Positions 1 through 64,000 of a stretch of DNA of 64,000 nucleotides are shown piece after piece. The translations under genes and the position numbers were made by a program. Source of the stretch: Picochlorum sp. 'celeri' (taxonomy: Eukaryota > Chlorophyta > Trebouxiophyceae). The DNA lies in NCBI GenBank assembly GCA_010909725.1, contig JAACMV010000015.1:434001-498000 (forward strand). Direction: 5' to 3'. The notes beneath the pieces are model-generated. The model ran no database searches, was not told the origin of the DNA, and saw nothing but the letters and a program-made list of their open reading frames with translations. Every line of letters begins with the position of its first letter. The first letter of the stretch is position 1.

Positions 1-66
1 GACCTCTCAGCACATCAAGGGGTCCCGATTCAGCATGTCCGCAGATTAACCAGCACTGTCGTAGAT

Positions 67-3000
67 ATGCTTCGAGCAATGTCGAAAAATGATGACACTA
101 TTGGTTTGGATAAGGTCCACCTTCAGGGAACCTCGGTTGACTTTTCAGGGGCCAGTGAATCTGGTGATGAGAAGGCATCCTTGTCTTGTGGGGGGGCTTC
201 CTCCATTAAGGATTCCGAGATAACGGCGACAACAGAACTCTTGAAAGCCCAATTTCTGCCACAGCCTGAATATGTTGGGGACGAAGTTCTTCCATTTTAT
301 ATGGACAGCGACACTATGGAGACAGCAGAGACGTGTCATGGAAGAATCCCCAAGTCACACAAGAAGCAGGTTGCAGTGAATTGGCCTGGGATGATCATTT
401 ACATTTTCTACATCATGGCATTCATCATCTATGTGTCGATTCGTGCCGCAAAGACTCTTGATTTGGGCTCCTCTTTGTGGTATGGAGTTATAGTACTCAT
501 GGCTGAGATTTTGGGGGCTTTTGCTGTATTGCCATATGGTCTTTGCCTGATATTCAAAGTGACAGATCCTGTACCAGAGGCTGTCACTGCTGCTTTGAAT
601 GGCCTTCCAGCGCAGACAAATCTGCGGTATCATATACGAGTTCTGATACCATGCTACAAAGAGCCTCTTGATGTCGTCACCAAAACTTTTCTGGCTGCAA
701 TGTTTGCTGCATTGCCAGTGAATTGCAAAAGGACAGTGTATCTTCTCGATGATGGCAAAGATCCAGAGAAGAAGTCGTTTGTTCGATCGTTGAATATGAA
801 CAATGCTGTCTACATTAGTGGCAGAAAGAGGGCCAAGGGAGAGATGAATGGAAAATCTAACAATATTAATCATGCCATGAGACTGATCTACCCTGGAGAG
901 GATTTAGACATTCCATCAAATGAAATTGTGTGTGTTTTCGATGCTGATCAGGTGCCTAATGCCGATTTCTTCAGCAAAACAGTGCCACTTTTGGATGGGG
1001 GTGAAGATGTTGCAATGATCTTGACCCCACAAGCATTTTCAAACCTTAATCACGATGGGGACATTTTCAACCATGCTAATGTGCACTTCTGGGACTATAC
1101 TCAACCAGGATATGATGCTCTTGGTTTGATTTCGTGCACAGGTACAAATTTTTTGCTGAGAGCAAAAGCGTTCCAAGAAGCAGGGTGGTTTCCTGATTGG
1201 ACTTTGACTGAGGATTTTGCCCTAGGTATCGAACTCAAGAGACGCAATTGGCAGTGCCGGTACGTCGATGAGTATTTGGCTCTTGGTGAAGCTCCTGATG
1301 AGGTGAGAAACTGCTTTCAACAGAGATCGAGATGGGCCAAGGGACATTTTCAGTTATTCTACAACAGGGTGAGAAATCCAACATTTGGGAAAGGCGCCCA
1401 AGGCTTATCCCTCCTCATGCGCTGGCTTTATGGCTCTGTGGCTTTGTCATACTTCTCAGCCTTTATAGGTACACCCTTGCTCATGCTGGTACCTATGGTT
1501 ACCGTTTGGTTTGGTGTTTTCCCCATTGTCATCAACATTTGGTGTGCCATAGCAGTCACCGTTTACTACCCAGCAACGCTAATGGTCATGTATTACACAA
1601 GATCACTGAGACATCTAAAGGTATGTGATTTATGTATTTCATGCTGTCAGAAATCATCTATATAAGCATTCATCCATCTTGCAGTCGATGTGGTTTGCAT
1701 CTGTAGCAAACAGCATTCTGTGGTGGGCATTCCTGAAAGCTATGTATCGAGCAACAATTGGAAGGTGGTTGGCTGGCACTATTGTGTTCAAGGTGACTGC
1801 AAAAGGTCTGCAGAAGCTCAACAATCTACCAATACGCGATCTCTGGATGGCAAGTATTTGGTTCATTTTCTCAATCGTCACTTTGATTTTTGGTTTGATC
1901 ACCTACGTTAGAGGAGAGGTGACCGACACACCCTTGGCCATTTCAATCATCTTCATTGCGTACAACCTGATCCCGCTCTATCTTTTGATCCAGTACGCTA
2001 TTTACAGGTCACCTTTGTTCTTCACCTTGGTTTGCCGTGTGATGATGTTCATCTCAACATTTTTGAGCATCTTTGGTGTTGTTCTAGTGTGGCTCCTGTA
2101 TCCTAGGACATATGACTACAGTGAAGCTCTGAGCAACAGCTTGTACTTTTTTGATACACAACGGGTTGGCCAATTGCCTGGTGACTTCAGGGTCTCTTGG
2201 AGACAAAGTACGTGAATGCAGTTCGGATCATGGTGTATCTGTGCATGTTTAATCTGGTCAGTTTTGTTTACAGGTTCATTTGCTGGTGAAACACAATCGG
2301 CTGTTTATCTGGCAGAGAATATAAATGATACGCTTCTCCTTGACAACATAGCTGTACAGCCTTTTGGTTCACCATATAGTCAGCCTTTTGGAAGGAAATT
2401 GTTGCAATCTGGTGATGCCTCTGATGCTTTTGCCTCTGCAGTCGACACCGCTTCTCAAGAGCCAGATATTTTTGCTGACCCATTCAGTTCATCTGATTCA
2501 TCTAGCTCATCAGGTTCCTTTGATCCATTCAGCAACCTGGATCCTTTAGGCTCCTCTGATCCGTTTGGTTCGTCTGATCCATTTGGTGGCTCCTCAGATC
2601 CGTTTGGGTCGTCAGATCCGTTTGGCTCATCTGATCCATTTGGTGGCTCCTCAGATCCTTTTGGCTCGTCTGATCCGTTTGGTTCTTCAGATCCATTCGG
2701 TGGCTCATCAGATCCATTTGGCTCGTCTGATCCATTTGGTGGTTCATCAGATCCGTTTGGCTCGTCTGATCCATTTGGTGGCTCATCTGATCCATTTGGT
2801 GGCTCATCTGATCCGTTTGGTGGCTCCTCTGATCCGTTTGGTGGAATGTCAGATCCATTTGCAGGACTATCAGATCCATTCGCAATGTCTGAGATAGAAC
2901 TCAAGCTTGCAACATCCACACCATGGGACCTCTCAGGGGGTTGGGTCTCAGGTATGAAGGGAGGTAACATCAAAGCCACCACCCCGATTGCCTTTACAAC

Positions 3001-4243
3001 TAGTGTGCTTGCTTGGGGATTCATGGGATTCCATAATGCATTCGAAAAATCTGGCCAAACAGACTATTTGATGGACTCTGTCAAAACTGGAGCAGATTAT
3101 CTCATGAAGGTTCATCGTAGAATTCCTTTGGAAGATAAATCACTGTTAGTCACAAGGGTTGGTGACGTAGAACGCGAACCAGAGCTCTGGTATCGCCCAG
3201 AAGATGCCAGAACAAGAGAAGCGTTTGCTGTAGACCTCTACTCAAGCGTTGGAGGCTATGGCGCTGACTTGGGTGGATCTGTGTCAGCTGGACTTGCCGC
3301 TGCCTCCACCTTATTCAGAGAATCTGGATATGAGACTCCCGAGTACACAGAAAAACTTCTCAACAAAGCCAAAGAAGTTTATGAAGACTCGGTTGGTGCC
3401 AAGTTTAGATTCGACAGGGGCGACCATAACCTGTCCGAGCTGTACAACTCGTCAAGCATGTATGATGACCTTGCCTGGGCAGCAGGCTGGCTATACAAAG
3501 CAACGAAAGAGCAGCGATATCTGGACGATGTGTATACTCATTACATATCGTATTTAGAAGAAGAATCATCAGCATCTTCTTGGAAGTACGCATTCGATTG
3601 GGACAATGTCTTCTGGCCTCTGAATGTCTTGATGGCTCAAGAAACTGGCAACTCAACCTTTGTCAAGCACAGCGAAGACTTCCTCAGCAACTGGATGTGT
3701 GCAAATAATGCAGCAAACTATACACGACGAGGTCGAGCATATAATGCATTTAGTGCACCCTTGGGGTCGACTGCAAATATTGCCATGTCTGCTTTCATGT
3801 ATGCAGACCTCATTGAGCACAAAGACTCTGCCAAATCACAAGCATACAAGTGCTGGGGACTCTCACAAGTTCGCTACATGATGGGAGATGCAGGTCGAAG
3901 CATGGTGGTAGGACAAGGACATAATCCACCCAAACGAACTCAAGACAGAGCTGCTGCGTGCCCAGCGCGCCCAGGTGTCTGCAACAGGGTAACAAGCTAT
4001 CTATCTCCCGACCCAGACACATATCAACTGACTGGCGCGTTGGTCCATGGTCCTGGCAAAAGCGATTATTATATTGACGAACGAACAAATGACGCATCCA
4101 TGGTGGGAATAGAAAACAATGCTGGTTTCACTGGAGCCCTTGCAGGAGCTGCCATGCTTCCTAGTGGCATGTGGGAAATCTGTTTGCAGCAATTCGGAAT
4201 TTACAGAGACGATCCCATCTGCGGATCATTCCTCACTATTTAG
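67..4243 (+). CDS. Cellulose synthase-like GT2 fused to a GH9-like domain
   Basis: Three exons, 67-1620, 1685-2207 and 2274-4243, give one frame of 1348 residues. The first half is a family 2 glycosyltransferase of the cellulose synthase type. It has two N-terminal membrane helices (about 115-170), a cytosolic catalytic domain with LLDDG, VFDAD, LTED and QQRSRW, an FKVTAKG gating-loop-like motif, and about five further helices, so by analogy with plant CesA the C-terminus would lie outside the cell. Next comes a DPF-repeat linker (about 756-897) and a GH9 endoglucanase-like domain (about 905-1348). The usual GH9 DAGD motif, the HHR histidine motif and the catalytic Glu near the C-terminus all look replaced. 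The frame is open to the left edge, so the true start may lie upstream. If the second intron is not removed, the locus reads as two abutting genes, 67-2215 and 2216-4243, with stop and ATG touching (TGAATG). I favour the fusion. Confidence 0.75.
2208..2273 (+). other. Intron joining the GT2 and GH9 reading frames
   Basis: The segment starts GTACGT, ends TTTACAG, is 66 bp long, and has donor and acceptor of the same type and length as the 64-bp intron at 1621-1684. Removing it makes codon AGT from A2207 plus GT2274-2275, and the GH9 frame continues. If retained, a TGA at 2213-2215 ends the synthase and an ATG at 2216 opens a frame that starts with a signal-peptide-like hydrophobic stretch. Alternative splicing could therefore produce either a fusion or separate products. 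Confidence 0.7.
2471..2889 (+). repeat. DPF-motif coding repeat (linker)
   Basis: A degenerate 18- or 21-bp coding repeat encodes tandem SSDPFG and SSDPFGG units; I count about 19 DPF tripeptides including the edge copies. It lies between the glycosyltransferase and the GH9-like domain. The units vary at third codon positions but keep the protein motif, suggesting selection on the peptide. DPF is the classic binding motif for the AP-2 alpha appendage, but whether this linker faces the cytosol is not settled by the sequence. Confidence 0.9.
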
Positions 4244-4259
4244 ATACTGTAGAAAACTG

Positions 4260-4287
4260 TTACATGTCTGCCTTCATACATATGTAA
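4260..4287. terminator. Facing TGTAA poly(A) signals
   Basis: TGTAA at 4283-4287 on the plus strand lies 40 nt after the synthase-GH9 stop, and TGTAA on the minus strand (TTACA at 4260-4264) lies 37 nt after the stress-protein stop. TGTAA is the standard green-algal polyadenylation signal. The two transcripts would overlap at their 3' ends. Confidence 0.6.
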
Positions 4288-4300
4288 TATCATCAAGCTA

Positions 4301-4882
4301 TCAAGGCAAAAACAGCACAGGCGCTGGCACAAACTCTGCCAACAGATTCGCATCTACATGCTTCTCATGCACAACATTGGTACTCATCACCACCAAATCA
4401 GCTTCGAAATTATCCGCTGCATCCCCAATAGCCACAGACCCCTTTCCAGTCGAATGCTCTATCGACTCCTCAACAACCTCTACATTTTTGAGTCCAATTC
4501 CCTCCAACTCACTCTTCAACTTGGTCATTCGCTCCGGATCCTCCTCCTTCCCCTGATCATTGAGGATCAGAACAGTCAATTTTCCTTCCCCCATTGCCAA
4601 ACGAGCTCCCTGCTGCAACGCAGTCCGACTTGCAGTCGACAAGGACGGATTGGCATCAACCAAGGCTACCATCACATGGGACCAGACAGGTGTCGTCGAT
4701 CCTCCATCCTCCATCGCGTGCGCAACAAACGCTTTATTAGTGTTCCTAGTAGCCGTGCACACAGGGTTGAATCCCATCTGTCGACCAAACCCGCCCCTTG
4801 TCCGACACGTCACAACATGGTTTCTAGATTTTTCGACATGGACATTCGTGCTACAAACAGCCCTCACCACCGCACTCTGCAT
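4301..4882 (-). CDS. Universal stress protein-like, probably plastid targeted
   Basis: A 193-residue protein. The first 60 or so residues are rich in Arg, Ser and Thr with few acidic residues, like an organelle transit peptide. The rest has the alpha/beta pattern of the universal stress protein (adenine nucleotide alpha-hydrolase-like) fold: a first strand SHVMVALVDAN, a middle strand KLTVLILND, and a late ADLVVMST strand followed by PAPVLFLP. The typical G-x2-G-x9-G-S nucleotide-binding loop is not clear, so ATP binding is uncertain. It converges on the synthase-GH9 gene and diverges from the propeller protein at 5156. Family membership is likely; exact function is unknown. Confidence 0.6.
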   Translation of the reverse strand: MQSAVVRAVCSTNVHVEKSRNHVVTCRTRGGFGRQMGFNPVCTATRNTNKAFVAHAMEDGGSTTPVWSHVMVALVDANPSLSTASRTALQQGARLAMGEGKLTVLILNDQGKEEDPERMTKLKSELEGIGLKNVEVVEESIEHSTGKGSVAIGDAADNFEADLVVMSTNVVHEKHVDANLLAEFVPAPVLFLP

Positions 4883-5155
4883 TTTATACGCAGTATATTC
4901 TCAATATATAGATATTTTTAATACTATTTAATGGCCAAATGGGTCTGATACAAACAATCGAAACTGACTTTTGCAATCGATATTTCTGTGCTGAAACCAT
5001 ATTAGTAGCCTACTAGTAGTATCGCAGCGTCGATTGTAGTGATCCAGTTCCCATGTATGGGAAGAAGATGCGTCTTCTTTTCCCGCTCTTCCACAGAGTA
5101 AAGTGGATAGTATTTCTTGAAATACTGGTATTGTATCAAGTCGAAGAGATATACG

Positions 5156-6496
5156 ATGGAGGTATCCTGTTTTGGGTATAATTCGTCAGGATTGTCACAT
5201 GTGACATGTCATTCCAGAACTCAGATTTTGCATACATGGCACGCTGGTCACCAAAGGCTCTTTAGAAACAAGAATAATACCACACAATACGCATCAGTAA
5301 GTCGCGGAAGGGGTGTATCCAGAAGTTGTGCTGTTGTGGGAACAGAACAACCAGGGTTGCTGTTTTCGACCGGAGAGCCTGCAGCATGGGATGAAGCTGG
5401 CGTTGGCCATCCAATCGTGCGGTACTATCTTGGTGATAATGAGCAGCGATGGTTTATGTGGTACACAGGAAAGAGTACGGCATGCCATGATATAGATGGA
5501 ATCTTTCCATCATCTGGGTCTATCGGGCTTGCCGTGTCATCAGATGGGTTGCATTGGGAGCGAGGACATGGTCCAATTTCAGGCGCTCGAGGGGAATCGC
5601 GGTCCAAAGATGTAGGAAAAGTGATTCAGCCCAATGAGGATTGGTGGACGCATGATACGTGCCACGTGTCGGTGTCTGATGTGCAGATTTTGTCAAACAG
5701 TGCTGTGGATTCTCCTGGAGGGGTGTACTGGTGCTTCTATGCTGGAGGGGACTTTGAACAGGTCCAGGTGCCAGAGGGGTTACGAGTGACGGATGCGTGT
5801 CCTACTGAGCGGGAAGGTCTTCGAACGCGACCAGGGCTTGCAATGTCTCAGGATGGTAGGAATTTTGCCAGAATTGAGGGAGATCATCACACTGGTGCTT
5901 TGTTTGATGTTGGAGAGCCTGGTGAATGGGATGCATTATTTATTGGAGCACCGCAAGTTGTGGCAGCTGGTCCACGCGATATGAGAATGTATTATCACAG
6001 TTATGATGAAAAGAAGAAGCGATATGTGGTTGGTGTCGCAACATCCCCGGATGGATTTAGGTGGGAGAAGCGGGGGCCTGTGTTTGATGGTGCTCCTGAA
6101 GGGGCGCCCGATGATACCTTTGACTCCATGGGAGCAGCATCTCGATGCGTTGTTCGAGACATTGATACAAAGCAGTATTTTATGTTTTATGAGGGAGTGT
6201 GCAGAGCAAAGAAGCGCAGATCTATAGGTCTGGCAGTCTCCAAGGATGGTATATCATCCTGGAAGAGATGCGATGCACCAATTCTGGAGGCATCAGAAGA
6301 TGATGAATGCTGGGATTCTGGGTCTGTTGGAACGCCATGGGCTGTGTCCATGGCCAAAGGTCGATGGAGATTGTACTATTCAGGAAGTGACAAGGCCCAT
6401 GGATCCTCATGGAATGGCATTGGGGTTGCTCTGAGTGATCCAGAGGGTCAGGTGTTCCACGGAGCACCAATAACATTTACAAAGAGAGTGGCATGA
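5156..6496 (+). CDS. Five-bladed beta-propeller glycosidase-like protein (GH43/32 fold)
   Basis: A 446-residue protein starting at the first in-frame ATG (5156). An N-terminal stretch of about 55 residues rich in Ser, His and Arg looks like a transit peptide. The body shows repeated blade signatures: aromatic strands FMWYTGKS, WCFYAGG, RMYYHSYD, FMFYEGV and RLYYSGSD, each paired with an S-x-DG-x-x-W/F turn (SSDGLHWER, SQDGRNFAR, SPDGFRWEK, SKDGISSWK). This is the arabinanase/levansucrase/invertase fold. Similar plastid proteins of unknown function occur in plants and algae. I cannot assign a substrate or confirm the catalytic acids. Confidence 0.65.
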   Translation: MEVSCFGYNSSGLSHVTCHSRTQILHTWHAGHQRLFRNKNNTTQYASVSRGRGVSRSCAVVGTEQPGLLFSTGEPAAWDEAGVGHPIVRYYLGDNEQRWFMWYTGKSTACHDIDGIFPSSGSIGLAVSSDGLHWERGHGPISGARGESRSKDVGKVIQPNEDWWTHDTCHVSVSDVQILSNSAVDSPGGVYWCFYAGGDFEQVQVPEGLRVTDACPTEREGLRTRPGLAMSQDGRNFARIEGDHHTGALFDVGEPGEWDALFIGAPQVVAAGPRDMRMYYHSYDEKKKRYVVGVATSPDGFRWEKRGPVFDGAPEGAPDDTFDSMGAASRCVVRDIDTKQYFMFYEGVCRAKKRRSIGLAVSKDGISSWKRCDAPILEASEDDECWDSGSVGTPWAVSMAKGRWRLYYSGSDKAHGSSWNGIGVALSDPEGQVFHGAPITFTKRVA

Positions 6497-6763
6497 TGCT
6501 ATTTAGAGTATTGAAACGAGTTTTTGTAAAAATTCACGTATACTAATAGTGTCGGTGGCGAATTGTATGAGTATGAATGCGTAGTCTTATCACACGTGGA
6601 TAATGCATCTTCATGCAAGTGTCTGACATTGGGAAATCGAAACGATGGGTGGCGCCTCATCGTGATCTCGATCATTAGAAAGCGACGGTGCTCACGCGGT
6701 AAATTGTATTGCAATTTTATAAATCGACAATACCTAGACGTACCGTGACGCAAAACGATTAAT

Positions 6764-7857
6764 ATGATTAAGATTGGAATGGTTGCAGCCCTTGGGGCTG
6801 GAATGTTTGCTTCGGCGAATGCTGCTGCAGGTGGGTGACCAGGCTTCGGATGGACGAGGTCTCTGTTGCTTTCTTGCTTTTTTGGAGTTTGGCGTTGCAA
6901 AAAGTTGCACACGAGTTGAGGAGTGTGCGGGAATCTCTGCTGGAAACGTGTGATTGAGACTCTATCTGATTGTTTGACTGGAGTCATGGTCGTCTTTTGA
7001 AGCGACCGTACACACGGCCAGTGAAAGACTCAGCATCTAGAAGCAAACATGAAAACCAGCAAAAATGTTTACAATGCGAGTAAAGATCATCGTGACTAAT
7101 TGTTGATACGTACTACTGTGCAGGACTCTCTCTGTATGTGCCACACAATGTGGAGGCCGATGCCACTGGCGCGACATGGACGGGGACATTTGAGGCTCCA
7201 ATGACCGTCTCATACAATGGAAAACTGGAGTACGCCGCATTCTGCGTGGAGAATGGAGCATCTTGCTTTGTGGAGCCCTCTTCTGACATTGTGACTGCTG
7301 AATACACAGACGCCAAGGAGATTATTCCCTTTGAAGTGGGCGGCATGGATCCAGACACCCCATACACTTGCTACATTGCAACAATTCTTCCAAAAAGCAT
7401 GGTCTGCAGTGACCCAGTCGCTTTCAGAACTGGTGCAAACGCAGGAGCAGTTCAGAATGAAGCAGCGCAAGCTGTTGTTCCAGAGCTGCCAGTTGTCACA
7501 GAGCCTGTTTTTGTTGCTGATAATGTGGTGGATGTACCAGCCCCAGCAGTTGATGTACAGGCTGCAGCACTCGATGCCCCAGCCCCAACAGTTGACGCCC
7601 CAGCTCCAGCAGTCGATGCCCCAGCCCCAACAGTCGACGCCCCAGCTCCAACAGTGGATGCTCCAGCTCCAGCAGTGGATGCACCAGCTCCAGCAGTGGA
7701 TGCACCAGCTCCAACAGTGGATGCTCCAGCACCAACAGTCGATGCTCCAGCCCCTGAAGCTATTGTTGAGACCTTGGATGCCAGAGAGACTCCATCTGAT
7801 GTTCCAGAGGAGGGATCTGTTACACAAGGAGTTGCCACATTCACCCCACTTGAGTAA
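6764..7857 (+). CDS. Secreted protein with beta-sandwich domain and VDAPAP repeat tail
   Basis: Two exons, 6764-6830 and 7124-7857, joined across a 293-bp GTGGGT...GCAG intron in phase 1, give 266 residues. Exon 1 encodes a typical signal peptide (MIKIGMVAALGAGMFASANA). The next 100 residues look like a fibronectin III or Ig-like domain, with TWTGTF and YTCYIATI strands and a few cysteines. The C-terminal half is a Pro-Ala-rich tail of about twelve VDAPAP units. Such tails are common in algal cell-wall and extracellular-matrix proteins. No specific family was recognised. TGTAA at 7911-7915 lies 54 nt after the stop. Confidence 0.65.
7530..7757 (+). repeat. VDAPAP(T/A) coding repeat
   Basis: A tandem 18-bp coding repeat gives VDAPAPT or VDAPAPA units in the tail of the secreted protein. 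Copies differ mainly by GCC/GCT/GCA and GTT/GTC/GTG changes, so the peptide is kept while the DNA drifts. The reverse strand is also open through the repeat, which is a by-product of its composition. Confidence 0.85.
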
Positions 7858-7947
7858 ACTACTATTGAACAAGAATAACATTCATTTCATCATATTTTAT
7901 GAAGACATTTTGTAAATCACAATTTGATTAAATACCACAACAATTCA

Positions 7948-8892
7948 TCATTGTATCCAGTCAAACATGCCCTGCTTAGTGCAAGCAGCCTGCACTCCCC
8001 ACACAAGCCAAACAACCATGGCCAACCTTCCATGCTTCATCTCCCGCACCTTCATAATCTCAAACCTTTGCGGATCTTTACTCAGCTGACATGGGTCGAA
8101 AAGCCATCCGCCTGGGTAGTTTTTATCACCTGGTAAGAAGATGCCGAGGGGCTCCAAAGCCTCTCTGCCTCTGCTTCGTGCATACTCTGGCCCAAACATG
8201 AGCAGAATCTGACACAGGAAAATAACCAGCACGCCCTGATTTCCAGCTATTCGGAGACCTTCGATACCAAAATAATTTAAATCTTCGTTGCTCTGAAGCT
8301 TGTATGCCCCAACATTCCACCAACGAGGCTCTGGAAAATCTATTGATGTGAATCGATCCAGAAATTCAGGAACCATAGCTCCCAATGCACCAAGCATGGC
8401 CCATCTTGCATGCAGTATTTCCAACTCAAAATATCGCTCCAAGTCATCCCTGTTTGCCCCCAGCTTGAGGGGATCAAATCCGTAATCCCCTGGGTAGGTT
8501 GTCCCATCCAACCAAGGAGGTGTCTGGTTTCCCACGACCCACAAGGGACGATCGGCACCATACCAAGGAAATGTCATTCTCACACGAGCCCGCTCCTTCT
8601 CCACGTCCATTCGTTGCCTCTCCAGCATGGGCTTTTCATTCTTCAACCGTTCAAATATCTGCTTCCCAGCCTCAGAGTCTGCAAATGCCTGAACCAAGAC
8701 AAATGGAGCGGCTGAAAAGATGCACAATCCAATTACATCTTTTGATATAGGTATAGAGTCCAAGGAAAACCCGTGCGGGATGATCCGAGCCCGAGGAGAA
8801 GGTTGTTTTTTGAATCCTCGGTTGACACCCGTCACATAGCCACGGTCCACAGGTAATGCCCTGTGTCGTCCAGAGATAGTGCACAATGTCAT
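7948..8892 (-). CDS. LHCB7: Light-harvesting complex protein, LHCB7-like
   Basis: A 314-residue chlorophyll a/b-binding protein. About 110 residues precede the LHC core and include a hydrophobic stretch (VIGLCIFSAAPFVLVQAFA) after a transit-like N-terminus. The core has WLDGTTYPGDYGFDPL, helix [16 protein letters not shown], a long segment with GPEYARSRGREALEPLGI and LPGDKNYPGG, and helix C EMKHGRLAMVVWL. The EALEPLGI...LPGD..YPGG segment is what I recall for the rare LHCB7 branch; if that is wrong it is another divergent LHC antenna. It acts in thylakoids, probably with photosystem II. Its start is 223 bp from the divergent legumain gene. Confidence 0.7.
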   Translation of the reverse strand: MTLCTISGRHRALPVDRGYVTGVNRGFKKQPSPRARIIPHGFSLDSIPISKDVIGLCIFSAAPFVLVQAFADSEAGKQIFERLKNEKPMLERQRMDVEKERARVRMTFPWYGADRPLWVVGNQTPPWLDGTTYPGDYGFDPLKLGANRDDLERYFELEILHARWAMLGALGAMVPEFLDRFTSIDFPEPRWWNVGAYKLQSNEDLNYFGIEGLRIAGNQGVLVIFLCQILLMFGPEYARSRGREALEPLGIFLPGDKNYPGGWLFDPCQLSKDPQRFEIMKVREMKHGRLAMVVWLVWGVQAACTKQGMFDWIQ

Positions 8893-9114
8893 CCAGAATA
8901 TGAAATAGAATTTCCCCTCTAGGAAAAAAAAAGCCAGCTGGCTGTATCAAAAACCGTGCATGGAATTCAAATCCACCAACTGAAATAAAAAGATAGTAAC
9001 CGGTCAACAACCATTTGTGACCGGAACATGTCACAAATCTCACATGCCCCACACATGCCTCAAAGAAAGAGCACAACATTCCTCAACCATACCGCATTTC
9101 TGATATTTGTAACC

Positions 9115-10798
9115 ATGGAAATAAAATTCAGACACCTGGGGTGCGCATTGCTGCTTGCCACAATGGCAACAGCTGCACAGGCGTCCCGAGCAAGTTTACG
9201 ACGTGTCGAGACTGACCTCGTCTCTTCATCTCAAACATCCATGGGAACCCTCTTGGATGGTTTCAATTCCATACTTGATATAGCTGAAGACATATATACT
9301 AGGGTGCATGGGTATATAGATGGCCAGGGGCGTCGTCAGGAGGAGGGCAGGAAGAACCCACCCAACAAGGGACACCTTTGGGCGTTATTGATTGCTGGCA
9401 GTGCAGGTTTTGGTAATTATCGTCACCAGGCAGACGTTGCACATGTACGTAGTATGATGCATTGCTGTATTGTCGCAAACCCTATCGCAAATACCCCGAA
9501 TGCTACACGTGAAGAGAATTGCCTTGAACTATCTTTACCATTCTTGTCTGCAGTCATACCATGTGTTGCATAATGGTAGAGTTCCTGATGAACACATTAT
9601 TGTTATGGTCTACGATGATATCGCCCACAATCCAGCGAATCCGCATCCAGGCAAGATCATCAACCATCCCAAGGGGAAGGATTTGTATGCTGGGCTGCCT
9701 AAAGATTACACCAGAGACCAAGTGAATGTGAAAAATTTCCTTGCTGTTCTGAAAGGAGATGCTCAGAGTATCCAGAAAGGTCCGCATGCATCGGGGCGGG
9801 TGATTGAAGCTGGAAAGGATGATCGGATATTCTTGTTCTACTCGGATCACGGGGCTCCTGGGCTGCTGGGCATGCCAACAGGGGAGTTTCTGTTTGCCGA
9901 TCAATTGCATGATGCTATTCGCCACAGGCATGAGACACATGGTTTCAAAGAAATGGTTTTATATATCGAGGCGTGTGAATCCGGAAGTATGTTTGAGGGT
10001 ATGTTGGAGGATAACATCAACGTGTATGCAACAACTGCGTCAAATGGTCAAGAGAGCTCTTGGGGAGTATATTGCCCTGGCATGCATCCCTCTCCTCCAC
10101 CAGAATACATGACGTGTCTTGGAGATTTATATTCTGTATCTTGGATGGAGGATGCGGATTCGAATGATATCTCTCTGGAGTCTCTGCAAGAACAGTTTGA
10201 GCGCGTGAGGAAGAGAACATCCAATAATTATACATTTGTTCAAGGAAGCCATGCCATGGAGTTTGGAGAAATGGAAATAGACCAAGAACCTGTGTCATGG
10301 TACTTGGGTGACTCGGGATATACTAATCATGCGTCGTTACAAGGTGAGACTGAGATTCCACATGCTTTGCATGAGAAGAATATGCTGCATGGAGCTGTGG
10401 AGCAGCGCGATGCAGATCTGATGCCATTGATCATGGCAGCTCGGGATACGAAGAATCCTTCTTCGCAGTCCATGGCACAAGAAACCTTGGAAAGAGAACG
10501 ATATGTCAGAAAGAATCTAGATTCGAATATCGAAGAGACGATGAGGAGAGTGGTGAGCCGGATCCGGAACACAACCAATGGCATCTTGGAACATGATGTG
10601 GTTGTGAACCATCACATTGCACCACCTCAAGGACGAGCCCTTGTATCAGATTGGGACTGTCTTCGAAACATGATGTATATGTGGGAATCAAAATGCGGTC
10701 CTTTGGGTCAATACGGGATGAAACATTCCCGAGCATTTGCCAATATCTGCAACCTCGGCCTCTCACACCTTGACATTCAGGATGTACTTTCGTGTTGA
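9115..10798 (+). CDS. Legumain-type asparaginyl endopeptidase (C13)
   Basis: Exons 9115-9444 and 9554-10798, joined across a 109-bp GTACGT...TGCAG intron in phase 0, give 524 residues. An N-terminal signal peptide ends near TAAQA. The caspase-like catalytic domain starts WALLIAGSAGFGNYRHQADV and has the His motif YSDHGAPG and the Cys motif EACESGSMFEG, matching legumain/vacuolar processing enzyme rather than the GPI transamidase GPI8. The residues after about 340 fit the C-terminal prodomain removed at low pH. It should act in a vacuole or lysosome. The stop lies only 16 bp from the convergent tubulin cofactor B stop. Confidence 0.88.
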
Positions 10799-10814
10799 TA
10801 TGTTTCATTATGTA

Positions 10815-11725
10815 TTATAATTCGTCTTCATCTGAGAAAAATTCCTCATCAAATGGAGGATAGGCCCCCATGGAGACGGCACTCGGTCTCACAAAACCAC
10901 CCCTCTTTGGGAGGCACGTAAAATACCTGGTGCCCTTGACCTGACCATCATTCTTCCCCACAGGCTCATCATACTCTACCCCAACCCAATATCCTTTCGG
11001 CAACCCATCACACCGCCCAACATATCGAATAACACCTCGCTTTGACCCTTCCTGCGTCATCACTTCACATCGCTCGCCCTCTACAATATGCGATGCCTCC
11101 TCAGCCTGGTACTCATCATCAAACTCTTCCCCTCCAGTCTTTTCAGTATACGGCACTCCCCTCCGTTTCGCAATTTCCTTCTCCAGTGTCCACGTAGGAT
11201 CATCTTTCAACTTTTCCTTCTTAAACTGTCTATATGTATTCTCTCGAGCATCGTAATCCGCATCACTCATGACATACTTTTCCACCTTGCTCACATCTTC
11301 CAGCCACCCCTGGGCTGCAAGAGACATGGGATCTGTATCTTCAACATGCAATATACACCCATCCTCTGGAGAATAATATCCTAGCTTTCTATCATCAGGC
11401 ATCATATTCTTCGCCAACACCACTGACCCAGTAGCATCCTTCAACGTTAATACCATGGACCCAGCAGACGTCCCACAGTGTGTCTGTAGCTTTGTTTTTA
11501 CAGCACCAAGAGTCATCTGCATGGCCATCATCGCACGCATCAGCCATTGCCAGATGACTATAAATAAATAACACGTACATGCTTGTCCAACCGAATCTCC
11601 ATAAACCGAGCCTTCAAGTTGCTATGCGTGACCAACAACCGAACAGTCGACGCTGCCTGCTGTTGACTGCCAGGGGCCGTCACATACGCTTTAAGCGCCT
11701 CTAAACTATTCTTATCCATATCCAT
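10815..11725 (-). CDS. TBCB: Tubulin-folding cofactor B
   Basis: Exon 1 (11725-11579, 49 codons) and exon 2 (11516-10815) flank a 62-bp GTACGT...GCAG intron (11578-11517), giving 282 residues. The N-terminal half is a ubiquitin-like fold (VRLLVTHSNLKARFMEIRLD, TLGAVKTKLQ) followed by DPMSLAAQGWLED. The C-terminal CAP-Gly domain has GYWVGVEYDEPVGKNDG and KGTRYFTC. The protein ends in an acidic tail (DEDEL) like other TBCB proteins. It captures alpha-tubulin after chaperonin release and works with cofactor E. The intron falls inside the ubiquitin-like domain, and without exon 1 that domain would be incomplete. Confidence 0.9.
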
Positions 11726-11948
11726 GATGAAACAGTATTCCTTTCAGTTGATAATACTGAGGAAAATTTGAACCTGAGCCATCTCGTCAGGGTTGCTCAC
11801 CTTGTTCAAGAAGACGCAAGAATTCCTAGATTAGATATATAATGAAATCGTACACTGTCCGTTTTAAAAACAGTGCCATCGGTAATGCGCGTTTTAATCA
11901 AATACAGAATACGTGATAGTAGATAGATACAACCAGTGTATTTTTACC

Positions 11949-12392
11949 ATGTCTGAACATCAGCAGCATTATGTACCGCCAGCATTTGTCTCAGTGGGCG
12001 AATCACCGTCGTCGCAGCGGCAAACTCTTGGTGGAGTTGGAGGTGCGTGTTGATCCGATGGATGGGATTTTAACTACGTGATATAAATGGTTCTATTAAT
12101 GCGTTGAAACGTTGATACGAATGGATCGCTGAACAAGATGTCTTTGGCAAATGTGTCTCGATGGAAGGACTTGTAGCTGCGATACTTGCACTGTTACTCA
12201 TTGGATCTGCGGTAATGGTTAATATTTGTATCTTTTATGCAGAATACCAGCATCATGGAGAAGGTGATGGCGGCATTGGGCTTGGATGGATGAAGTTTTC
12301 TGGGTTGAGGACCTCTTCCAGTCTCGTGGTATGTTTCGGTATGAGAATGGTGTGTCATCTTTGGTATGATGACGTGGTATCAATGTATGTAG
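11949..12392 (+). other. Possible 5' exons of the GYF gene
   Basis: An ATG at 11949 opens 31 codons starting MSEHQQHYVPPAF, followed by GTGCGT. An acceptor AAG at about 12142 keeps the frame through a hydrophobic stretch (LVAAILALLLIGSA) to a GTATGT donor at 12329. A good 64-bp intron (12329-12392) then joins in phase 0 to the ATG at 12393. Whether all of this is one N-terminal extension, a separate small membrane protein, or partly intron is not decided. The same interval holds the divergent promoter shared with TBCB. Confidence 0.35.
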
Positions 12393-14663
12393 ATGGATCC
12401 TCATGGGTCCGGGCCTGATATGCTGGTGAGTGAGCAGCACCAAACAGCAATGGGAGCTGTAGGATGGGGTTCTAGTCATGGGGGAGTATCAACTGGGTGG
12501 GGAGGTCAAGAGGATCTGCATCGGTATCAACACCGTCCGCAAGGGGGTGCTGATCGATGGGGTGGTGGATTTGGGGATAGAAGGGGCCGTTTCACTGGGG
12601 GAAGTAAGGTTGGGTCTGGGGCTGACTCTGATTCGTGGAGGTCTCCAGCTTCTTCTGGGCAGTCGAAATGGCAGGAGGAACCTTCTTGGAGGGCTCACCC
12701 GCAGCAGCACACTTCTTTTGGTAATACTCGAGGAGGTTGGAGAAGTCACCATCGGGAAGAGAATGGTGGGTTGGAGTCTGATTTGAGGAATTTATCCATC
12801 CATCAGCAATCGCCATTGGTCTTTGGTACAGGAGGGGGGAGAAATGGCAATCTTCCTTTTGGCCCATCGAAAGCTCGGTATAGATATTCGACAGAAACGC
12901 TTGCGAAAATTTACAGGCAACTGCTGTATACTGGTCGCTTGGGGTTGCCTGAAGACATAGCAAGGGATGATCCAGATCTCTTTACTCGTGTGGGTGAGTT
13001 TGTTGATGTGGTGGAGCAGTTACATGGAGGTCCTCCTAGGTCTGCAAATTCCTATATTAATCTCGTCAAATCAGATATTGGCGCTGAGATGAAAGAACCT
13101 TCAATTGGCTCCTTCTTGCCTGACACAGTAGATGCTGATCCAATGGTTTCTCATGTTACAATGCCAGTAGTGGAGGAGCCAAAACCTGTTCCGGTTGAAG
13201 ACACGTATTTATACATAGACCCGCAAGGTCAATGGCAAGGGCCATTTAATAGGTCGAATATTCTGGAGTGGCATGCTGCTGGATTTTTCCCTCTTGATCT
13301 GGTCATCCAATGTACGTCAGGTTCACGGCAAGTGTGTACTCTGAGAGATTGGCTGTTGATTTGGAGCAGTGCAGAGCAAACGCTTGTACCTCCAAGTCCC
13401 ATACAGACTGCACCAGCTGTTCAGGTTGGTGTCATGGGCGCAGTTGAGGCATCTGCAGCAGAGGCCCCTGTAGCAAATGCATATGTTAACAGCCAATCCC
13501 CATTGGCTATGCCGCACGAAGACATTCAGCAACAGGATCCAGTGAACGTGGTTTTGGAAGAGCACCACTCGGTGCAAGTACAGCCTGATGAGTTTGTGGA
13601 CGAGCCGGTGAAATCTCCTATTGCACCAGTGAGACCAGAGACAAAGCCAGCACCGTGGGTAGCTGCTCAGCAGCCTGATTCCACAGCAATATCGCTGCTT
13701 GATATTCAGTTGGAGGAAGATGCAAGAAGGAGAGAAGTGGAAAAAGAAGCAGCTCAGCAGATAGCGAAGAGCATGTCTGGTAAGAGTGGTTGGGCATCTG
13801 TAGCAAAGCCAGCTGGAGCAGGAATGATATCACTTACTGATATACAAAATGAGGAACTGCAGTCTAGAGTGCATTCTGAGCAGAGTGGTGGAGCGTTTTG
13901 GAAGTACGATGAGCCAAAGAGCCCGCTGCATGGCAACAAGTCTCCCGTGGCAATGCCTGCCAAGGCTGCAGGAGGCTGGGCCGCTGCTTTATCTTCTGGG
14001 ACGATGAATCGTACACATGTGCAGCCAAGTCCAACAGTTACTGCACGAAGACCACCGGTGACATCAGGAGCCCCACCGCCTCCTCCTCCACCTCCTCCAC
14101 CTGCTACTTCTGCTGATCAAACAAGCCAAACTGCAGTCATGAAGAACTCTGATGCAGAAGCAATACCATCTCTATCTCTCTCAGATGTACCAACCGTTGG
14201 AGATGGCCATCCTTTGACTGGAGAATTCAGGACGTGGTGCATGGAGCAGATGAAGACATTAACAGGCTCTGAAGATGTCACTCTATGTGAATTCTTGATG
14301 ACTGTAGAATCCAACTCTGAAGTTGCAGATTACGTAGCAGCATATCTAGGAGCTACAGCAGCTGCTGCCACGTTTTCCTCAGAGTTCTTGCGAAGAAAAC
14401 TTGCGGAACTTGCTGCTGGAACTGGTAAGAAATCCAGGAAAGCAAGGGCAAAAGCAAGGGCCAAGGCTGCAGCAGCTGCTGCGGCAACAGCATCACCAAA
14501 TAGTGCAAGGCACGATGAAACACCTGCCAATGATATTGAAGACTCGTCATGGGAAAAGGTTGAAACATCAAAGAAGAAGGGCAAGGGTTCCGCTCTCCAG
14601 TCTGAGAGGCGAGGCGCTGTGGGACATTATTCCTCTGCATTTGCAGTTCTCGGTGGCCGTTAA
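12393..14663 (+). CDS. GYF-domain protein (GIGYF/PERQ-like)
   Basis: 756 residues from the ATG at 12393, possibly extended upstream. A Gly/Arg/Ser-rich N-terminus leads to FGPSKARYRYSTETLAKIYR, resembling the region before the GYF domain in plant translation-repressor proteins. The GYF domain (about 268-330) has YLYIDPQGQWQGPF and ILEWHAAGFFPLDL, the proline-rich-peptide-binding fold. Later parts are low complexity with a poly-Pro run (about 557-570), a charged region, an Ala/Lys run and a short C-terminal motif. The family usually recruits 4E-HP or decay factors to mRNAs. Function beyond proline-rich binding is inferred. Confidence 0.75.
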   Translation: MDPHGSGPDMLVSEQHQTAMGAVGWGSSHGGVSTGWGGQEDLHRYQHRPQGGADRWGGGFGDRRGRFTGGSKVGSGADSDSWRSPASSGQSKWQEEPSWRAHPQQHTSFGNTRGGWRSHHREENGGLESDLRNLSIHQQSPLVFGTGGGRNGNLPFGPSKARYRYSTETLAKIYRQLLYTGRLGLPEDIARDDPDLFTRVGEFVDVVEQLHGGPPRSANSYINLVKSDIGAEMKEPSIGSFLPDTVDADPMVSHVTMPVVEEPKPVPVEDTYLYIDPQGQWQGPFNRSNILEWHAAGFFPLDLVIQCTSGSRQVCTLRDWLLIWSSAEQTLVPPSPIQTAPAVQVGVMGAVEASAAEAPVANAYVNSQSPLAMPHEDIQQQDPVNVVLEEHHSVQVQPDEFVDEPVKSPIAPVRPETKPAPWVAAQQPDSTAISLLDIQLEEDARRREVEKEAAQQIAKSMSGKSGWASVAKPAGAGMISLTDIQNEELQSRVHSEQSGGAFWKYDEPKSPLHGNKSPVAMPAKAAGGWAAALSSGTMNRTHVQPSPTVTARRPPVTSGAPPPPPPPPPPATSADQTSQTAVMKNSDAEAIPSLSLSDVPTVGDGHPLTGEFRTWCMEQMKTLTGSEDVTLCEFLMTVESNSEVADYVAAYLGATAAAATFSSEFLRRKLAELAAGTGKKSRKARAKARAKAAAAAAATASPNSARHDETPANDIEDSSWEKVETSKKKGKGSALQSERRGAVGHYSSAFAVLGGR

Positions 14664-14720
14664 GGCAACATAAAGTACATCTAGTAATCTGTTAGAAATA
14701 TACACATTTCGCAACTATAC

Positions 14721-16658
14721 TCATAATGAATTATTTATCAACGATGCTAAATTGCTCAGCTCAACTTTGGCCTGCTTATTCTGTGGCTCTAGCACCAGAA
14801 CTCTCTCAAAATCACTCTTTGCCTCTGCAAACCTGGCTGTCGCAGCCCTCGCAGCACCCCGGCGAAGAAACACTTTCACCAAACAAGGATCCATCTCCAA
14901 TGCCTTTGTGCAATCTTCTTCAGCTTCCACGTATGCACCCAGTTTCAAATATGCCATGGCCCTATTGGAGAGATATACTGGATTTTTTGCATCCAACTGA
15001 ACAGCACGACTGTAATGCTGAATGGCCTGCTCAAACTTTTGCATTTTAAAACATGCATTTCCGAGATTCTTCTCCTCCTCAGCCATGGTTACTTCATTCT
15101 CAACCTTTTTCTTTGCATCTGGCTTTGTTGCCTGTACTGGTTTTGTTTGCTTTTTTCTTTCCTCCTGAATATATTGGGAGATCTTTCCTACTGCTCGCAA
15201 CAACACCGAATCCTTCCTCTGCATTGCAAGAATACCAATCCCCAGGTAAGATCCATCGTCTAGATTCATAGGAATAACCACCTCTGGAATTCCTGCCAAG
15301 GCAGATATACTGGCAAATCTCTTGCAATCACGTTCCCAGTTTATCATGTCCTCGGCCTGTACACTGTGGCCACATGGTGGTTTGGATGAACAAACAGGTA
15401 TAACAAAAACCAATCCCTCCTGCATTGCATTCCTGCATGCAATCGACAAATCTTCCGCGATTTGAATCGCATCTACATATGCACTACTCTCATACATGTC
15501 AACCTCAGTACTATGAATAGTATCCACAACAGCAGCCAGAGCATCCAAGATTGCCTTTGTGGAAGGATTTTCTCTTTCCTTTTCGGGCAGTAATTTACGA
15601 ATCGTTGGAATTTTGTGATAAATCCATTGGCAAAGAGATAATGCCTGGGCTTGGTCAGGCCCAGCCCATCTTTTAACGCCCTGAATGACTGATGGCAAAA
15701 TTGCCTTGACATCTGCAGAACATACAGAAAACGCATCTTCTGCGACAAGATATCGCTCCACGTCATCCTGGAATTGTGTCTTTGGCACATCCAATGCAGC
15801 AGAAACTTTCATGAAAACACTTGGATCACGTGTAGCAATGCACAGGGAACTCAATGTAGGGCTGCATCGAGCACACCCATCCACACTCACCAGTCCCGAC
15901 GTTGGCCTGTAGCCGAACAAACCACCACCAATTATCGAACTAATGGCATTTCCACCATCATCAACGCAGAGCGCAAATGTACAAATACCCTTTCTCAAGG
16001 CCACACGGGCACCAACATCTGCTACTCCACAAAATGTCTCATGCACCTTGGCCAGATATTCTTTCACACGGCATGCATCACTCATAGTCGGTACTATTCC
16101 AACACATTTTGCTCCTTTCTCAATAAGCACATCAACTGCATGAGCTGACACTGTGCATACGACACTATCTGGATTGTTCCCATCCATGCAACCAGGATTC
16201 GTGGCAAATCCAGCAATATTCACCCGATCCGAGACTACAAAGTTATATTCATCCTCCCCGAGCATATGCCTACATGGATTACTCTTTGATACAACAGAAC
16301 GATCCCCGTCACATACGGAAGGCTCTGTCAAATCCACCACATGACAACATACAAGCTCCCTCATGGCACCCCTTCTCCTCCTCCTCCTCCTCCTCCTCCA
16401 TACATGCGACAGTGCCAGAAGCGCCACCCCACATACACCCGCACCAATAGCAAAAGGAATACCATATTTATCAGACAATGCTCTGCGTGTCTCGGATGCT
16501 GCCGTGAGAACCACCTCGTCACTCTCAATCTCTTTAACAACGTGGTTTTCTTCCTGATCACCTAGTTCATCAGCAAGATCTTCCACATTGTCATGAATAG
16601 TCTCTATACTATCTTGTTGGACTCTATCATCGTCATCCACAGGAACCTGACTCTCCAT
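14721..16658 (-). CDS. OM64/Toc64-like receptor (degenerate amidase plus TPR)
   Basis: 645 residues. An acidic N-terminus is followed by one transmembrane helix (about 70-88, FAIGAGVCGVALLALSHVW) and a run of nine Arg. An amidase-signature-like domain follows (about 140-500); its Ser-cisSer-Lys region reads SSIIGGGLFGYRPTSG, so the catalytic serine motif GGSSSG is missing, as in Toc64 and OM64. Three TPR repeats occupy about 525-640 (EKNLGNACFKMQKFEQAIQH and on), the Hsp70/Hsp90 tail clamp. It should sit in the outer membrane of plastids or mitochondria and receive precursor-loaded chaperones. It is divergent with importin-9 (293 bp between starts). Confidence 0.75.
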   Translation of the reverse strand: MESQVPVDDDDRVQQDSIETIHDNVEDLADELGDQEENHVVKEIESDEVVLTAASETRRALSDKYGIPFAIGAGVCGVALLALSHVWRRRRRRRRRGAMRELVCCHVVDLTEPSVCDGDRSVVSKSNPCRHMLGEDEYNFVVSDRVNIAGFATNPGCMDGNNPDSVVCTVSAHAVDVLIEKGAKCVGIVPTMSDACRVKEYLAKVHETFCGVADVGARVALRKGICTFALCVDDGGNAISSIIGGGLFGYRPTSGLVSVDGCARCSPTLSSLCIATRDPSVFMKVSAALDVPKTQFQDDVERYLVAEDAFSVCSADVKAILPSVIQGVKRWAGPDQAQALSLCQWIYHKIPTIRKLLPEKERENPSTKAILDALAAVVDTIHSTEVDMYESSAYVDAIQIAEDLSIACRNAMQEGLVFVIPVCSSKPPCGHSVQAEDMINWERDCKRFASISALAGIPEVVIPMNLDDGSYLGIGILAMQRKDSVLLRAVGKISQYIQEERKKQTKPVQATKPDAKKKVENEVTMAEEEKNLGNACFKMQKFEQAIQHYSRAVQLDAKNPVYLSNRAMAYLKLGAYVEAEEDCTKALEMDPCLVKVFLRRGAARAATARFAEAKSDFERVLVLEPQNKQAKVELSNLASLINNSL

Positions 16659-16951
16659 CTTGACTGGCGTTTGCGAGTGTTGCCTTTCTATGCACTAAAA
16701 CACCGAATGGTTTGTATATCTAAGCATCTATGGATATTTTATTCATATATTTTTTGACTTAATGCCCATCGATGCGAGAGCAATACAAGAATCGCAGTTG
16801 ATGGGTTCTGGTTGACTGTCATAATGTTTTTATCAAGGAGTTTCGCCTGATTTGAAATTTGCTTTTAAGATTCTTGCCAAGTATACGTCCAACAAGACTC
16901 CAAAAATCTCCTAATTTATGTAAAATACTGTTATACCGTCCTGAACCAGGG

Positions 16952-19900
16952 ATGACTGTCAATACGCAGCCAACGCTGCAACGGCAGCAAATTGAGTCGA
17001 GCCTTGGCCTCATTTTATGTCCTGATGCTGAAAGTAGACGGAAAGGAGAGGAGTATTTGGAATCATGTTTTTCTTGCTCTGGATTTGGGAGCTCATTGAT
17101 GGCTATTGGGCTGGATAGTATGGTGGACGTTGGGAAACGACAACTGGCATTTGTTGTTTTGAAAAAGTTGGTCAAGCATCAATGGTTGTCAGAGACTATC
17201 TCTGCGGAGGAAAAGTCGCATATACGCTCCTTGATTCCAAGTGGATTGAAAGAGAATTCATCGCCGATACAGACGGCCACTGGATTGGTGATTGCTGAGA
17301 TTGCTCGTTCTGAGTCATTTGCAGACTGGCCAGAGCTCATGCCTGGGCTGGTGTCAGTGATCCAGGGGAACGAGGACCATGTATTCGTTCGCGGAGCGTT
17401 GCGTGCTTTATGCTTGATGATTGAGGATTTAGACCAGGGGCATGTTATAGAGGTGGCAAAGGTGGTGATGCCCAATATCATGCAGTTGTGCCAATCTCAG
17501 ACAACATTGCCAGCAGAGAAGCGGCAGGGATTGACAATTCTTCACACGACGATTGATTCAGTTGAATATATGTATCGATCGTCTTCTGATGCGAAAGATT
17601 TGATGCGACATCAGATTGGGTCGTGGTTTCAGACGTGTGCCTTGGTGCTTGATTGCCCAGTTGATGTGCATAACGGGGATGTCCTGGGGGCTGCTTTTAT
17701 GGCATTGCAGTGTGCCACGAGACTCATTCCTCTCAGTTCAAAAGTATCTGATCAGTCATGTGTGCTAAATCTCATCCGCTCCGTGTGGAATTTCAATGGC
17801 CAGGTGAGAGTTCTGTTCCAACAGTATGTGATTGGGGATGGCATCATGGAGTCATCATCGGCTGATCAGGGCCCGATGATGGAACCCGTCACATTGGTGG
17901 ATGTCGTGTCCCAGCTGCTGGAATTTTTAACTGCTGCATTGACGAGCAAGAGTCTTAAGAAGGTGTGCCAGTCTTCTCTTCCAGATGTTGTCAATGTCAC
18001 ACTGCACTACATGACTATAGCATACGATGACATTGATGACTGGGTTGAGGATTGCAACGAATATTTGAGCAGTGGGGATGACTTTTGGGGATGTAGAAGT
18101 TCGGGAGGGCTTTTGCTGGATTCGATTGTGGAATCATATGGTGGGGTTGGTATGGAGGCTGTTGAACAGGGAATTCAGGATAGGATTGAAGCTGGAAAGG
18201 CTGCAGCTTCCTCTCAAGATCCAATATATTGGAGATTGGTAGAATCTGCTCTCATAGCGCTTAGCGACTTGGCTGATGTGATTCTCGAACGTCCATCAGT
18301 TGTTAGAAAGGAAGCCTCGTGTACCAATCCAAACTACATGTTGCAATGGCTCTTGAAAAGCCCAGAGTATAATTCCCCCACGAGCGCTTTATTGTTGGCT
18401 AGGATTTTGAGTTATGCAAGTAGATTTTCCCCGGCGTTGTCAAAGGAGACGAGGGAATTAGTTCTGCAGAATATAGGCCAGTACATTACCATACCTGGCC
18501 TCAAGCCTGCCGTGTATGGAGGTATTTTTCAAGCTTTAGAGGCATTGGTCAAGAGCAGTACGAGCGCTGAAATAGCTCCTGTAAGCAATCATTTCATGGG
18601 ATATCTTTGCAGTATGCTTCCTTCTGCCACGGATGAAACAATGCACTTGATTTTTGAAAATATTGAGCAGGTTGTGAAGAAGGATCCGTCATGTGTGCAT
18701 TCGTGGGCAGATCGAATCATTCCCGTGGCCATGAGGGCTTGGATTGATAATTATAATGACCCTCTGTTGGGGGAGGATGCATTCACATTGCTGCAGAATC
18801 TGGCTCAGTGTCCAGGAGGATTCCAGCACATGGTGACGACAGCGGTGCCAACCCTCAAAGCTATGGTCGAATCGAATACAGCGCCACCCATGCTGGACAG
18901 CGGTGCATTTGATCTTGTCGTAGAAATCACGTCTCCAGCAAATGCACAGGATGCCAAGCCGATATTTATCGACTTTATGCCTTTGGCACTCCAGAGGCTT
19001 CAGTCAACTGCTGATGAGGATGTCATGGCTTCAATCTCGGCCTTCTTCCGGACAATCCTGCAGATTGGGCAAGCCAATGCCCTCACATGGTTTTCTTCTT
19101 CGCGTGACGAGAGCATTGGAACGTTCATTCAACTCATTCAATTTCTGCTCAGACCAGAAACACCAGATAGAGCAGCTCGATATGTTGGTGGGGTTATACT
19201 CTCGCTCTTTAGTGCCGTGTCCTTGGATACTATTGTACGATATCTGCATTTCTTACAATTTCTCTGTACATTACTGATGTTGTATTTGTTTGCAGGGTCA
19301 GGAGCACCTCACATCTATTTTGTCAATGGTGGCTCAAAAGCTGCACACAGCAGAAGATCCTTCCACAGTCCAATCACTTTTGAGTGTGTTGGCCACCTTA
19401 TCACGAATAGACACGGACGCTCTCATCAATATTCTCTCAAGCATAGGAGGAAGTCCAGCCGTGCTACAATCCGTCATGGATAAATGGATTGAAAGGCACA
19501 TTGAGATTCGCACCCCATATGATATCAAGCTATCAATCGTTGCCCTTTCAGCAATTCTGACAAGCAACCTCTCCATATTGGACCAAATATCGGTCAGAGG
19601 ACAGAGAATAGATACGTCATCATCCATTAGAACACGGTCTCGAGCAGCAACACGAAAGGAAGAATGGAGCATGGTTCCACTGAGGACTAAAATAGCCCTT
19701 GTGCTCCTTGATTCATACATCGAGTCAGTGACGCAAGGAACTGCTCCAGTCGTGGACGATGAAGATGAATGGATTGAGGATGACGAGGACGACGAAGATG
19801 ACTATGACGGTATTGAGCAGGAGGACGATTTTGGAATCGACAGCGCCATCGGACAGTATTCAATGTATGGTGAGCTCCTGGAAGACCTTGATACGACTGT

Positions 19901-20087
19901 CCTAGCAGACGTCGACCAACTGGAACTGAAACGGAGAGCATCAGACCCACTTCTATCCTTGAACGTTGTGGAGTACCTCCCTGGCATCATCAAGTCATTT
20001 CAGCAGGCACATCCTCAGGCATATGATGGATTTTGCCATCTCTGTTCACCCATCCAGAGAACCTACATTCCCAAATTAGCAGAGTGA
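16952..20087 (+). CDS. IPO9: Importin-9 (karyopherin-beta, Kap114-like)
   Basis: Exons 16952-19234 and 19296-20087 are joined across a 61-bp GTACGA...TGCAG intron in phase 0, giving 1024 residues, close to the usual 1040. The start is the first in-frame ATG. The N-terminus has importin-beta-type features (LCPDAESRRKGEEYLE, LAFVVLKKLVKHQW), then HEAT-repeat helices throughout. Near the C-terminus is the acidic loop typical of importin-9 (DEDEWIEDDEDDEDDYDGIE). It carries histones H2A-H2B and other basic cargo into the nucleus with Ran-GTP control. Confidence 0.85.
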
Positions 20088-20454
20088 CCATTAATGGCAA
20101 TATTGCTGTAACCCACACTAATTAAAAATTGCCACACGGATGCGCCCATGCGTGTTTAAAATAATAAATTACTTTATTATGTTCATCTGAAATCGAATAT
20201 TGGAGCAGATCGGACGTCTTGAAGGCCATTTCTGACATGCCGTCACGTTGACAGTAGTAGATGGGGAATCCGTGACAGCATAGCAGCATTCTTTTCTGGT
20301 ACATTGTTTAGGCATGGCATCTGTGACGTATAAAACACCTGTGGAGCCTCATTTGAGCTGCTCCATACGTTCTTGTACACGTAACCGACGGGTACGTTCT
20401 TTTCTCCGATGAATGCCCAGGTCTCTGTAGGATAATCAACGATCATTTGACTAT
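20088..20454. other. Intergenic, importin-9 to PyrR
   Basis: 367 bp, AT-rich near 20120-20180. It should hold the importin-9 3' end and the PyrR promoter. A minus-strand frame from 20476 to 20243 (77 codons) starts with a real ATG but is unlike anything I know and overlaps the PyrR start, so I do not call it a gene. Confidence 0.5.
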
Positions 20455-22335
20455 ATGCAGCAAAAGAGACGGTCATGTCGTGACTTAATGACCCATATGG
20501 TCAGATCTCAACTCACTGAGAGAGATGTCGACGTTCTCGTCCAAACAGCAGAGCTGTCCCTCGACTCTGTGACGAAGACACAACCCCATCCAAACGCTGG
20601 ATGTATACTAACAGATACACAGGGATCGATCGTGGGGCAGGGATCTCTGTGGGCCCAAGGTGCAGAGGCTCCGGAAGTTATTGCTGTGAAACAGGCACAG
20701 GGAGCTGCTGCAGGTGGGACAGCCTACCTTAATTTGGAGGCTGGCGACTGCCACGGTGATACTGCTGCTATAGAAGCACTCATTCATTCTGGCGTGAAGC
20801 GTTGCGTTGTTGGAATGCTGCATCCCTTGGAACATTCCAGGGGTAAAGCAGTGGATGCTCTTCTCTCTGCCGGAATACACGTAGACATTCTCCAAAACAC
20901 ATTGTCATTATCTGGTCTCAGTCAGGAGAGCATTGATAGGCTTGATATCATATATTCTAGCAATGAAGCACTTTTGCATAGAGCTGCACTAGGGAAACCC
21001 ATGGGGATCATCAAGTATGCCATGACATTGGATGGGAAGATTGCAGCATCGTCTGGACATAGTGCGTGGGTGAGCAGTCAAGATTCTCGAGGTATTGTTT
21101 TTCGAACGAGAGCATCCTGCGATGCTGTCATCATTGGTGGTCAGACTGTTCGTAGAGATAATCCTCGGCTAACGACGAGGATGGAGGGTGGTCATCAGCC
21201 TGTCCGCATTGTCATGTCCAGGCGCCTGGACCTTCCAATGGAAGCAGACATGTGGGATACACAGGTTGCTCCCACCATAGTCGCCACACAAAAAGGCGCT
21301 AAAAAAGACATGCAACAAAAGTTAGTGAGCAAAGGGGTAGAGGTTGTCGAATTCGACTTTTTGACCCCAGAGGCTGTATCAGAGTATTGTTATCAGCGAG
21401 GCTTCCTTTCATGTTTATGGGAATGCGGCGGTGTCTTGGCTGCTCCAGCAGTGGCCGACAACACCATTCATAAAGTCATAGCTTTCATAGCCCCTAAAAT
21501 AATCGGCGGCAAAGGAGCGCCAACGCCAATGGGAGAACTCGGCTTTGTAGAGATGACGCAGGCTATTGATATTTTGCATCCTCAATGGTCTACAGTTGGC
21601 CCGGACGTGATGATCTCCGGCTATTTACCAATTTCAGGCGGCCCAAAAGCATTAGCAGAATCACTAGGAATCATTCAGTCACAATCATCCGCGCGATACC
21701 AACCCATTGAATCATCCAAGAGTGCAACAAACCAACAGTGGCTCTCTCCTCAGACAACACCATCACAGGTCCAGCAGCAACAACAACTCGAGTTTTACAA
21801 ATGTTGGGATAATTTGGGCTGTCTCAGTAATTTTAGTCCACATCCAATAGATATGCCGGATGTCACAATGGATGAACCTACACTGGAAGCAGTACGGCAT
21901 GCATTAACAACCTCGGATGCACCAATACCTCATGGGAGAGTATGGCCATCATCTGAACACTACTATCAGGCACAGAAATTCCACGGAGTCGATCACAAAG
22001 CATCAAGAGACATTATAGAGGACATCATGAGAGCACCAAGCCCAGAGGAAGCTGCCAAAATAGGCCGAACTGCAGAAGCCAGCACACCAGAACTGCTGCA
22101 CCCAGACTGGGAAGCACGCAAGCTTGCTGTCATGCATGCCGCCTTGCTACGCAAATTCTCATGCCATAAAGGCCCTCGAGACACGCTTTTAGGAACATTA
22201 AAAACACCACATGCAGCTCTTGTGGAATCGTCACCCCATGACTTTTTCTGGGGCAGAGGTATTGATGGTACAGGCAGCAACCATCTAGGAAAGCTCCTCA
22301 TGACCATACGTGATGAACTCTCATCACAAACATAA
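20455..22335 (+). CDS. PYRR: Riboflavin biosynthesis PyrR: reductase plus NADAR domain
   Basis: 626 residues in three parts. Residues about 20-160 have the pyrimidine-deaminase fold but the zinc ligands are gone: APEVIAVKQA replaces HAEx(n)A and LEAGDCHGD replaces the PCxxxGxTPPC motif. Residues about 180-385 are the RibD-type reductase (IIKYAMTLDGKIAA, VIIGGQTVRRDNPRLT, LWECGGVLAA). Residues about 445-625 are the NADAR/COG3236 N-glycosidase domain (CLSNFSPHPI, SSEHYYQAQKF, FFWGRG). This matches plant PyrR/PHS1, a plastid reductase whose C-terminal part removes damaged riboflavin intermediates. The start could be one of the Mets at 20488 or 20497. A TGTAA signal overlaps the stop region (22339-22343). 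Confidence 0.9.
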   Translation: MQQKRRSCRDLMTHMVRSQLTERDVDVLVQTAELSLDSVTKTQPHPNAGCILTDTQGSIVGQGSLWAQGAEAPEVIAVKQAQGAAAGGTAYLNLEAGDCHGDTAAIEALIHSGVKRCVVGMLHPLEHSRGKAVDALLSAGIHVDILQNTLSLSGLSQESIDRLDIIYSSNEALLHRAALGKPMGIIKYAMTLDGKIAASSGHSAWVSSQDSRGIVFRTRASCDAVIIGGQTVRRDNPRLTTRMEGGHQPVRIVMSRRLDLPMEADMWDTQVAPTIVATQKGAKKDMQQKLVSKGVEVVEFDFLTPEAVSEYCYQRGFLSCLWECGGVLAAPAVADNTIHKVIAFIAPKIIGGKGAPTPMGELGFVEMTQAIDILHPQWSTVGPDVMISGYLPISGGPKALAESLGIIQSQSSARYQPIESSKSATNQQWLSPQTTPSQVQQQQQLEFYKCWDNLGCLSNFSPHPIDMPDVTMDEPTLEAVRHALTTSDAPIPHGRVWPSSEHYYQAQKFHGVDHKASRDIIEDIMRAPSPEEAAKIGRTAEASTPELLHPDWEARKLAVMHAALLRKFSCHKGPRDTLLGTLKTPHAALVESSPHDFFWGRGIDGTGSNHLGKLLMTIRDELSSQT

Positions 22336-22338
22336 ATA

Positions 22339-22358
22339 TGTAATATGCTCGTCTTACA
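22339..22358. terminator. Facing TGTAA poly(A) signals
   Basis: TGTAA at 22339-22343 on the plus strand serves PyrR, and TTACA at 22354-22358 (TGTAA on the minus strand) lies 55 nt after the glutaredoxin stop. The two signals are 10 bp apart. Confidence 0.5.
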
Positions 22359-22412
22359 TAACAAACCAAACAGCAATCAAATCAAATCAAATTCACTCGG
22401 GTGTCATTGCAT

Positions 22413-22985
22413 CTACAATGCACCAGCCTGTGCCAACATCTCCTTCAACTTGCCCTCCTTCTCCAACGTCATAATCCCTGGACCATCATTGCACCCACCA
22501 ATCCCTTGACCCCCAATCCAAATATTAGGCATCGATGTTCTCCCTGTTTTCTCAGCAAGCTCTGCACGAATTGCCATACCATTCTCCATTTCGTTCAACT
22601 CAATAGCAGTGTATGTGGCACCCATATCATCCAACAACCGTTTCGCATTCTTGCAGAAAGGACATGTACTGAAGCTAAAAATCATAACTGGATTATCAGC
22701 AATATAAGACTCCATCATGGACTGGACAGCCTTTTTATCATAGTCTCCAGCTTGAAGAACTGCCAAACGCTTCTTTCCCTCGGCCAAAGGGGACGACTGA
22801 ATGGCCACCGTCAACCCATTAATCATGTTTTCAACAAACGAGGATCCTTCATCTTGCTTGGATGCCGATACAATGACCTTGGCAGACCTCGTGGCTCTCC
22901 CACGCTGAAGGTTGTGGTTTACCAGAGATCTCTGGCCTGTTGTGTGGGACAATGCATGTCCACTGCGCATCATTGACATCATCAT
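22413..22985 (-). CDS. Glutaredoxin with plastid-type presequence
   Basis: 190 residues from the first ATG (22985). An N-terminal stretch rich in Met, Arg, Ser and His looks like a transit peptide, followed by about 50 residues unique to this protein. The thioredoxin-fold domain has FSTCPFCKNAKRLL (dithiol CPFC active site), the cis-Pro motif TSMPNIWIGG and the glutathione-binding GGCNDG. This is a class I glutaredoxin, reducing glutathione-mixed disulfides, probably in the plastid. It converges with PyrR (77 bp). Confidence 0.85.
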   Translation of the reverse strand: MMMSMMRSGHALSHTTGQRSLVNHNLQRGRATRSAKVIVSASKQDEGSSFVENMINGLTVAIQSSPLAEGKKRLAVLQAGDYDKKAVQSMMESYIADNPVMIFSFSTCPFCKNAKRLLDDMGATYTAIELNEMENGMAIRAELAEKTGRTSMPNIWIGGQGIGGCNDGPGIMTLEKEGKLKEMLAQAGAL

Positions 22986-23364
22986 GATCAAAAGTAACAA
23001 CAAATTGGTATAACAACCACGTGTCTGTGGTAGATGAAAGAAGGTTGTACATGGGACTCGTCAAAGGAGAAAGAAGCACCCCATCAAAGGGTTGATTACA
23101 TCGGAGACATACGATACCATCAGCCACTGGGGATCACCAGCACCTTCTGGAAGCCTTCCATGGAAGACCAATGGGAACCGCATTGGGATCAGATCCCCTC
23201 GCAAACTACTTTTGAGTGAAAATCTAATACTTGTATTTCATTTTCAATGCCGTTGAGTGGCTATCGTCGTTGCATGTATCCTCATTTGTAGACATTTCTC
23301 ATCTTCTTTTTCTTTCGGCGTCGTTGTACAAGACACACTATTTAAGGCTATTGGTTGGATCAAA
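22986..23364. other. Divergent promoter region, glutaredoxin / AHA1
   Basis: 379 bp between two divergent starts. No clear TATA box or other motif was picked out, and no RNA gene is visible. Confidence 0.4.
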
Positions 23365-24393
23365 ATGGCCAAGTGGGGAGAAGGAGATGAGCGTTGGAAG
23401 GTGACTGATCTGGGTGAACAGGGGAGGAATGTGAATAGCTGGCACTGGGAGGAGAGCAATGTGTTGCCTTGGTGTCAGAGTCGGTTGAAGGAGTTGTTCA
23501 AGGATGTGACGTTAGTGGATGATGGGAAGGTTCGAGTGGTGACGAATGGAAAGGTCAAGGTGACTGGGGATGCGATTATTAATAGAAGGAAAGGCAAGGT
23601 GATTCCTGCCTATGAGTTGGATGTGACGGTGGACTGGAAAGGTACAACGTTGGAGGATGGGGAGCCATGGAGTGGAGAATTGCAAGCACCGTATATATCA
23701 GAGGAGAATCATGATGAGGATCCAGAGGTGCAGATACGGGTGAAGGAGTCTGGAGCGGAGGCAGAAAAGGTGAGGAGTGCTGTGGTGCAGTATGGGAGAA
23801 AGGTTGCGTATGGTATTTTCAGGGATTTTGTGGACGAATTGAGAAAGGGTGGACCTGGTCTGAGTGGGGATCGTTCCGAAGAAAGTGTATCCAAGGGTAT
23901 GGAGAAGAAGAACTCGGAGGATTGGTCGGAGAAGACGAAAAAGGCAGCCTTGGAGAAGAGTAAAAGCAGGGTGGAGAAGAAGAGCGTTGAGATCGTTGAG
24001 CATTATTATGCGTCTGCGAAGGATATTTATGAGTGTTTTACAAATGAGGATAAAGTAAAGGCGTTTACTGGGAGCTCAGCGAGTATCAATGCGACACCAG
24101 GGGGATCTCTGGTCATGTTTGGAGGGTCTATTGAGGGAACATTCACGGCGCTCAAGCCTCACTCGGAACTGGAGATGGACTGGCGATTTAGCTCATGGCC
24201 GGATGGTAGTTTGAGCAAAGTCAAAATCACGCTGGATGAGGCGGAAAAGGGATCTGTCACGCTGACGCTGAAGCAGACTGGTATTCCAGATACTGATCGA
24301 TTTGGAAATCATGATGTGGTGAATATGACTCAGGCTGGTTGGAAACAGCAAGTGTTGAGCAGAATGAAACAGGTGTTTGGGTACGGTATGTAA
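23365..24393 (+). CDS. AHA1: Activator of Hsp90 ATPase (AHA1)
   Basis: 342 residues from the ATG at 23365, which begins the conserved MAKWGEGDERWKV. The N-terminal Aha1 domain (NVNSWHWEESN, KVTGDAIINRRKGKVIPAYE, WKG) is followed by a charged linker and a C-terminal START-like AHSA1 domain (about 220-342, EHYYASAKDIYECFT, GSIEGTFTALKP). It is a cytosolic co-chaperone that stimulates Hsp90 ATP turnover. The stop codon itself forms part of a TGTAA (24389-24393). Confidence 0.92.
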   Translation: MAKWGEGDERWKVTDLGEQGRNVNSWHWEESNVLPWCQSRLKELFKDVTLVDDGKVRVVTNGKVKVTGDAIINRRKGKVIPAYELDVTVDWKGTTLEDGEPWSGELQAPYISEENHDEDPEVQIRVKESGAEAEKVRSAVVQYGRKVAYGIFRDFVDELRKGGPGLSGDRSEESVSKGMEKKNSEDWSEKTKKAALEKSKSRVEKKSVEIVEHYYASAKDIYECFTNEDKVKAFTGSSASINATPGGSLVMFGGSIEGTFTALKPHSELEMDWRFSSWPDGSLSKVKITLDEAEKGSVTLTLKQTGIPDTDRFGNHDVVNMTQAGWKQQVLSRMKQVFGYGM

Positions 24394-24455
24394 TTCAATT
24401 CATTCTAGCGTTTAATTTAATCAAATATTACTATTGCTGCTGAGATGTACACGGG

Positions 24456-25592
24456 TTACGACGTTGCAACTCCCTGTTGGCAGACAACATCCACCTGTGG
24501 GGCATCCACTGGAAACAACCCCACTGCATCCATAAACCCTTGCCATGCGAGAATAGCTGGTATCACAAGCAACTTACCAGACAAAACTGTCGATACTGCT
24601 TCCGCAAGGCCCACCTGATAATGGCCTGCAAGCGCAAAACTTGGTGGACTGATTGGAAGTGTTGCAATTAACACAGCCCCACGAGCATATACGTTATCTA
24701 AATGTAACGCAAAGCTACATCCAATCATCAAAATTGGTACAAGGATGAATTTGATGAGTGTATACCCAACAATATTCCATATCCCACAGGTCAAGGGATT
24801 ATTCTTGGAAAGAACAATACCTACAGAAAACAATGCAAGTGGCTCGAGACAGCCCGCCAGGTAACTGAAAAACAAGTAAATGAAACCTGTATATTCTACA
24901 TAATCACAGTTTGGCGCATACGTTGTGCCAGGATAGAGATATCGAGGGCCAAGGGTTGTCACTGATAGAATAACCGAGCCCAGAATAGCCCAAACTAGGG
25001 GCATTTTGATGAGCCTCCAACCAATATCTCGGGCATTCTCTCGAGTCAACCGCGTCTTATAGAAAGGAACCACAGATCTATGTTTTCCGTCTTCCTCTCC
25101 GTCCTCGAGAGTATCCTGCCGTCGCACCGAATCAATTTCAAAAAAACACAGAGTCAACGGTAGCTGAAACAAAATTGAGCTGACATCAGACCAGGGCCCC
25201 AGCACTTGGAACTCTTTGCCCAAAACAGATTCCATCAACGGGGGTGCCAGAATAGAGCTACTCACCCAACACGTCACCAACCAATTCACGGCAATATCCT
25301 CAAACTTTCTCTTCCGCAGAGACCCCCAGCAAATATGGAGAACCAACATGAGCGCTCGCATCATAAAAAAGGCACCACAAAACCTCCAAATCGACCCATC
25401 TCGTAAATTTGAAATAAAACCAACATTCAAAACCGCAGCGCACGGAAGCAATACGTTAAAGACGAGAATCTTCAGCGTAGACAGATTTTTGTTCAGAGAA
25501 AATGGACCAAAAAGCGTCGCAGATAAGCCCACAGCAATCTCCATGAGAATTTGAATATCCTGATTTAGGACATTGGTGTATTTCCACACCAT
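24456..25592 (-). CDS. Auxin efflux carrier (AEC) family transporter, copy 1
   Basis: 378 residues with about ten hydrophobic helices in two clusters separated by a short charged loop (about 155-185), the layout of the auxin efflux carrier/bile-acid transporter fold. It starts MVWKYTNVLNQDIQILMEIA. The C-terminal cluster has CLEPLALFSVGIVL and ISPPSFALAGHYQVG. The closest relative is the next gene upstream, with matching N-termini and the shared NWxVTCWVS segment. Substrate is unknown; the family moves weak organic acids. It converges with AHA1 (62 bp). Confidence 0.8.
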   Translation of the reverse strand: MVWKYTNVLNQDIQILMEIAVGLSATLFGPFSLNKNLSTLKILVFNVLLPCAAVLNVGFISNLRDGSIWRFCGAFFMMRALMLVLHICWGSLRKRKFEDIAVNWLVTCWVSSSILAPPLMESVLGKEFQVLGPWSDVSSILFQLPLTLCFFEIDSVRRQDTLEDGEEDGKHRSVVPFYKTRLTRENARDIGWRLIKMPLVWAILGSVILSVTTLGPRYLYPGTTYAPNCDYVEYTGFIYLFFSYLAGCLEPLALFSVGIVLSKNNPLTCGIWNIVGYTLIKFILVPILMIGCSFALHLDNVYARGAVLIATLPISPPSFALAGHYQVGLAEAVSTVLSGKLLVIPAILAWQGFMDAVGLFPVDAPQVDVVCQQGVATS

Positions 25593-25823
25593 ACTGTCGA
25601 TGCTAGTATCGGTTTTGATGCGGGTTTAAAAGGCTAGGCGTATTGCGTTGGTGTACTACTTGTCCATGCTTCACATCTTCTTGCCTGAAAAGACTCTACA
25701 AATACCATTATGGTCATTATTACATGAAAAAAGAAAACATGAACATGTATATATTTTTAACAATCATGGACATCGGATCCATCTGGTGATACCTCACAAT
25801 CAAATGAGAACAAAAGAAAACAG

Positions 25824-27062
25824 TTAGCATCCAGATGTCACGCTGGGAGGGGCAGGTGCCATAAACAATGAGATGGAATCCATAAACGCATTCCATGCTA
25901 TTGTTGTTGGTAGCACAAGCAAATTTCCAAAGAAGATGTTGGATTCTGCGATATCAAGTCCCACGCCGTATTTATCTGCCACCGTGTATGCTGTTGGGCT
26001 GACTGGGAGACTTGCCAACAAGACGGCAGCTCGTCCTTCAGCACCCTGCAACCCCACAGCGAATGCGCAACCAACCATGAGGCCTGGAACAAGAATCAAT
26101 TTGATAATCATGTATACAATTGATTGGATGATACCGCATGCGATGGGGTTTTTCCCCACGAGGAAAATACCCACGGCAAGTAAAGCAATGGGCTGAGTGC
26201 ACCGAGCAAAGTATGAAAGTGTGAGCTGGATGAATCCAGCCCCCACGGCATAGGAGCAATTGGGAGAGTTTGGCGACCCTGTCGCCAAATATTTTGGCCC
26301 AAGACTCGATACAGATAGGATAATACCGATGACGATTGCCCATAGGATTGGGTTTCTAAGGATTTTGACTGCAATATATTGTGCCTGGGCTTTTGTCAGC
26401 CTCACATGATACCAATGGTTGCTGTTGTCGCATGCGTCTCCTCTGGCTACGACGTCTGCTGCGCTCTGATCTGTCTTCTCCTCTCCTTCAACGTCTCGTT
26501 CTCTCGGTAGGTCACTAAGCTGCTTTGTTTCTATATTCTTCTCAGAGCCATTCTCCTCGGACCCCTTTTGCTGCCTTTCATGAACGCCTCTGGTCCCTGA
26601 TGAACCTTCAAAGAAGATGAGCATCAAAGGAAGCTGGAAGATGAAACTGCTAATGCCTGCAACTGCTCCTAAACTGCCGTATTGAGGACCAAGCGTTGCA
26701 ATCAATAAAGGAATACCCAGCACGACAGTTGATACCCAACAGGTCACCATCCAATTGATGGTCACATACGCAATGGATCTTTTACGAATACACCCATAGT
26801 ATCCGAAATTTAAGACCAAACAAAAGGCTCGGAGTAAAAGAAACCCGCCAATAAATCTCCACAAGTCCCCATTGCGTAAATCTGAGTTGACACCTAGGGC
26901 AAGAAGGACAGAACTTGGCAGGAGGATGTTGAATACAACTTTTACCAAGGTTGGCAGGTCCTTCTTCACACTAAACGGTCCAAGCCATGTGACGAGTGCA
27001 CCTAATCCTATTGTTATTAGAATTTGCAAGTTTTGATTCAGTAGCTCTTGATATTTCCACAT
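25824..27062 (-). CDS. Auxin efflux carrier (AEC) family transporter, copy 2
   Basis: 412 residues from the first ATG (27062), aligning with copy 1 (MWKYQELLNQNLQILITIG). About ten membrane helices lie in two clusters. The central cytosolic loop (about 160-225) is longer than in copy 1 and rich in Glu, Lys and Arg. It contains the paired helix segments NWMVTCWVSTVVLGIPLL and TQPIALLAVGIFLVG. A tandem duplicate in the same orientation, 231 bp apart; the loop is the main difference. Confidence 0.8.
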   Translation of the reverse strand: MWKYQELLNQNLQILITIGLGALVTWLGPFSVKKDLPTLVKVVFNILLPSSVLLALGVNSDLRNGDLWRFIGGFLLLRAFCLVLNFGYYGCIRKRSIAYVTINWMVTCWVSTVVLGIPLLIATLGPQYGSLGAVAGISSFIFQLPLMLIFFEGSSGTRGVHERQQKGSEENGSEKNIETKQLSDLPRERDVEGEEKTDQSAADVVARGDACDNSNHWYHVRLTKAQAQYIAVKILRNPILWAIVIGIILSVSSLGPKYLATGSPNSPNCSYAVGAGFIQLTLSYFARCTQPIALLAVGIFLVGKNPIACGIIQSIVYMIIKLILVPGLMVGCAFAVGLQGAEGRAAVLLASLPVSPTAYTVADKYGVGLDIAESNIFFGNLLVLPTTIAWNAFMDSISLFMAPAPPSVTSGC

Positions 27063-27352
27063 TCTATACACGAGCAAAAAGAGAATGTTTTCCAAACATG
27101 CGACTGCCAGAGATGAATTTTAGTACTCGGTGCTTCGATGCTGCAATATAGGCATTATTTAATATCTATAAATCATAATTAATGCCATGGAATGTCATAG
27201 AAGGAACGAATACAGCATCAATCCATGATTTGCATCTGATGACGTGGCACTTTTTTGTTGTTCCAGTAATAATAGCGCCATCTCAGAAGCACAAGTATCA
27301 ATTCTGTTGAGAACCCAATATGTATTTTCAACTTTTTTATTGAAATAATAAT

Positions 27353-29281
27353 ATGAATGTGCTACGGCGACGGAGTCTTGAAGGTCTGTACACCGCAAAA
27401 CACAACTTGTCCAAAGTTGTGTTTTCGAAGCGAGCCAGTACGGCACATGCTGCAGAGCAATACGCAGCACAAGTGAAGAAAATTTCATGTCGTATCAATG
27501 GACATGATATTATTGTGCCAGAAGGGACAACAATTCTAGGTGCAGCGATGAATCTGGGTCAATATTTGAGTCCTTTTCGGAAAGACTTGGTAGATCAACA
27601 GATTTTCATTCCAACGTTGTGTACGGATCCTCGCTTACCCACGCATCCAGGAACATGTCGTTTATGTTTGGTGGAGGTGAATGGGAGATTAGTTCCAGCC
27701 TGTGCGACGCCATTGACAGAACACATGGATGTTGTGACTGATACAGATCAGGTCCAAAAGTCAGTGAGGGATATGCTAGGGTTGTTGAAATCGACGCACA
27801 AGTACGACTGTATGAATTGTGAAGTGAGTGGAAACTGCGAGTTTCAGGATTTGATCAAACGGTACAATGTATCCGATGGATTTGTACGAAGGAGGCAGCG
27901 CAGGCATGAATGGGATGATGAGGAGATGCATGACTCGAGCTCTGCATCATTGGAGATTGATTTAGACAAATGCATTAAATGCGGTAGATGTATTACTGCA
28001 TGCAATATGATTCAGCATATGAATGTGCTTGGATGGGAGGGCAGAGCGGGTGGCAGTGTACATCCAGCAGTGATGACGGATTCTTTGAATTCAAGTCAGT
28101 GTATTGCATGTGGACAATGTTCTGCTGTGTGTCCTGTTGGGGCCATCATAGAGAGATCAGAGTGGAGAGATGTTTTAGATGTATTAGATTCGAAAAGAAA
28201 AGTGACTGTGTGTATTACAGCTCCTGCAGTGCGCGTATCAATTGGTGAGGAGGTTGGGTTTGGACCAGGTGCTATTACTGAAGGCCAAATGGTTGCTGCC
28301 CAGAGAAAGTTGGGATTCGACTATGTTTTTGATGTCAACTTTGCTGCGGATTTGACCATCATGGAAGAGGGTTCTGAATTCATTCAAAGGATGAAAGAAG
28401 ATTCAAATTTACCAATGTTCACATCATGCTGTCCTGCGTGGATTACATTGGTCGAAAAGAGCTATCCAGAGCTCATTCCACATATATCTACCTGTAAATC
28501 CCCACAACAGATGTTGGGAGCAATTGCAAAGCGATACTTTGCATCCTTGCTGAACCTCAAGGCAGAAGATATCTGTTTAGTATCAATCATGCCATGTACA
28601 GCAAAGAAGTTTGAGGCAGAGCGTGAGGAAAATAAAGTTGATGGCATAACTGATGTTGATTATGTTCTTACGACAAGGGAATTGGGAAAGATGCTGCGTC
28701 ATAGAAGAATACCATTGGCATCATTACCAGAGTCATCATTTGATTCTCCCCTTGGTATGTCCTCAGGTGGTGCTGTTTTATTTGGCGCGTCAGGAGGAGT
28801 CATGGAGTCGGCTTTGAGAACATCGTATGAATTGATAACAAAGCAGCCGTTCCCCAAGATGGAGCTGGATGATGTACGAGGAGTACAGGGTGTGAAATCT
28901 AGTACTGTGCACTTCCCAGAGGAGTCGCCACTATTCCCTGGAAAAGATGTTCGAGTTGCTGTTGTGTCTGGAATAGGCAACGTACGTCACGTCATAGACG
29001 ATATGTATGATCCTCAGGGACAGAGAAAGTACGATTTTATAGAAGTCATGGCTTGTATTGGAGGCTGTATTGGAGGTGGTGGGCAACCCAAATCAAAAGA
29101 CCCACAGGCAGTATTGAAACGCATGGGATCAATCTATGCCCTTGATAAGATGTCCAAGATACGACGAGCACATGAGAACCCAGAAGTTGCAGAACTGTAT
29201 GAGAAATTTCTGGGACAACCTGGTGGACACACAGCGCATACACTGCTCCATACGTCATACACAGATCGCACAGTCAAATAA
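27353..29281 (+). CDS. HYDA: [FeFe]-hydrogenase, M3 type with full F-cluster
   Basis: 642 residues. A basic N-terminus (MNVLRRRSLEGLYTAK) looks like an organelle presequence. A plant-ferredoxin-like [2Fe-2S] domain follows (about 43-125, with LCTDPRLPTHPGTCRLCLVE), then a His-Cys [4Fe-4S] motif (HKYDCMNCEVSGNC), two 4Fe-4S ferredoxin motifs (CIKCGRCITAC and CIACGQCSAVCPVGA) and the H-cluster domain. All three H-cluster signatures are intact: TSCCPAW near 357, MPCTAKKFE near 412, MACIGGCIGGGGQP near 565. It makes or consumes H2 under anoxia. Activity also needs the HydEFG maturases, which are not in this window. Confidence 0.95.
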   Translation: MNVLRRRSLEGLYTAKHNLSKVVFSKRASTAHAAEQYAAQVKKISCRINGHDIIVPEGTTILGAAMNLGQYLSPFRKDLVDQQIFIPTLCTDPRLPTHPGTCRLCLVEVNGRLVPACATPLTEHMDVVTDTDQVQKSVRDMLGLLKSTHKYDCMNCEVSGNCEFQDLIKRYNVSDGFVRRRQRRHEWDDEEMHDSSSASLEIDLDKCIKCGRCITACNMIQHMNVLGWEGRAGGSVHPAVMTDSLNSSQCIACGQCSAVCPVGAIIERSEWRDVLDVLDSKRKVTVCITAPAVRVSIGEEVGFGPGAITEGQMVAAQRKLGFDYVFDVNFAADLTIMEEGSEFIQRMKEDSNLPMFTSCCPAWITLVEKSYPELIPHISTCKSPQQMLGAIAKRYFASLLNLKAEDICLVSIMPCTAKKFEAEREENKVDGITDVDYVLTTRELGKMLRHRRIPLASLPESSFDSPLGMSSGGAVLFGASGGVMESALRTSYELITKQPFPKMELDDVRGVQGVKSSTVHFPEESPLFPGKDVRVAVVSGIGNVRHVIDDMYDPQGQRKYDFIEVMACIGGCIGGGGQPKSKDPQAVLKRMGSIYALDKMSKIRRAHENPEVAELYEKFLGQPGGHTAHTLLHTSYTDRTVK

Positions 29282-29297
29282 TATGTATAAATTTGTT

Positions 29298-29302
29298 TTA
29301 CA
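29298..29302 (-). terminator. TGTAA poly(A) signal of LHCB5
   Basis: TTACA on the plus strand, TGTAA in the sense direction of LHCB5, about 76 nt past its stop in the gap shared with the hydrogenase gene. Confidence 0.45.
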
Positions 29303-29377
29303 TTTAATCTATAACATGAGCGAGATGCATCTATTATCCCCCCATTATATCGCTGTCAACATGAGCAGTATGGCAGC

Positions 29378-30577
29378 TTAGAGGACTGGTGCACGGTCAT
29401 CACTGGCCAAGATGGTCAACAAGTTGTAACCGAATGGATCAGCAACGTGCTGGCTCCAGTTAGCATATGGTCCCTCCTTGGTGACGAGAGCCTGGATGAA
29501 GAATCCGAGAGCAGCAACCATGGCAAGACGTCCATTCTTGATCTCCTTCACCTTGAGCTCAGCAAAGACCTCTGGGTCGTCAGCAAGACCCAATGGATCG
29601 AATGGTCCTCCTGGGTGGAGTGGATCGACTCCGTCAAAGGCAGACTCGTCGAACTTTCCAACACCTGGAGAGTATCCAGCTGGTCCAGTTCCGTTACGGC
29701 GGAAGTACTCGGCTCCTCCGAGAAGGGCAACCTGGATGGCAACAATTGCTGGGAGTGGGAGTGGGTTTGGAATGTTGGCGAATGGAACGACAAAGTAGTT
29801 CAAGGTGTTTCCGTCGAGCATAGCAGCACCAGTCTCGAACCAGGTGGCTCCCTTGATGTCAGCTCCGTTGGCAGCCAATCCCTCTGGGATGATGGCTCCG
29901 GCAGTGAACAACATAGCCCAACGAGCATGGAGCAATTCTGGCTCACGGTACTTCTCAACACCACCGTCCTTTCCGAGTCCGAGTGGATCATATCCGTAAT
30001 CTCCAGCATATGTTCCGTTCAAGTACTCTGGGACGTCAGCGCGGTCCAAGAGACCGGATGGCAGGAACAACTTACGATCTGGTCCATACCTACACAGAAA
30101 TATATATTTATGAGATATCTGGCCATCCATCAGAGCGTACCCTGCCACCATGCTTCAGAACAACGTGGAATCTGACAGATGGTTGGGCATGTCCGGCGCG
30201 ACGTGATACAAGCCCCGATCAAGCATGTATCCACCAATATTTCATTAAAACTAGAGAATATTTCCCAGAAAAGAAAGACAAGCCCATCAGATGGCTCATT
30301 ATCGCCGACCCAACCGCCTCTATCTCCACCTTATCCTATCAAAAACACCGCATTCCAGCTCCCGTATCACCCCTCCCTCCCTTGCAGTGCGCTCATCAAT
30401 ACATGTTACATACCATTTGTCGAGATCAATGCTGCTAGAGGCACTTCCCAACCATCCTCCGGAGGTCTTTCCAGAAGATGGCTTTGCTGGAGCAGGAGAC
30501 TTCTTGGTGGTCTTCTTTGCTCCGGCAGTCTTTGCTGGGGCGCTTCCGGCCTTCTTGAACAGAGCTTGAACCTTCAT
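29378..30577 (-). CDS. LHCB5: CP26, minor photosystem II antenna
   Basis: Exon 1 (30577-30414) and exon 2 (30089-29378) flank a 324-bp GTATGT...GTGTAG intron and join in phase 2, giving 291 residues. Exon 1 holds the transit peptide, rich in Ala, Lys, Pro and Ser. After the join the core reads [20 protein letters not shown], then [12 protein letters not shown], helix [53 protein letters not shown], helix [20 protein letters not shown] and [12 protein letters not shown]. The order and wording fit CP26 much better than CP29 or LHCII. The codon choice is more uniform than in neighbours, as expected for high expression. Confidence 0.92.
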
Positions 30578-30842
30578 CTTGATGGATGTTATTATATCTG
30601 GTGTAAAGTGATATACAGTATGCGGAGATTGCTGTCTATGACATGATATCAAATCCAATCGCCGACCCTGTTCCATCTGGATGCGATCGGCAGAGCACAT
30701 CCCATTGCACGGGGCCTTGGATGGGGTACGAGGGAGGGTGGTTTTCTTGTCCCATCAGAGAGCGCCCGTCATGGTACCATGAGAGCATGAGAGAAATCAT
30801 CTCTTCTTATTACATCAATACGAGTGTGTTAAAAGACAGTAT

Positions 30843-32498
30843 CTATTCATGTAGCTCTACTTCGGGCTTCTGTGCGTCCATCTTATCAAGAGGGACGATT
30901 TGAATAGGCCCATACGGTGAGGACTGCTCCAAGTCCAAGAATCCCTTGTTCCGCAGAACCAGGGATTCAAAAAACCATCTGCACGCCTCAAGTCGAGATT
31001 TTCCACTGACAAGAGAGTCCAGGGAGACTTTTCTAGTTGATGATGACTCTTCATGAGGGCGTTTCTCCCCGGGGGATGGTTCCAACCTGTGACAGATGTG
31101 CTTCATGACTGACTGCGTGCGAGCAGTGAATCCATCATGTGTCAAGATGGCTTTTTCAACGTCTGCGTCTGACACTGGAGTTTGCATCACATCCATATCA
31201 TCCATATCGTCGTATCCACCACCAAAATCATCATCACCATAGTCACCACCGTAGTCATCCATTCCACCACCATCTCCATGGTCAATTTCAAATGGATTCA
31301 TGTCATCTGCAGGTGCATTGTCAGTCTCATTCTTGTCTCGTTTCGCCGCCCGTTCTCTCACTGGCTTTGGCGGATGAATGATTGGATTGATAATCTTTGC
31401 AATGTCTGGAGCGACGTACGTGATGGATGCCAATGTGTATGATTCTTCAGCAGTGGAGGCATCATCAGCAACAATGCCCCTCTTCTTCATCAAAGGAGCA
31501 CGGTTGCGAAGCAACTTCTTCGTTTCACTATCGTCTAAAAATGTACAAGGATCTCCATCCGCATCAAGATCTAAATGGAATGTCTTCTTCTTTCGAGCTT
31601 TCGGTGCCACTGGGGTGCTTGGAGGCAATGGACCATCATCATAATAGTCATCACCACCACCGCCATAATCATCCATGTCGAAATCATCCGGTACGTTCAT
31701 TCCTGGACTCATACCACCGCTTGGAGACGCTTTCAGCATCTCTGAGAAATGTCCGACAGACCCTGGCGTCTTGCTCGGATCAACAAGCACAGAAGGTGCC
31801 TCAAAAAGCTCTGCTCCAGGAGCCTCCATGATATCATCCATTGGCCCAAAATCATCACCACCATCATAAAACAATCCAGTATCTCCAGGAGCAGTGTCAA
31901 CATCAACTGCCGATCGAAGACGTTCCAGTTCCGTGCTAAACTGCTTGTCCAAAGAACCATCCAACTCAAACCTATCTTCACTCGCCGTCCATCTTGTGCT
32001 ACCAAACACATCCGAAATATCATCAGCCATTGTTAAATCCGTCCCACCACTCAACCGAGCCAGAGATCCAGATCCACCGGTGCCTAGGCCCGGCGTAGAC
32101 GATATATGAAATGAGGGAAACAAGTCTCCATTCGTCCCTTTAAACACAGTAGGGTCAGACCCAGGAAGCGTGATGGCATTCTCTGGCGCTGTACCACCAT
32201 CAGGAAGATCCACATTTTGAGAAGTACCTTCCTTCCTCTGAAGCCCATCTATAGCATTCTTTGCGTCAGCCTCCAAGAAGGTCAACTTGCGTTGGTAGAT
32301 TCTCACGACGCCCAACAACAATTGCCCAGACAACCGAAGCGCAAGAGGCGCTTCTGGGTTTATAATGCTATCACATGATTGTGAAATACTAAATTCAAAC
32401 ACTTGCGTGCGCTTTAACCGTTTACTTTCGCTATGAGACGCAATCCAACAAATCCCGAGCGGAGTCTTCCGGGACAACAACTGTGAACTATAAAACAT
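30843..32498 (-). CDS. RAD21: Cohesin kleisin subunit RAD21/SCC1
   Basis: 551 residues. The N-terminal kleisin domain starts MFYSSQLLSRKTPLGICWIA and includes APLALRLSGQLLLGVVRIYQRK, which binds SMC3. The middle is acidic and low complexity with many DDYGGG-like stretches, where separase sites would be expected. The C-terminal winged helix (about 480-540, CRWFFESLVLRNKGFLDLEQ) binds SMC1. It closes the cohesin ring and holds sister chromatids. REC8 is the alternative; the general look favours RAD21. TGTAA on the minus strand at 30810-30814 is 29 nt past the stop. Confidence 0.85.
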   Translation of the reverse strand: MFYSSQLLSRKTPLGICWIASHSESKRLKRTQVFEFSISQSCDSIINPEAPLALRLSGQLLLGVVRIYQRKLTFLEADAKNAIDGLQRKEGTSQNVDLPDGGTAPENAITLPGSDPTVFKGTNGDLFPSFHISSTPGLGTGGSGSLARLSGGTDLTMADDISDVFGSTRWTASEDRFELDGSLDKQFSTELERLRSAVDVDTAPGDTGLFYDGGDDFGPMDDIMEAPGAELFEAPSVLVDPSKTPGSVGHFSEMLKASPSGGMSPGMNVPDDFDMDDYGGGGDDYYDDGPLPPSTPVAPKARKKKTFHLDLDADGDPCTFLDDSETKKLLRNRAPLMKKRGIVADDASTAEESYTLASITYVAPDIAKIINPIIHPPKPVRERAAKRDKNETDNAPADDMNPFEIDHGDGGGMDDYGGDYGDDDFGGGYDDMDDMDVMQTPVSDADVEKAILTHDGFTARTQSVMKHICHRLEPSPGEKRPHEESSSTRKVSLDSLVSGKSRLEACRWFFESLVLRNKGFLDLEQSSPYGPIQIVPLDKMDAQKPEVELHE

Positions 32499-32995
32499 GT
32501 CTGCAACGATTCGTATTTACTATAACAACTTCAACAACAACAATGCTCTCTCTCTAGAGCCTGCTCAAGGTCAACTGGAGGGCGTTCCAAATTGTCAACA
32601 ACAATACCACCAGGAACGGAGGCAACAACGGTCAACAGCGTGTCATATCTCTTTTATTATGGTTTTTTAGATATACTTTAGCAATAAAAATTGTTGTATT
32701 TGTTTGTGGAGAGGTATGGGACGATTGTTTCGCCGACGATTGTTTGAAAATTCAAAACATGAAATCGAGCGCGACTCAAAAGTCAAGATGGACTGGATCT
32801 GCAGCCCATGATCTGAAAATGTTCATGCTCGAGGATTCTGACACACGAATGGAAATACATTTAAAATTTTATCCATCAACCCTGTCATCAACAGAGGACA
32901 GCATGGATGCTGATATATACACCCACTATCTCACGGATGGTAGACCTTCCAAATCCATTGGGGAGACCAATCTCCAACATCATCGCTAGACAGTG
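32499..32995. other. Intergenic, RAD21 to accessory locus
   Basis: About 500 bp, AT-rich. One plus-strand frame of about 80 codons ends at 32989, but it has no family resemblance and I do not call it. This is the left boundary of the accessory island. Confidence 0.4.
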
Positions 32996-33683
32996 TCAGG
33001 CCGTACATTCTATTGTGGCCTTTCCTTCGAAGGTAAAGCCCACGGATCGCTCTCGAGCCTGACCATTGCAGGAGTATGAAACAACGACGCTGTACTTTCC
33101 AAATACCTTGTCTGTGCCACTCCCATCCCTATCAATTTCAATAGTAGAGGTGTAGGTTTTGCCATTCACATTGGCCTCTTTTCCCTGTTGGAGGTAGCAA
33201 ACTTGATAATCAGAAACGATGAGAGAATTAACACCTGTCTCACATTTGACGATGCTCTCATTCTTTCCTGAATTGATGTAGGGAAGGACATGGTTTAGAA
33301 ATGCCACTTCCACAACTTGGGACAGCTGCTGTCGGTCCGAAAAGGAGTTGATGGGATGGTATTCATAGCGCCTCGTATCCCATAGATTCGGGAGTTCGCG
33401 TTTCTCTTCCACATAGTACTTGTTGGGGTCGCACTGCAGTCATGCAAAGGTTGTCCTTTTTTGGGTTACAACTTACTCATACAAGAGAAAAACAGCATTG
33501 CCTGGATACAAAGCTATCGAGACGACCCACCGTTCTCTTTTTAAGTGTGATTGGCTCTTTGCTGCTCCATCTATAGATATCTGTTTTGCCTGCTTCCGCG
33601 AAATAGGTTACCCCGTCTACGCAGTCCCTTCGTGCTGATACCAAGGAGGCCAGCAGAACCAGTGCAACCAGTCGATGCATCAT
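32996..33683 (-). CDS. Secreted protein A1, unknown family
   Basis: Exons 33683-33483 and 33433-32996 flank a 49-bp GTATGA...CTGCAG intron in phase 0, giving 212 residues. A signal peptide is clear (MMHRLVALVLLASLVSA). The mature protein has eight or nine cysteines, an Arg/Lys-rich first part, then QLSQVVEVAFLNHVLPYI and QVCYLQQGKEANVNGKTYTS and a C-terminal YSVVVSYSCNG...ATIEC segment. The last 100 residues resemble protein A2 at 36658, the mirror gene, in spacing of Cys, the QxCxLxxGK motif and the final strand-like segment. Function unknown. The intron is the shortest in the window. Confidence 0.6.
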
Positions 33684-34358
33684 GCTTGAACAGTCTTGCG
33701 TCTGTTTCAACGTGAAAACAGAGAATATTGGTTGAAATTTTATACCTTGGTCACGACTGAAACCCTTGGGTTTCATGATTGCCATTTCATGCGATACATA
33801 TCGCGATACATATTGCGGTATCGGAATCCGATAATCGGATACCGATCGGTCCACGCGTTCCGGAACGATCCGGATCCGGAACGAACGTTACTCTTCTGCA
33901 AGCACATTTCAATGGGTTAAATGATTTGCATGCCACTGCTGCCACCACACCGCGGGCAAGTTTACCCTAAATTATAGGTTTGCTTAAAGCAAACCAAATG
34001 GTTGTTGGACCATTACTGCTGCTACTAGTATCTTGTGGATATTTAAACAAAGATAGTCGGTTACAGAGACACATTGTGGGTGTATATCGAATCGATTTAA
34101 CAAAGAAATTATTGCTACAAAGACTATACCGTGGTTGGGCGTCTGTAAGACCTTGACAGAGACCAAAATTTTGCTGCCACTCTTCTACATGGGTCTTGTT
34201 CCCACAAAACAAAGGACTTGGACCGGTCTTGCGGGTTAACAGATCACATGCTGGCTTTATTATTACGTGTGTCTAACCCTCTCGGGAATTTTTAGTTCAA
34301 CATGAATTTCCATGTTCAGCAGACCTGTTTGGTAATCAACCAGGAGGGGTGAGCATGG
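33684..34358. other. A1-B1 spacer with clustered short dyads
   Basis: 675 bp. Between 33791 and 33885 lie a direct repeat GCGATACATAT, a dyad CGGTATC...GGATACCG and a dyad TTCCGGA...TCCGGAA (33858-33864 and 33875-33881), more GC-rich than the flanks. They could bind factors or mark an old element end. No gene is visible. Confidence 0.5.
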
Positions 34359-34763
34359 TTACTGTTGTTCAACGATCGGATCACAATTGCCTCTGTCAAG
34401 GTTGTACTGGTAGCCTTTTGCGCATATCACACAATCGTTGAATTCATAAGAGCAGGATTTGCAGTTTGGATCAGTGCATTTTGTGCAGGTGCCATTTTTT
34501 TGAAAGTTAGGTCCATATCCGTCCAGACAAGCAGTTGGAATATCAGGAATGCATTGGTTCTTGGATGGGCTCACTTTATAACCTGGATCACAACGTTCAC
34601 AATTGTAATTTATTTTTGTTCCTTTCTTATATAGTTTGACGTCGATTCTCTCACAGCAGCTAATGATTCGGCCGCTATTCCGGCATCGCGCTTCAGTTGC
34701 TGTGAAGAAAGAGAGCTCCAACAGGGCCAGGCCGATCAGGCTGAGAATCAGGGTGAATCGCAT
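34359..34763 (-). CDS. Cysteine-rich secreted protein B1
   Basis: 134 residues. The first 18 residues (MRFTLILSLIGLALLELS) are a signal peptide identical to that of B2, because they lie inside the inverted repeat. The mature part has about 16 Cys in growth-factor-receptor-like spacing: CERCDPGYKVSPSKNQC, CTKCTDPNCKSCSYEFNDC, VICAKGY. Similar short Cys-rich repeats occur in secreted or surface proteins of many protists. An acceptor-like TTGCAG just before the ATG suggests an intron in the 5' UTR. It pairs with B2 at 35491 across the palindrome. Function unknown. Confidence 0.65.
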   Translation of the reverse strand: MRFTLILSLIGLALLELSFFTATEARCRNSGRIISCCERIDVKLYKKGTKINYNCERCDPGYKVSPSKNQCIPDIPTACLDGYGPNFQKNGTCTKCTDPNCKSCSYEFNDCVICAKGYQYNLDRGNCDPIVEQQ

Positions 34764-35047
34764 CTCCTCTGCAACCAACAGACCACAATCAGAAGTAAAC
34801 AGGAGTAACCATATGTCGGGATGAGGCGCAGCACGAATTCATGCGCAAACACGGTCCGACCACAGCGGAAGGAGGTGTGCCACCCCGAAGCACGGCGCGT
34901 ACCTTGATGTTTGCTACAAAGATTGATCCTTTCTTCTCACAAGTTTTTCTTTGAAACTATTGAGTATTACGACTTTAACTCATTTAATAAATGTTTCGCA
35001 TTTAAAACAGGTCGACCGGGAAGACTACCACGATCGTGGTAGAGGTG
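34710..35047 (+). repeat. Inverted repeat, left arm (338 bp)
   Basis: Reads as a perfect reverse complement of 35207-35544; every checked position pair sums to 70254 and I saw no mismatch or gap. It holds the first codons, the 5' UTR and probably the promoter of B1. The match ends at 34710, inside the signal peptide, and at 35047 near the centre. An 18-bp dyad CTACCACGATCGTGGTAG lies at 35025-35042. Confidence 0.92.
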
Positions 35048-35206
35048 TTTGCAAATGGGCGGCCAATTGGCTCATCGCGATGCAACCACATTGCCGGCCG
35101 CGGGAACCCATTCATGCCCATGGCCCAACCCCGGGGTTCTACTGCGGGGTACCCTGCACCGGTGCAACAGATTGGCCCATTGATGGACAAATATTTGCAA
35201 ATGAGC
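35048..35206. promoter_or_regulatory. Central spacer, likely shared bidirectional promoter
   Basis: 159 bp, GC-richer than the arms, between two inverted arms that each lead into a gene. Both strands carry CCAAT-type boxes (CCAATTGG near 35064, GATTGG near 35171), and TTTGCAAAT occurs near both ends, so the inverted symmetry fades gradually. The placement suggests transcription in both directions from one control region. Direct evidence of promoter activity is not available from sequence. Confidence 0.45.
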
Positions 35207-35544
35207 CACCTCTACCACGATCGTGGTAGTCTTCCCGGTCGACCTGTTTTAAATGCGAAACATTTATTAAATGAGTTAAAGTCGTAATACTCAATAGTTT
35301 CAAAGAAAAACTTGTGAGAAGAAAGGATCAATCTTTGTAGCAAACATCAAGGTACGCGCCGTGCTTCGGGGTGGCACACCTCCTTCCGCTGTGGTCGGAC
35401 CGTGTTTGCGCATGAATTCGTGCTGCGCCTCATCCCGACATATGGTTACTCCTGTTTACTTCTGATTGTGGTCTGTTGGTTGCAGAGGAGATGCGATTCA
35501 CCCTGATTCTCAGCCTGATCGGCCTGGCCCTGTTGGAGCTCTCT
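35207..35544 (-). repeat. Inverted repeat, right arm (338 bp)
   Basis: Mirror copy of 34710-35047, with the matching 18-bp dyad at 35212-35229, a GTACGC donor-like site near 35352 and a TTGCAG acceptor-like site just before the ATG of B2 at 35491. It ends at 35544, at the end of the signal-peptide codons, after which B1 and B2 diverge abruptly. Confidence 0.92.
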
Positions 35545-35886
35545 GCAGCAGCAGAATATTCAATATGTCCTAACGCGGGGCCACCCATTTCCTGCTGCAA
35601 AAGCCCTCGCGAAATACCACCGGATGGATTCCCTGGGATTGTCACGTACAAATGTGACGAATGCGACCCAGGGTTTGCCCTCTCTGCGAGCAAGGAGCAG
35701 TGTAGACCAGTCAATGTGTGCAAAGATGGCGAGGGATTGGTTCGATACGATTCGACATCATGTCGGCCATGCGATGTCAAGAACTGCAAATCTTGCCACG
35801 AATCGTTCCTAACCTGTACACAATGCAGAGGTGGTTATTATTTCTTTTACGACAAGTGTCGGAGGAATATTCCACTCTTTGCTTAA
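35491..35886 (+). CDS. Cysteine-rich secreted protein B2
   Basis: 131 residues. Signal peptide identical to B1 (MRFTLILSLIGLALLELS), then a mature part with Cys-rich units CDECDPGFALSASKEQC, CRPCDVKNCKSCHESFLTC and TQCRGGYY. It aligns with B1 in Cys spacing and in ISCC, CDPG, NCKSC and C-GY positions, but otherwise differs widely. The contrast between an identical leader and a diverged mature part is abrupt at the repeat edge. Function unknown; probably secreted or surface. Confidence 0.65.
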   Translation: MRFTLILSLIGLALLELSAAAEYSICPNAGPPISCCKSPREIPPDGFPGIVTYKCDECDPGFALSASKEQCRPVNVCKDGEGLVRYDSTSCRPCDVKNCKSCHESFLTCTQCRGGYYFFYDKCRRNIPLFA

Positions 35887-36657
35887 GGTCACGATACATT
35901 TTGGCTAATGGCTGAGGCTGGTGTAGATGTTTCAGTCATGTATATGTGCTATCAAGCCATCTCTTGTTTTGCAACAATTGTCTTAATTGCTTTCCGGAAT
36001 CTGTCGTAGGCTCTCAGCCAGTTGTAATATGTCAGGCACAGTTGGATTTTGTGGGTCTGTTGCTGCTTTTGCGAGGTAGATATCAACCTTCCTTTGTCGG
36101 TACTATCATGTCCAGACTGTTCTTTGAACCCGTCACTTCTTATTGATTTTCTTCTTTATTCATTCCTGAGTGCATTTAAATCCATTGCGACACGATTGAG
36201 AGCTGATGAACAAGACAATTACTGTGGGTTACTGCAGATATGTCCATCCCAAATCTGACCTGGTAAAACATACCTGTCCATCAGCCTCTGCTCTGATGCC
36301 TTCCGTGGCATTTTTTCGATACAACTTATACACTGTAACGCCGCCAAATAATGTAATATTCGAATCAATAAGGAATTTAAATGCCGAACTCACGCAAACT
36401 TTGGAGGATAAGTGAAAATAACAGTATCAATCCTGGGGGCACGTATTCACATTGTGTCGACAAGAGCGTGACCCGATTTGCGCAAAGCACGAATCAATTG
36501 ATCTCGGTTTGGCAGTATTTCTCTATATTTATAGAAAGTTTGGAAATTTGGTGTCGGAAGATCGAATCGACAATATCTCTCCGACAATAGCAGTAGTAAG
36601 TCGAGCCGAGCATAGACGGCTTTCAAACCCTTGCCTTTCTCTGCACAAAACACTGCG
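35887..36657. other. B2-A2 spacer
   Basis: 771 bp, AT-rich. Several short frames exist but none starts with ATG in a convincing context or resembles a known family. It mirrors the 675-bp A1-B1 spacer but I see no sequence match between the two. Confidence 0.5.
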
Positions 36658-37281
36658 ATGAAGGGGATATTGAATTTAGCCTGCATTTCGCTGATTTTAT
36701 GCACCATCGTGAAAGCACAACAGCCAAACTGCTTAAATCAGATCACAAAATTCGACACGTTGACTTTCAAGCTCCTGGAGGAATCGACGGGAATCGTTCA
36801 ATTCAAGAACAGATCTTGCCCATCAAGTACATGGACCGAAACATTTTACAAAGGTGAAGTGTATGGTGAGGACTGGTCTGTGAGCGGGGCAGAGGGAGTG
36901 ACATTAGTTGGGGTCCTTCGAGACCAGGCTACCAGCCTCGGAGTTGATGTTTACAACATGCTCAATGATGTTGTGACAAAAAAATTTATACCAGCGCTCA
37001 AGTATACAGATTGTGGCGGAATTTCTTCTTATAATGTTGAGCAGCTCCAGTGGTGCACACTAAAGCCAGGCAAGGCCCACAAGGTTGACAAAACATTATA
37101 CAAGGCCAACAATGGTAACATTGGTGATGGAGAGAGGGTGACGTCCTACGAAAACATGAGTGTGAAGATTTCGTTCTTTTGCTATGGAGTTAGGCATGGG
37201 CACCATGCGACGTTTCAGTTTGGAGGACCATCTGTTCAAAAATGCCGCAATAAGGTGGTTTTCAACGGGAATACAAAGTAA
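36658..37281 (+). CDS. Secreted protein A2, unknown family
   Basis: 207 residues from the ATG at 36658, with a signal peptide (MKGILNLACISLILCTIVKA). The mature part has about eight Cys. The C-terminal half parallels A1: a helical stretch before KFIPALKYTDC, then QWCTLKPGKAHKVDKTLYK, a charged loop, VKISFFCYG and a final Cys. Length (207 versus 212) and mirror position support A1 and A2 as paralogues from an inverted duplication. Function unknown. Confidence 0.6.
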   Translation: MKGILNLACISLILCTIVKAQQPNCLNQITKFDTLTFKLLEESTGIVQFKNRSCPSSTWTETFYKGEVYGEDWSVSGAEGVTLVGVLRDQATSLGVDVYNMLNDVVTKKFIPALKYTDCGGISSYNVEQLQWCTLKPGKAHKVDKTLYKANNGNIGDGERVTSYENMSVKISFFCYGVRHGHHATFQFGGPSVQKCRNKVVFNGNTK

Positions 37282-37676
37282 TATCGGTTGTTAACTGTTG
37301 GATATTCTTCCCTTGAAAATGTGATTGCATCCGCGTTCTTTGTCCCAAGAGGCCGTACCTGCCTCGCCTCCCTGTCGAGTGATCTTTACTTGTGGGGCGC
37401 AAGTGCAGAGAAAAGGTGGCCTGTTCAGCTCTCTCGGTGGGATTATGCATCTGATGGCACCATTGTCTGTACAGAATTTTACACCTTTCAGGCATGCTAG
37501 GCCCTGTGACATTAACTTTGATACATCTGTAATGATGCTTTTAAAATATGACACAAATCGCATAGGACTGTCATGTGTCCTACTCAGTTCACACATGTCA
37601 GACAAAGAGATTCAGGACCCAGAGATTAATCATATGATTGCCCATGTATGGGAAACTTCGCTACATGCTTACATAG
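37282..37676. other. Intergenic, right edge of accessory locus
   Basis: 395 bp between the convergent A2 and POLD2 genes. Short frames on both strands only. TTACA at 37669-37673 is a minus-strand TGTAA next to the POLD2 stop. Confidence 0.4.
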
Positions 37677-39243
37677 TTACTCCAATGATGTATCGAAATA
37701 CACAGGATGAACATCGAGTGTATGTATGTTCACGAGCACCATCATTGGCTGCCGAGAGAATTCTGGAACACTCACAACTCGGGTTACCTGACCGTCAGGC
37801 CCTTGCACCTTTGTGGTACCATACGCCGCTTGTCCTCCTGCAAACAACACATGCGGCGTTTCTTCGAGAATAAATGGATCCTCATCGCTATATGGATACG
37901 TCGCGAGGCTATCCGGAGCAGTCGGAATGATGTGCCTCCATGACAGCATGTTTTGCAGAATATCTGTGGGGGATTCATATGTAGAATACCTCATGACATC
38001 GTCAACGTTTTGCCCTGATGTTCCTAGAAACTGTACGCCATCTATTTCAAAAGCGTGTGGATTTGTGCATCGCACGAGCGATGAGACGGAACATGCTCGC
38101 GGGAGGAGGCACCGATGGAGTGGCTGCTGTGGAAGAGAGTAATTCACTGGGTCTGTCACACCTGGCATCACATCCACGTCCACGGCCTCACAGAGATTCG
38201 CTAGAAGAGCATCTGCTTCCTGTATTGGCTCCAACGCTGTTGCTTGTTCTCGCACTGAAGCATACGACGTTGGCTGTGACAAACTCGAGCTGCCCTTGAG
38301 AATGCCCCCTGCAAACACAACTCTGACAATATTGGATGCCTGTTTCTGCTCTGGCTCCGATCCTAATATCCCAGCGCAATAATCGAGCATCATTTCAACT
38401 TTTAGCATATCTGTTTCCGAATCCATACCGAACGAAAATCCGCTCATGAGAGCCACATATGCCGGCCTTTTGTCCTGACCATCATCAGCAGAGAAAGAGA
38501 TGGCACCTGACTGTGGGGCATGCCCCGCATAGCACACATCCACCACCCGGAAATCCCCTTCCTCAGAAACAGTCCCTTTAACAGCCACAATAACTCCGGT
38601 CACCATCGTACCAACATCCAGCGCATCCCCCACCAGAGACACTCGCCCACCTTCATCCTCCAGCACCAAGACATCTCCAGCCTGCGTAAACCTATTCCCA
38701 CCCAACTGAGCACCCACATCCTTTGTATATTCATCCAGAATACTCGGCTTCAACGACATTTCTTTATACAGGGTACCGACGATACACACTTCCTTGTCCT
38801 CTGGAACATCCAGCACGCGAACACATGGCACATTGGGCCAAGCCGCATTGGCAGCCTTGACAACGTGAGGCCTCAGCTTGACCAGTCTGGAAAAGTACAA
38901 TTGAGCAAACTGACGCTCATAATCCCTCTTTTGTATCTTAAATCGACCATCGTGGTTCACATACGATGATTCTTTACGATGTATCGTTGTTCCATTGTCT
39001 TTATCGAGTTGAAGATTTGAAATCTCACCCGTGTCAGTTCTGACGAATTCGTCAAAATTGACCGATCTGCATGGCAAAACACGACCACATCAAGACTTTA
39101 TATTCTTTGGAAAATACCAAGGTGTACTGTGATACCCGAGGGGCACAAGAGAAGTCAAAACTTGAAGGATTTGATTCAGAACATTTTTGAAAAATACAAC
39201 AGCACATCTTTACGGATTGCAATAAAGCCACGTACGTCTCCAT
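37677..39243 (-). CDS. POLD2: DNA polymerase delta small subunit
   Basis: Exon 1 (39243-39236) is only eight bases, ATGGAGAC, before a GTACGT donor. A 169-bp intron ends GCAG at 39067, and exon 2 runs 39066-37677. The join is in phase 2 and gives 465 residues (human about 469). Features: RDYERQFAQLYFSRLVKLRP near the N-terminus, an OB-fold region with VCIVGTLYKEM, and a calcineurin-like phosphoesterase domain whose metal ligands are replaced (VRVVFAGGILKGSS), then HAFEIDGVQFLGTSGQNVDD and HVLFAGGQ. It bridges the catalytic and other subunits of Pol delta and also belongs to Pol zeta. Confidence 0.9.
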
Positions 39244-39521
39244 GCTCTTGAATATATACTATAGTTCAATATATTTTATGAGGATAAATTTATGCACACA
39301 GGGCATGTGTTTTCATGGCCAACTCCATCTTCCTTGTTTTTATTACAATGTTTTATATACGGAGTTTCGTCAGATCTCCAGATCTGCTGATATCTGGGTG
39401 TCCAGTTTTGAGCATGGCGTGCTTGACGGCAGAGGTCTATATATTGAAGTATTCTTTCTTTTGAGGCATTAAATACATACAAATGAGCTATATAAGCAGT
39501 ACTAGTACCCATTGAGTTGAT

Positions 39522-40388
39522 ATGGAAGATTTTGAGAGGCGAACTCGTGCCTCATTTGACTCCTTGGGTGTGACTGGAACAGACCCTGAAGGTACAGAGA
39601 AGCAATGGATGCCTACGTCTTCTCCAATATATAGAAATGGTTATAGGGATGTGTCGAGTGATGATGAAGAGGAGGAGAGGCGCCGGAGGACGTCTGTGGG
39701 TGGGATTCACATGGATTTGGGGGATGACGAATTCGACACAGCGTTAGGGGTTCGTCCGAGTATAGCATTTAGTTCTCAAATTGACAGAGAAGAGGAGAGT
39801 GATATAATGGATATACAGTCGCTTCAGTTTGATGATGCGGAGGGGGTGTCGCCTGTCGTACCAAGAGCGGGGGGGCAGGAGGAGTGGCGCCAGTCGTCTG
39901 GGGAGAAGCGGCCTGTTCGTTCTGCGTTGAAGAAGAAGGATTCTTATGGAGAGGATGTTCCAGTGATGGGGAAGAAGAAGGTGTCGTTTACGGGGATTCC
40001 AGAGCCGAAGAAGCCCTATGTTCCCCCTCATAAGCGGGCAGCAGCTCCGGAGTCTGAAGATGCGGGGAGTACGGTGCCGGATTATGTGAAGAATCCGGAT
40101 AGGTATACAATGTACGAGTTTGATAAGCCTGTGATTGTGGGAGGTGGTGTGCAGCAGTTTGAGATGACATCGAGAGCGACGACCACTGGGAAGGGGGATG
40201 AGGATGGTCACGTGACAAAAACTGACGAGAATAATAATGGTGACGATAGTTGTCCTGAGAAGGACGAGATGAGAGAAAAACCTGTGTATAATCCAGGTAG
40301 GGATTCGAAGAAGAAGGGTTGTAAGGAAACGAATGGGGCAAAGAGTGAACAGCACAGTCATGTGATGAGTTTTGACGCCAATGATTGA
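39522..40388 (+). CDS. TSSC4-like U5 snRNP assembly factor
   Basis: 288 residues, mostly charged and disordered. The N-terminus MEDFERRTRASFDSLG and the segment KPYVPPHKR followed by VPDYVKNPDRYTMYEFD resemble plant and animal TSSC4 (the VPDYxxNPxxYTxYxF motif), a chaperone that binds PRPF8 and helps assemble U5 and tri-snRNP. The match rests on short motifs, so the call is moderate. It converges with the IRE-type kinase gene, only 39 bp between stops. Confidence 0.6.
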   Translation: MEDFERRTRASFDSLGVTGTDPEGTEKQWMPTSSPIYRNGYRDVSSDDEEEERRRRTSVGGIHMDLGDDEFDTALGVRPSIAFSSQIDREEESDIMDIQSLQFDDAEGVSPVVPRAGGQEEWRQSSGEKRPVRSALKKKDSYGEDVPVMGKKKVSFTGIPEPKKPYVPPHKRAAAPESEDAGSTVPDYVKNPDRYTMYEFDKPVIVGGGVQQFEMTSRATTTGKGDEDGHVTKTDENNNGDDSCPEKDEMREKPVYNPGRDSKKKGCKETNGAKSEQHSHVMSFDAND

Positions 40389-40416
40389 TACTGTTTTTAT
40401 TCTATATCTTGACGTG

Positions 40417-40421
40417 TTACA
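40417..40421 (-). terminator. TGTAA poly(A) signal of the IRE-type kinase
   Basis: TTACA on the plus strand is TGTAA in the sense of the kinase gene, 7 nt past its stop, inside the 39-bp convergent gap with the TSSC4-like gene. Confidence 0.4.
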
Positions 40422-40427
40422 CCATCT

Positions 40428-43400
40428 TTATTTTTTTCTTGGAGTGCTGAATGTTGATACACTTCTAATATGTTTGACAGGACTCGAAGCTGCTGATCTG
40501 GACCGAATGCTGTTCACGTCTGGCGGGTTATCAAACTCTGCCCAGACTGCCTCAGCCTCTGTGGCCTTATCAGTCGACGTGTCCCTATCACTCAAATATT
40601 CTGTATGAATTTTTTTCAGTTTTTCCAAGGCTTCCAAATTCTGCTCGGTGAGCATCGCATTTCCTGATGCTGTTATTGCCAAATCCTCCCAATATTGTGC
40701 TTCATAGACCTGGTTATCCATGGACCCTTGCTCGCTCTCTGCATAGATGTCCGAGTATTTTACGGAACCATCTTCGTAGCTTTCTAGAGCTTGAGCTGCG
40801 CCCTTGATGATTGCATCTGCTGCACTGAGTGGTTGGCCTGCAGATCCATCAAAACTCATGTCTCTGTTGCTCAATGGCTGGCTGCATGACGATCCTTGTC
40901 GTCGATGGCTTCCCAGTCGAGTTTCTATGAGTGATCGTATGCTTCGGGATGACGCTAGTGGACTTGGCGCTGCTGAGGGTCGCTGTGAATTGCTCACAGA
41001 AGACTTGACGCTTTCCAAATCCAACGTGAGAGACATTTTTGACACATCCTTGTTGCCCACAAAATATGACGTATCTGCGTCGCATGAGGTCTGAGGAACA
41101 AAGGCAGCCTTTTCCCTTGCTAGGTCGGACCAGTCGATCCCATCAAACCATGGGTGAACTTTGACATCCATGGCACCTTTGCTTCCAAGCCGGCAATACT
41201 GGTCCAAACAGAGAAGGCTTTCCAATAGGTCTTTCAATTCAGGAGAAAGCATTCCATCTGCCGGCCAATGTATGTTCCTCTCCAAAATATTTTCAAATAT
41301 TTCTTCGGGCGATGCTGCGGAAAACGGAGGCACGCCGACTGTCATTTCAAACAGGATGACACCCAGACTCCACCAGTCAGCCTCTGGACCATGGCCAATA
41401 CCCAACAAGAGCTCTGGAGCTAAATAATCAGGGGTTCCGACGGCTTTTTTATTCTGATCAGCAATACTAAATCTAGCACTTAATGGTGCACGTGGTTCTT
41501 GTATTTCAGCTTTGCCGACAGGGCTTGGAGCTGCTCCATCAAAAGGGCCCACCACAGAGACACTACGAGCATGACCACCATGGCGTTTCACAGGGGAGGA
41601 TGGCAAAGAGCCACTGTTGTGAGCTTCATACTCTTGCTCTATCATGGGATCAGTTCTATCAATAACTCCAAAGCAGGAAAGACCGAAATCTGTAAGTTTG
41701 ATATGCCCATCTGATGAAATTAAAATGTTGTCTGGTTTCAAGTCCCTATGAATAATGCCCTGAGCATGACAATATTCCAGAGCTAAAATAACCTCGCACA
41801 TGTACTTTCGAGCAATGTCTTCTTCGAGAGCACCAAGAGATCGAAGTAAAGATGCCAGATCTCCCCCCGGTGCGTATTCCATGACAATATACAAGTTTTC
41901 CCTCGATGTGAATGAAAAGTAAAATCTAATGACAAAAGGGTTGTTTGCCATCGCTAGAATATTGCGTTCATTTCTCGCTGATTCAACCATATTTTTTCTC
42001 ACCAAATCAGCTTTTCTCATCACCTTGACCGCATACAAGTCTTGTGACTCCTTTTTCCGAGCCAGGTATACCCGCCCAAATGCTCCCTTGCTGATTGGCT
42101 TCAAAATCTCAAAATCGTCCATGCATACAGATCCCCACGCCGATATTGAATCGAGAAGGGGGTCATCATCTTCTTCAGTACTATTCAATGCCAAATTTTC
42201 AGCTTTAAGAACAATCAACTTTGCCAAATTTGACCCAAGTGCGCGTGCTTGAATGGCATTGTCATCACTTTCAATAGCCATCACAACAGCATTGGATACA
42301 ACTGCATTCAGCATGCGTGCAACTTCTCGGCATCGCTTCACTGGTACAATTGAATGATCTGGCTGCAGTGCAACAGCTTGCCTGGAGGCAGAGACAATAT
42401 CAACCATGACACTCTCCATGGCAAGGCTACATTTCATGCTGTTCAATTTCTCCTCTGCCACTGCTCCCAATTTATTTATCATCATATCTATATTCTTTGC
42501 ATCCGCCTTTTGAAAATATTCTTCATCCAAAGATGAACAAATCGCAGAATGCTGTTCAAACTCGCTATCGAGTAATCCCAAATGACATGTCAAGCATCCT
42601 TTCAAGTCCAATTCAACAGATGGTCTTCCTGCGGGACTGGATGTGCAAGGCGTCGATACCGTATTCCCTGATGGCGTATTCGTACTATCACTATCATTTA
42701 AAGAAACTTGAGAGGCACTCCTTTTGACCTTACTCTGAAGCATCTGCCGGGGTGTTAAATGCACAAACTGATCAACTTCTCGAGCTGGTCGAGGCGTCAC
42801 AGTCCCACTCCCACCGGACAATTCATCCTGCCCATCAAATTGCTGCTCCAACGTGGCAACAACAGAATCCCTACCCAAAGGAGATGGTGAGCATGTTGCC
42901 GCCGCACTGCTTGGAGGAGTGGAGGGCATGGATTGATGAACACTCTGCCGAGGAGACCCCCCTGAACTACCTTCATCTAAATGTAGACCCTGTAGCATCC
43001 TCACTGATTCTTTCACAGACGACGTTGAAGATAGACATTTACTTGTTTGAGACCCTAGACGCGACCTAGGCGACGAGCATGCCTTTTTAAACTCTTGAAA
43101 ACTCTTACTCCTCCCAGGCGACCGCAGTGATGGCTTCATTCCTCCCTGATGCTTCACATCAGCCTTTGATATACTTCCAACCCCAAGATGACCTTTCTTC
43201 TTCCCCTGTGAACTTCTATTCCCCCCACTACTGTGCCGCTTATTCCGCGCAGCTCGAAAGCACGCTGGGGTACCTGCTGCACCTGGACTATTCTCCACAC
43301 CCAGCACAAGCCTGCTACAATGTGCCAACATGAACAACAACTTGGTATAACATGTCTTCCCGACAGTCGACTCACACACTTTCCTCCACTCTTCAATTTG

Positions 43401-43937
43401 ATCCACTTCATCCTTGACAGACTCTTTAAACCTCTCCACAGGCTCTTGAATACACCGCTGTGCAACACCAAGCGCCCTCTCCAAATGCACAGTATCCTCC
43501 TTATCTGCATGCCTCAAGATTGCAGTCGTCTCTGTCAGAAACGAAACCAACTCTCTATTCACATGGTTTTTCGCCTGCCAGAAATTCTTATCCAACTTTG
43601 ACTTCCTCGCCGATGCAGGGGACATGAGCATATTCCCTGGCACAGACACAGCCCCCATCTGATGCTGCGCATTCAGCGCACTCGTCGCAATAGGTGGCAG
43701 TATATTCGCGGCATAATGCTTTGGTCTATAACGCCCACTGAGAGACGATGCCGACGAAGAACCACTCTGAACGTCCTCATCAATCACTGGAGGTATCACC
43801 AAGGGTGACATCCTCGGTGACCCATGCTTTTTCGTCGGAGACGCAAACGGTGACAGCAGCACCTCTTTCCCACTACCCAACCCAACTCCATCATGTTTCG
43901 TACTTGCTCTTGGCGACTGCCTCGTCTCCCCATCCAT
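40428..43937 (-). CDS. AGC kinase of the IRE / Greatwall / Rim15 group
   Basis: 1169 residues. The N-terminal half has an IRE-type region (about 120-220, with RCIQEPVERFKESV and CYTKLLFMLAHCSRLV) and a small zinc-binding motif CLTCHLGLLDSEFEQHSAIC near 447. The kinase domain (about 605-935) has GAFGRVYLARK, AVKVMRK, HRDLKPDNIL, DFGLS, then about 85 inserted residues before GTPDYLAPELLLG. A long insert between DFG and APE is the mark of the Greatwall (MASTL), Rim15 and IRE group. Flanks are Ser-rich. The kinase phosphorylates endosulfine, which inhibits PP2A-B55; an endosulfine gene is its divergent neighbour. Confidence 0.88.
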   Translation of the reverse strand: MDGETRQSPRASTKHDGVGLGSGKEVLLSPFASPTKKHGSPRMSPLVIPPVIDEDVQSGSSSASSLSGRYRPKHYAANILPPIATSALNAQHQMGAVSVPGNMLMSPASARKSKLDKNFWQAKNHVNRELVSFLTETTAILRHADKEDTVHLERALGVAQRCIQEPVERFKESVKDEVDQIEEWRKVCESTVGKTCYTKLLFMLAHCSRLVLGVENSPGAAGTPACFRAARNKRHSSGGNRSSQGKKKGHLGVGSISKADVKHQGGMKPSLRSPGRSKSFQEFKKACSSPRSRLGSQTSKCLSSTSSVKESVRMLQGLHLDEGSSGGSPRQSVHQSMPSTPPSSAAATCSPSPLGRDSVVATLEQQFDGQDELSGGSGTVTPRPAREVDQFVHLTPRQMLQSKVKRSASQVSLNDSDSTNTPSGNTVSTPCTSSPAGRPSVELDLKGCLTCHLGLLDSEFEQHSAICSSLDEEYFQKADAKNIDMMINKLGAVAEEKLNSMKCSLAMESVMVDIVSASRQAVALQPDHSIVPVKRCREVARMLNAVVSNAVVMAIESDDNAIQARALGSNLAKLIVLKAENLALNSTEEDDDPLLDSISAWGSVCMDDFEILKPISKGAFGRVYLARKKESQDLYAVKVMRKADLVRKNMVESARNERNILAMANNPFVIRFYFSFTSRENLYIVMEYAPGGDLASLLRSLGALEEDIARKYMCEVILALEYCHAQGIIHRDLKPDNILISSDGHIKLTDFGLSCFGVIDRTDPMIEQEYEAHNSGSLPSSPVKRHGGHARSVSVVGPFDGAAPSPVGKAEIQEPRAPLSARFSIADQNKKAVGTPDYLAPELLLGIGHGPEADWWSLGVILFEMTVGVPPFSAASPEEIFENILERNIHWPADGMLSPELKDLLESLLCLDQYCRLGSKGAMDVKVHPWFDGIDWSDLAREKAAFVPQTSCDADTSYFVGNKDVSKMSLTLDLESVKSSVSNSQRPSAAPSPLASSRSIRSLIETRLGSHRRQGSSCSQPLSNRDMSFDGSAGQPLSAADAIIKGAAQALESYEDGSVKYSDIYAESEQGSMDNQVYEAQYWEDLAITASGNAMLTEQNLEALEKLKKIHTEYLSDRDTSTDKATEAEAVWAEFDNPPDVNSIRSRSAASSPVKHIRSVSTFSTPRKK

Positions 43938-44668
43938 GCTTGTCGCTCACAGCCTGCCCAACTATATAAATACTTGTGTCAACTCTTGTGAACCGCTCTC
44001 AACTGCATCCACGCACGGTCTCGCTCTTCAACTCTGCTAGATTGAATCTTTATCATAGTAGATCCACCATCAATACAGAGATACGCGTTTGGATGCAGGC
44101 GTGCAATGATTCCAATTCGGAGTTCCTTGGTCCAACTTGACCTCCAAAAATGCGTCAATATCTTCCAATTTGAGACATCTAGGTATCAATATAGCATATG
44201 AAGTAAACAATAGGCTGTCAATTGGGACGAGGGTTTACGAAGCAATCCATGGGACACGCCAGAAGGTGGGTACCTCTCGTGTTAATAAGAACATTAAATA
44301 TGATTTTGATCATGCAGAATTGACACGAACAGAGTCCTAGAATGCCAATATTGTACAAATTTTATGAATTTTTCTTAGATATATAGTTGTACCAAGGTGC
44401 GTATGAGCCTATATGAAAGATATACTCAGATCGATTGGGTCGTTGTGTCGAGGTGATCGCATACGAACACAGATACGTACCAGAGGCTGATTATACTACT
44501 GAATAGGGTTGCAGTTGTAGTTTTAATTTGTTGGACGTATCCGAGAGTGCACTCGGAACGCGAGAGCGGAGTCGACGTTGAGGGTGTTGTTGCTTGACGA
44601 GGTGTGGGGCACGAAAACGAGAGGGACATTGTTGTTTTCAGGTGCCCGTGTTGTTGTATTGGGTGAGG
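43938..44668. other. Divergent region, kinase / endosulfine
   Basis: 731 bp between divergent starts. It should hold both promoters. A frame of 67 codons (44137-44340) begins with TTG and has no family match. An acceptor-like TTTTCAG near 44635-44641 could end a 5' UTR intron of the endosulfine gene. Confidence 0.4.
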
Positions 44669-45004
44669 ATGCATGGGGATGACATGATTGAAAAGGTAGT
44701 AGTAGGTGAGGAGAATGAGGAGCAAGCGCAAGAGACGGGAGGGCAAGGGAAATATGGTGGGTTGATGCCCAAGAAGAAGATGGTGCTTGCAACACAGCAA
44801 AAGGATGGGGGGCAGTATTTTGATTCTGCGGACTGGCAAATGAATGTTGCAAAGTTGAATAGAGTAGGGAAGGAAAGTCAGGATGGGAAAGATGCGGGGA
44901 GATTGAAACCCGTGTATATGATGGAGAGGCCACCAGGGATGCCGAGTCCTCAAAAGAAGGGGCTGCCTGTGAAACAGAAGAGTAATTTGGGTGGTTCTCG
45001 GTAA
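44669..45004 (+). CDS. ENSA: Endosulfine (ENSA/ARPP19/Igo family)
   Basis: 111 residues from the first ATG (44669). The core KYGGLMPKKKMVLATQQKDG and QYFDSADW matches plant endosulfines. The serine in FDSADW corresponds to the site phosphorylated by Greatwall/Rim15 (FDSGDY in animals). The rest is basic and disordered, as usual. Once phosphorylated it inhibits PP2A-B55. It is divergent to the IRE/Greatwall-type kinase gene. TGTAA lies at 45018-45022. Confidence 0.88.
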   Translation: MHGDDMIEKVVVGEENEEQAQETGGQGKYGGLMPKKKMVLATQQKDGGQYFDSADWQMNVAKLNRVGKESQDGKDAGRLKPVYMMERPPGMPSPQKKGLPVKQKSNLGGSR

Positions 45005-45007
45005 ATG

Positions 45008-45022
45008 TTACATGTATTGTAA
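45008..45022. terminator. Overlapping TGTAA signals of convergent genes
   Basis: TGTAA at 45018-45022 (plus) lies 14 nt after the endosulfine stop; TTACA at 45008-45012 (minus-strand TGTAA) lies 89 nt past the aldonolactone oxidase stop, so the two transcripts would overlap. Confidence 0.45.
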
Positions 45023-45100
45023 AGAAAATATATAGACCATAGTGTAATAGAGTAGTACAGTGAGTTCGCGAGGCGTTGTAGAATAGAAGCAGGTGGCTTT

Positions 45101-46909
45101 CTATGCACAGATGCATGCATCTGCATTGAATGGTCCATTGCTCAAGCAGCATGTGTCCATGATGGAACTGAGCTCTGCTGTTGGACCATTTGGAGATGTT
45201 TTGGCGTAGAATTCCCAAAATGTGTCGTTCATGCTGGAGAATTTTCTGGTGGGATCGAGCTGATGGACAGCGCAGCCAAAGGAGCACCAATTGTTTCCAT
45301 ACTTTTCTACGACATTGTAATCTGTGGAATCCACGGCTTCTTGGAATCCGGCCTTGCCCCAGTGTAAACGAGCATCGCATTCTTCAACAAATAATCGGAT
45401 CACCTTGAAGAATTTCTCATTTGGCGTGTGATTCGGGTCAGAGAAAGTGACATAGTCTTCAAGATTGATCCACATGTGTGGTCCCTTGTCGCCCTGTGCA
45501 TTTGACAAGTAGAAGGATTCTCCTGGTGTGAATCTCACCAGACCTGGAGTTCGGAATCCTTCATACAGTTTCTCGTCACCGTACACGACATCGAGCACGC
45601 GAGGGAGACATTCGGCAACATTTGTCAATGGTATGGCCACTTCAAACTGATTGTATGGGGAGAAGCCAGCATGCATGGACATTCCCTGGTCAATCATGGA
45701 TAGATATGCTTTTCTGGATTCGAATATTCCTTCAGTTGCATAGGTCTCGAGGGCATTTCGGAAAAATCTGGACCACATTTTGCTGTCTCCGGCTGCCATG
45801 GCTGGAACTCCTTCTAATGGCTCATACCGTTCATTTTGAGGGAAGACAAACATATCTGGGTTGGCGTCAAATGCCTCGACCTGAGGAATCTCCTCTGGTG
45901 CAATGTTTTCTTTCACAAACCAAGGCTGTCGTTTCAAATGGCTGAACCGGACCACCCAAGCAATGTTTTCTGGAACAAACCAAAATGCTTCTGTTTCATC
46001 GAGTTCAAACAGGATTTCCTTGATCAAATCGACATCACCAATCTCAAGCGCTTGCTTATAGTCACTGGACACCTTTTGTACGTAGTCGGAGAATTCACCC
46101 TGGAAGTCACCCTCGTACACAGTCTTTTCCACAGATTGTTGTGGAACAATTCTCATGAGCAAACTTGTGATGATTCCAAGCTGACCGACGTGAACTCCGG
46201 CAGCATTCCAGAGGTGCTTGTTTTCTGGAGTAATGGTGATGATTGTTCCGTTTGCAAGCATCATATCCATGGCAAGGATTTGAGAGGAGAGAGATCCATA
46301 TCTCATAGAGCTCCCATGGGTACCTGTTGCCACAGCCCCTGCCATGGTTTGGTCAATGAACCAACTGAAGGCAGGCAAGGTCCATCCTTTTGGCTCATCC
46401 CAATGCACATAATCAGATAAATAATCGAGCAGAATACGTTGCGTAATACCAGCACTGACATTAACAGTCATTGCTTGCTCATCAACCTGAATTGGAAAGT
46501 CATCAGGAATCTCCATGTCAAGCCAAAGATCTGGCGACGGTGGTGCCAAGATATATTTTCGTGTATCATCAAGCTCTGTCATGACGATATTGATAGAATC
46601 CGTTCCATTCCCAGCGCAAAGGAATTCCTTGTTGAAAGAGTGTCCGTTTCCCACTGCTTTGACCTTGTCAAACTCGTTGAGAATCTCACCCAACTGCTGC
46701 AGATTGTGTGGCTTCCCAACACGAACATCCATAGGGCATTCAAAGTTACCCTGAAAGTTGCTCAAACGATATGGCATTCCACAGTTACCGTGCTGCGCTG
46801 ATGGCGACACGCGGCAGTGTGAAGCCTCGTCGGCAGCAGCAGCACCTGGGAGTACCACACACCCAAGTGCTAGCAACAGCACATGAGAGCACAATGGTGA
46901 GTATTGCAT
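45101..46909 (-). CDS. FAD-linked aldonolactone oxidase-like, secretory
   Basis: 602 residues with a signal peptide (LLLALGCVVLPGAAAADE). The VAO-type FAD domain has VGNGHSF (the His of GxGHS can hold FAD covalently in this family), AGITQRILLDYL and GAVATGTHGSSMRYGSLSSQ. The C-terminal ALO domain ends with the typical HWGKAG motif. The family oxidises aldonolactones such as L-gulono- or D-arabinono-1,4-lactone, the last step of vitamin C-like synthesis. The exact substrate cannot be set from sequence. Its secretory signal parallels plant gulonolactone oxidase-like proteins. Confidence 0.8.
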   Translation of the reverse strand: MQYSPLCSHVLLLALGCVVLPGAAAADEASHCRVSPSAQHGNCGMPYRLSNFQGNFECPMDVRVGKPHNLQQLGEILNEFDKVKAVGNGHSFNKEFLCAGNGTDSINIVMTELDDTRKYILAPPSPDLWLDMEIPDDFPIQVDEQAMTVNVSAGITQRILLDYLSDYVHWDEPKGWTLPAFSWFIDQTMAGAVATGTHGSSMRYGSLSSQILAMDMMLANGTIITITPENKHLWNAAGVHVGQLGIITSLLMRIVPQQSVEKTVYEGDFQGEFSDYVQKVSSDYKQALEIGDVDLIKEILFELDETEAFWFVPENIAWVVRFSHLKRQPWFVKENIAPEEIPQVEAFDANPDMFVFPQNERYEPLEGVPAMAAGDSKMWSRFFRNALETYATEGIFESRKAYLSMIDQGMSMHAGFSPYNQFEVAIPLTNVAECLPRVLDVVYGDEKLYEGFRTPGLVRFTPGESFYLSNAQGDKGPHMWINLEDYVTFSDPNHTPNEKFFKVIRLFVEECDARLHWGKAGFQEAVDSTDYNVVEKYGNNWCSFGCAVHQLDPTRKFSSMNDTFWEFYAKTSPNGPTAELSSIMDTCCLSNGPFNADACICA

Positions 46910-47358
46910 GATCGCGTCGTGTTTCAGATAATATAAACATTCATTAATGAGGATCTGAGGGTGTCAACCTACGCATATATGCATCGCGCATGTCGATCAA
47001 ACAAGAGGAGACGTGACCCCTCACTGCAGTTGAACGATCCTAGACAAACAACTGCCAGCGGCCCAGGACGGAACAGGATTTGACTATTGTTCACCCATTG
47101 CTCACATTAGCATTTGATTATCGTATATAATACTCTGAATATGTATTTTAGGAATTACAAGGGGCCGATCACCTCGATACCGAGCCGCAGAGCAACCACC
47201 CACACCTGTACGTGGGAGAGGACGTACCATCTTTCCCACGGTCACGTGACTTTATTTTCCAGTTGGCAAATCTGCAGACCCGTCAGTCAATCATCGTATC
47301 ATGACATCATGCATGATGATGCATGCCATTCAGCATATTACATCTTAAATAGTCATCA
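46910..47358. other. Intergenic, oxidase promoter / RWDD1 3' end
   Basis: 449 bp. A small dyad CGTGGGA...TCCCACG (about 47214-47243) is followed by GGTCACGTGACT, an E-box/G-box-like CACGTG near 47245. Minus-strand TGTAA (TTACA at 47338-47342) is 17 nt past the RWDD1 stop. No gene is visible. Confidence 0.45.
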
Positions 47359-48232
47359 TCATTCATTATCATCCACCTGCAGCTGATCCTCCAATTGATC
47401 CAACAAATCATCGTCATCATCGTCGTCAAAGATATCCTCCTCTTCGTCGATTATTGAAAAGTCTTCATCATCCTCAGACCTGGGCGCCTCATCCACATCC
47501 TCACCCTTTGCCTGCTGTTGCAAGAACCACTGCTTCCCCGTCACCTCACCATACGTACCCTTCTTCTCCCTCTTGAAGCCATCAGCCTTCTCCCGCATCT
47601 CATCTTCAAATGCTTTTTTCCACGACGCAAAGGCTTCTGGAGTAACCTGATGCCCATGCGCCCGGAGAGCAGCAATCCTAGCCTCTTCCTCCTCCCTTCT
47701 CTTCTTTTCCAGCACCGCTGGATCATCAGCCAACGACGCCTCCTGCTTCTCCATATCAAGCCCATTCAACCACTCTTGGACCACAGATACCAATGTATAC
47801 ATCATCGACATGCCCATATTCTCCTCGATAGCATCACACACCTGCCTCGCACACTCCTCCATATGTTGCTTACTCAACCCACGAATACTACTAACATGAA
47901 CCAAGGGTGCTTCGTCTGGATACGACGGCGTATGAGCAAAGATAAACTCCACCCCAAACTCTGCATTCTCATCCTTCATCCCATCATCAGACTGAGGCCA
48001 TACCTCCACAGCATATACGTCACTGCTGGCCTGTGAAGCACTCGACGCAGAGCAGCAGTTCCAAGTCACTGGTCGAGATCCCTCGGAGACAACTGCATGC
48101 ATTGAGTAATCAATCATTTCATATTCACAGATATTCAGATGAGCAGATACGCGTACCCCTCAAATCATCCATAAAAATGGACTGGAGAGCCTCAATCTCC
48201 ATGCTTTGTTCATCCTCATACTGTTGCTCCAT
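47359..48232 (-). CDS. RWDD1: RWD domain-containing protein 1 (DFRP2)
   Basis: Exon 1 (48232-48157) and exon 2 (48092-47359) flank a 64-bp GTACGC...TGCAG intron and join in phase 1, giving 269 residues. Exon 1 supplies the start of the RWD domain (QSMEIEALQSIFMDDL), which continues VVSEGSRPVTWNC, TPSYPDEAPLVHV, QEWLNGL. A charged helical part contains the DFRP-like segment KKGTYGEVTGKQWFLQ, and the tail is acidic. It binds and stabilises the DRG2 GTPase. The start without exon 1 would cut the RWD domain, so the two-exon model is preferred. Confidence 0.88.
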
Positions 48233-48458
48233 TTTTTTTCCTCTTCTCCCTATCTATTATATCATAAAGTCACATATATATAAATGTAGTACATTGTGCT
48301 ACTGAAGCTGCCTGTATCAGCGTTATATTCATTTAATCCTGTTCAAAAACTGATTCTCCTTAATATGACACATTTTGTAACGATACAATAATACCAATAC
48401 AAAAGCATGCGCGACTACATTATTATGAATAGTAGTAATAAAAACTATTAAGTAGACC

Positions 48459-49568
48459 ATGTCGTCCTACCCAAATGATAGTAGTAGTAAGGGACCACAG
48501 GGTGGAGACAAACAGCAGCAACATGGTTCAGCATTCAATGTAGCACTTCGTTTAAAATATGAGCAGCGCTGTGAGGACTGTGGAGAATCTGATTTTGTAG
48601 AAGACCATGCATGTGGTGATTTAATATGCCGTAGCTGTGGGAGAGTGGCCGAGTCCCACGTGATCGATGAACGTTCTGAATGGAGGACATTTTCTGACAA
48701 AGATAAGGAAGGAGCGGATCCCAATCGTGTCGGTGGTCCTACGAATGCATTATTGAAAGATGGAGGATTAAGTACCATGATTTCTGGAGGGAAGGGTGTC
48801 GACAAAGGTCTTGCAAATAATTTGCAACGGATGCAAGCTAGGACCGACACGAGTGGGGATGACAAGACTCTTGTCATGGCATTTAGAGATATATCTAGAG
48901 TATGTAGTTCAATGAAGCTTCCAGATGTGGTTCGACATCAGGCGAATGAGTATTATCGTGATGGGTTGGAGAAATCAAAGGCTGTGAAAACCAGGGCACA
49001 GAGTGCTGTGGTTGCTGCTGTTGTGTTTTTGGCCTGCCGCCAGATGGGGTATCCGCGGACGTTTAAAGAGATTCGAGCGTATGTTCCACAAGCACGAGTG
49101 AAAGATATTGGGAGGATTTACAAGGCGATTGTTGCAGACTTGAAGCTCAAGGAGCAAGGTGAATTTCGATCTGAAGTGGTGTCTATTCATCCAGAGAACT
49201 TCCTTCGACGTTTCATGTCCACTGTTGGATTTAGTAACGCTGATATGATGGCAGCTATTGCGCTCGCTAATGTCATCAAGCCTCAAGGAGAAGGCCAGGT
49301 GGACCAAAAGTGGCATGGGAAGAGTCCCATCACTATTGCGGGCACAATCATGTGGGTCATGTCCATGTTGAACAAGGCATCTGCAGACAAAAAGAGTCCA
49401 ACCCTGCAAGATATTTGTGCGGTATGCGGTGTAGCAGAACAAACCGTACTTAATTTATTGAAAGAAATCAAGCCATTTTTGCCCTCTATGATACAAGAAG
49501 CTGGTGGCTTTGCCACCTCGGAAGACATCAGCAAGGCACTGGGGACTGATGACGTCACAAAAACCTAA
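48459..49568 (+). CDS. GTF2B: Transcription initiation factor TFIIB
   Basis: 369 residues, no intron. The N-terminal zinc ribbon has CEDCGESDFVEDHACGDLIC and RSCGRV. The B-reader/linker part includes DERSEWRTFSDKDKEGADPN. Two cyclin-like repeats follow (about 130-330), with KTRAQSAVVAAVVFLACRQM and RTFKEI in the first, SPITIAGTIMWVMSML and TVLNLLKEIKPFL in the second. It binds TBP-DNA and recruits RNA polymerase II. Slightly longer than the usual 310-345 residues through the N-terminus and the second repeat. Confidence 0.95.
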   Translation: MSSYPNDSSSKGPQGGDKQQQHGSAFNVALRLKYEQRCEDCGESDFVEDHACGDLICRSCGRVAESHVIDERSEWRTFSDKDKEGADPNRVGGPTNALLKDGGLSTMISGGKGVDKGLANNLQRMQARTDTSGDDKTLVMAFRDISRVCSSMKLPDVVRHQANEYYRDGLEKSKAVKTRAQSAVVAAVVFLACRQMGYPRTFKEIRAYVPQARVKDIGRIYKAIVADLKLKEQGEFRSEVVSIHPENFLRRFMSTVGFSNADMMAAIALANVIKPQGEGQVDQKWHGKSPITIAGTIMWVMSMLNKASADKKSPTLQDICAVCGVAEQTVLNLLKEIKPFLPSMIQEAGGFATSEDISKALGTDDVTKT

Positions 49569-49575
49569 CCAATAC

Positions 49576-49594
49576 ATATATATATATATATATA
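49576..49594. repeat. AT dinucleotide microsatellite
   Basis: About 9 AT units in the 41-bp gap between the convergent TFIIB and PP2C stops. Confidence 0.9.
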
Positions 49595-49609
49595 CAGAAT
49601 GTATTATTA

Positions 49610-50737
49610 TTAACAGCTAAATTGTAAGATTGTAACAGTGATATCATCAGTTCTCCTCTCATTCTGCAACCACAATCTATATGATTCAGACGCAAGCTCC
49701 TGTGCAGCTTCATGCATAGAGGTATGCTTCGCCACAATATCAACAGCCCTCTGTGATGTTATAAACTCCCACACACCATCCGTCGCGAGAATAACAAATG
49801 CATCCTTCTGACCCTGTATCTCACGTGTCGTGTGCTCCGCTTCTGCCGACACACCAATCTTCTCTGCTAAACTATCACCAAGACTCCTGGTAAACGCTGT
49901 CCCTGGGTAAAACCCATTCTTCACCCACAACCTCGGCGGATCACCATCACACTCACTCTCCACCGTCCAGCACTTTTTCGTGGGATCCTTCAACCCATCC
50001 ATCTGATCCAGGGTCAACACCCTCGCCCCACATGCTTTGACCCTCTCCACCTCATCATCTCGAAACGGCGTCTGATCAGACGACAAATCCACCGCAATCA
50101 ATTTTCCATTCTCATCCTTGGTCGCAAGCACAGCCCTCGAATCCCCCACATTCGACACGACCAACCTCTTCCCATCCAACAACACCACACATGCTGTTGT
50201 CCCACTCAAACTATCATCAAACAAACTTTTATGCAGCTCTTCATTCACCTGTAACAACGCCTGATGAACACTCTTCTCTGGATCGCTCTCCAACGCCCGC
50301 TCCCCCTGTGACAGGATCATCCCAGGCAGCTTTGACTTGCAGAAAAAAGCACACTCTGCCCCAGTCTCTCCATGACCATCAAATACAGCAAACAAATGCC
50401 TGTCAGGCTTCTTCCCAAATTCCGTCCGCACCATAACAGCATCTTGATTCGCTTTATTCGGCTGATCAGGATAATGCCCTCGTTGAGTCAAATAGGCATA
50501 CGTTACTGTAATATTCCCAGCCATGACAGTTCCGTGCCCCTGCGTATCATCCTTCTTCGCCTCTGACATACTCTCATACTGATTAAATGAACCCTGGATG
50601 GACAATCGACCCAACCGAATCGGCATACCACCCAGAACCCCTCCATGTTTTAGATTGTCAGAAGAAGGGTCGGAAACCTTACTGACACCCCCGCCCTCTC
50701 CGGGAGTCGATTTCAACGACGATGATCCACACCCCAT
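49610..50737 (-). CDS. PP2C-type Ser/Thr phosphatase, N-myristoylated
   Basis: 375 residues starting MGCGSSSLK, a strong N-myristoylation signal with a following Cys that could be palmitoylated, so it is probably on a membrane. The PPM/PP2C domain has LFAVFDGHGETGAECA, TACVVLLDGKRLVVSNVGDSRAVL, FTRSLGDSLAEKIG and ILATDGVWEF, with metal-binding Asp residues in DGHG and DG. It belongs to the plant/algal clade with MGC N-termini. It is divergent with SDHA (332 bp). Confidence 0.88.
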   Translation of the reverse strand: MGCGSSSLKSTPGEGGGVSKVSDPSSDNLKHGGVLGGMPIRLGRLSIQGSFNQYESMSEAKKDDTQGHGTVMAGNITVTYAYLTQRGHYPDQPNKANQDAVMVRTEFGKKPDRHLFAVFDGHGETGAECAFFCKSKLPGMILSQGERALESDPEKSVHQALLQVNEELHKSLFDDSLSGTTACVVLLDGKRLVVSNVGDSRAVLATKDENGKLIAVDLSSDQTPFRDDEVERVKACGARVLTLDQMDGLKDPTKKCWTVESECDGDPPRLWVKNGFYPGTAFTRSLGDSLAEKIGVSAEAEHTTREIQGQKDAFVILATDGVWEFITSQRAVDIVAKHTSMHEAAQELASESYRLWLQNERRTDDITVTILQFSC

Positions 50738-51069
50738 GGTATCTATCTATCTATCGTATATATTAATTCTTAATTAATGGGGTAGCAAGCGCTATTAGTA
50801 TGCCGCAGAGAGTACGGACGACCAGACATCAAGAAACGAAGAACAAGCCCCTCCTTCCGACCACGATCTCGGAATTTTAATTAGCCACGTACGGAATTAG
50901 AATATTCATGTTTTTTTCCTCTCTCTGCCAGATCTCAACACAATTGCATGGGATCAAGGCAGTACTGCCACAATAATAATAATAACAAGTAATTCTTCAA
51001 TCAATGTCTGTTATAGCCTCGGTGGGAGTGGTATACCGTTAAGTAAATACTAAAGATTCGTCCACGAGT
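50738..51069. other. Divergent promoter, PP2C / SDHA
   Basis: 332 bp, AT-rich on the PP2C side (TTAATTCTTAATTAA near 50762). No RNA gene seen. Confidence 0.4.
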
Positions 51070-52992
51070 ATGGCAACATTGGCAGGAATTCTTGCGCGTA
51101 GGCGTGTGCTTGGAGATGCTGTAAAGCAGCTGAGAAGTCGACAGTCGTGGTATCTGAATGATACGCAGCGCTTCTTGTCGACCAATACCAAAGGGTCCTA
51201 TACTGTGGTGGATCACGAATTCGATGCGCTCGTGGTGGGGGCCGGTGGAGCAGGGTTGAGGGCTTCTGTAGGGTTATCAGAGCTAGGGTTTAAGACAGCA
51301 TGTATAACAAAATTATTTCCTACTCGATCTCATACGGTTGCTGCGCAAGGAGGGATTAATGCGGCGTTGGGGAATATGACCGAGGACGACTGGAGGTGGC
51401 ACGCCTATGATACCGTCAAGGGAAGTGATTGGTTGGGGGATCAGGATGCGATTGAATATATGTGTCGAGAGGCACCCAAGGCGGTGATAGAGTTGGAGAA
51501 TTATGGACTACCATTCTCGAGGACGGAGGAGGGGAAGATTTATCAGCGTGCATTTGGAGGACAGAGTTTGGATTTTGGCAAGGGTGGGCAGGCATATAGG
51601 TGTGCTGCAGCCGCGGATAGGACTGGGCATGCGATGCTTCATACACTGTATGGGGCTGCTATGAAGCATGATGTGCAGTTTTTTGTGGAATATTTCGCAT
51701 TAGATTTGCTCATGGATGAGCAGAATGTGTGCCGAGGGGTGATTGCCATGTGCATGGAGGATGGGACGTTGCATAGGTTCAAGGCGCATAATACTGTGTT
51801 GGCGACTGGTGGGTATGGAAGGGCGTATTTCTCTGCGACGTCGGCGCATACGTGTACGGGGGATGGTGGGGCCATGGTTGCCAGGGCTGGGTTGCCCCTT
51901 CAGGATTTGGAATTTGTGCAGTTCCATCCCACGGGGATTTATGGAGCCGGGTGTCTTATTACAGAAGGATCTCGTGGTGAGGGAGGTGTGTTGAGGAATT
52001 CAGAAGGGGAGAGGTTCATGGAGCGCTATGCTCCAACTGCCAAGGATTTGGCATCAAGGGATGTGGTGTCTCGTTCCATGACCATGGAGATTCGAGAGGG
52101 GCGTGGGGTTGGACCAGAAAAGGATCATATTTATTTGCATTTGAACCATCTCCCACCAGAACTGTTGGCAGAGAGGCTGCCAGGTATTTCTGAGACGGCT
52201 GCTATTTTTGCTGGCGTGGATGTGACCAAGGAGCCCATTCCAGTGATTCCAACAGTCCATTATAATATGGGTGGTATTCCAACAAACTACCATGGGGAGG
52301 TCATTAATCCTACAGCAAGCGATCCAGATGCTATTGTTCCGGGTCTTTTGGCTGCAGGAGAAGCCGCAAGTGCCTCAGTGCATGGTGCCAACCGCCTTGG
52401 TGCAAATTCATTGCTTGATATTGTTGTGTTTGGTAGAGCATGTGCCAATAGAATCGGTGAGATTGCTAAACCAGGCCAGCCACATAAACCGCTTCCAGAA
52501 TCTGCTGGGGAGGAAGCTATTGCTCGCATTGATGGGCTTCTTCATGCACAAGGATCTTCAAAGACATCAACTGTGCGAGGATCCATGCAAAAGATTATGC
52601 AGACTGATGCAGCTGTGTTCCGCACACAGGAAACATTGGCGGCAGGAAAGAAGAATATTGATGAATGCGTCGAGTCCTACAAGGACGTATCGCTCAAAGA
52701 TAAGGGCTTGGTGTGGAACACGGATTTGATTGAAGCCATGGAGTTGGAAAATCTGTTGATTAACGCTGCAGTAACCATGCACTCTGCTGAGGCACGGAAG
52801 GAATCCCGAGGAGCCCATGCAAGGGAAGATTTCCCAGATAGAGACGATGAGAATTGGATCAAGCATTCCCTGGGATGGTTTGAGTGGAACAAGGCCAAGG
52901 ACAGTCGTGTTACAATTGACTATAGGCCCGTCCACATGCAACCCATGGATGATGAGATGCCATATGTTCCTCCAAAACCTCGCGTCTACTAA
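51070..52992 (+). CDS. SDHA: Succinate dehydrogenase flavoprotein subunit
   Basis: 640 residues. The first 40 or so are a mitochondrial presequence rich in Arg and Ser. FAD-binding [11 protein letters not shown], the covalent FAD motif [36 protein letters not shown], and the helical C-terminal domain with [20 protein letters not shown] are all present. It oxidises succinate to fumarate in complex II and the TCA cycle. TGTAA lies at 53049-53053. Confidence 0.96.
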
Positions 52993-53267
52993 TTGATTCA
53001 TGTAGATATCAATGAGTATCCTTTTGTTTCTTGTACCGTCATGACATGTGTAATGTATGTAAGTGTCCACATTGCATTGTTGTTGTTTTATTGTTTTATT
53101 CAAGGACGAGAACACGGACTCTCTTTGAGACATGCACACAGAGCACGCAGAGAGTGTGTTTTTAATTTGATATTCTCCTCTGAAAGTAAGTACTTTAATC
53201 TTGTCATATATGGAGGATAGATAGATAGTCCACTGATACAAGAAGGAAACAAGAGCAGTTCAGGGCC

Positions 53268-53971
53268 ATGTTGAAGAGTTGGTTTCCATTTCTTCAAAAA
53301 GACCCGAAGGAAATTGTGAGGAAATGGAGGGGAGAGATTCGACGTCAGAAATTAGAGATTGATAGGGATATTCGAAGCCTGACGGTGGAGCAGAAAAAGG
53401 TAGAGCGTTCGATTAAAGAAGCTGTAGGTCGTAACGACATGGCTTCTGCCAAGGTGGGTATCTTGATGCGGTTTGGGTTTTGTTATAGCTATGTACATGA
53501 CATACTGGTGTGTAGATCTTGGCAAAAGAGTTGGTTCGGTCGAGAAAGGCTGTGGCTCGTTTGGCAGAAAATAAAGCTACCCTGGATGCCTTGAATATTC
53601 AAATGGGAGAGGCCTTGCAGAATTATAGACTTGCAAAGACGGTCAAGGCGTCTACCAAGATGATGGCGTCTATGAATAAGCTCGTGAAACTTCCTCAGTT
53701 GGAGAAGACGATGAAGGATATGTCAAGGGAGATGGCGTATGCTGGGTTTTTGTCAGAGACATTGAATGAGGGGGTTAGTGGGGCTGTTGATGTGGATGAT
53801 ACGGAGGAGCTTGCGGATGAGGCAGTAGATAAAGTGTTGTTAGAGATTACAGGGGAGACGATGGCGCAGGCGGCGTCGGTGCCAATGGCACGTGTGCGTG
53901 GCAAAGAGAGGGAAGTTGATGATGCCGAGTTGAATGATCTTCTGAGGCGGGTCATGGAGGAGCAAGGGTAA
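53268..53971 (+). CDS. VPS24: ESCRT-III subunit VPS24/CHMP3
   Basis: Exons 53268-53453 and 53516-53971 across a 62-bp GTGGGT...GTGTAG intron in phase 0 give 213 residues. The N-terminal basic helix pair has DPKEIVRKWRGEIRRQKLEI and DRDIRSLTVEQKKVERSIKE; the next exon starts ILAKELVRSRKAVARL, as in CHMP3. The C-terminal part is acidic and ends with a MIM1-like helix (DDAELNDLLRRVMEEQ). It assembles with VPS2 on endosomes and in membrane scission. Confidence 0.9.
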
Positions 53972-53985
53972 TTGTATGTTTATAT

Positions 53986-54000
53986 TGTAAAACTCTTACA
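53986..54000. terminator. Facing TGTAA poly(A) signals
   Basis: TGTAA at 53986-53990 lies 14 nt past the VPS24 stop, and TTACA at 53996-54000 (minus-strand TGTAA) lies 8 nt past the SET-protein stop, all inside a 37-bp convergent gap. Confidence 0.55.
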
Positions 54001-54008
54001 TGGAATTG

Positions 54009-57000
54009 TTATGTATCATCAGCATCTGATTTAGTATCTTTCAAATGCTTCTCTCCTCTTCCAGACGATCCAGTTTCTTGTGCGCTTGATATCCCCCGTA
54101 CTTTCTCTGTACCAAGAGGGGGCGGTGGAGCACCAAATAGTGGGAGTGGTGCAGCTGGCATCGCAGATGAAGATGCTTGGCCCTTTGCTGCGGCTCCGAC
54201 CATCAGTTCAAACTTTGCAGCAGTTGGCGAGGCACCTTCAAGGATTGACAAGTAGTCTGATGAATTTGGATTATTTGCTGCAGCTCCTAATTTCATCATA
54301 TCTCCCGCTGGATTGGAATGAAATGCATGCGGGGATGATCCGTCCAGGTCATCTTTCAAGCCCATGTTTGGCACATTGGCAATGGCAGCTGATGGGGAGC
54401 ATGGGATGGGAGGATTGCCCTGACCACCTTGGTCCCCCTGTCTCTGTCTACCTTGGATGGATGGCCGCAGTGGAGACCGGAGCTGAGGCGGGTATTGAGG
54501 TGTAGAATCCTGTGCCATCACAAAAATTGGTGGAATGCCAGGCCCTAGCTCTGGCGGTGGTGGCAGCGGATATTTTGGAAGTTGTGGCCCCCGCGATGAG
54601 CTCTGCTCCTTGTGCTGAGGTTTGTCGTGCAATCCTTCCAAATAGCCCTCATCATACTCATTCTCGGGTTTTGCTTGAGCAAAATATTCGTATGCTGAAT
54701 TGGGAAACCGTGGCGTGAGCACTCCACCTCTGCGGAAAATGTCATCCTCTCCAGAATCATGTCTACCCATCCTTGCAGATCCTGGCTGCTCAGAGTCGGG
54801 TGCACTGTCGCCAGACTTCCGCTCATCATCATCGTCTGACTCTTCCGGGGGATAATGATACGGATCGCGCGACAGCGGTAACTTTTTACCCCTGCCTCGA
54901 CCTCTTCCCCTTCCTCGGGGCAAGGTTTGTTTCTTTCCACGAGCTGAGGCAGGAGTCCGCATGCAAAATCCTGGATGGCCAGCTGGTTTGTTGCAGTGAA
55001 TACTTCTTGTGCATCTTCCCGAGTTCTGCTGGATTAACGGGTTGATCGATCCAGGCATTATTGCTGGAAGTGCTGTGTTGACAGCTGGTGTTTGGCCACC
55101 TGCTCTTGCAGCCTGCTGGGACTCTGCTGCAGAGCATACTTCAATAGTATTGAATTCAATCATAAACTCTCCTTCCTCTGTCGTTGAGATTCCAATCACA
55201 TCCTCTATTTTCAATTGGTGGTATCGAATATAATCACCTGCGTGCTCTAATACGAAAACCCTGCGTGTCTCTATGCCATTGGCCCACGACTGTAATGTAA
55301 ATTCCCAAGAGTTGCCTTCGTGGTCTTTGGCAACGAGAGAATGCGCTCTGCCTACAGCAAATGAGAGATTAGCCTCCACTGCCGCACGAGGCAAGAGGAT
55401 TCGCCCCTTTGTGACATCACTGTTTGTCAATCTTTTTGCAACAAGAATGGTTCTGGCTGGCAGCCCAGATGATGGAGGAGTTGGTCCAGATCCCTTTGAT
55501 GCCGATTTGGACTTCGAAGACCTTTTTTCATCCGGTTTTGTTCTAGACATTTGTGCAATTATGGTTGCTGCTTCCATTCCAGGACTCATTGGAGTTTGCT
55601 TGGGTCCAGCACGAGGTCTCTCTCGCGATGGCGAAGATGCATCACCTCGAGATTTGGGCTGCTGCATGGCCTCCATGTCCTGCTCAAAGTCGGTACCGAA
55701 AATTTTCTTCTGACGTTTACGACCTCTTGAGCTGACAGAAACAGCCTCTTGCTCTCCAATACCATTGCCATGGAGGCTCCCCGCAGTTTGTTCAGCCCCT
55801 GGATTCTCTACAGGTTCGGTAATCTGGGCAGGGGGCATGGCCGTGAGGCTATCCAATGCTTCTGCCAGTTGCCTCTTGGTGGCGAGTATTTCCGAGTCAC
55901 GAAGGCTCGCGGATATATTTTGCCACCACGCTGATAACGCATCATACATCTCTATTGCCAACGATACCTGAGGAGATTCCAAAAGTGAGTCTGACAATGC
56001 ACTGGTGGTGCCCAGGTCAATCAAGAGATGCAGATGCTCGATCGCCTCCCTATTTCCAGATCTCAGGAAACTATCAAACGATTCTGATACTTGTTGTGGC
56101 TTTGCACAATCGACACAATCATCTGGTTGCTGCAAAGTTCTCTTTCTCCTCTTTGTTGCCCTCTCCTCCACCCAGCGATACTCGTGGTCTCTCAAATGTA
56201 TGCTCTCAACAAACCCATCATCGTATGCAATTGTACTGAGCCCTGAAGCAGGTTCATACTTTGAGACCTTCCCGGCATAGTAGCATGCGTCACCATCCCA
56301 CCATATCTCAACCCGACGCCCCACATCAGTTGAGCTTTGACGTTGGTTGGTATCTATAGAACCCCGACAATTTGCAGCTCCACATTGACATGTGTACTTC
56401 TTTGAGCCCCCTTCCAAAATATGCTCAAAGTTATAATCGTATACTAGCTCCTCACCCTTTTGAACATCTCTTTTCGCAAATATGCCCACCCGGATCTCCC
56501 CTGTGGATGCATCTCGCCATTTCTGCGTGATGCAATTTGGATCACAAGAAGAATTAAGCAAGCGAGCAACATTCCCTTTCTTCCGCGCATCTATGACCAT
56601 TCCAGGAGCCATTTCCATCATGTAAAAGTGAGGGAAATTTTCCACCCGTGATTCCTCCATACGCCGAGTCATTTCCATGGTATCAATAACTTCCCCTGTA
56701 TACTCCACAATAAAGGTACCACAAGGTATTGTCTCGGCAGCTTTCACACCCCACCCTTTCGATGATGTTAGAAACACTTCCATCTTTGGCATTTCAAGCT
56801 GATGGAAGGGCTTGTTGGCGCACAAAATTCCACACGGACAGGTCTTTTGATCGCAGTGGATATATGATAGTCTGTTCAAACACTCATGCCCACATCCAGA
56901 CAACACAGACCCGACTGCAACATTCCCCGAGCAATTTTCAATACCAGGAGAGCAGCAACAAACCGAAGAATCCTCTTTCGATAACCTCTTGGGTCTTGGA

Positions 57001-57623
57001 ACATTCCAAAAGTTTTGCCTCAGGTGCGTATACTCTGGAAATGCATTTTTGCCTCGAAACACCTCATCACCAAGCTGTGACATCATCTTCTGTTTGAATC
57101 TATCAGTCATCTTTATCTTTCCTTCCACAATTGGGATACAACACACATCGTTGGATTCCTGTTGCTGCGCAGGTTGCTCTACACACGGCCAAGGGCACAG
57201 GACAGGCACAGGACTAGGACACCACCAGTGCTCCATAAACCCTGCCACCTTTCCCTTCTTTCCCTGTCCCACCTCCAAAAACATCTTCACCTGCTCTATT
57301 CCTTGCCGTATAGTCGCACTTTTACGCCGCATGAAACCTTTCTCAACCCCCTCTGACCAGGTCAAAACCCCCTTTGGCTTTATCCATGAATATGTAAGCT
57401 CCCCAAAAAACATGACGGGAACCGTCGCATCCTTTGCCCGCGCACACCTATTCAGAACATGATCCGAGTCTAAAGCATCGTCACGGACAATCTGAGCAGG
57501 CCAGTGGGGGTAACTTCCAACCTTTGCCCATACCACCTGACACCTGTACGCACGGTCAACAACATCCGCACGACTCAGGAACGCCACAACCTTGGCTTCA
57601 TACTCATCTCCAGCGCGGCCCAT
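54009..57623 (-). CDS. PWWP-SET-B3 histone methyltransferase
   Basis: 1204 residues, single exon. A PWWP domain (about 21-110, VVWAKVGSYPHWPAQIV) is followed by an AWS region (about 225-275, Cys-rich with CLNRLSYIHCDQKTCPCG), SET (about 280-400, GWGVKAAETI, VEYTGEV, NSSCDPNC, YDYNFEHI), post-SET (CQCGAANCRG) and a Tudor-like segment (about 435-480, VEIWWDGDACYYAGKVSKYE). This order fits H3K36 methyltransferases (NSD/ASHH type). Unexpectedly, residues about 721-828 form a B3 DNA-binding domain (LTNSDVTKGRILLPRAAVEA, SWEFTLQSWANG, VFVLEHAGDYIRYH), like FUS3/LEC2/ABI3. A small Cys-His motif (CTRSIHCNKPAGHPGFC, about 868-888) and a Pro/Gly-rich tail follow. Confidence 0.88.
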   Translation of the reverse strand: MGRAGDEYEAKVVAFLSRADVVDRAYRCQVVWAKVGSYPHWPAQIVRDDALDSDHVLNRCARAKDATVPVMFFGELTYSWIKPKGVLTWSEGVEKGFMRRKSATIRQGIEQVKMFLEVGQGKKGKVAGFMEHWWCPSPVPVLCPWPCVEQPAQQQESNDVCCIPIVEGKIKMTDRFKQKMMSQLGDEVFRGKNAFPEYTHLRQNFWNVPRPKRLSKEDSSVCCCSPGIENCSGNVAVGSVLSGCGHECLNRLSYIHCDQKTCPCGILCANKPFHQLEMPKMEVFLTSSKGWGVKAAETIPCGTFIVEYTGEVIDTMEMTRRMEESRVENFPHFYMMEMAPGMVIDARKKGNVARLLNSSCDPNCITQKWRDASTGEIRVGIFAKRDVQKGEELVYDYNFEHILEGGSKKYTCQCGAANCRGSIDTNQRQSSTDVGRRVEIWWDGDACYYAGKVSKYEPASGLSTIAYDDGFVESIHLRDHEYRWVEERATKRRKRTLQQPDDCVDCAKPQQVSESFDSFLRSGNREAIEHLHLLIDLGTTSALSDSLLESPQVSLAIEMYDALSAWWQNISASLRDSEILATKRQLAEALDSLTAMPPAQITEPVENPGAEQTAGSLHGNGIGEQEAVSVSSRGRKRQKKIFGTDFEQDMEAMQQPKSRGDASSPSRERPRAGPKQTPMSPGMEAATIIAQMSRTKPDEKRSSKSKSASKGSGPTPPSSGLPARTILVAKRLTNSDVTKGRILLPRAAVEANLSFAVGRAHSLVAKDHEGNSWEFTLQSWANGIETRRVFVLEHAGDYIRYHQLKIEDVIGISTTEEGEFMIEFNTIEVCSAAESQQAARAGGQTPAVNTALPAIMPGSINPLIQQNSGRCTRSIHCNKPAGHPGFCMRTPASARGKKQTLPRGRGRGRGRGKKLPLSRDPYHYPPEESDDDDERKSGDSAPDSEQPGSARMGRHDSGEDDIFRRGGVLTPRFPNSAYEYFAQAKPENEYDEGYLEGLHDKPQHKEQSSSRGPQLPKYPLPPPPELGPGIPPIFVMAQDSTPQYPPQLRSPLRPSIQGRQRQGDQGGQGNPPIPCSPSAAIANVPNMGLKDDLDGSSPHAFHSNPAGDMMKLGAAANNPNSSDYLSILEGASPTAAKFELMVGAAAKGQASSSAMPAAPLPLFGAPPPPLGTEKVRGISSAQETGSSGRGEKHLKDTKSDADDT

Positions 57624-58515
57624 ACTTTTACCCAGCCCTTTTACACGTCAATCGAGTGTCCAGGTATCATGTTCTCGCTGTCATATCTCCAAGCATGAAA
57701 AAGAAGAGGAAGAAGGAAGAAAAAAAAAAATCAGAAACAGATTGTCTTCCCGTACTCACTAGAAGTCTCTAGCCCCAATGACTGCAAAATCATGGTAAAA
57801 AAGATGATTACACAAATGCAATCCAACTCAGCCACCGAATTCCCAATGCTAACCACAATTCCCAACCACGGTTGGGAAATGGCTGACATTCTCCAACCAT
57901 GAACACCAACACCACTCAGACAGGAGAACCAAATACTCTAACAATTCCATAATAAAACTAGAACCAATAATTCGCATATAAATGCATCCGAAAACCAAAA
58001 CAAGCCACACTCGGTCGGACAGAAATGGAACCATCCTCCGTGCTCATCCGCATCCAAGCGTATATCAAACTATTCGCATTCTAACCCATACCAATTGCGT
58101 ACCTATTATTATTCTGAATTATTAATTGTGATTAATGGTATACCTGCATGAATGTCGCATGTGGCATGTGTCGTCCTCTGACACGAAGGCTCGTCTCGTC
58201 GGGGGCGCTCTTTTTTATGTATCGATTTACAGAGTTTCTTAATAATAATAATAAAATGTACCATCAGGTTTTGGACTTCTTCTGCTCTCTTTGTTGTACT
58301 CAACCAAGACGTATTCAGTTCTATTCGTAGTATAATTTTCCAAATACTCTGCCAGAGGGTATATATGTAGTGGTAGTATGGGGATACTGTTGCTCTCCTG
58401 ACCATATGGTCGAGAACTCTGCAAGAGTCTCAGCAACTCTAGTCTTGTGTTGACCTGTTTCTCACGATTGCCCCAATTGTGCGGACAATAGATCTCACTC
58501 TGTATTGTATCCAAG
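57624..58515. other. Divergent intergenic region, SET-B3 / REV3
   Basis: 892 bp, the longest unexplained gap of the right half. It contains A-rich stretches (57700-57730) and a perfect hairpin, TTCCCAACC (57859-57867) then AC then GGTTGGGAA (57870-57878). Minus-strand frames at 58239-58514 and 57849-58034 have no family match. No tRNA or snRNA was recognised. Confidence 0.5.
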
Positions 58516-61500
58516 ATGGTAGATATTCAGAATCCAAATTCTATGCATGTTGAAAAACAACAGGAATCAGAGCAGGAGGAAGAATTTGTTGTGCTCAAGT
58601 TGGTTCAGCTTGACTATTACAGTGAATACCATCATGTGACTGCCGCTGGAGGAATGTATCAGCACCGACAAAGAGACGCTGGAACAACGTTGGATGATTA
58701 TCGGTTGATGTGGTCCTCGTTGGAAGGGCGTGTGATGGATGATGTCAAGGTTCCTGTTGTTCGAATGTTTGGAGTGACACCGCAGGGTTGTTCAATGTGT
58801 GTGCATGTGCATGGGGCATTTCCGTACTTTTATGTGGCTGTAAAGGAGGAAGATGTATGTGATGGTCAAGGAGGTGGGTTTACCATGATTGGTATTCGTA
58901 TGTGGTTGTGTTCACCAAATACAATGTACCCGAGGGATGTGTGTGTGTGCAGTGAAATCGCACATGCATAGATTTGCCAGGGCATTAAATACCGCGTTGC
59001 ACGTACAACATGCTATCAGGACGGGTGATGGTGTGGATGATACGGCGAAAGTGGTGAAGAGTAGGGTCTTTGATATTGTCCTGGTTCGAGGGAAGCCTTT
59101 TTATGGATACCACCATGAGGATTGTTTGTGGATGAAGGTCATCATGATTGATCCTTCGGATGTGAAGCGGGCGTCAACACTGTTGAGTTCTGGTGCCGTT
59201 TTGGGGAAGAAATTTCAGCCGCATGAGTCTCATATTCCATTCATGTTGCAGCTGAAGATTGATTATAACTTGCATGGGATGGGGTGGGTGTGGTTCCGAC
59301 GAGCTGCGTTTCGGAAAATTTCAGACGCAGCGTATGGGCAAAAGTTATGGCGATTGAATTCTTCGAGGAAAGAACAGACTCGGTGTGACATGGAGGCTGA
59401 TGCTTTGGTGGTTGATATATTGAATATTCAGGGGAAGACAATGGTGAATATCAATGATGCTCCAGAAGATGTTCGGTTGGTTGATTCGTTGGCACCAATA
59501 TGGGCGGATGAACGGAGGAGACAGGGAACCTGTAGCATTGATGCAACTCCTGTTACTGTAGAGAGAGACGTCAGAGAATTTGATACCGATACTATCGAGG
59601 TTTGGAGAGGAAAATTTAAGGAAGCTGATGATCGGAGACAGGAGGAGGAGGGGATGAGGATGCAGAGGGGATCAGATGTTCAAGATGCGAATCAGTCGCC
59701 CCAGAAAGATGATATTTCGTCATTGGTTGACGTGGGTATTATTGAACATACCCAGAGAGAAATGGACAATGTTGATGAGGCGACTGGGTGGGGTGAGAGG
59801 CAGCGGGAGTATGGGGCCATGAGGGGTGTGCCAGGTGGTGATGAAGAGGATGCGCTCGCTATGCTGGTTCAATACATCCCTGAATCTCACAGTCTCACAC
59901 TTGATGAGGATGCGAAAGGAAGTGCTGATGGTTTGAACAGGATGTGGAGTCAAGATGATGCCCCAAGCCAGAAGCAGATGGGGCAGCATATTCGACAAGC
60001 TTTGGTTCAGGACATTTTAAGCGCCGAGACCGAATGTCGCGACATCATAGAAGCTTCTCAAATGTATGAAAGGCAGATGAATGAGCATAATGGCTATAGG
60101 ATCCCTCAAGTAGATGGCGGTAATGATTGTTCGGATGAAGAGGGTACCTCAGGAGGTCGAGAACCTGACAGGCCTGGGGTGAGTTCTGATCGTGCGGAGG
60201 CGTACGCATCGCGGGACGAGGTGAAAAATTCGATACTCAGAATATCTCAGATTCGTGAGATGTTTTTCGGGAGGAGCGATTACTTTGATATCGTTGATGA
60301 GGCAGAAAATACACCGCAGCCACAGGTTGCCTCAGCTTCTCAGGAAAAGTTGAACTTCTGGAGGGAGCCTGCTTCTCAGGTGAATTTTGAAGACGAGATT
60401 GAATTGAATGATGAGGATAGATTTGGCGAAACGCGGGTTGAATCGGATAATGCTACTGCTGACAAGGTGCTCACCCTCTGTAGGCCACCTCCATCCATTT
60501 CTGACATTGAAGACAGTTGGGATCGCTTTGGGTTGCTACCTATTGTACACCAAGGGCCGCATTATAGCAATTCAAGTGATATTGTGAAAAAAGTTGAAGT
60601 GTTTGCGGGCAAAGCGTTTCATGCCAAAAGCACTGCTGTCGATGCCTTGCCAACATTTGGCCCAACAGTAGCCATGGAAGGCAAACTACAGTCTTTGGGT
60701 GCCGTTCCACAGCATAATATGAATTTTGCGTTATCTTGGGACCCACCAACGTATTTCACAGTAGAAAAATGGGCGAAAGAGCTTGCGCAACATAGAGAAG
60801 GTGTTTCCTTGCCGTCTGGCTCCTCTGCTCCAAGAATGGACCCCAACACAGGGAGGCTTCTCCCCACAACAGCAGCGTCCCATACCTCCCAGAGCTCTCT
60901 GATGGGAACTCCAATGATATCAAGCTATAAGCAGAATATGAATAATTTTGACACGACACCAGAAGAATTGTACCAGCCTCAATCTGATGGACACTTGCCC
61001 AACGAGACTGATGATTTGATACGGCCAGCTTCCCCCAAGTATGACGAAGTTGATGCCTTCTATAACAATCCAAGAGTCCAAGAATCGCCCACTGTAATTA
61101 GAGGTGCAAAGAAGACAACATCGCCAATGTGCGCAAAGAGGCAGAAGCGTAAGCAGTCAATCAGCCAAATATCTCCACCGTCTGGATTCTATCAAGGTCG
61201 CACTGCAGAGTCACAAATGGGGTTCCAGTATGACACTTCAGATGGCAAAGGTGAGGGTTTGACCATTGCCTGCATTGAAGTACATGCAGAAACACGTCCA
61301 GGGCTGCTTCCTGACCCCATGCATGACGCAGTAAAAGCAGTAATCATCTCAGTAATGCATGATGAAGACATTGTGCATTCTGGCCAGTATTACACCAGAA
61401 TTTTAAGCTGTGCGGGAAGCGACATGGAAAAAAGTACCGTATTGAACAACGTTGATGGAATGTCAGGGGTTGAATTCGACCACGTGTCTTCTGAAAAAGA

Positions 61501-63814
61501 ATTGTTTGATGCATTTGTTGCTTTCATACATTATGTGGATCCAGATATTCTGATGGGTTTCGAGATCCAAAAGGAGTCTCTGGGATATTTGGCAGATAGG
61601 GCATGTGTAGCATTTGAAAATTCTTCTTTACTTGGTGATATTTCGAGGATCTATGGTGTCAAAGATGATTTGAAGGAAATGAAGGAGGAGGATCAGTATG
61701 GGTGGCAGCATGACTCTGGCTTGCACGTGCCTGGTCGTATTGTTTTAAACTTGTGGAGAATTATTCGAACGGAAGTTAAATTATCTTCCTATTCATTTCA
61801 GAATTGTGTCGCATCCATATTGAGAATTAGGGTGCCAAGGGTGAAAAAGAGCATCATGCATGATTGGTTTGAGAATCATACTACAAGATGGAGGTGCTTG
61901 TCACACCTTGTCCTTTGTGGAAGGCTCTCACTACAAATGATTGAACAATTAGATTTTATCGGAAGAACTTCTGAACTTGCTAGAACATTTGGTATTGATT
62001 TTTTTTCAGTGATATCAAGGGGTAGTCAGTATAGAGTGGAAAGCATGATGGTCAGACTTGCGCATTCTCAAAACTTCATCGTCCTTTCACCCAACAATGA
62101 ACAGGTCGCTCGACAACCAGCCATGGAAGCACTACCTCTTGTCATGGAGCCTGAGAGTGGAATGTACGAGGACCCTGTCTGCGTATTAGATTTTCAGTCA
62201 CTCTATCCCTCCATGATCATTGCATACAACCTGTGTTTTTCGACATGCCTTGGGAGACCAAACCATATCTTCTCGGAAGATACAGAGCAGCAGCGATTAG
62301 GGTGCCATGAAAAATTCAAACTGGAATCATCTTTAATGGATCTGGGACTCAACGTAGATGATCTGATCATTGCTCCCAATGGAGTTGCTTTTGTCCCTCC
62401 ATCTCACAGAAAAGGAGTGCTTCCTAGATTGCTACGGGAGATTCTAGAGACCCGCATCATGATAAAACGGGCAATGAAAAATGCAAAAGGAGGATCAAAA
62501 GCATTATTGAGATCCCTGAATGCAAAGCAATTCGCCCTCAAATTGATCGCCAATGTGACATATGGATACACTGCTGCTGGCTTCTCTGGCCGCATGCCCA
62601 TGGCAGAGCTTGCTGATGCGATCGTTCAGAGTGGCAGGGAGACTTTAGAGGCAACAATCAGGTTCATAAAGAACCATCCAACATGGAATGCTGATGTTAT
62701 ATATGGTGACACAGATAGCATATTTGTTCGCCTCCCAGGACGAAGCGTTCCCCAGGCACACGACATTGGTCAGGAGATTGCAAGAACCATCACATCCATG
62801 AACCCTGACCCAGTTCTTCTAAAACTCGAAAAAGTCTATCATCCTTGCTTTCTTCTGTCAAAGAAAAGGTATGTAGGCGCTATGTACGAGTCTCGAGACC
62901 AGAAAACCTTTGACTTTGATGCCAAAGGAATAGAAACAGTCAGGAGAGACAGTTGCCCAGCAGTGGTGAAAATCATGGAACGGGCACTTCGGATTCTATT
63001 CACATCCGCAGATATTTCTTCTGTGAGACGATATGTAGAGAGACAGTTCAAACGGATCATCTCGGGCCGGGTATCAATCCTTGACTTTATTTTTGCCAAA
63101 GAAGTCCGCCTAGGAACATATCGAGGATCAGCATCCTCCATCCCTCCTGCCGCGTTGATCGCGACCAAAGCAATGGCAGCCGACCCAAGAGCAGAACCGA
63201 GATTTGGAGAACGCATTCCTTACGTCGTTGTGCACGGAGAACCTGGCGCCAGACTGATTGACATGGTGGTGCCTCCAGAAAACCTTGTTGAGAGTGGAGG
63301 GCAGTTGAGATTACACGCAGTCTATTACATTACAAAGCAAATCATACCTGCGCTTGAGCGATTTTTATCTCTCATTGGCGCAGATGTACGAGCATGGTAC
63401 GCTCAGATGCCCAAAGTATTTCGCCATTTGCCTCACAAGAGACCTCTGTCAACCCTCCCAGTGCTCAGCACCAAGGATACACCGGTGCCCCGAGGTCACA
63501 CGATAGATCGATTCTATCTTTCAAGGCATTGTGTTTGCTGCGATGGGCTGACGATGATCAACAAACCATTGTGTACCACGTGTGAGGGAGACCCTCAGCT
63601 TGTCGCCACAGTCTTGCCATCACGCCTGAACAGAACAGAAAGACAGTATGTCCATCTTTCCCGAATCTGCACAGCATGCGGTGGATCTTCTGGTGGAGCT
63701 CATGGAGACATTGCATGTACCTCACTGGACTGTGGAATATACTTTGAACGGCGCAAAGTGTATTTCGAGGTTCGAACAGCGAGAGCTCTTGAATCTGTCA
63801 TCCCTGCAGAGTAG
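58516..63814 (+). CDS. REV3: DNA polymerase zeta catalytic subunit
   Basis: Exons 58516-58873 and 58953-63814 across a 79-bp GTGGGT...GTGCAG intron in phase 1 give 1739 residues. The N-terminus resembles the B-family start (VRMFGVTPQGCSMCVHVHGAFPYF), then a long poorly conserved middle (about 250-750). The C-terminal polymerase has DFQSLYPSMIIAYNLCFS (motif A), QFALKLIANVTYGYTAAGFS (motif B) and YGDTDSIFVRLPG (motif C). The end has two Cys clusters: CVCCDGLTMINKPLCTTC and CTACGGSSGGAHGDIACTSL. This is the translesion polymerase; the second Cys cluster normally carries an Fe-S centre and binds POLD2. Confidence 0.93.
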
Positions 63815-63893
63815 ACCAGATTGCCAATCTGCCCCATATGCTCTTGCCCACTTGCATGCATCAAAATATTATCTATGAAATATTATTAAATGG

Positions 63894-64000
63894 CTATGAC
63901 CACGATGCGAAAGTCTTTATCGCTCTTCCGAGAGCAACAAGGACAAACGTTGTCATGCACATCACAGATGCGACGTATACCAGTGCACGGAAGAGTATTA
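63894..64000 (-). CDS. Possible C-terminus of a membrane protein (partial)
   Basis: Reading the minus strand from the right edge, one frame runs to a TAG at 63896-63894 with 34 codons, including VYVASVMCMTTFVLVALG, a hydrophobic, helix-like stretch. It is cut by the window edge and could be chance. Another minus frame is also open and ends nearby. Its head would lie to the right. Confidence 0.25.
   Translation of the reverse strand, partial: ILFRALVYVASVMCMTTFVLVALGRAIKTFASWS

Follow-up and report, generated by a model that had tools for sequence, protein, structure and literature searches.

At the start of the stretch of Picochlorum celeri DNA analyzed here (64,000 bp, contig C15, 434001-498000; the window), a single spliced gene joins a cellulose synthase-like GT2 glycosyltransferase to a GH9 domain that lacks the residues GH9 enzymes use for cutting. 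At the level of sequence, the gene structure, the fusion, the GT2 motifs and the family-wide loss of GH9 catalytic residues are well established. We consider it probable that the protein is a cellulose synthase whose non-hydrolytic GH9 domain handles the emerging chain at the channel exit, with a topology, product and guiding role that are predictions.

One spliced gene

Three open frames cover the locus on the + strand of the window (67-1665, 1625-2215 and 2216-4243), and letters 2213-2218 read TGA ATG, so the abutting frames of the preliminary description were confirmed. Removal of both 1621-1684 and 2208-2273 yields a single open frame from 67 to 4243. The gene does not start at 67, as had been supposed: the frame is open upstream of that point and continues across a 75-bp intron into another coding exon. 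With this exon added, the gene begins 464 bp before the window and encodes a protein of 1500 aa, whose N-terminus resembles that of a relative, P0007. The features are as follows (negative positions precede the window).

-464 to -131, + strand: coding exon upstream of the window; its ATG is preceded by an in-frame stop
-130 to -56, + strand: intron of 75 bp
1..1620, + strand: exon 1, reaching upstream to -55; N-terminus, transmembrane helices (TM) 1-2, GT2 domain and TM3-4 (from open frame, splice map and hydropathy)
637..1344, + strand: GT2 glycosyltransferase domain (PF13641/PF13632; Pfam E 7.6e-17 and 2.7e-21)
742..759, + strand: GT2 motif LLDDGK, first Asp (motif reading)
937..954, + strand: GT2 motif FDADQV, DxD (motif reading)
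1204..1221, + strand: GT2 motif LTEDFA, TED (motif reading)
1318..1335, + strand: GT2 motif QQRSRW, QxxRW (motif reading)
1621..1684, + strand: intron of 64 bp, phase 0, GTATGT...CTTGCAG; its removal restores the frame
1685..2207, + strand: exon 2, TM5-7 plus the first GH9 residues
2111..2206, + strand: N-terminal GH9 piece, a few residues past TM7 (Pfam GH9 positions 1-30, E 2.7e-4)
2208..2273, + strand: intron of 66 bp, phase 1, GTACGT...TTTACAG, splitting the GH9 domain; contains TGA (2213-2215) and ATG (2216-2218)
2274..4243, + strand: exon 3, linker and remaining GH9; stop at 4241-4243
2274..2908, + strand: linker within the GH9 domain, ~218 aa with 19 DPF motifs
2549-2880, + strand: minisatellite repeat of 21-bp period within the linker
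2909..4141, + strand: GH9 domain (Pfam positions 42-444, E 6e-73; solved GH9 structures, best E 3e-57)
2942..2974, + strand: degenerate catalytic-base loop, WVSGMKGGNIK versus WYDAGD (alignment)
4097..4129, + strand: degenerate catalytic-acid site, SMVGIENNAGF versus NEVAxDYNAGF, Glu to Met (alignment)

The 66-bp segment previously proposed to join the two frames is backed as an intron by three observations. It splits the Pfam GH9 profile: positions 1-30 lie at the end of exon 2 (a match that, taken alone, is below Pfam's own cut-off) and positions 42-444 lie in the second frame, such that roughly the first 30 GH9 residues are upstream of the intron and neither open frame holds the whole domain. 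The full-length relatives P0007-P0010 align without gaps over the junction once 2208-2273 is removed. Lastly, six shorter proteins (P0001-P0006, 837-878 aa) cross the junction in one uninterrupted frame. These six, whose first residues (MWFA or MQSMWFA) fall on the start of exon 2 or slightly ahead of it, look like unspliced ORF calls; taken as such, they imply that the second intron is apparently absent from those relatives. P0003 and P0006 start with MQSMWFA, as expected of a call that begins inside an intron at the place of 1621..1684. A genome-wide search gives the N-terminal GH9 match as positions 1-38, a stretch that passes the TGA into the intron.

The same junction could be read as two genes or a dicistronic mRNA, with 2215 as the end of a synthase and 2216 as the start of a secreted GH9 protein: TGA and ATG abut in the same frame, and the 2216 frame starts MQFGSWCICACLIWSVLFTGSFAG, which is signal-peptide-like by eye. 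However, the first GH9 residues would then remain on the synthase, and all ten nearest relatives examined (P0001-P0010) have an unbroken frame with no such junction sequence. We regard this arrangement as barely conceivable, and rejected it because the GH9 domain is split across both frames. A single spliced gene of a green alga that encodes both a BcsA/CesA-type synthase and GH9, as first proposed from the DNA, is thus well supported at the gene level by the splice map and by relatives, and the fusion is real. Fused proteins also occur in EukProt under names of the Trinity type, which point to transcript assembly (P0087, P0088 and P0090).

The other haplotype of the locus lies on contig C27, where the assembled gene contains 1-bp indels along its length; a pseudogene was rejected given that the window copy is free of frameshifts. 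The alignment of the two haplotypes spans 8.8 kb and contains 19 gap openings and 3 mismatches, every one of them located between -54 and 4642, and the 3.9 kb preceding -54 are identical; in a heterozygous stretch nearby, for comparison, 9.3 kb contain 116 mismatches and 24 gap openings. According to the accessible text of the genome paper, short reads were not used to polish the phased diploid assembly, which comprises 27.43 Mbp at 46% G+C in two 15-scaffold sets (PMC7225527). This indel pattern in an unpolished assembly makes unpolished long-read errors the more likely source of the C27 indels. Directly upstream of the fusion gene, on the same strand, P. celeri has an FGGY kinase gene. The annotated fusion proteins of Chlorella sorokiniana and C. 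ohadii also bear an FGGY kinase domain at their N-terminal end; the neighborhood looks conserved and these Chlorella gene models look merged.

A synthase joined to a GH9 domain without its catalytic residues

The GT2 domain belongs to the BcsA/CesA superfamily: it is membrane-embedded and has D, DxD, TED and QxxRW, and among solved structures it is closest to the bacterial cellulose synthases 5ej1/4hg6 (E 1e-28). The P. celeri protein has its GT2 catalytic core in common with bacterial BcsA (5ej1, 4hg6) but differs in its GH9 tail and in the absence of a PilZ match in a Pfam search of the window protein. Hydropathy shows two segments before the GT2 domain and, after it, one segment of ~50 residues (room for two helices) followed by three more. 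Seven TM helices may be present by this reading, two before and five after GT2 as in a plant CesA-like topology, and the five after GT2 would place the C-terminus outside the cell. The last helix ends with VWLLYPR at 2087-2107 and GH9 begins a few residues later (YDYSEAL, from 2111), an arrangement typical of the chlorophyte GT2-GH9 fusion family: both domains on one chain, with GH9 soon after the last TM helix. The product of the GT2 part is most likely β-1,4-glucan (cellulose).

The C-terminal domain is GH9 by profile, and the window protein retains 36 of 55 columns that are near-invariant in stand-alone GH9s. Its active center is another matter. The positions of Thermobifida fusca Cel9A that we take to form the GH9 active center, D55, D58, H125, W313, R317, H376 and E424, are Ser, Gly, Pro, Ser, Gly, Gln and Met, respectively, in the window protein. 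An active GH9 endoglucanase has two base Asp (DAGD) and an acid Glu (NE); here they are Ser, Gly and Met.

This loss extends across the family. The acid Glu is missing from 66 of 68 fusion proteins in which the site is covered (78 examined, by pattern reading), and is kept in 37/37 stand-alone GH9 proteins of good coverage. Within a set of 65 fusions that excludes a Bryopsis-type pair, E424 is Glu in none of the 55 aligned there. D58 is Asp in 13/62 of the same set and in 0/18 of the nearest relatives, although the D55 and D58 columns lie in a base loop of variable length and their alignment is less sure than that of E424. Some replacement residues are shared (R317 to Gly in 49/65; H376 to Gln in 39/65), and W128, an aromatic residue adjoining the active center, is retained in 63/65. 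Both base Asp persist in two proteins, P0027 and P0145, whose acid position is Arg. Scoring of the acid residue was by pattern, except that P0140, P0154 and P0164 were read by hand and P0151 was taken from a separate reading; a false pattern match (P0092) was removed, and several fusion models stop short of the acid site. The P. celeri genome also encodes stand-alone GH9s, which have the whole triad at C17:30792-32111 and at C15:179909 (one haplotype each); in the pieces of a third such gene, on C3 (one haplotype), DAGD and NE are visible.

As aligned, the rebuilt active center contains neither acid nor base, so that the normal GH9 cutting mechanism would be impossible. The preliminary description had envisaged polymerization and editing on one chain, with an active GH9 endoglucanase trimming the glucan on its exit from the synthase like a built-in KORRIGAN. 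The profile match (E 6e-73) and an extracellular position by hydropathy speak for this, but the acid Glu has become Met, both base Asp and four more active-center residues are replaced, and the acid is absent from 66/68 fusions. We consider such editing very improbable.

The GH9 domain is nevertheless conserved: it is 74-76% identical to those of the four nearest full-length fusions, whereas the GT2/TM part reaches 85-87% and the linker 47-52%. The short N-terminal GH9 piece (57-62%) is less conserved than the main GH9 part. The linker is inserted between the WRxS and DLxGG of GH9. Its length and DPF count could be read in 23 of 33 rows tried: ten relatives (P0007-P0010, P0012-P0015, P0017 and P0018) have linkers of 119-352 residues with 5-18 DPF, P0019 and P0020 have 27 and 111 residues, respectively, with DPF absent from both, and ten further rows have 11-24 residues and no DPF. 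In other eukaryotes, DPF binds the AP-2 adaptor in the cytosol; the DPF-rich linker is predicted to be extracellular, unlike cytosolic AP-2 ligands.

A fusion family with reciprocal loss

A search for GT2-GH9 fusions in green algal proteomes, suggested in the preliminary description, was productive: 71 of the 189 proteins examined have both domains at the cut-offs used. The homologue searches scored ~8000 word-sharing candidates, one of them contributing the best 120 of 215. Each protein represents a cluster at 90% identity, metagenome entries make up many of the rows, and related sequences are non-independent. Gene models are uneven; P0016 (Micractinium), for example, is without TM5-7 and the junction. 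Named fusions come from Chlorella, Micractinium, Auxenochlorella, Coccomyxa, Myrmecia, Trebouxia, Elliptochloris, Symbiochloris, Apatococcus, Raphidocelis, Chlamydomonas euryale and Bryopsis; Botryococcus is also among the hosts, by its name code.

Sixty of the 71 fusions span the GT2 TED and QxxRW motifs as well as the GH9 acid site; the other 11 do not. Fifty-eight of these 60 have the GT2 motifs and no acid Glu; P0091, one of the 58, has GED in place of TED. The remaining two have the acid Glu and neither TED nor QxxRW. A fusion with both sites intact was found in 0 of the 60 covered at both. The two exceptions, P0099 (Bryopsis sp. KO-2023) and the close P0100, which we count as one event, have the same architecture and the same junction position as the P. 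celeri fusion and form its mirror image: the GH9 triad is intact and the GT2 DD and DxD are kept, whereas TED and QxxRW are lost. Their W313 is changed to Ala. It is possible, in our tentative view, that one activity survives per fusion, such that most green-algal fusions keep a synthase with a non-cutting, chain-handling GH9 and the Bryopsis-type fusions keep a cellulase with a dead synthase as its membrane anchor.

A quick GT2 tree, whose branches are long and whose outgroup is distant, gathers six unfused synthases (P0096, P0097, P0098, P0117, P0118 and P0125) into one starred group within the fusions, a placement that reads as loss of GH9. When all columns are used, a GH9 tree sets the Bryopsis fusion beside stand-alone GH9s on unstarred branches; without the catalytic columns, the 34 sampled fusions fall on one side of a branch with 86.8% support (unstarred). 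We favor a single origin of the fusion on these trees, and are unsure of the placement of the Bryopsis fusion in the GH9 tree. Recent prokaryotic transfer was rejected: a scan of genome contigs with two short motifs, which would miss distant fusions, gave 34 loci. Their identity to parts of the GT2 region is 23-33%, and GH9 was matched at none of them in the DNA available, whereas both positive-control loci matched. A viral origin was rejected as well, since none of 26 pattern matches in viral contigs was confirmed in the same kind of scan, with the same reach.

The lost catalytic center, together with the six same-clade GH9-less synthases grouped inside the fusions, would also suit a GH9 domain that is a passenger relic joined to an essential synthase and has no function of its own. 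Against this stand the presence of both domains in 71/189 proteins, conservation of the GH9 part well above that of the linker and N-terminus, and new residues common to the fusions at some of the lost positions. We think a passenger unlikely, while giving it some weight.

Function and relation to known cellulose synthases

According to the reading that we prefer, a 1500-aa membrane synthase with seven likely TM helices would carry its GH9-family domain outside the cell; the GT2 part would make β-1,4-glucan and extrude the chain through its own channel; and the GH9 domain, lacking acid and base, would hold or steer the emerging glucan at the channel exit without hydrolysis. Regulation of the synthase, likewise without hydrolysis, may be an alternative role for GH9. 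Glucan binding is suggested by the retained GH9 profile and W128, and by these only. Two other cleft residues, W313 and H125, are lost, which counts against glucan binding; that some synthases of the same clade lack GH9 counts against the guide role.

The synthase could instead make another β-glycan (mannan, mixed-linkage glucan or glucosaminoglycan), with a rebuilt GH9 center that fits that polymer. GT2 membership does not fix the sugar, and a rebuilt center could mean a new ligand, but the best solved relatives are bacterial cellulose synthases, and for the related Coccomyxa the accessible text of the genome paper cites protoplast preparation by cellulase and Calcofluor staining (PMC3446292). 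Another product is accordingly unlikely in our estimation.

The architecture is not new, contrary to what the preliminary description implied: in 2012, Blanc et al. described GT2-GH9 fusions in Coccomyxa subellipsoidea (PMC3446292), and these have the same two domains on one chain and belong to the same family as the P. celeri protein. That paper takes the synthase and cellulase domains to imply cellulose and, in its accessible text, does not mention lost catalytic residues (PMC3446292). The acid Glu is lost in all four Coccomyxa-named fusions examined here (P0065, P0066, P0120 and P0123). A 2025 study that, as far as its accessible parts show, classified CESA-type sequences according to their GT2, PilZ, zinc-binding and GH domains may have seen GT2-GH9 architectures (PMC13016765). 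A published account of the lost algal GH9 catalytic residues or of the Bryopsis reciprocal loss was not found in the literature searched, which is weak evidence given that subscription papers lay mostly outside the search. The locus thus joins a known fusion family, with a lost cutting site and a reciprocal loss for which that same search found no report.

The parallel drawn earlier with the tunicate fusion of a synthase to GH6 holds, and is closer than claimed: the GH6 domain of tunicate CesA-GH6 has, in the available portions of the sources, also lost its catalytic Asp (PMC7464555), making it likewise a synthase with a C-terminal cellulase-family domain that lacks that residue (PMC7464555, PMC10334666). 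The tunicate protein differs in having GH6 rather than GH9 and in being a separate fusion, in animals; only GH9 is found in the C-terminal frame of the window gene.

KORRIGAN, the membrane-anchored GH9 of the plant cellulose synthase complex, likewise sets GH9 next to cellulose synthase. It is not part of the synthase chain, has an anchor of its own and contains a GH9 of the active type. Proteins of its class have their own N-terminal helix and no synthase, whereas the P. celeri GH9 is fused to GT2.

A 2013 survey, in its accessible text, did not find cellulose synthases of linear terminal complexes in the Chlorophyceae genomes that it covered (PMC3797821). The GT2-GH9 family is a candidate for the chlorophyte synthases of such complexes.

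Why making cellulose needs a cellulase is an old open question, posed by KORRIGAN. Evolution has apparently run an experiment on it, tying a cellulase to a synthase and keeping it in many green algae without its cutting residues. If one activity does survive per fusion then this, together with the dead tunicate GH6, would mean that the contribution of a cellulase to cellulose synthesis can be non-catalytic. The interest of the locus is that a dead hydrolase and a reciprocal loss make this long-standing question testable: P. celeri is small and sequenced, and gene editing has been reported for it in the publications available to us, so that the need for a non-catalytic GH9 could be tested directly.

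Linker and intron within the GH9 domain

The GH9 domain of the fused CesA-GH9 gene contains a minisatellite:

Window 2549-2880: DPF minisatellite

This DPF stretch should be extracellular; elsewhere, DPF is a binding motif for AP-2. Were the 66-bp intron that splits the domain (2208-2273) retained, window 2216-2290, which runs from the end part of this intron into the first codons of exon 3, would encode an N-terminus resembling a signal peptide. No signal-peptide-like sequence of this type was present in any of the ten nearest related fusion proteins compared (P0001-P0010).

Other haplotype and neighboring open frames

The gene has a copy on the contig of the other haplotype, C27:

C27:436768-440939 (locus L034): CesA-GH9 copy

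This copy carries 1-bp indels spread over -54 to 4642 (window coordinates), which are likely unpolished long-read errors; over the preceding 3.9 kb, C27 is identical to the window haplotype.

Two further frames were recorded in the window:

5117-6496: 459-aa open frame
7528-7754: minisatellite encoding VDAPAP-type repeats, within open frame 7138-7857

The 459-aa frame yielded no Pfam match at E 0.001; by eye, it looks like a propeller-type glycosidase.

Related synthases and the upstream kinase

Two additional GT2 genes with Cellulose_synt matches occur in the genome:

L035 3207-7712: GT2 gene
L040 2674-5648: GT2 gene, with ankyrin repeats (Pfam)

The frame preceding the L035 gene also looks ankyrin-like by eye. 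The Bryopsis-type fusions, P0099 (Bryopsis sp. KO-2023) and its close relative P0100, retain an intact GH9 triad and have lost the GT2 TED and QxxRW motifs.

A kinase gene lies directly upstream of CesA-GH9, outside the window:

L033 1652-3001 (C15:431652-433001), same strand as CesA-GH9: FGGY kinase gene

Because an FGGY kinase also forms the N-terminal end of the annotated CesA-GH9 protein in Chlorella sorokiniana and C. ohadii, these Chlorella gene models appear to be merged, and the kinase/CesA-GH9 gene order appears to be conserved between them and P. celeri.
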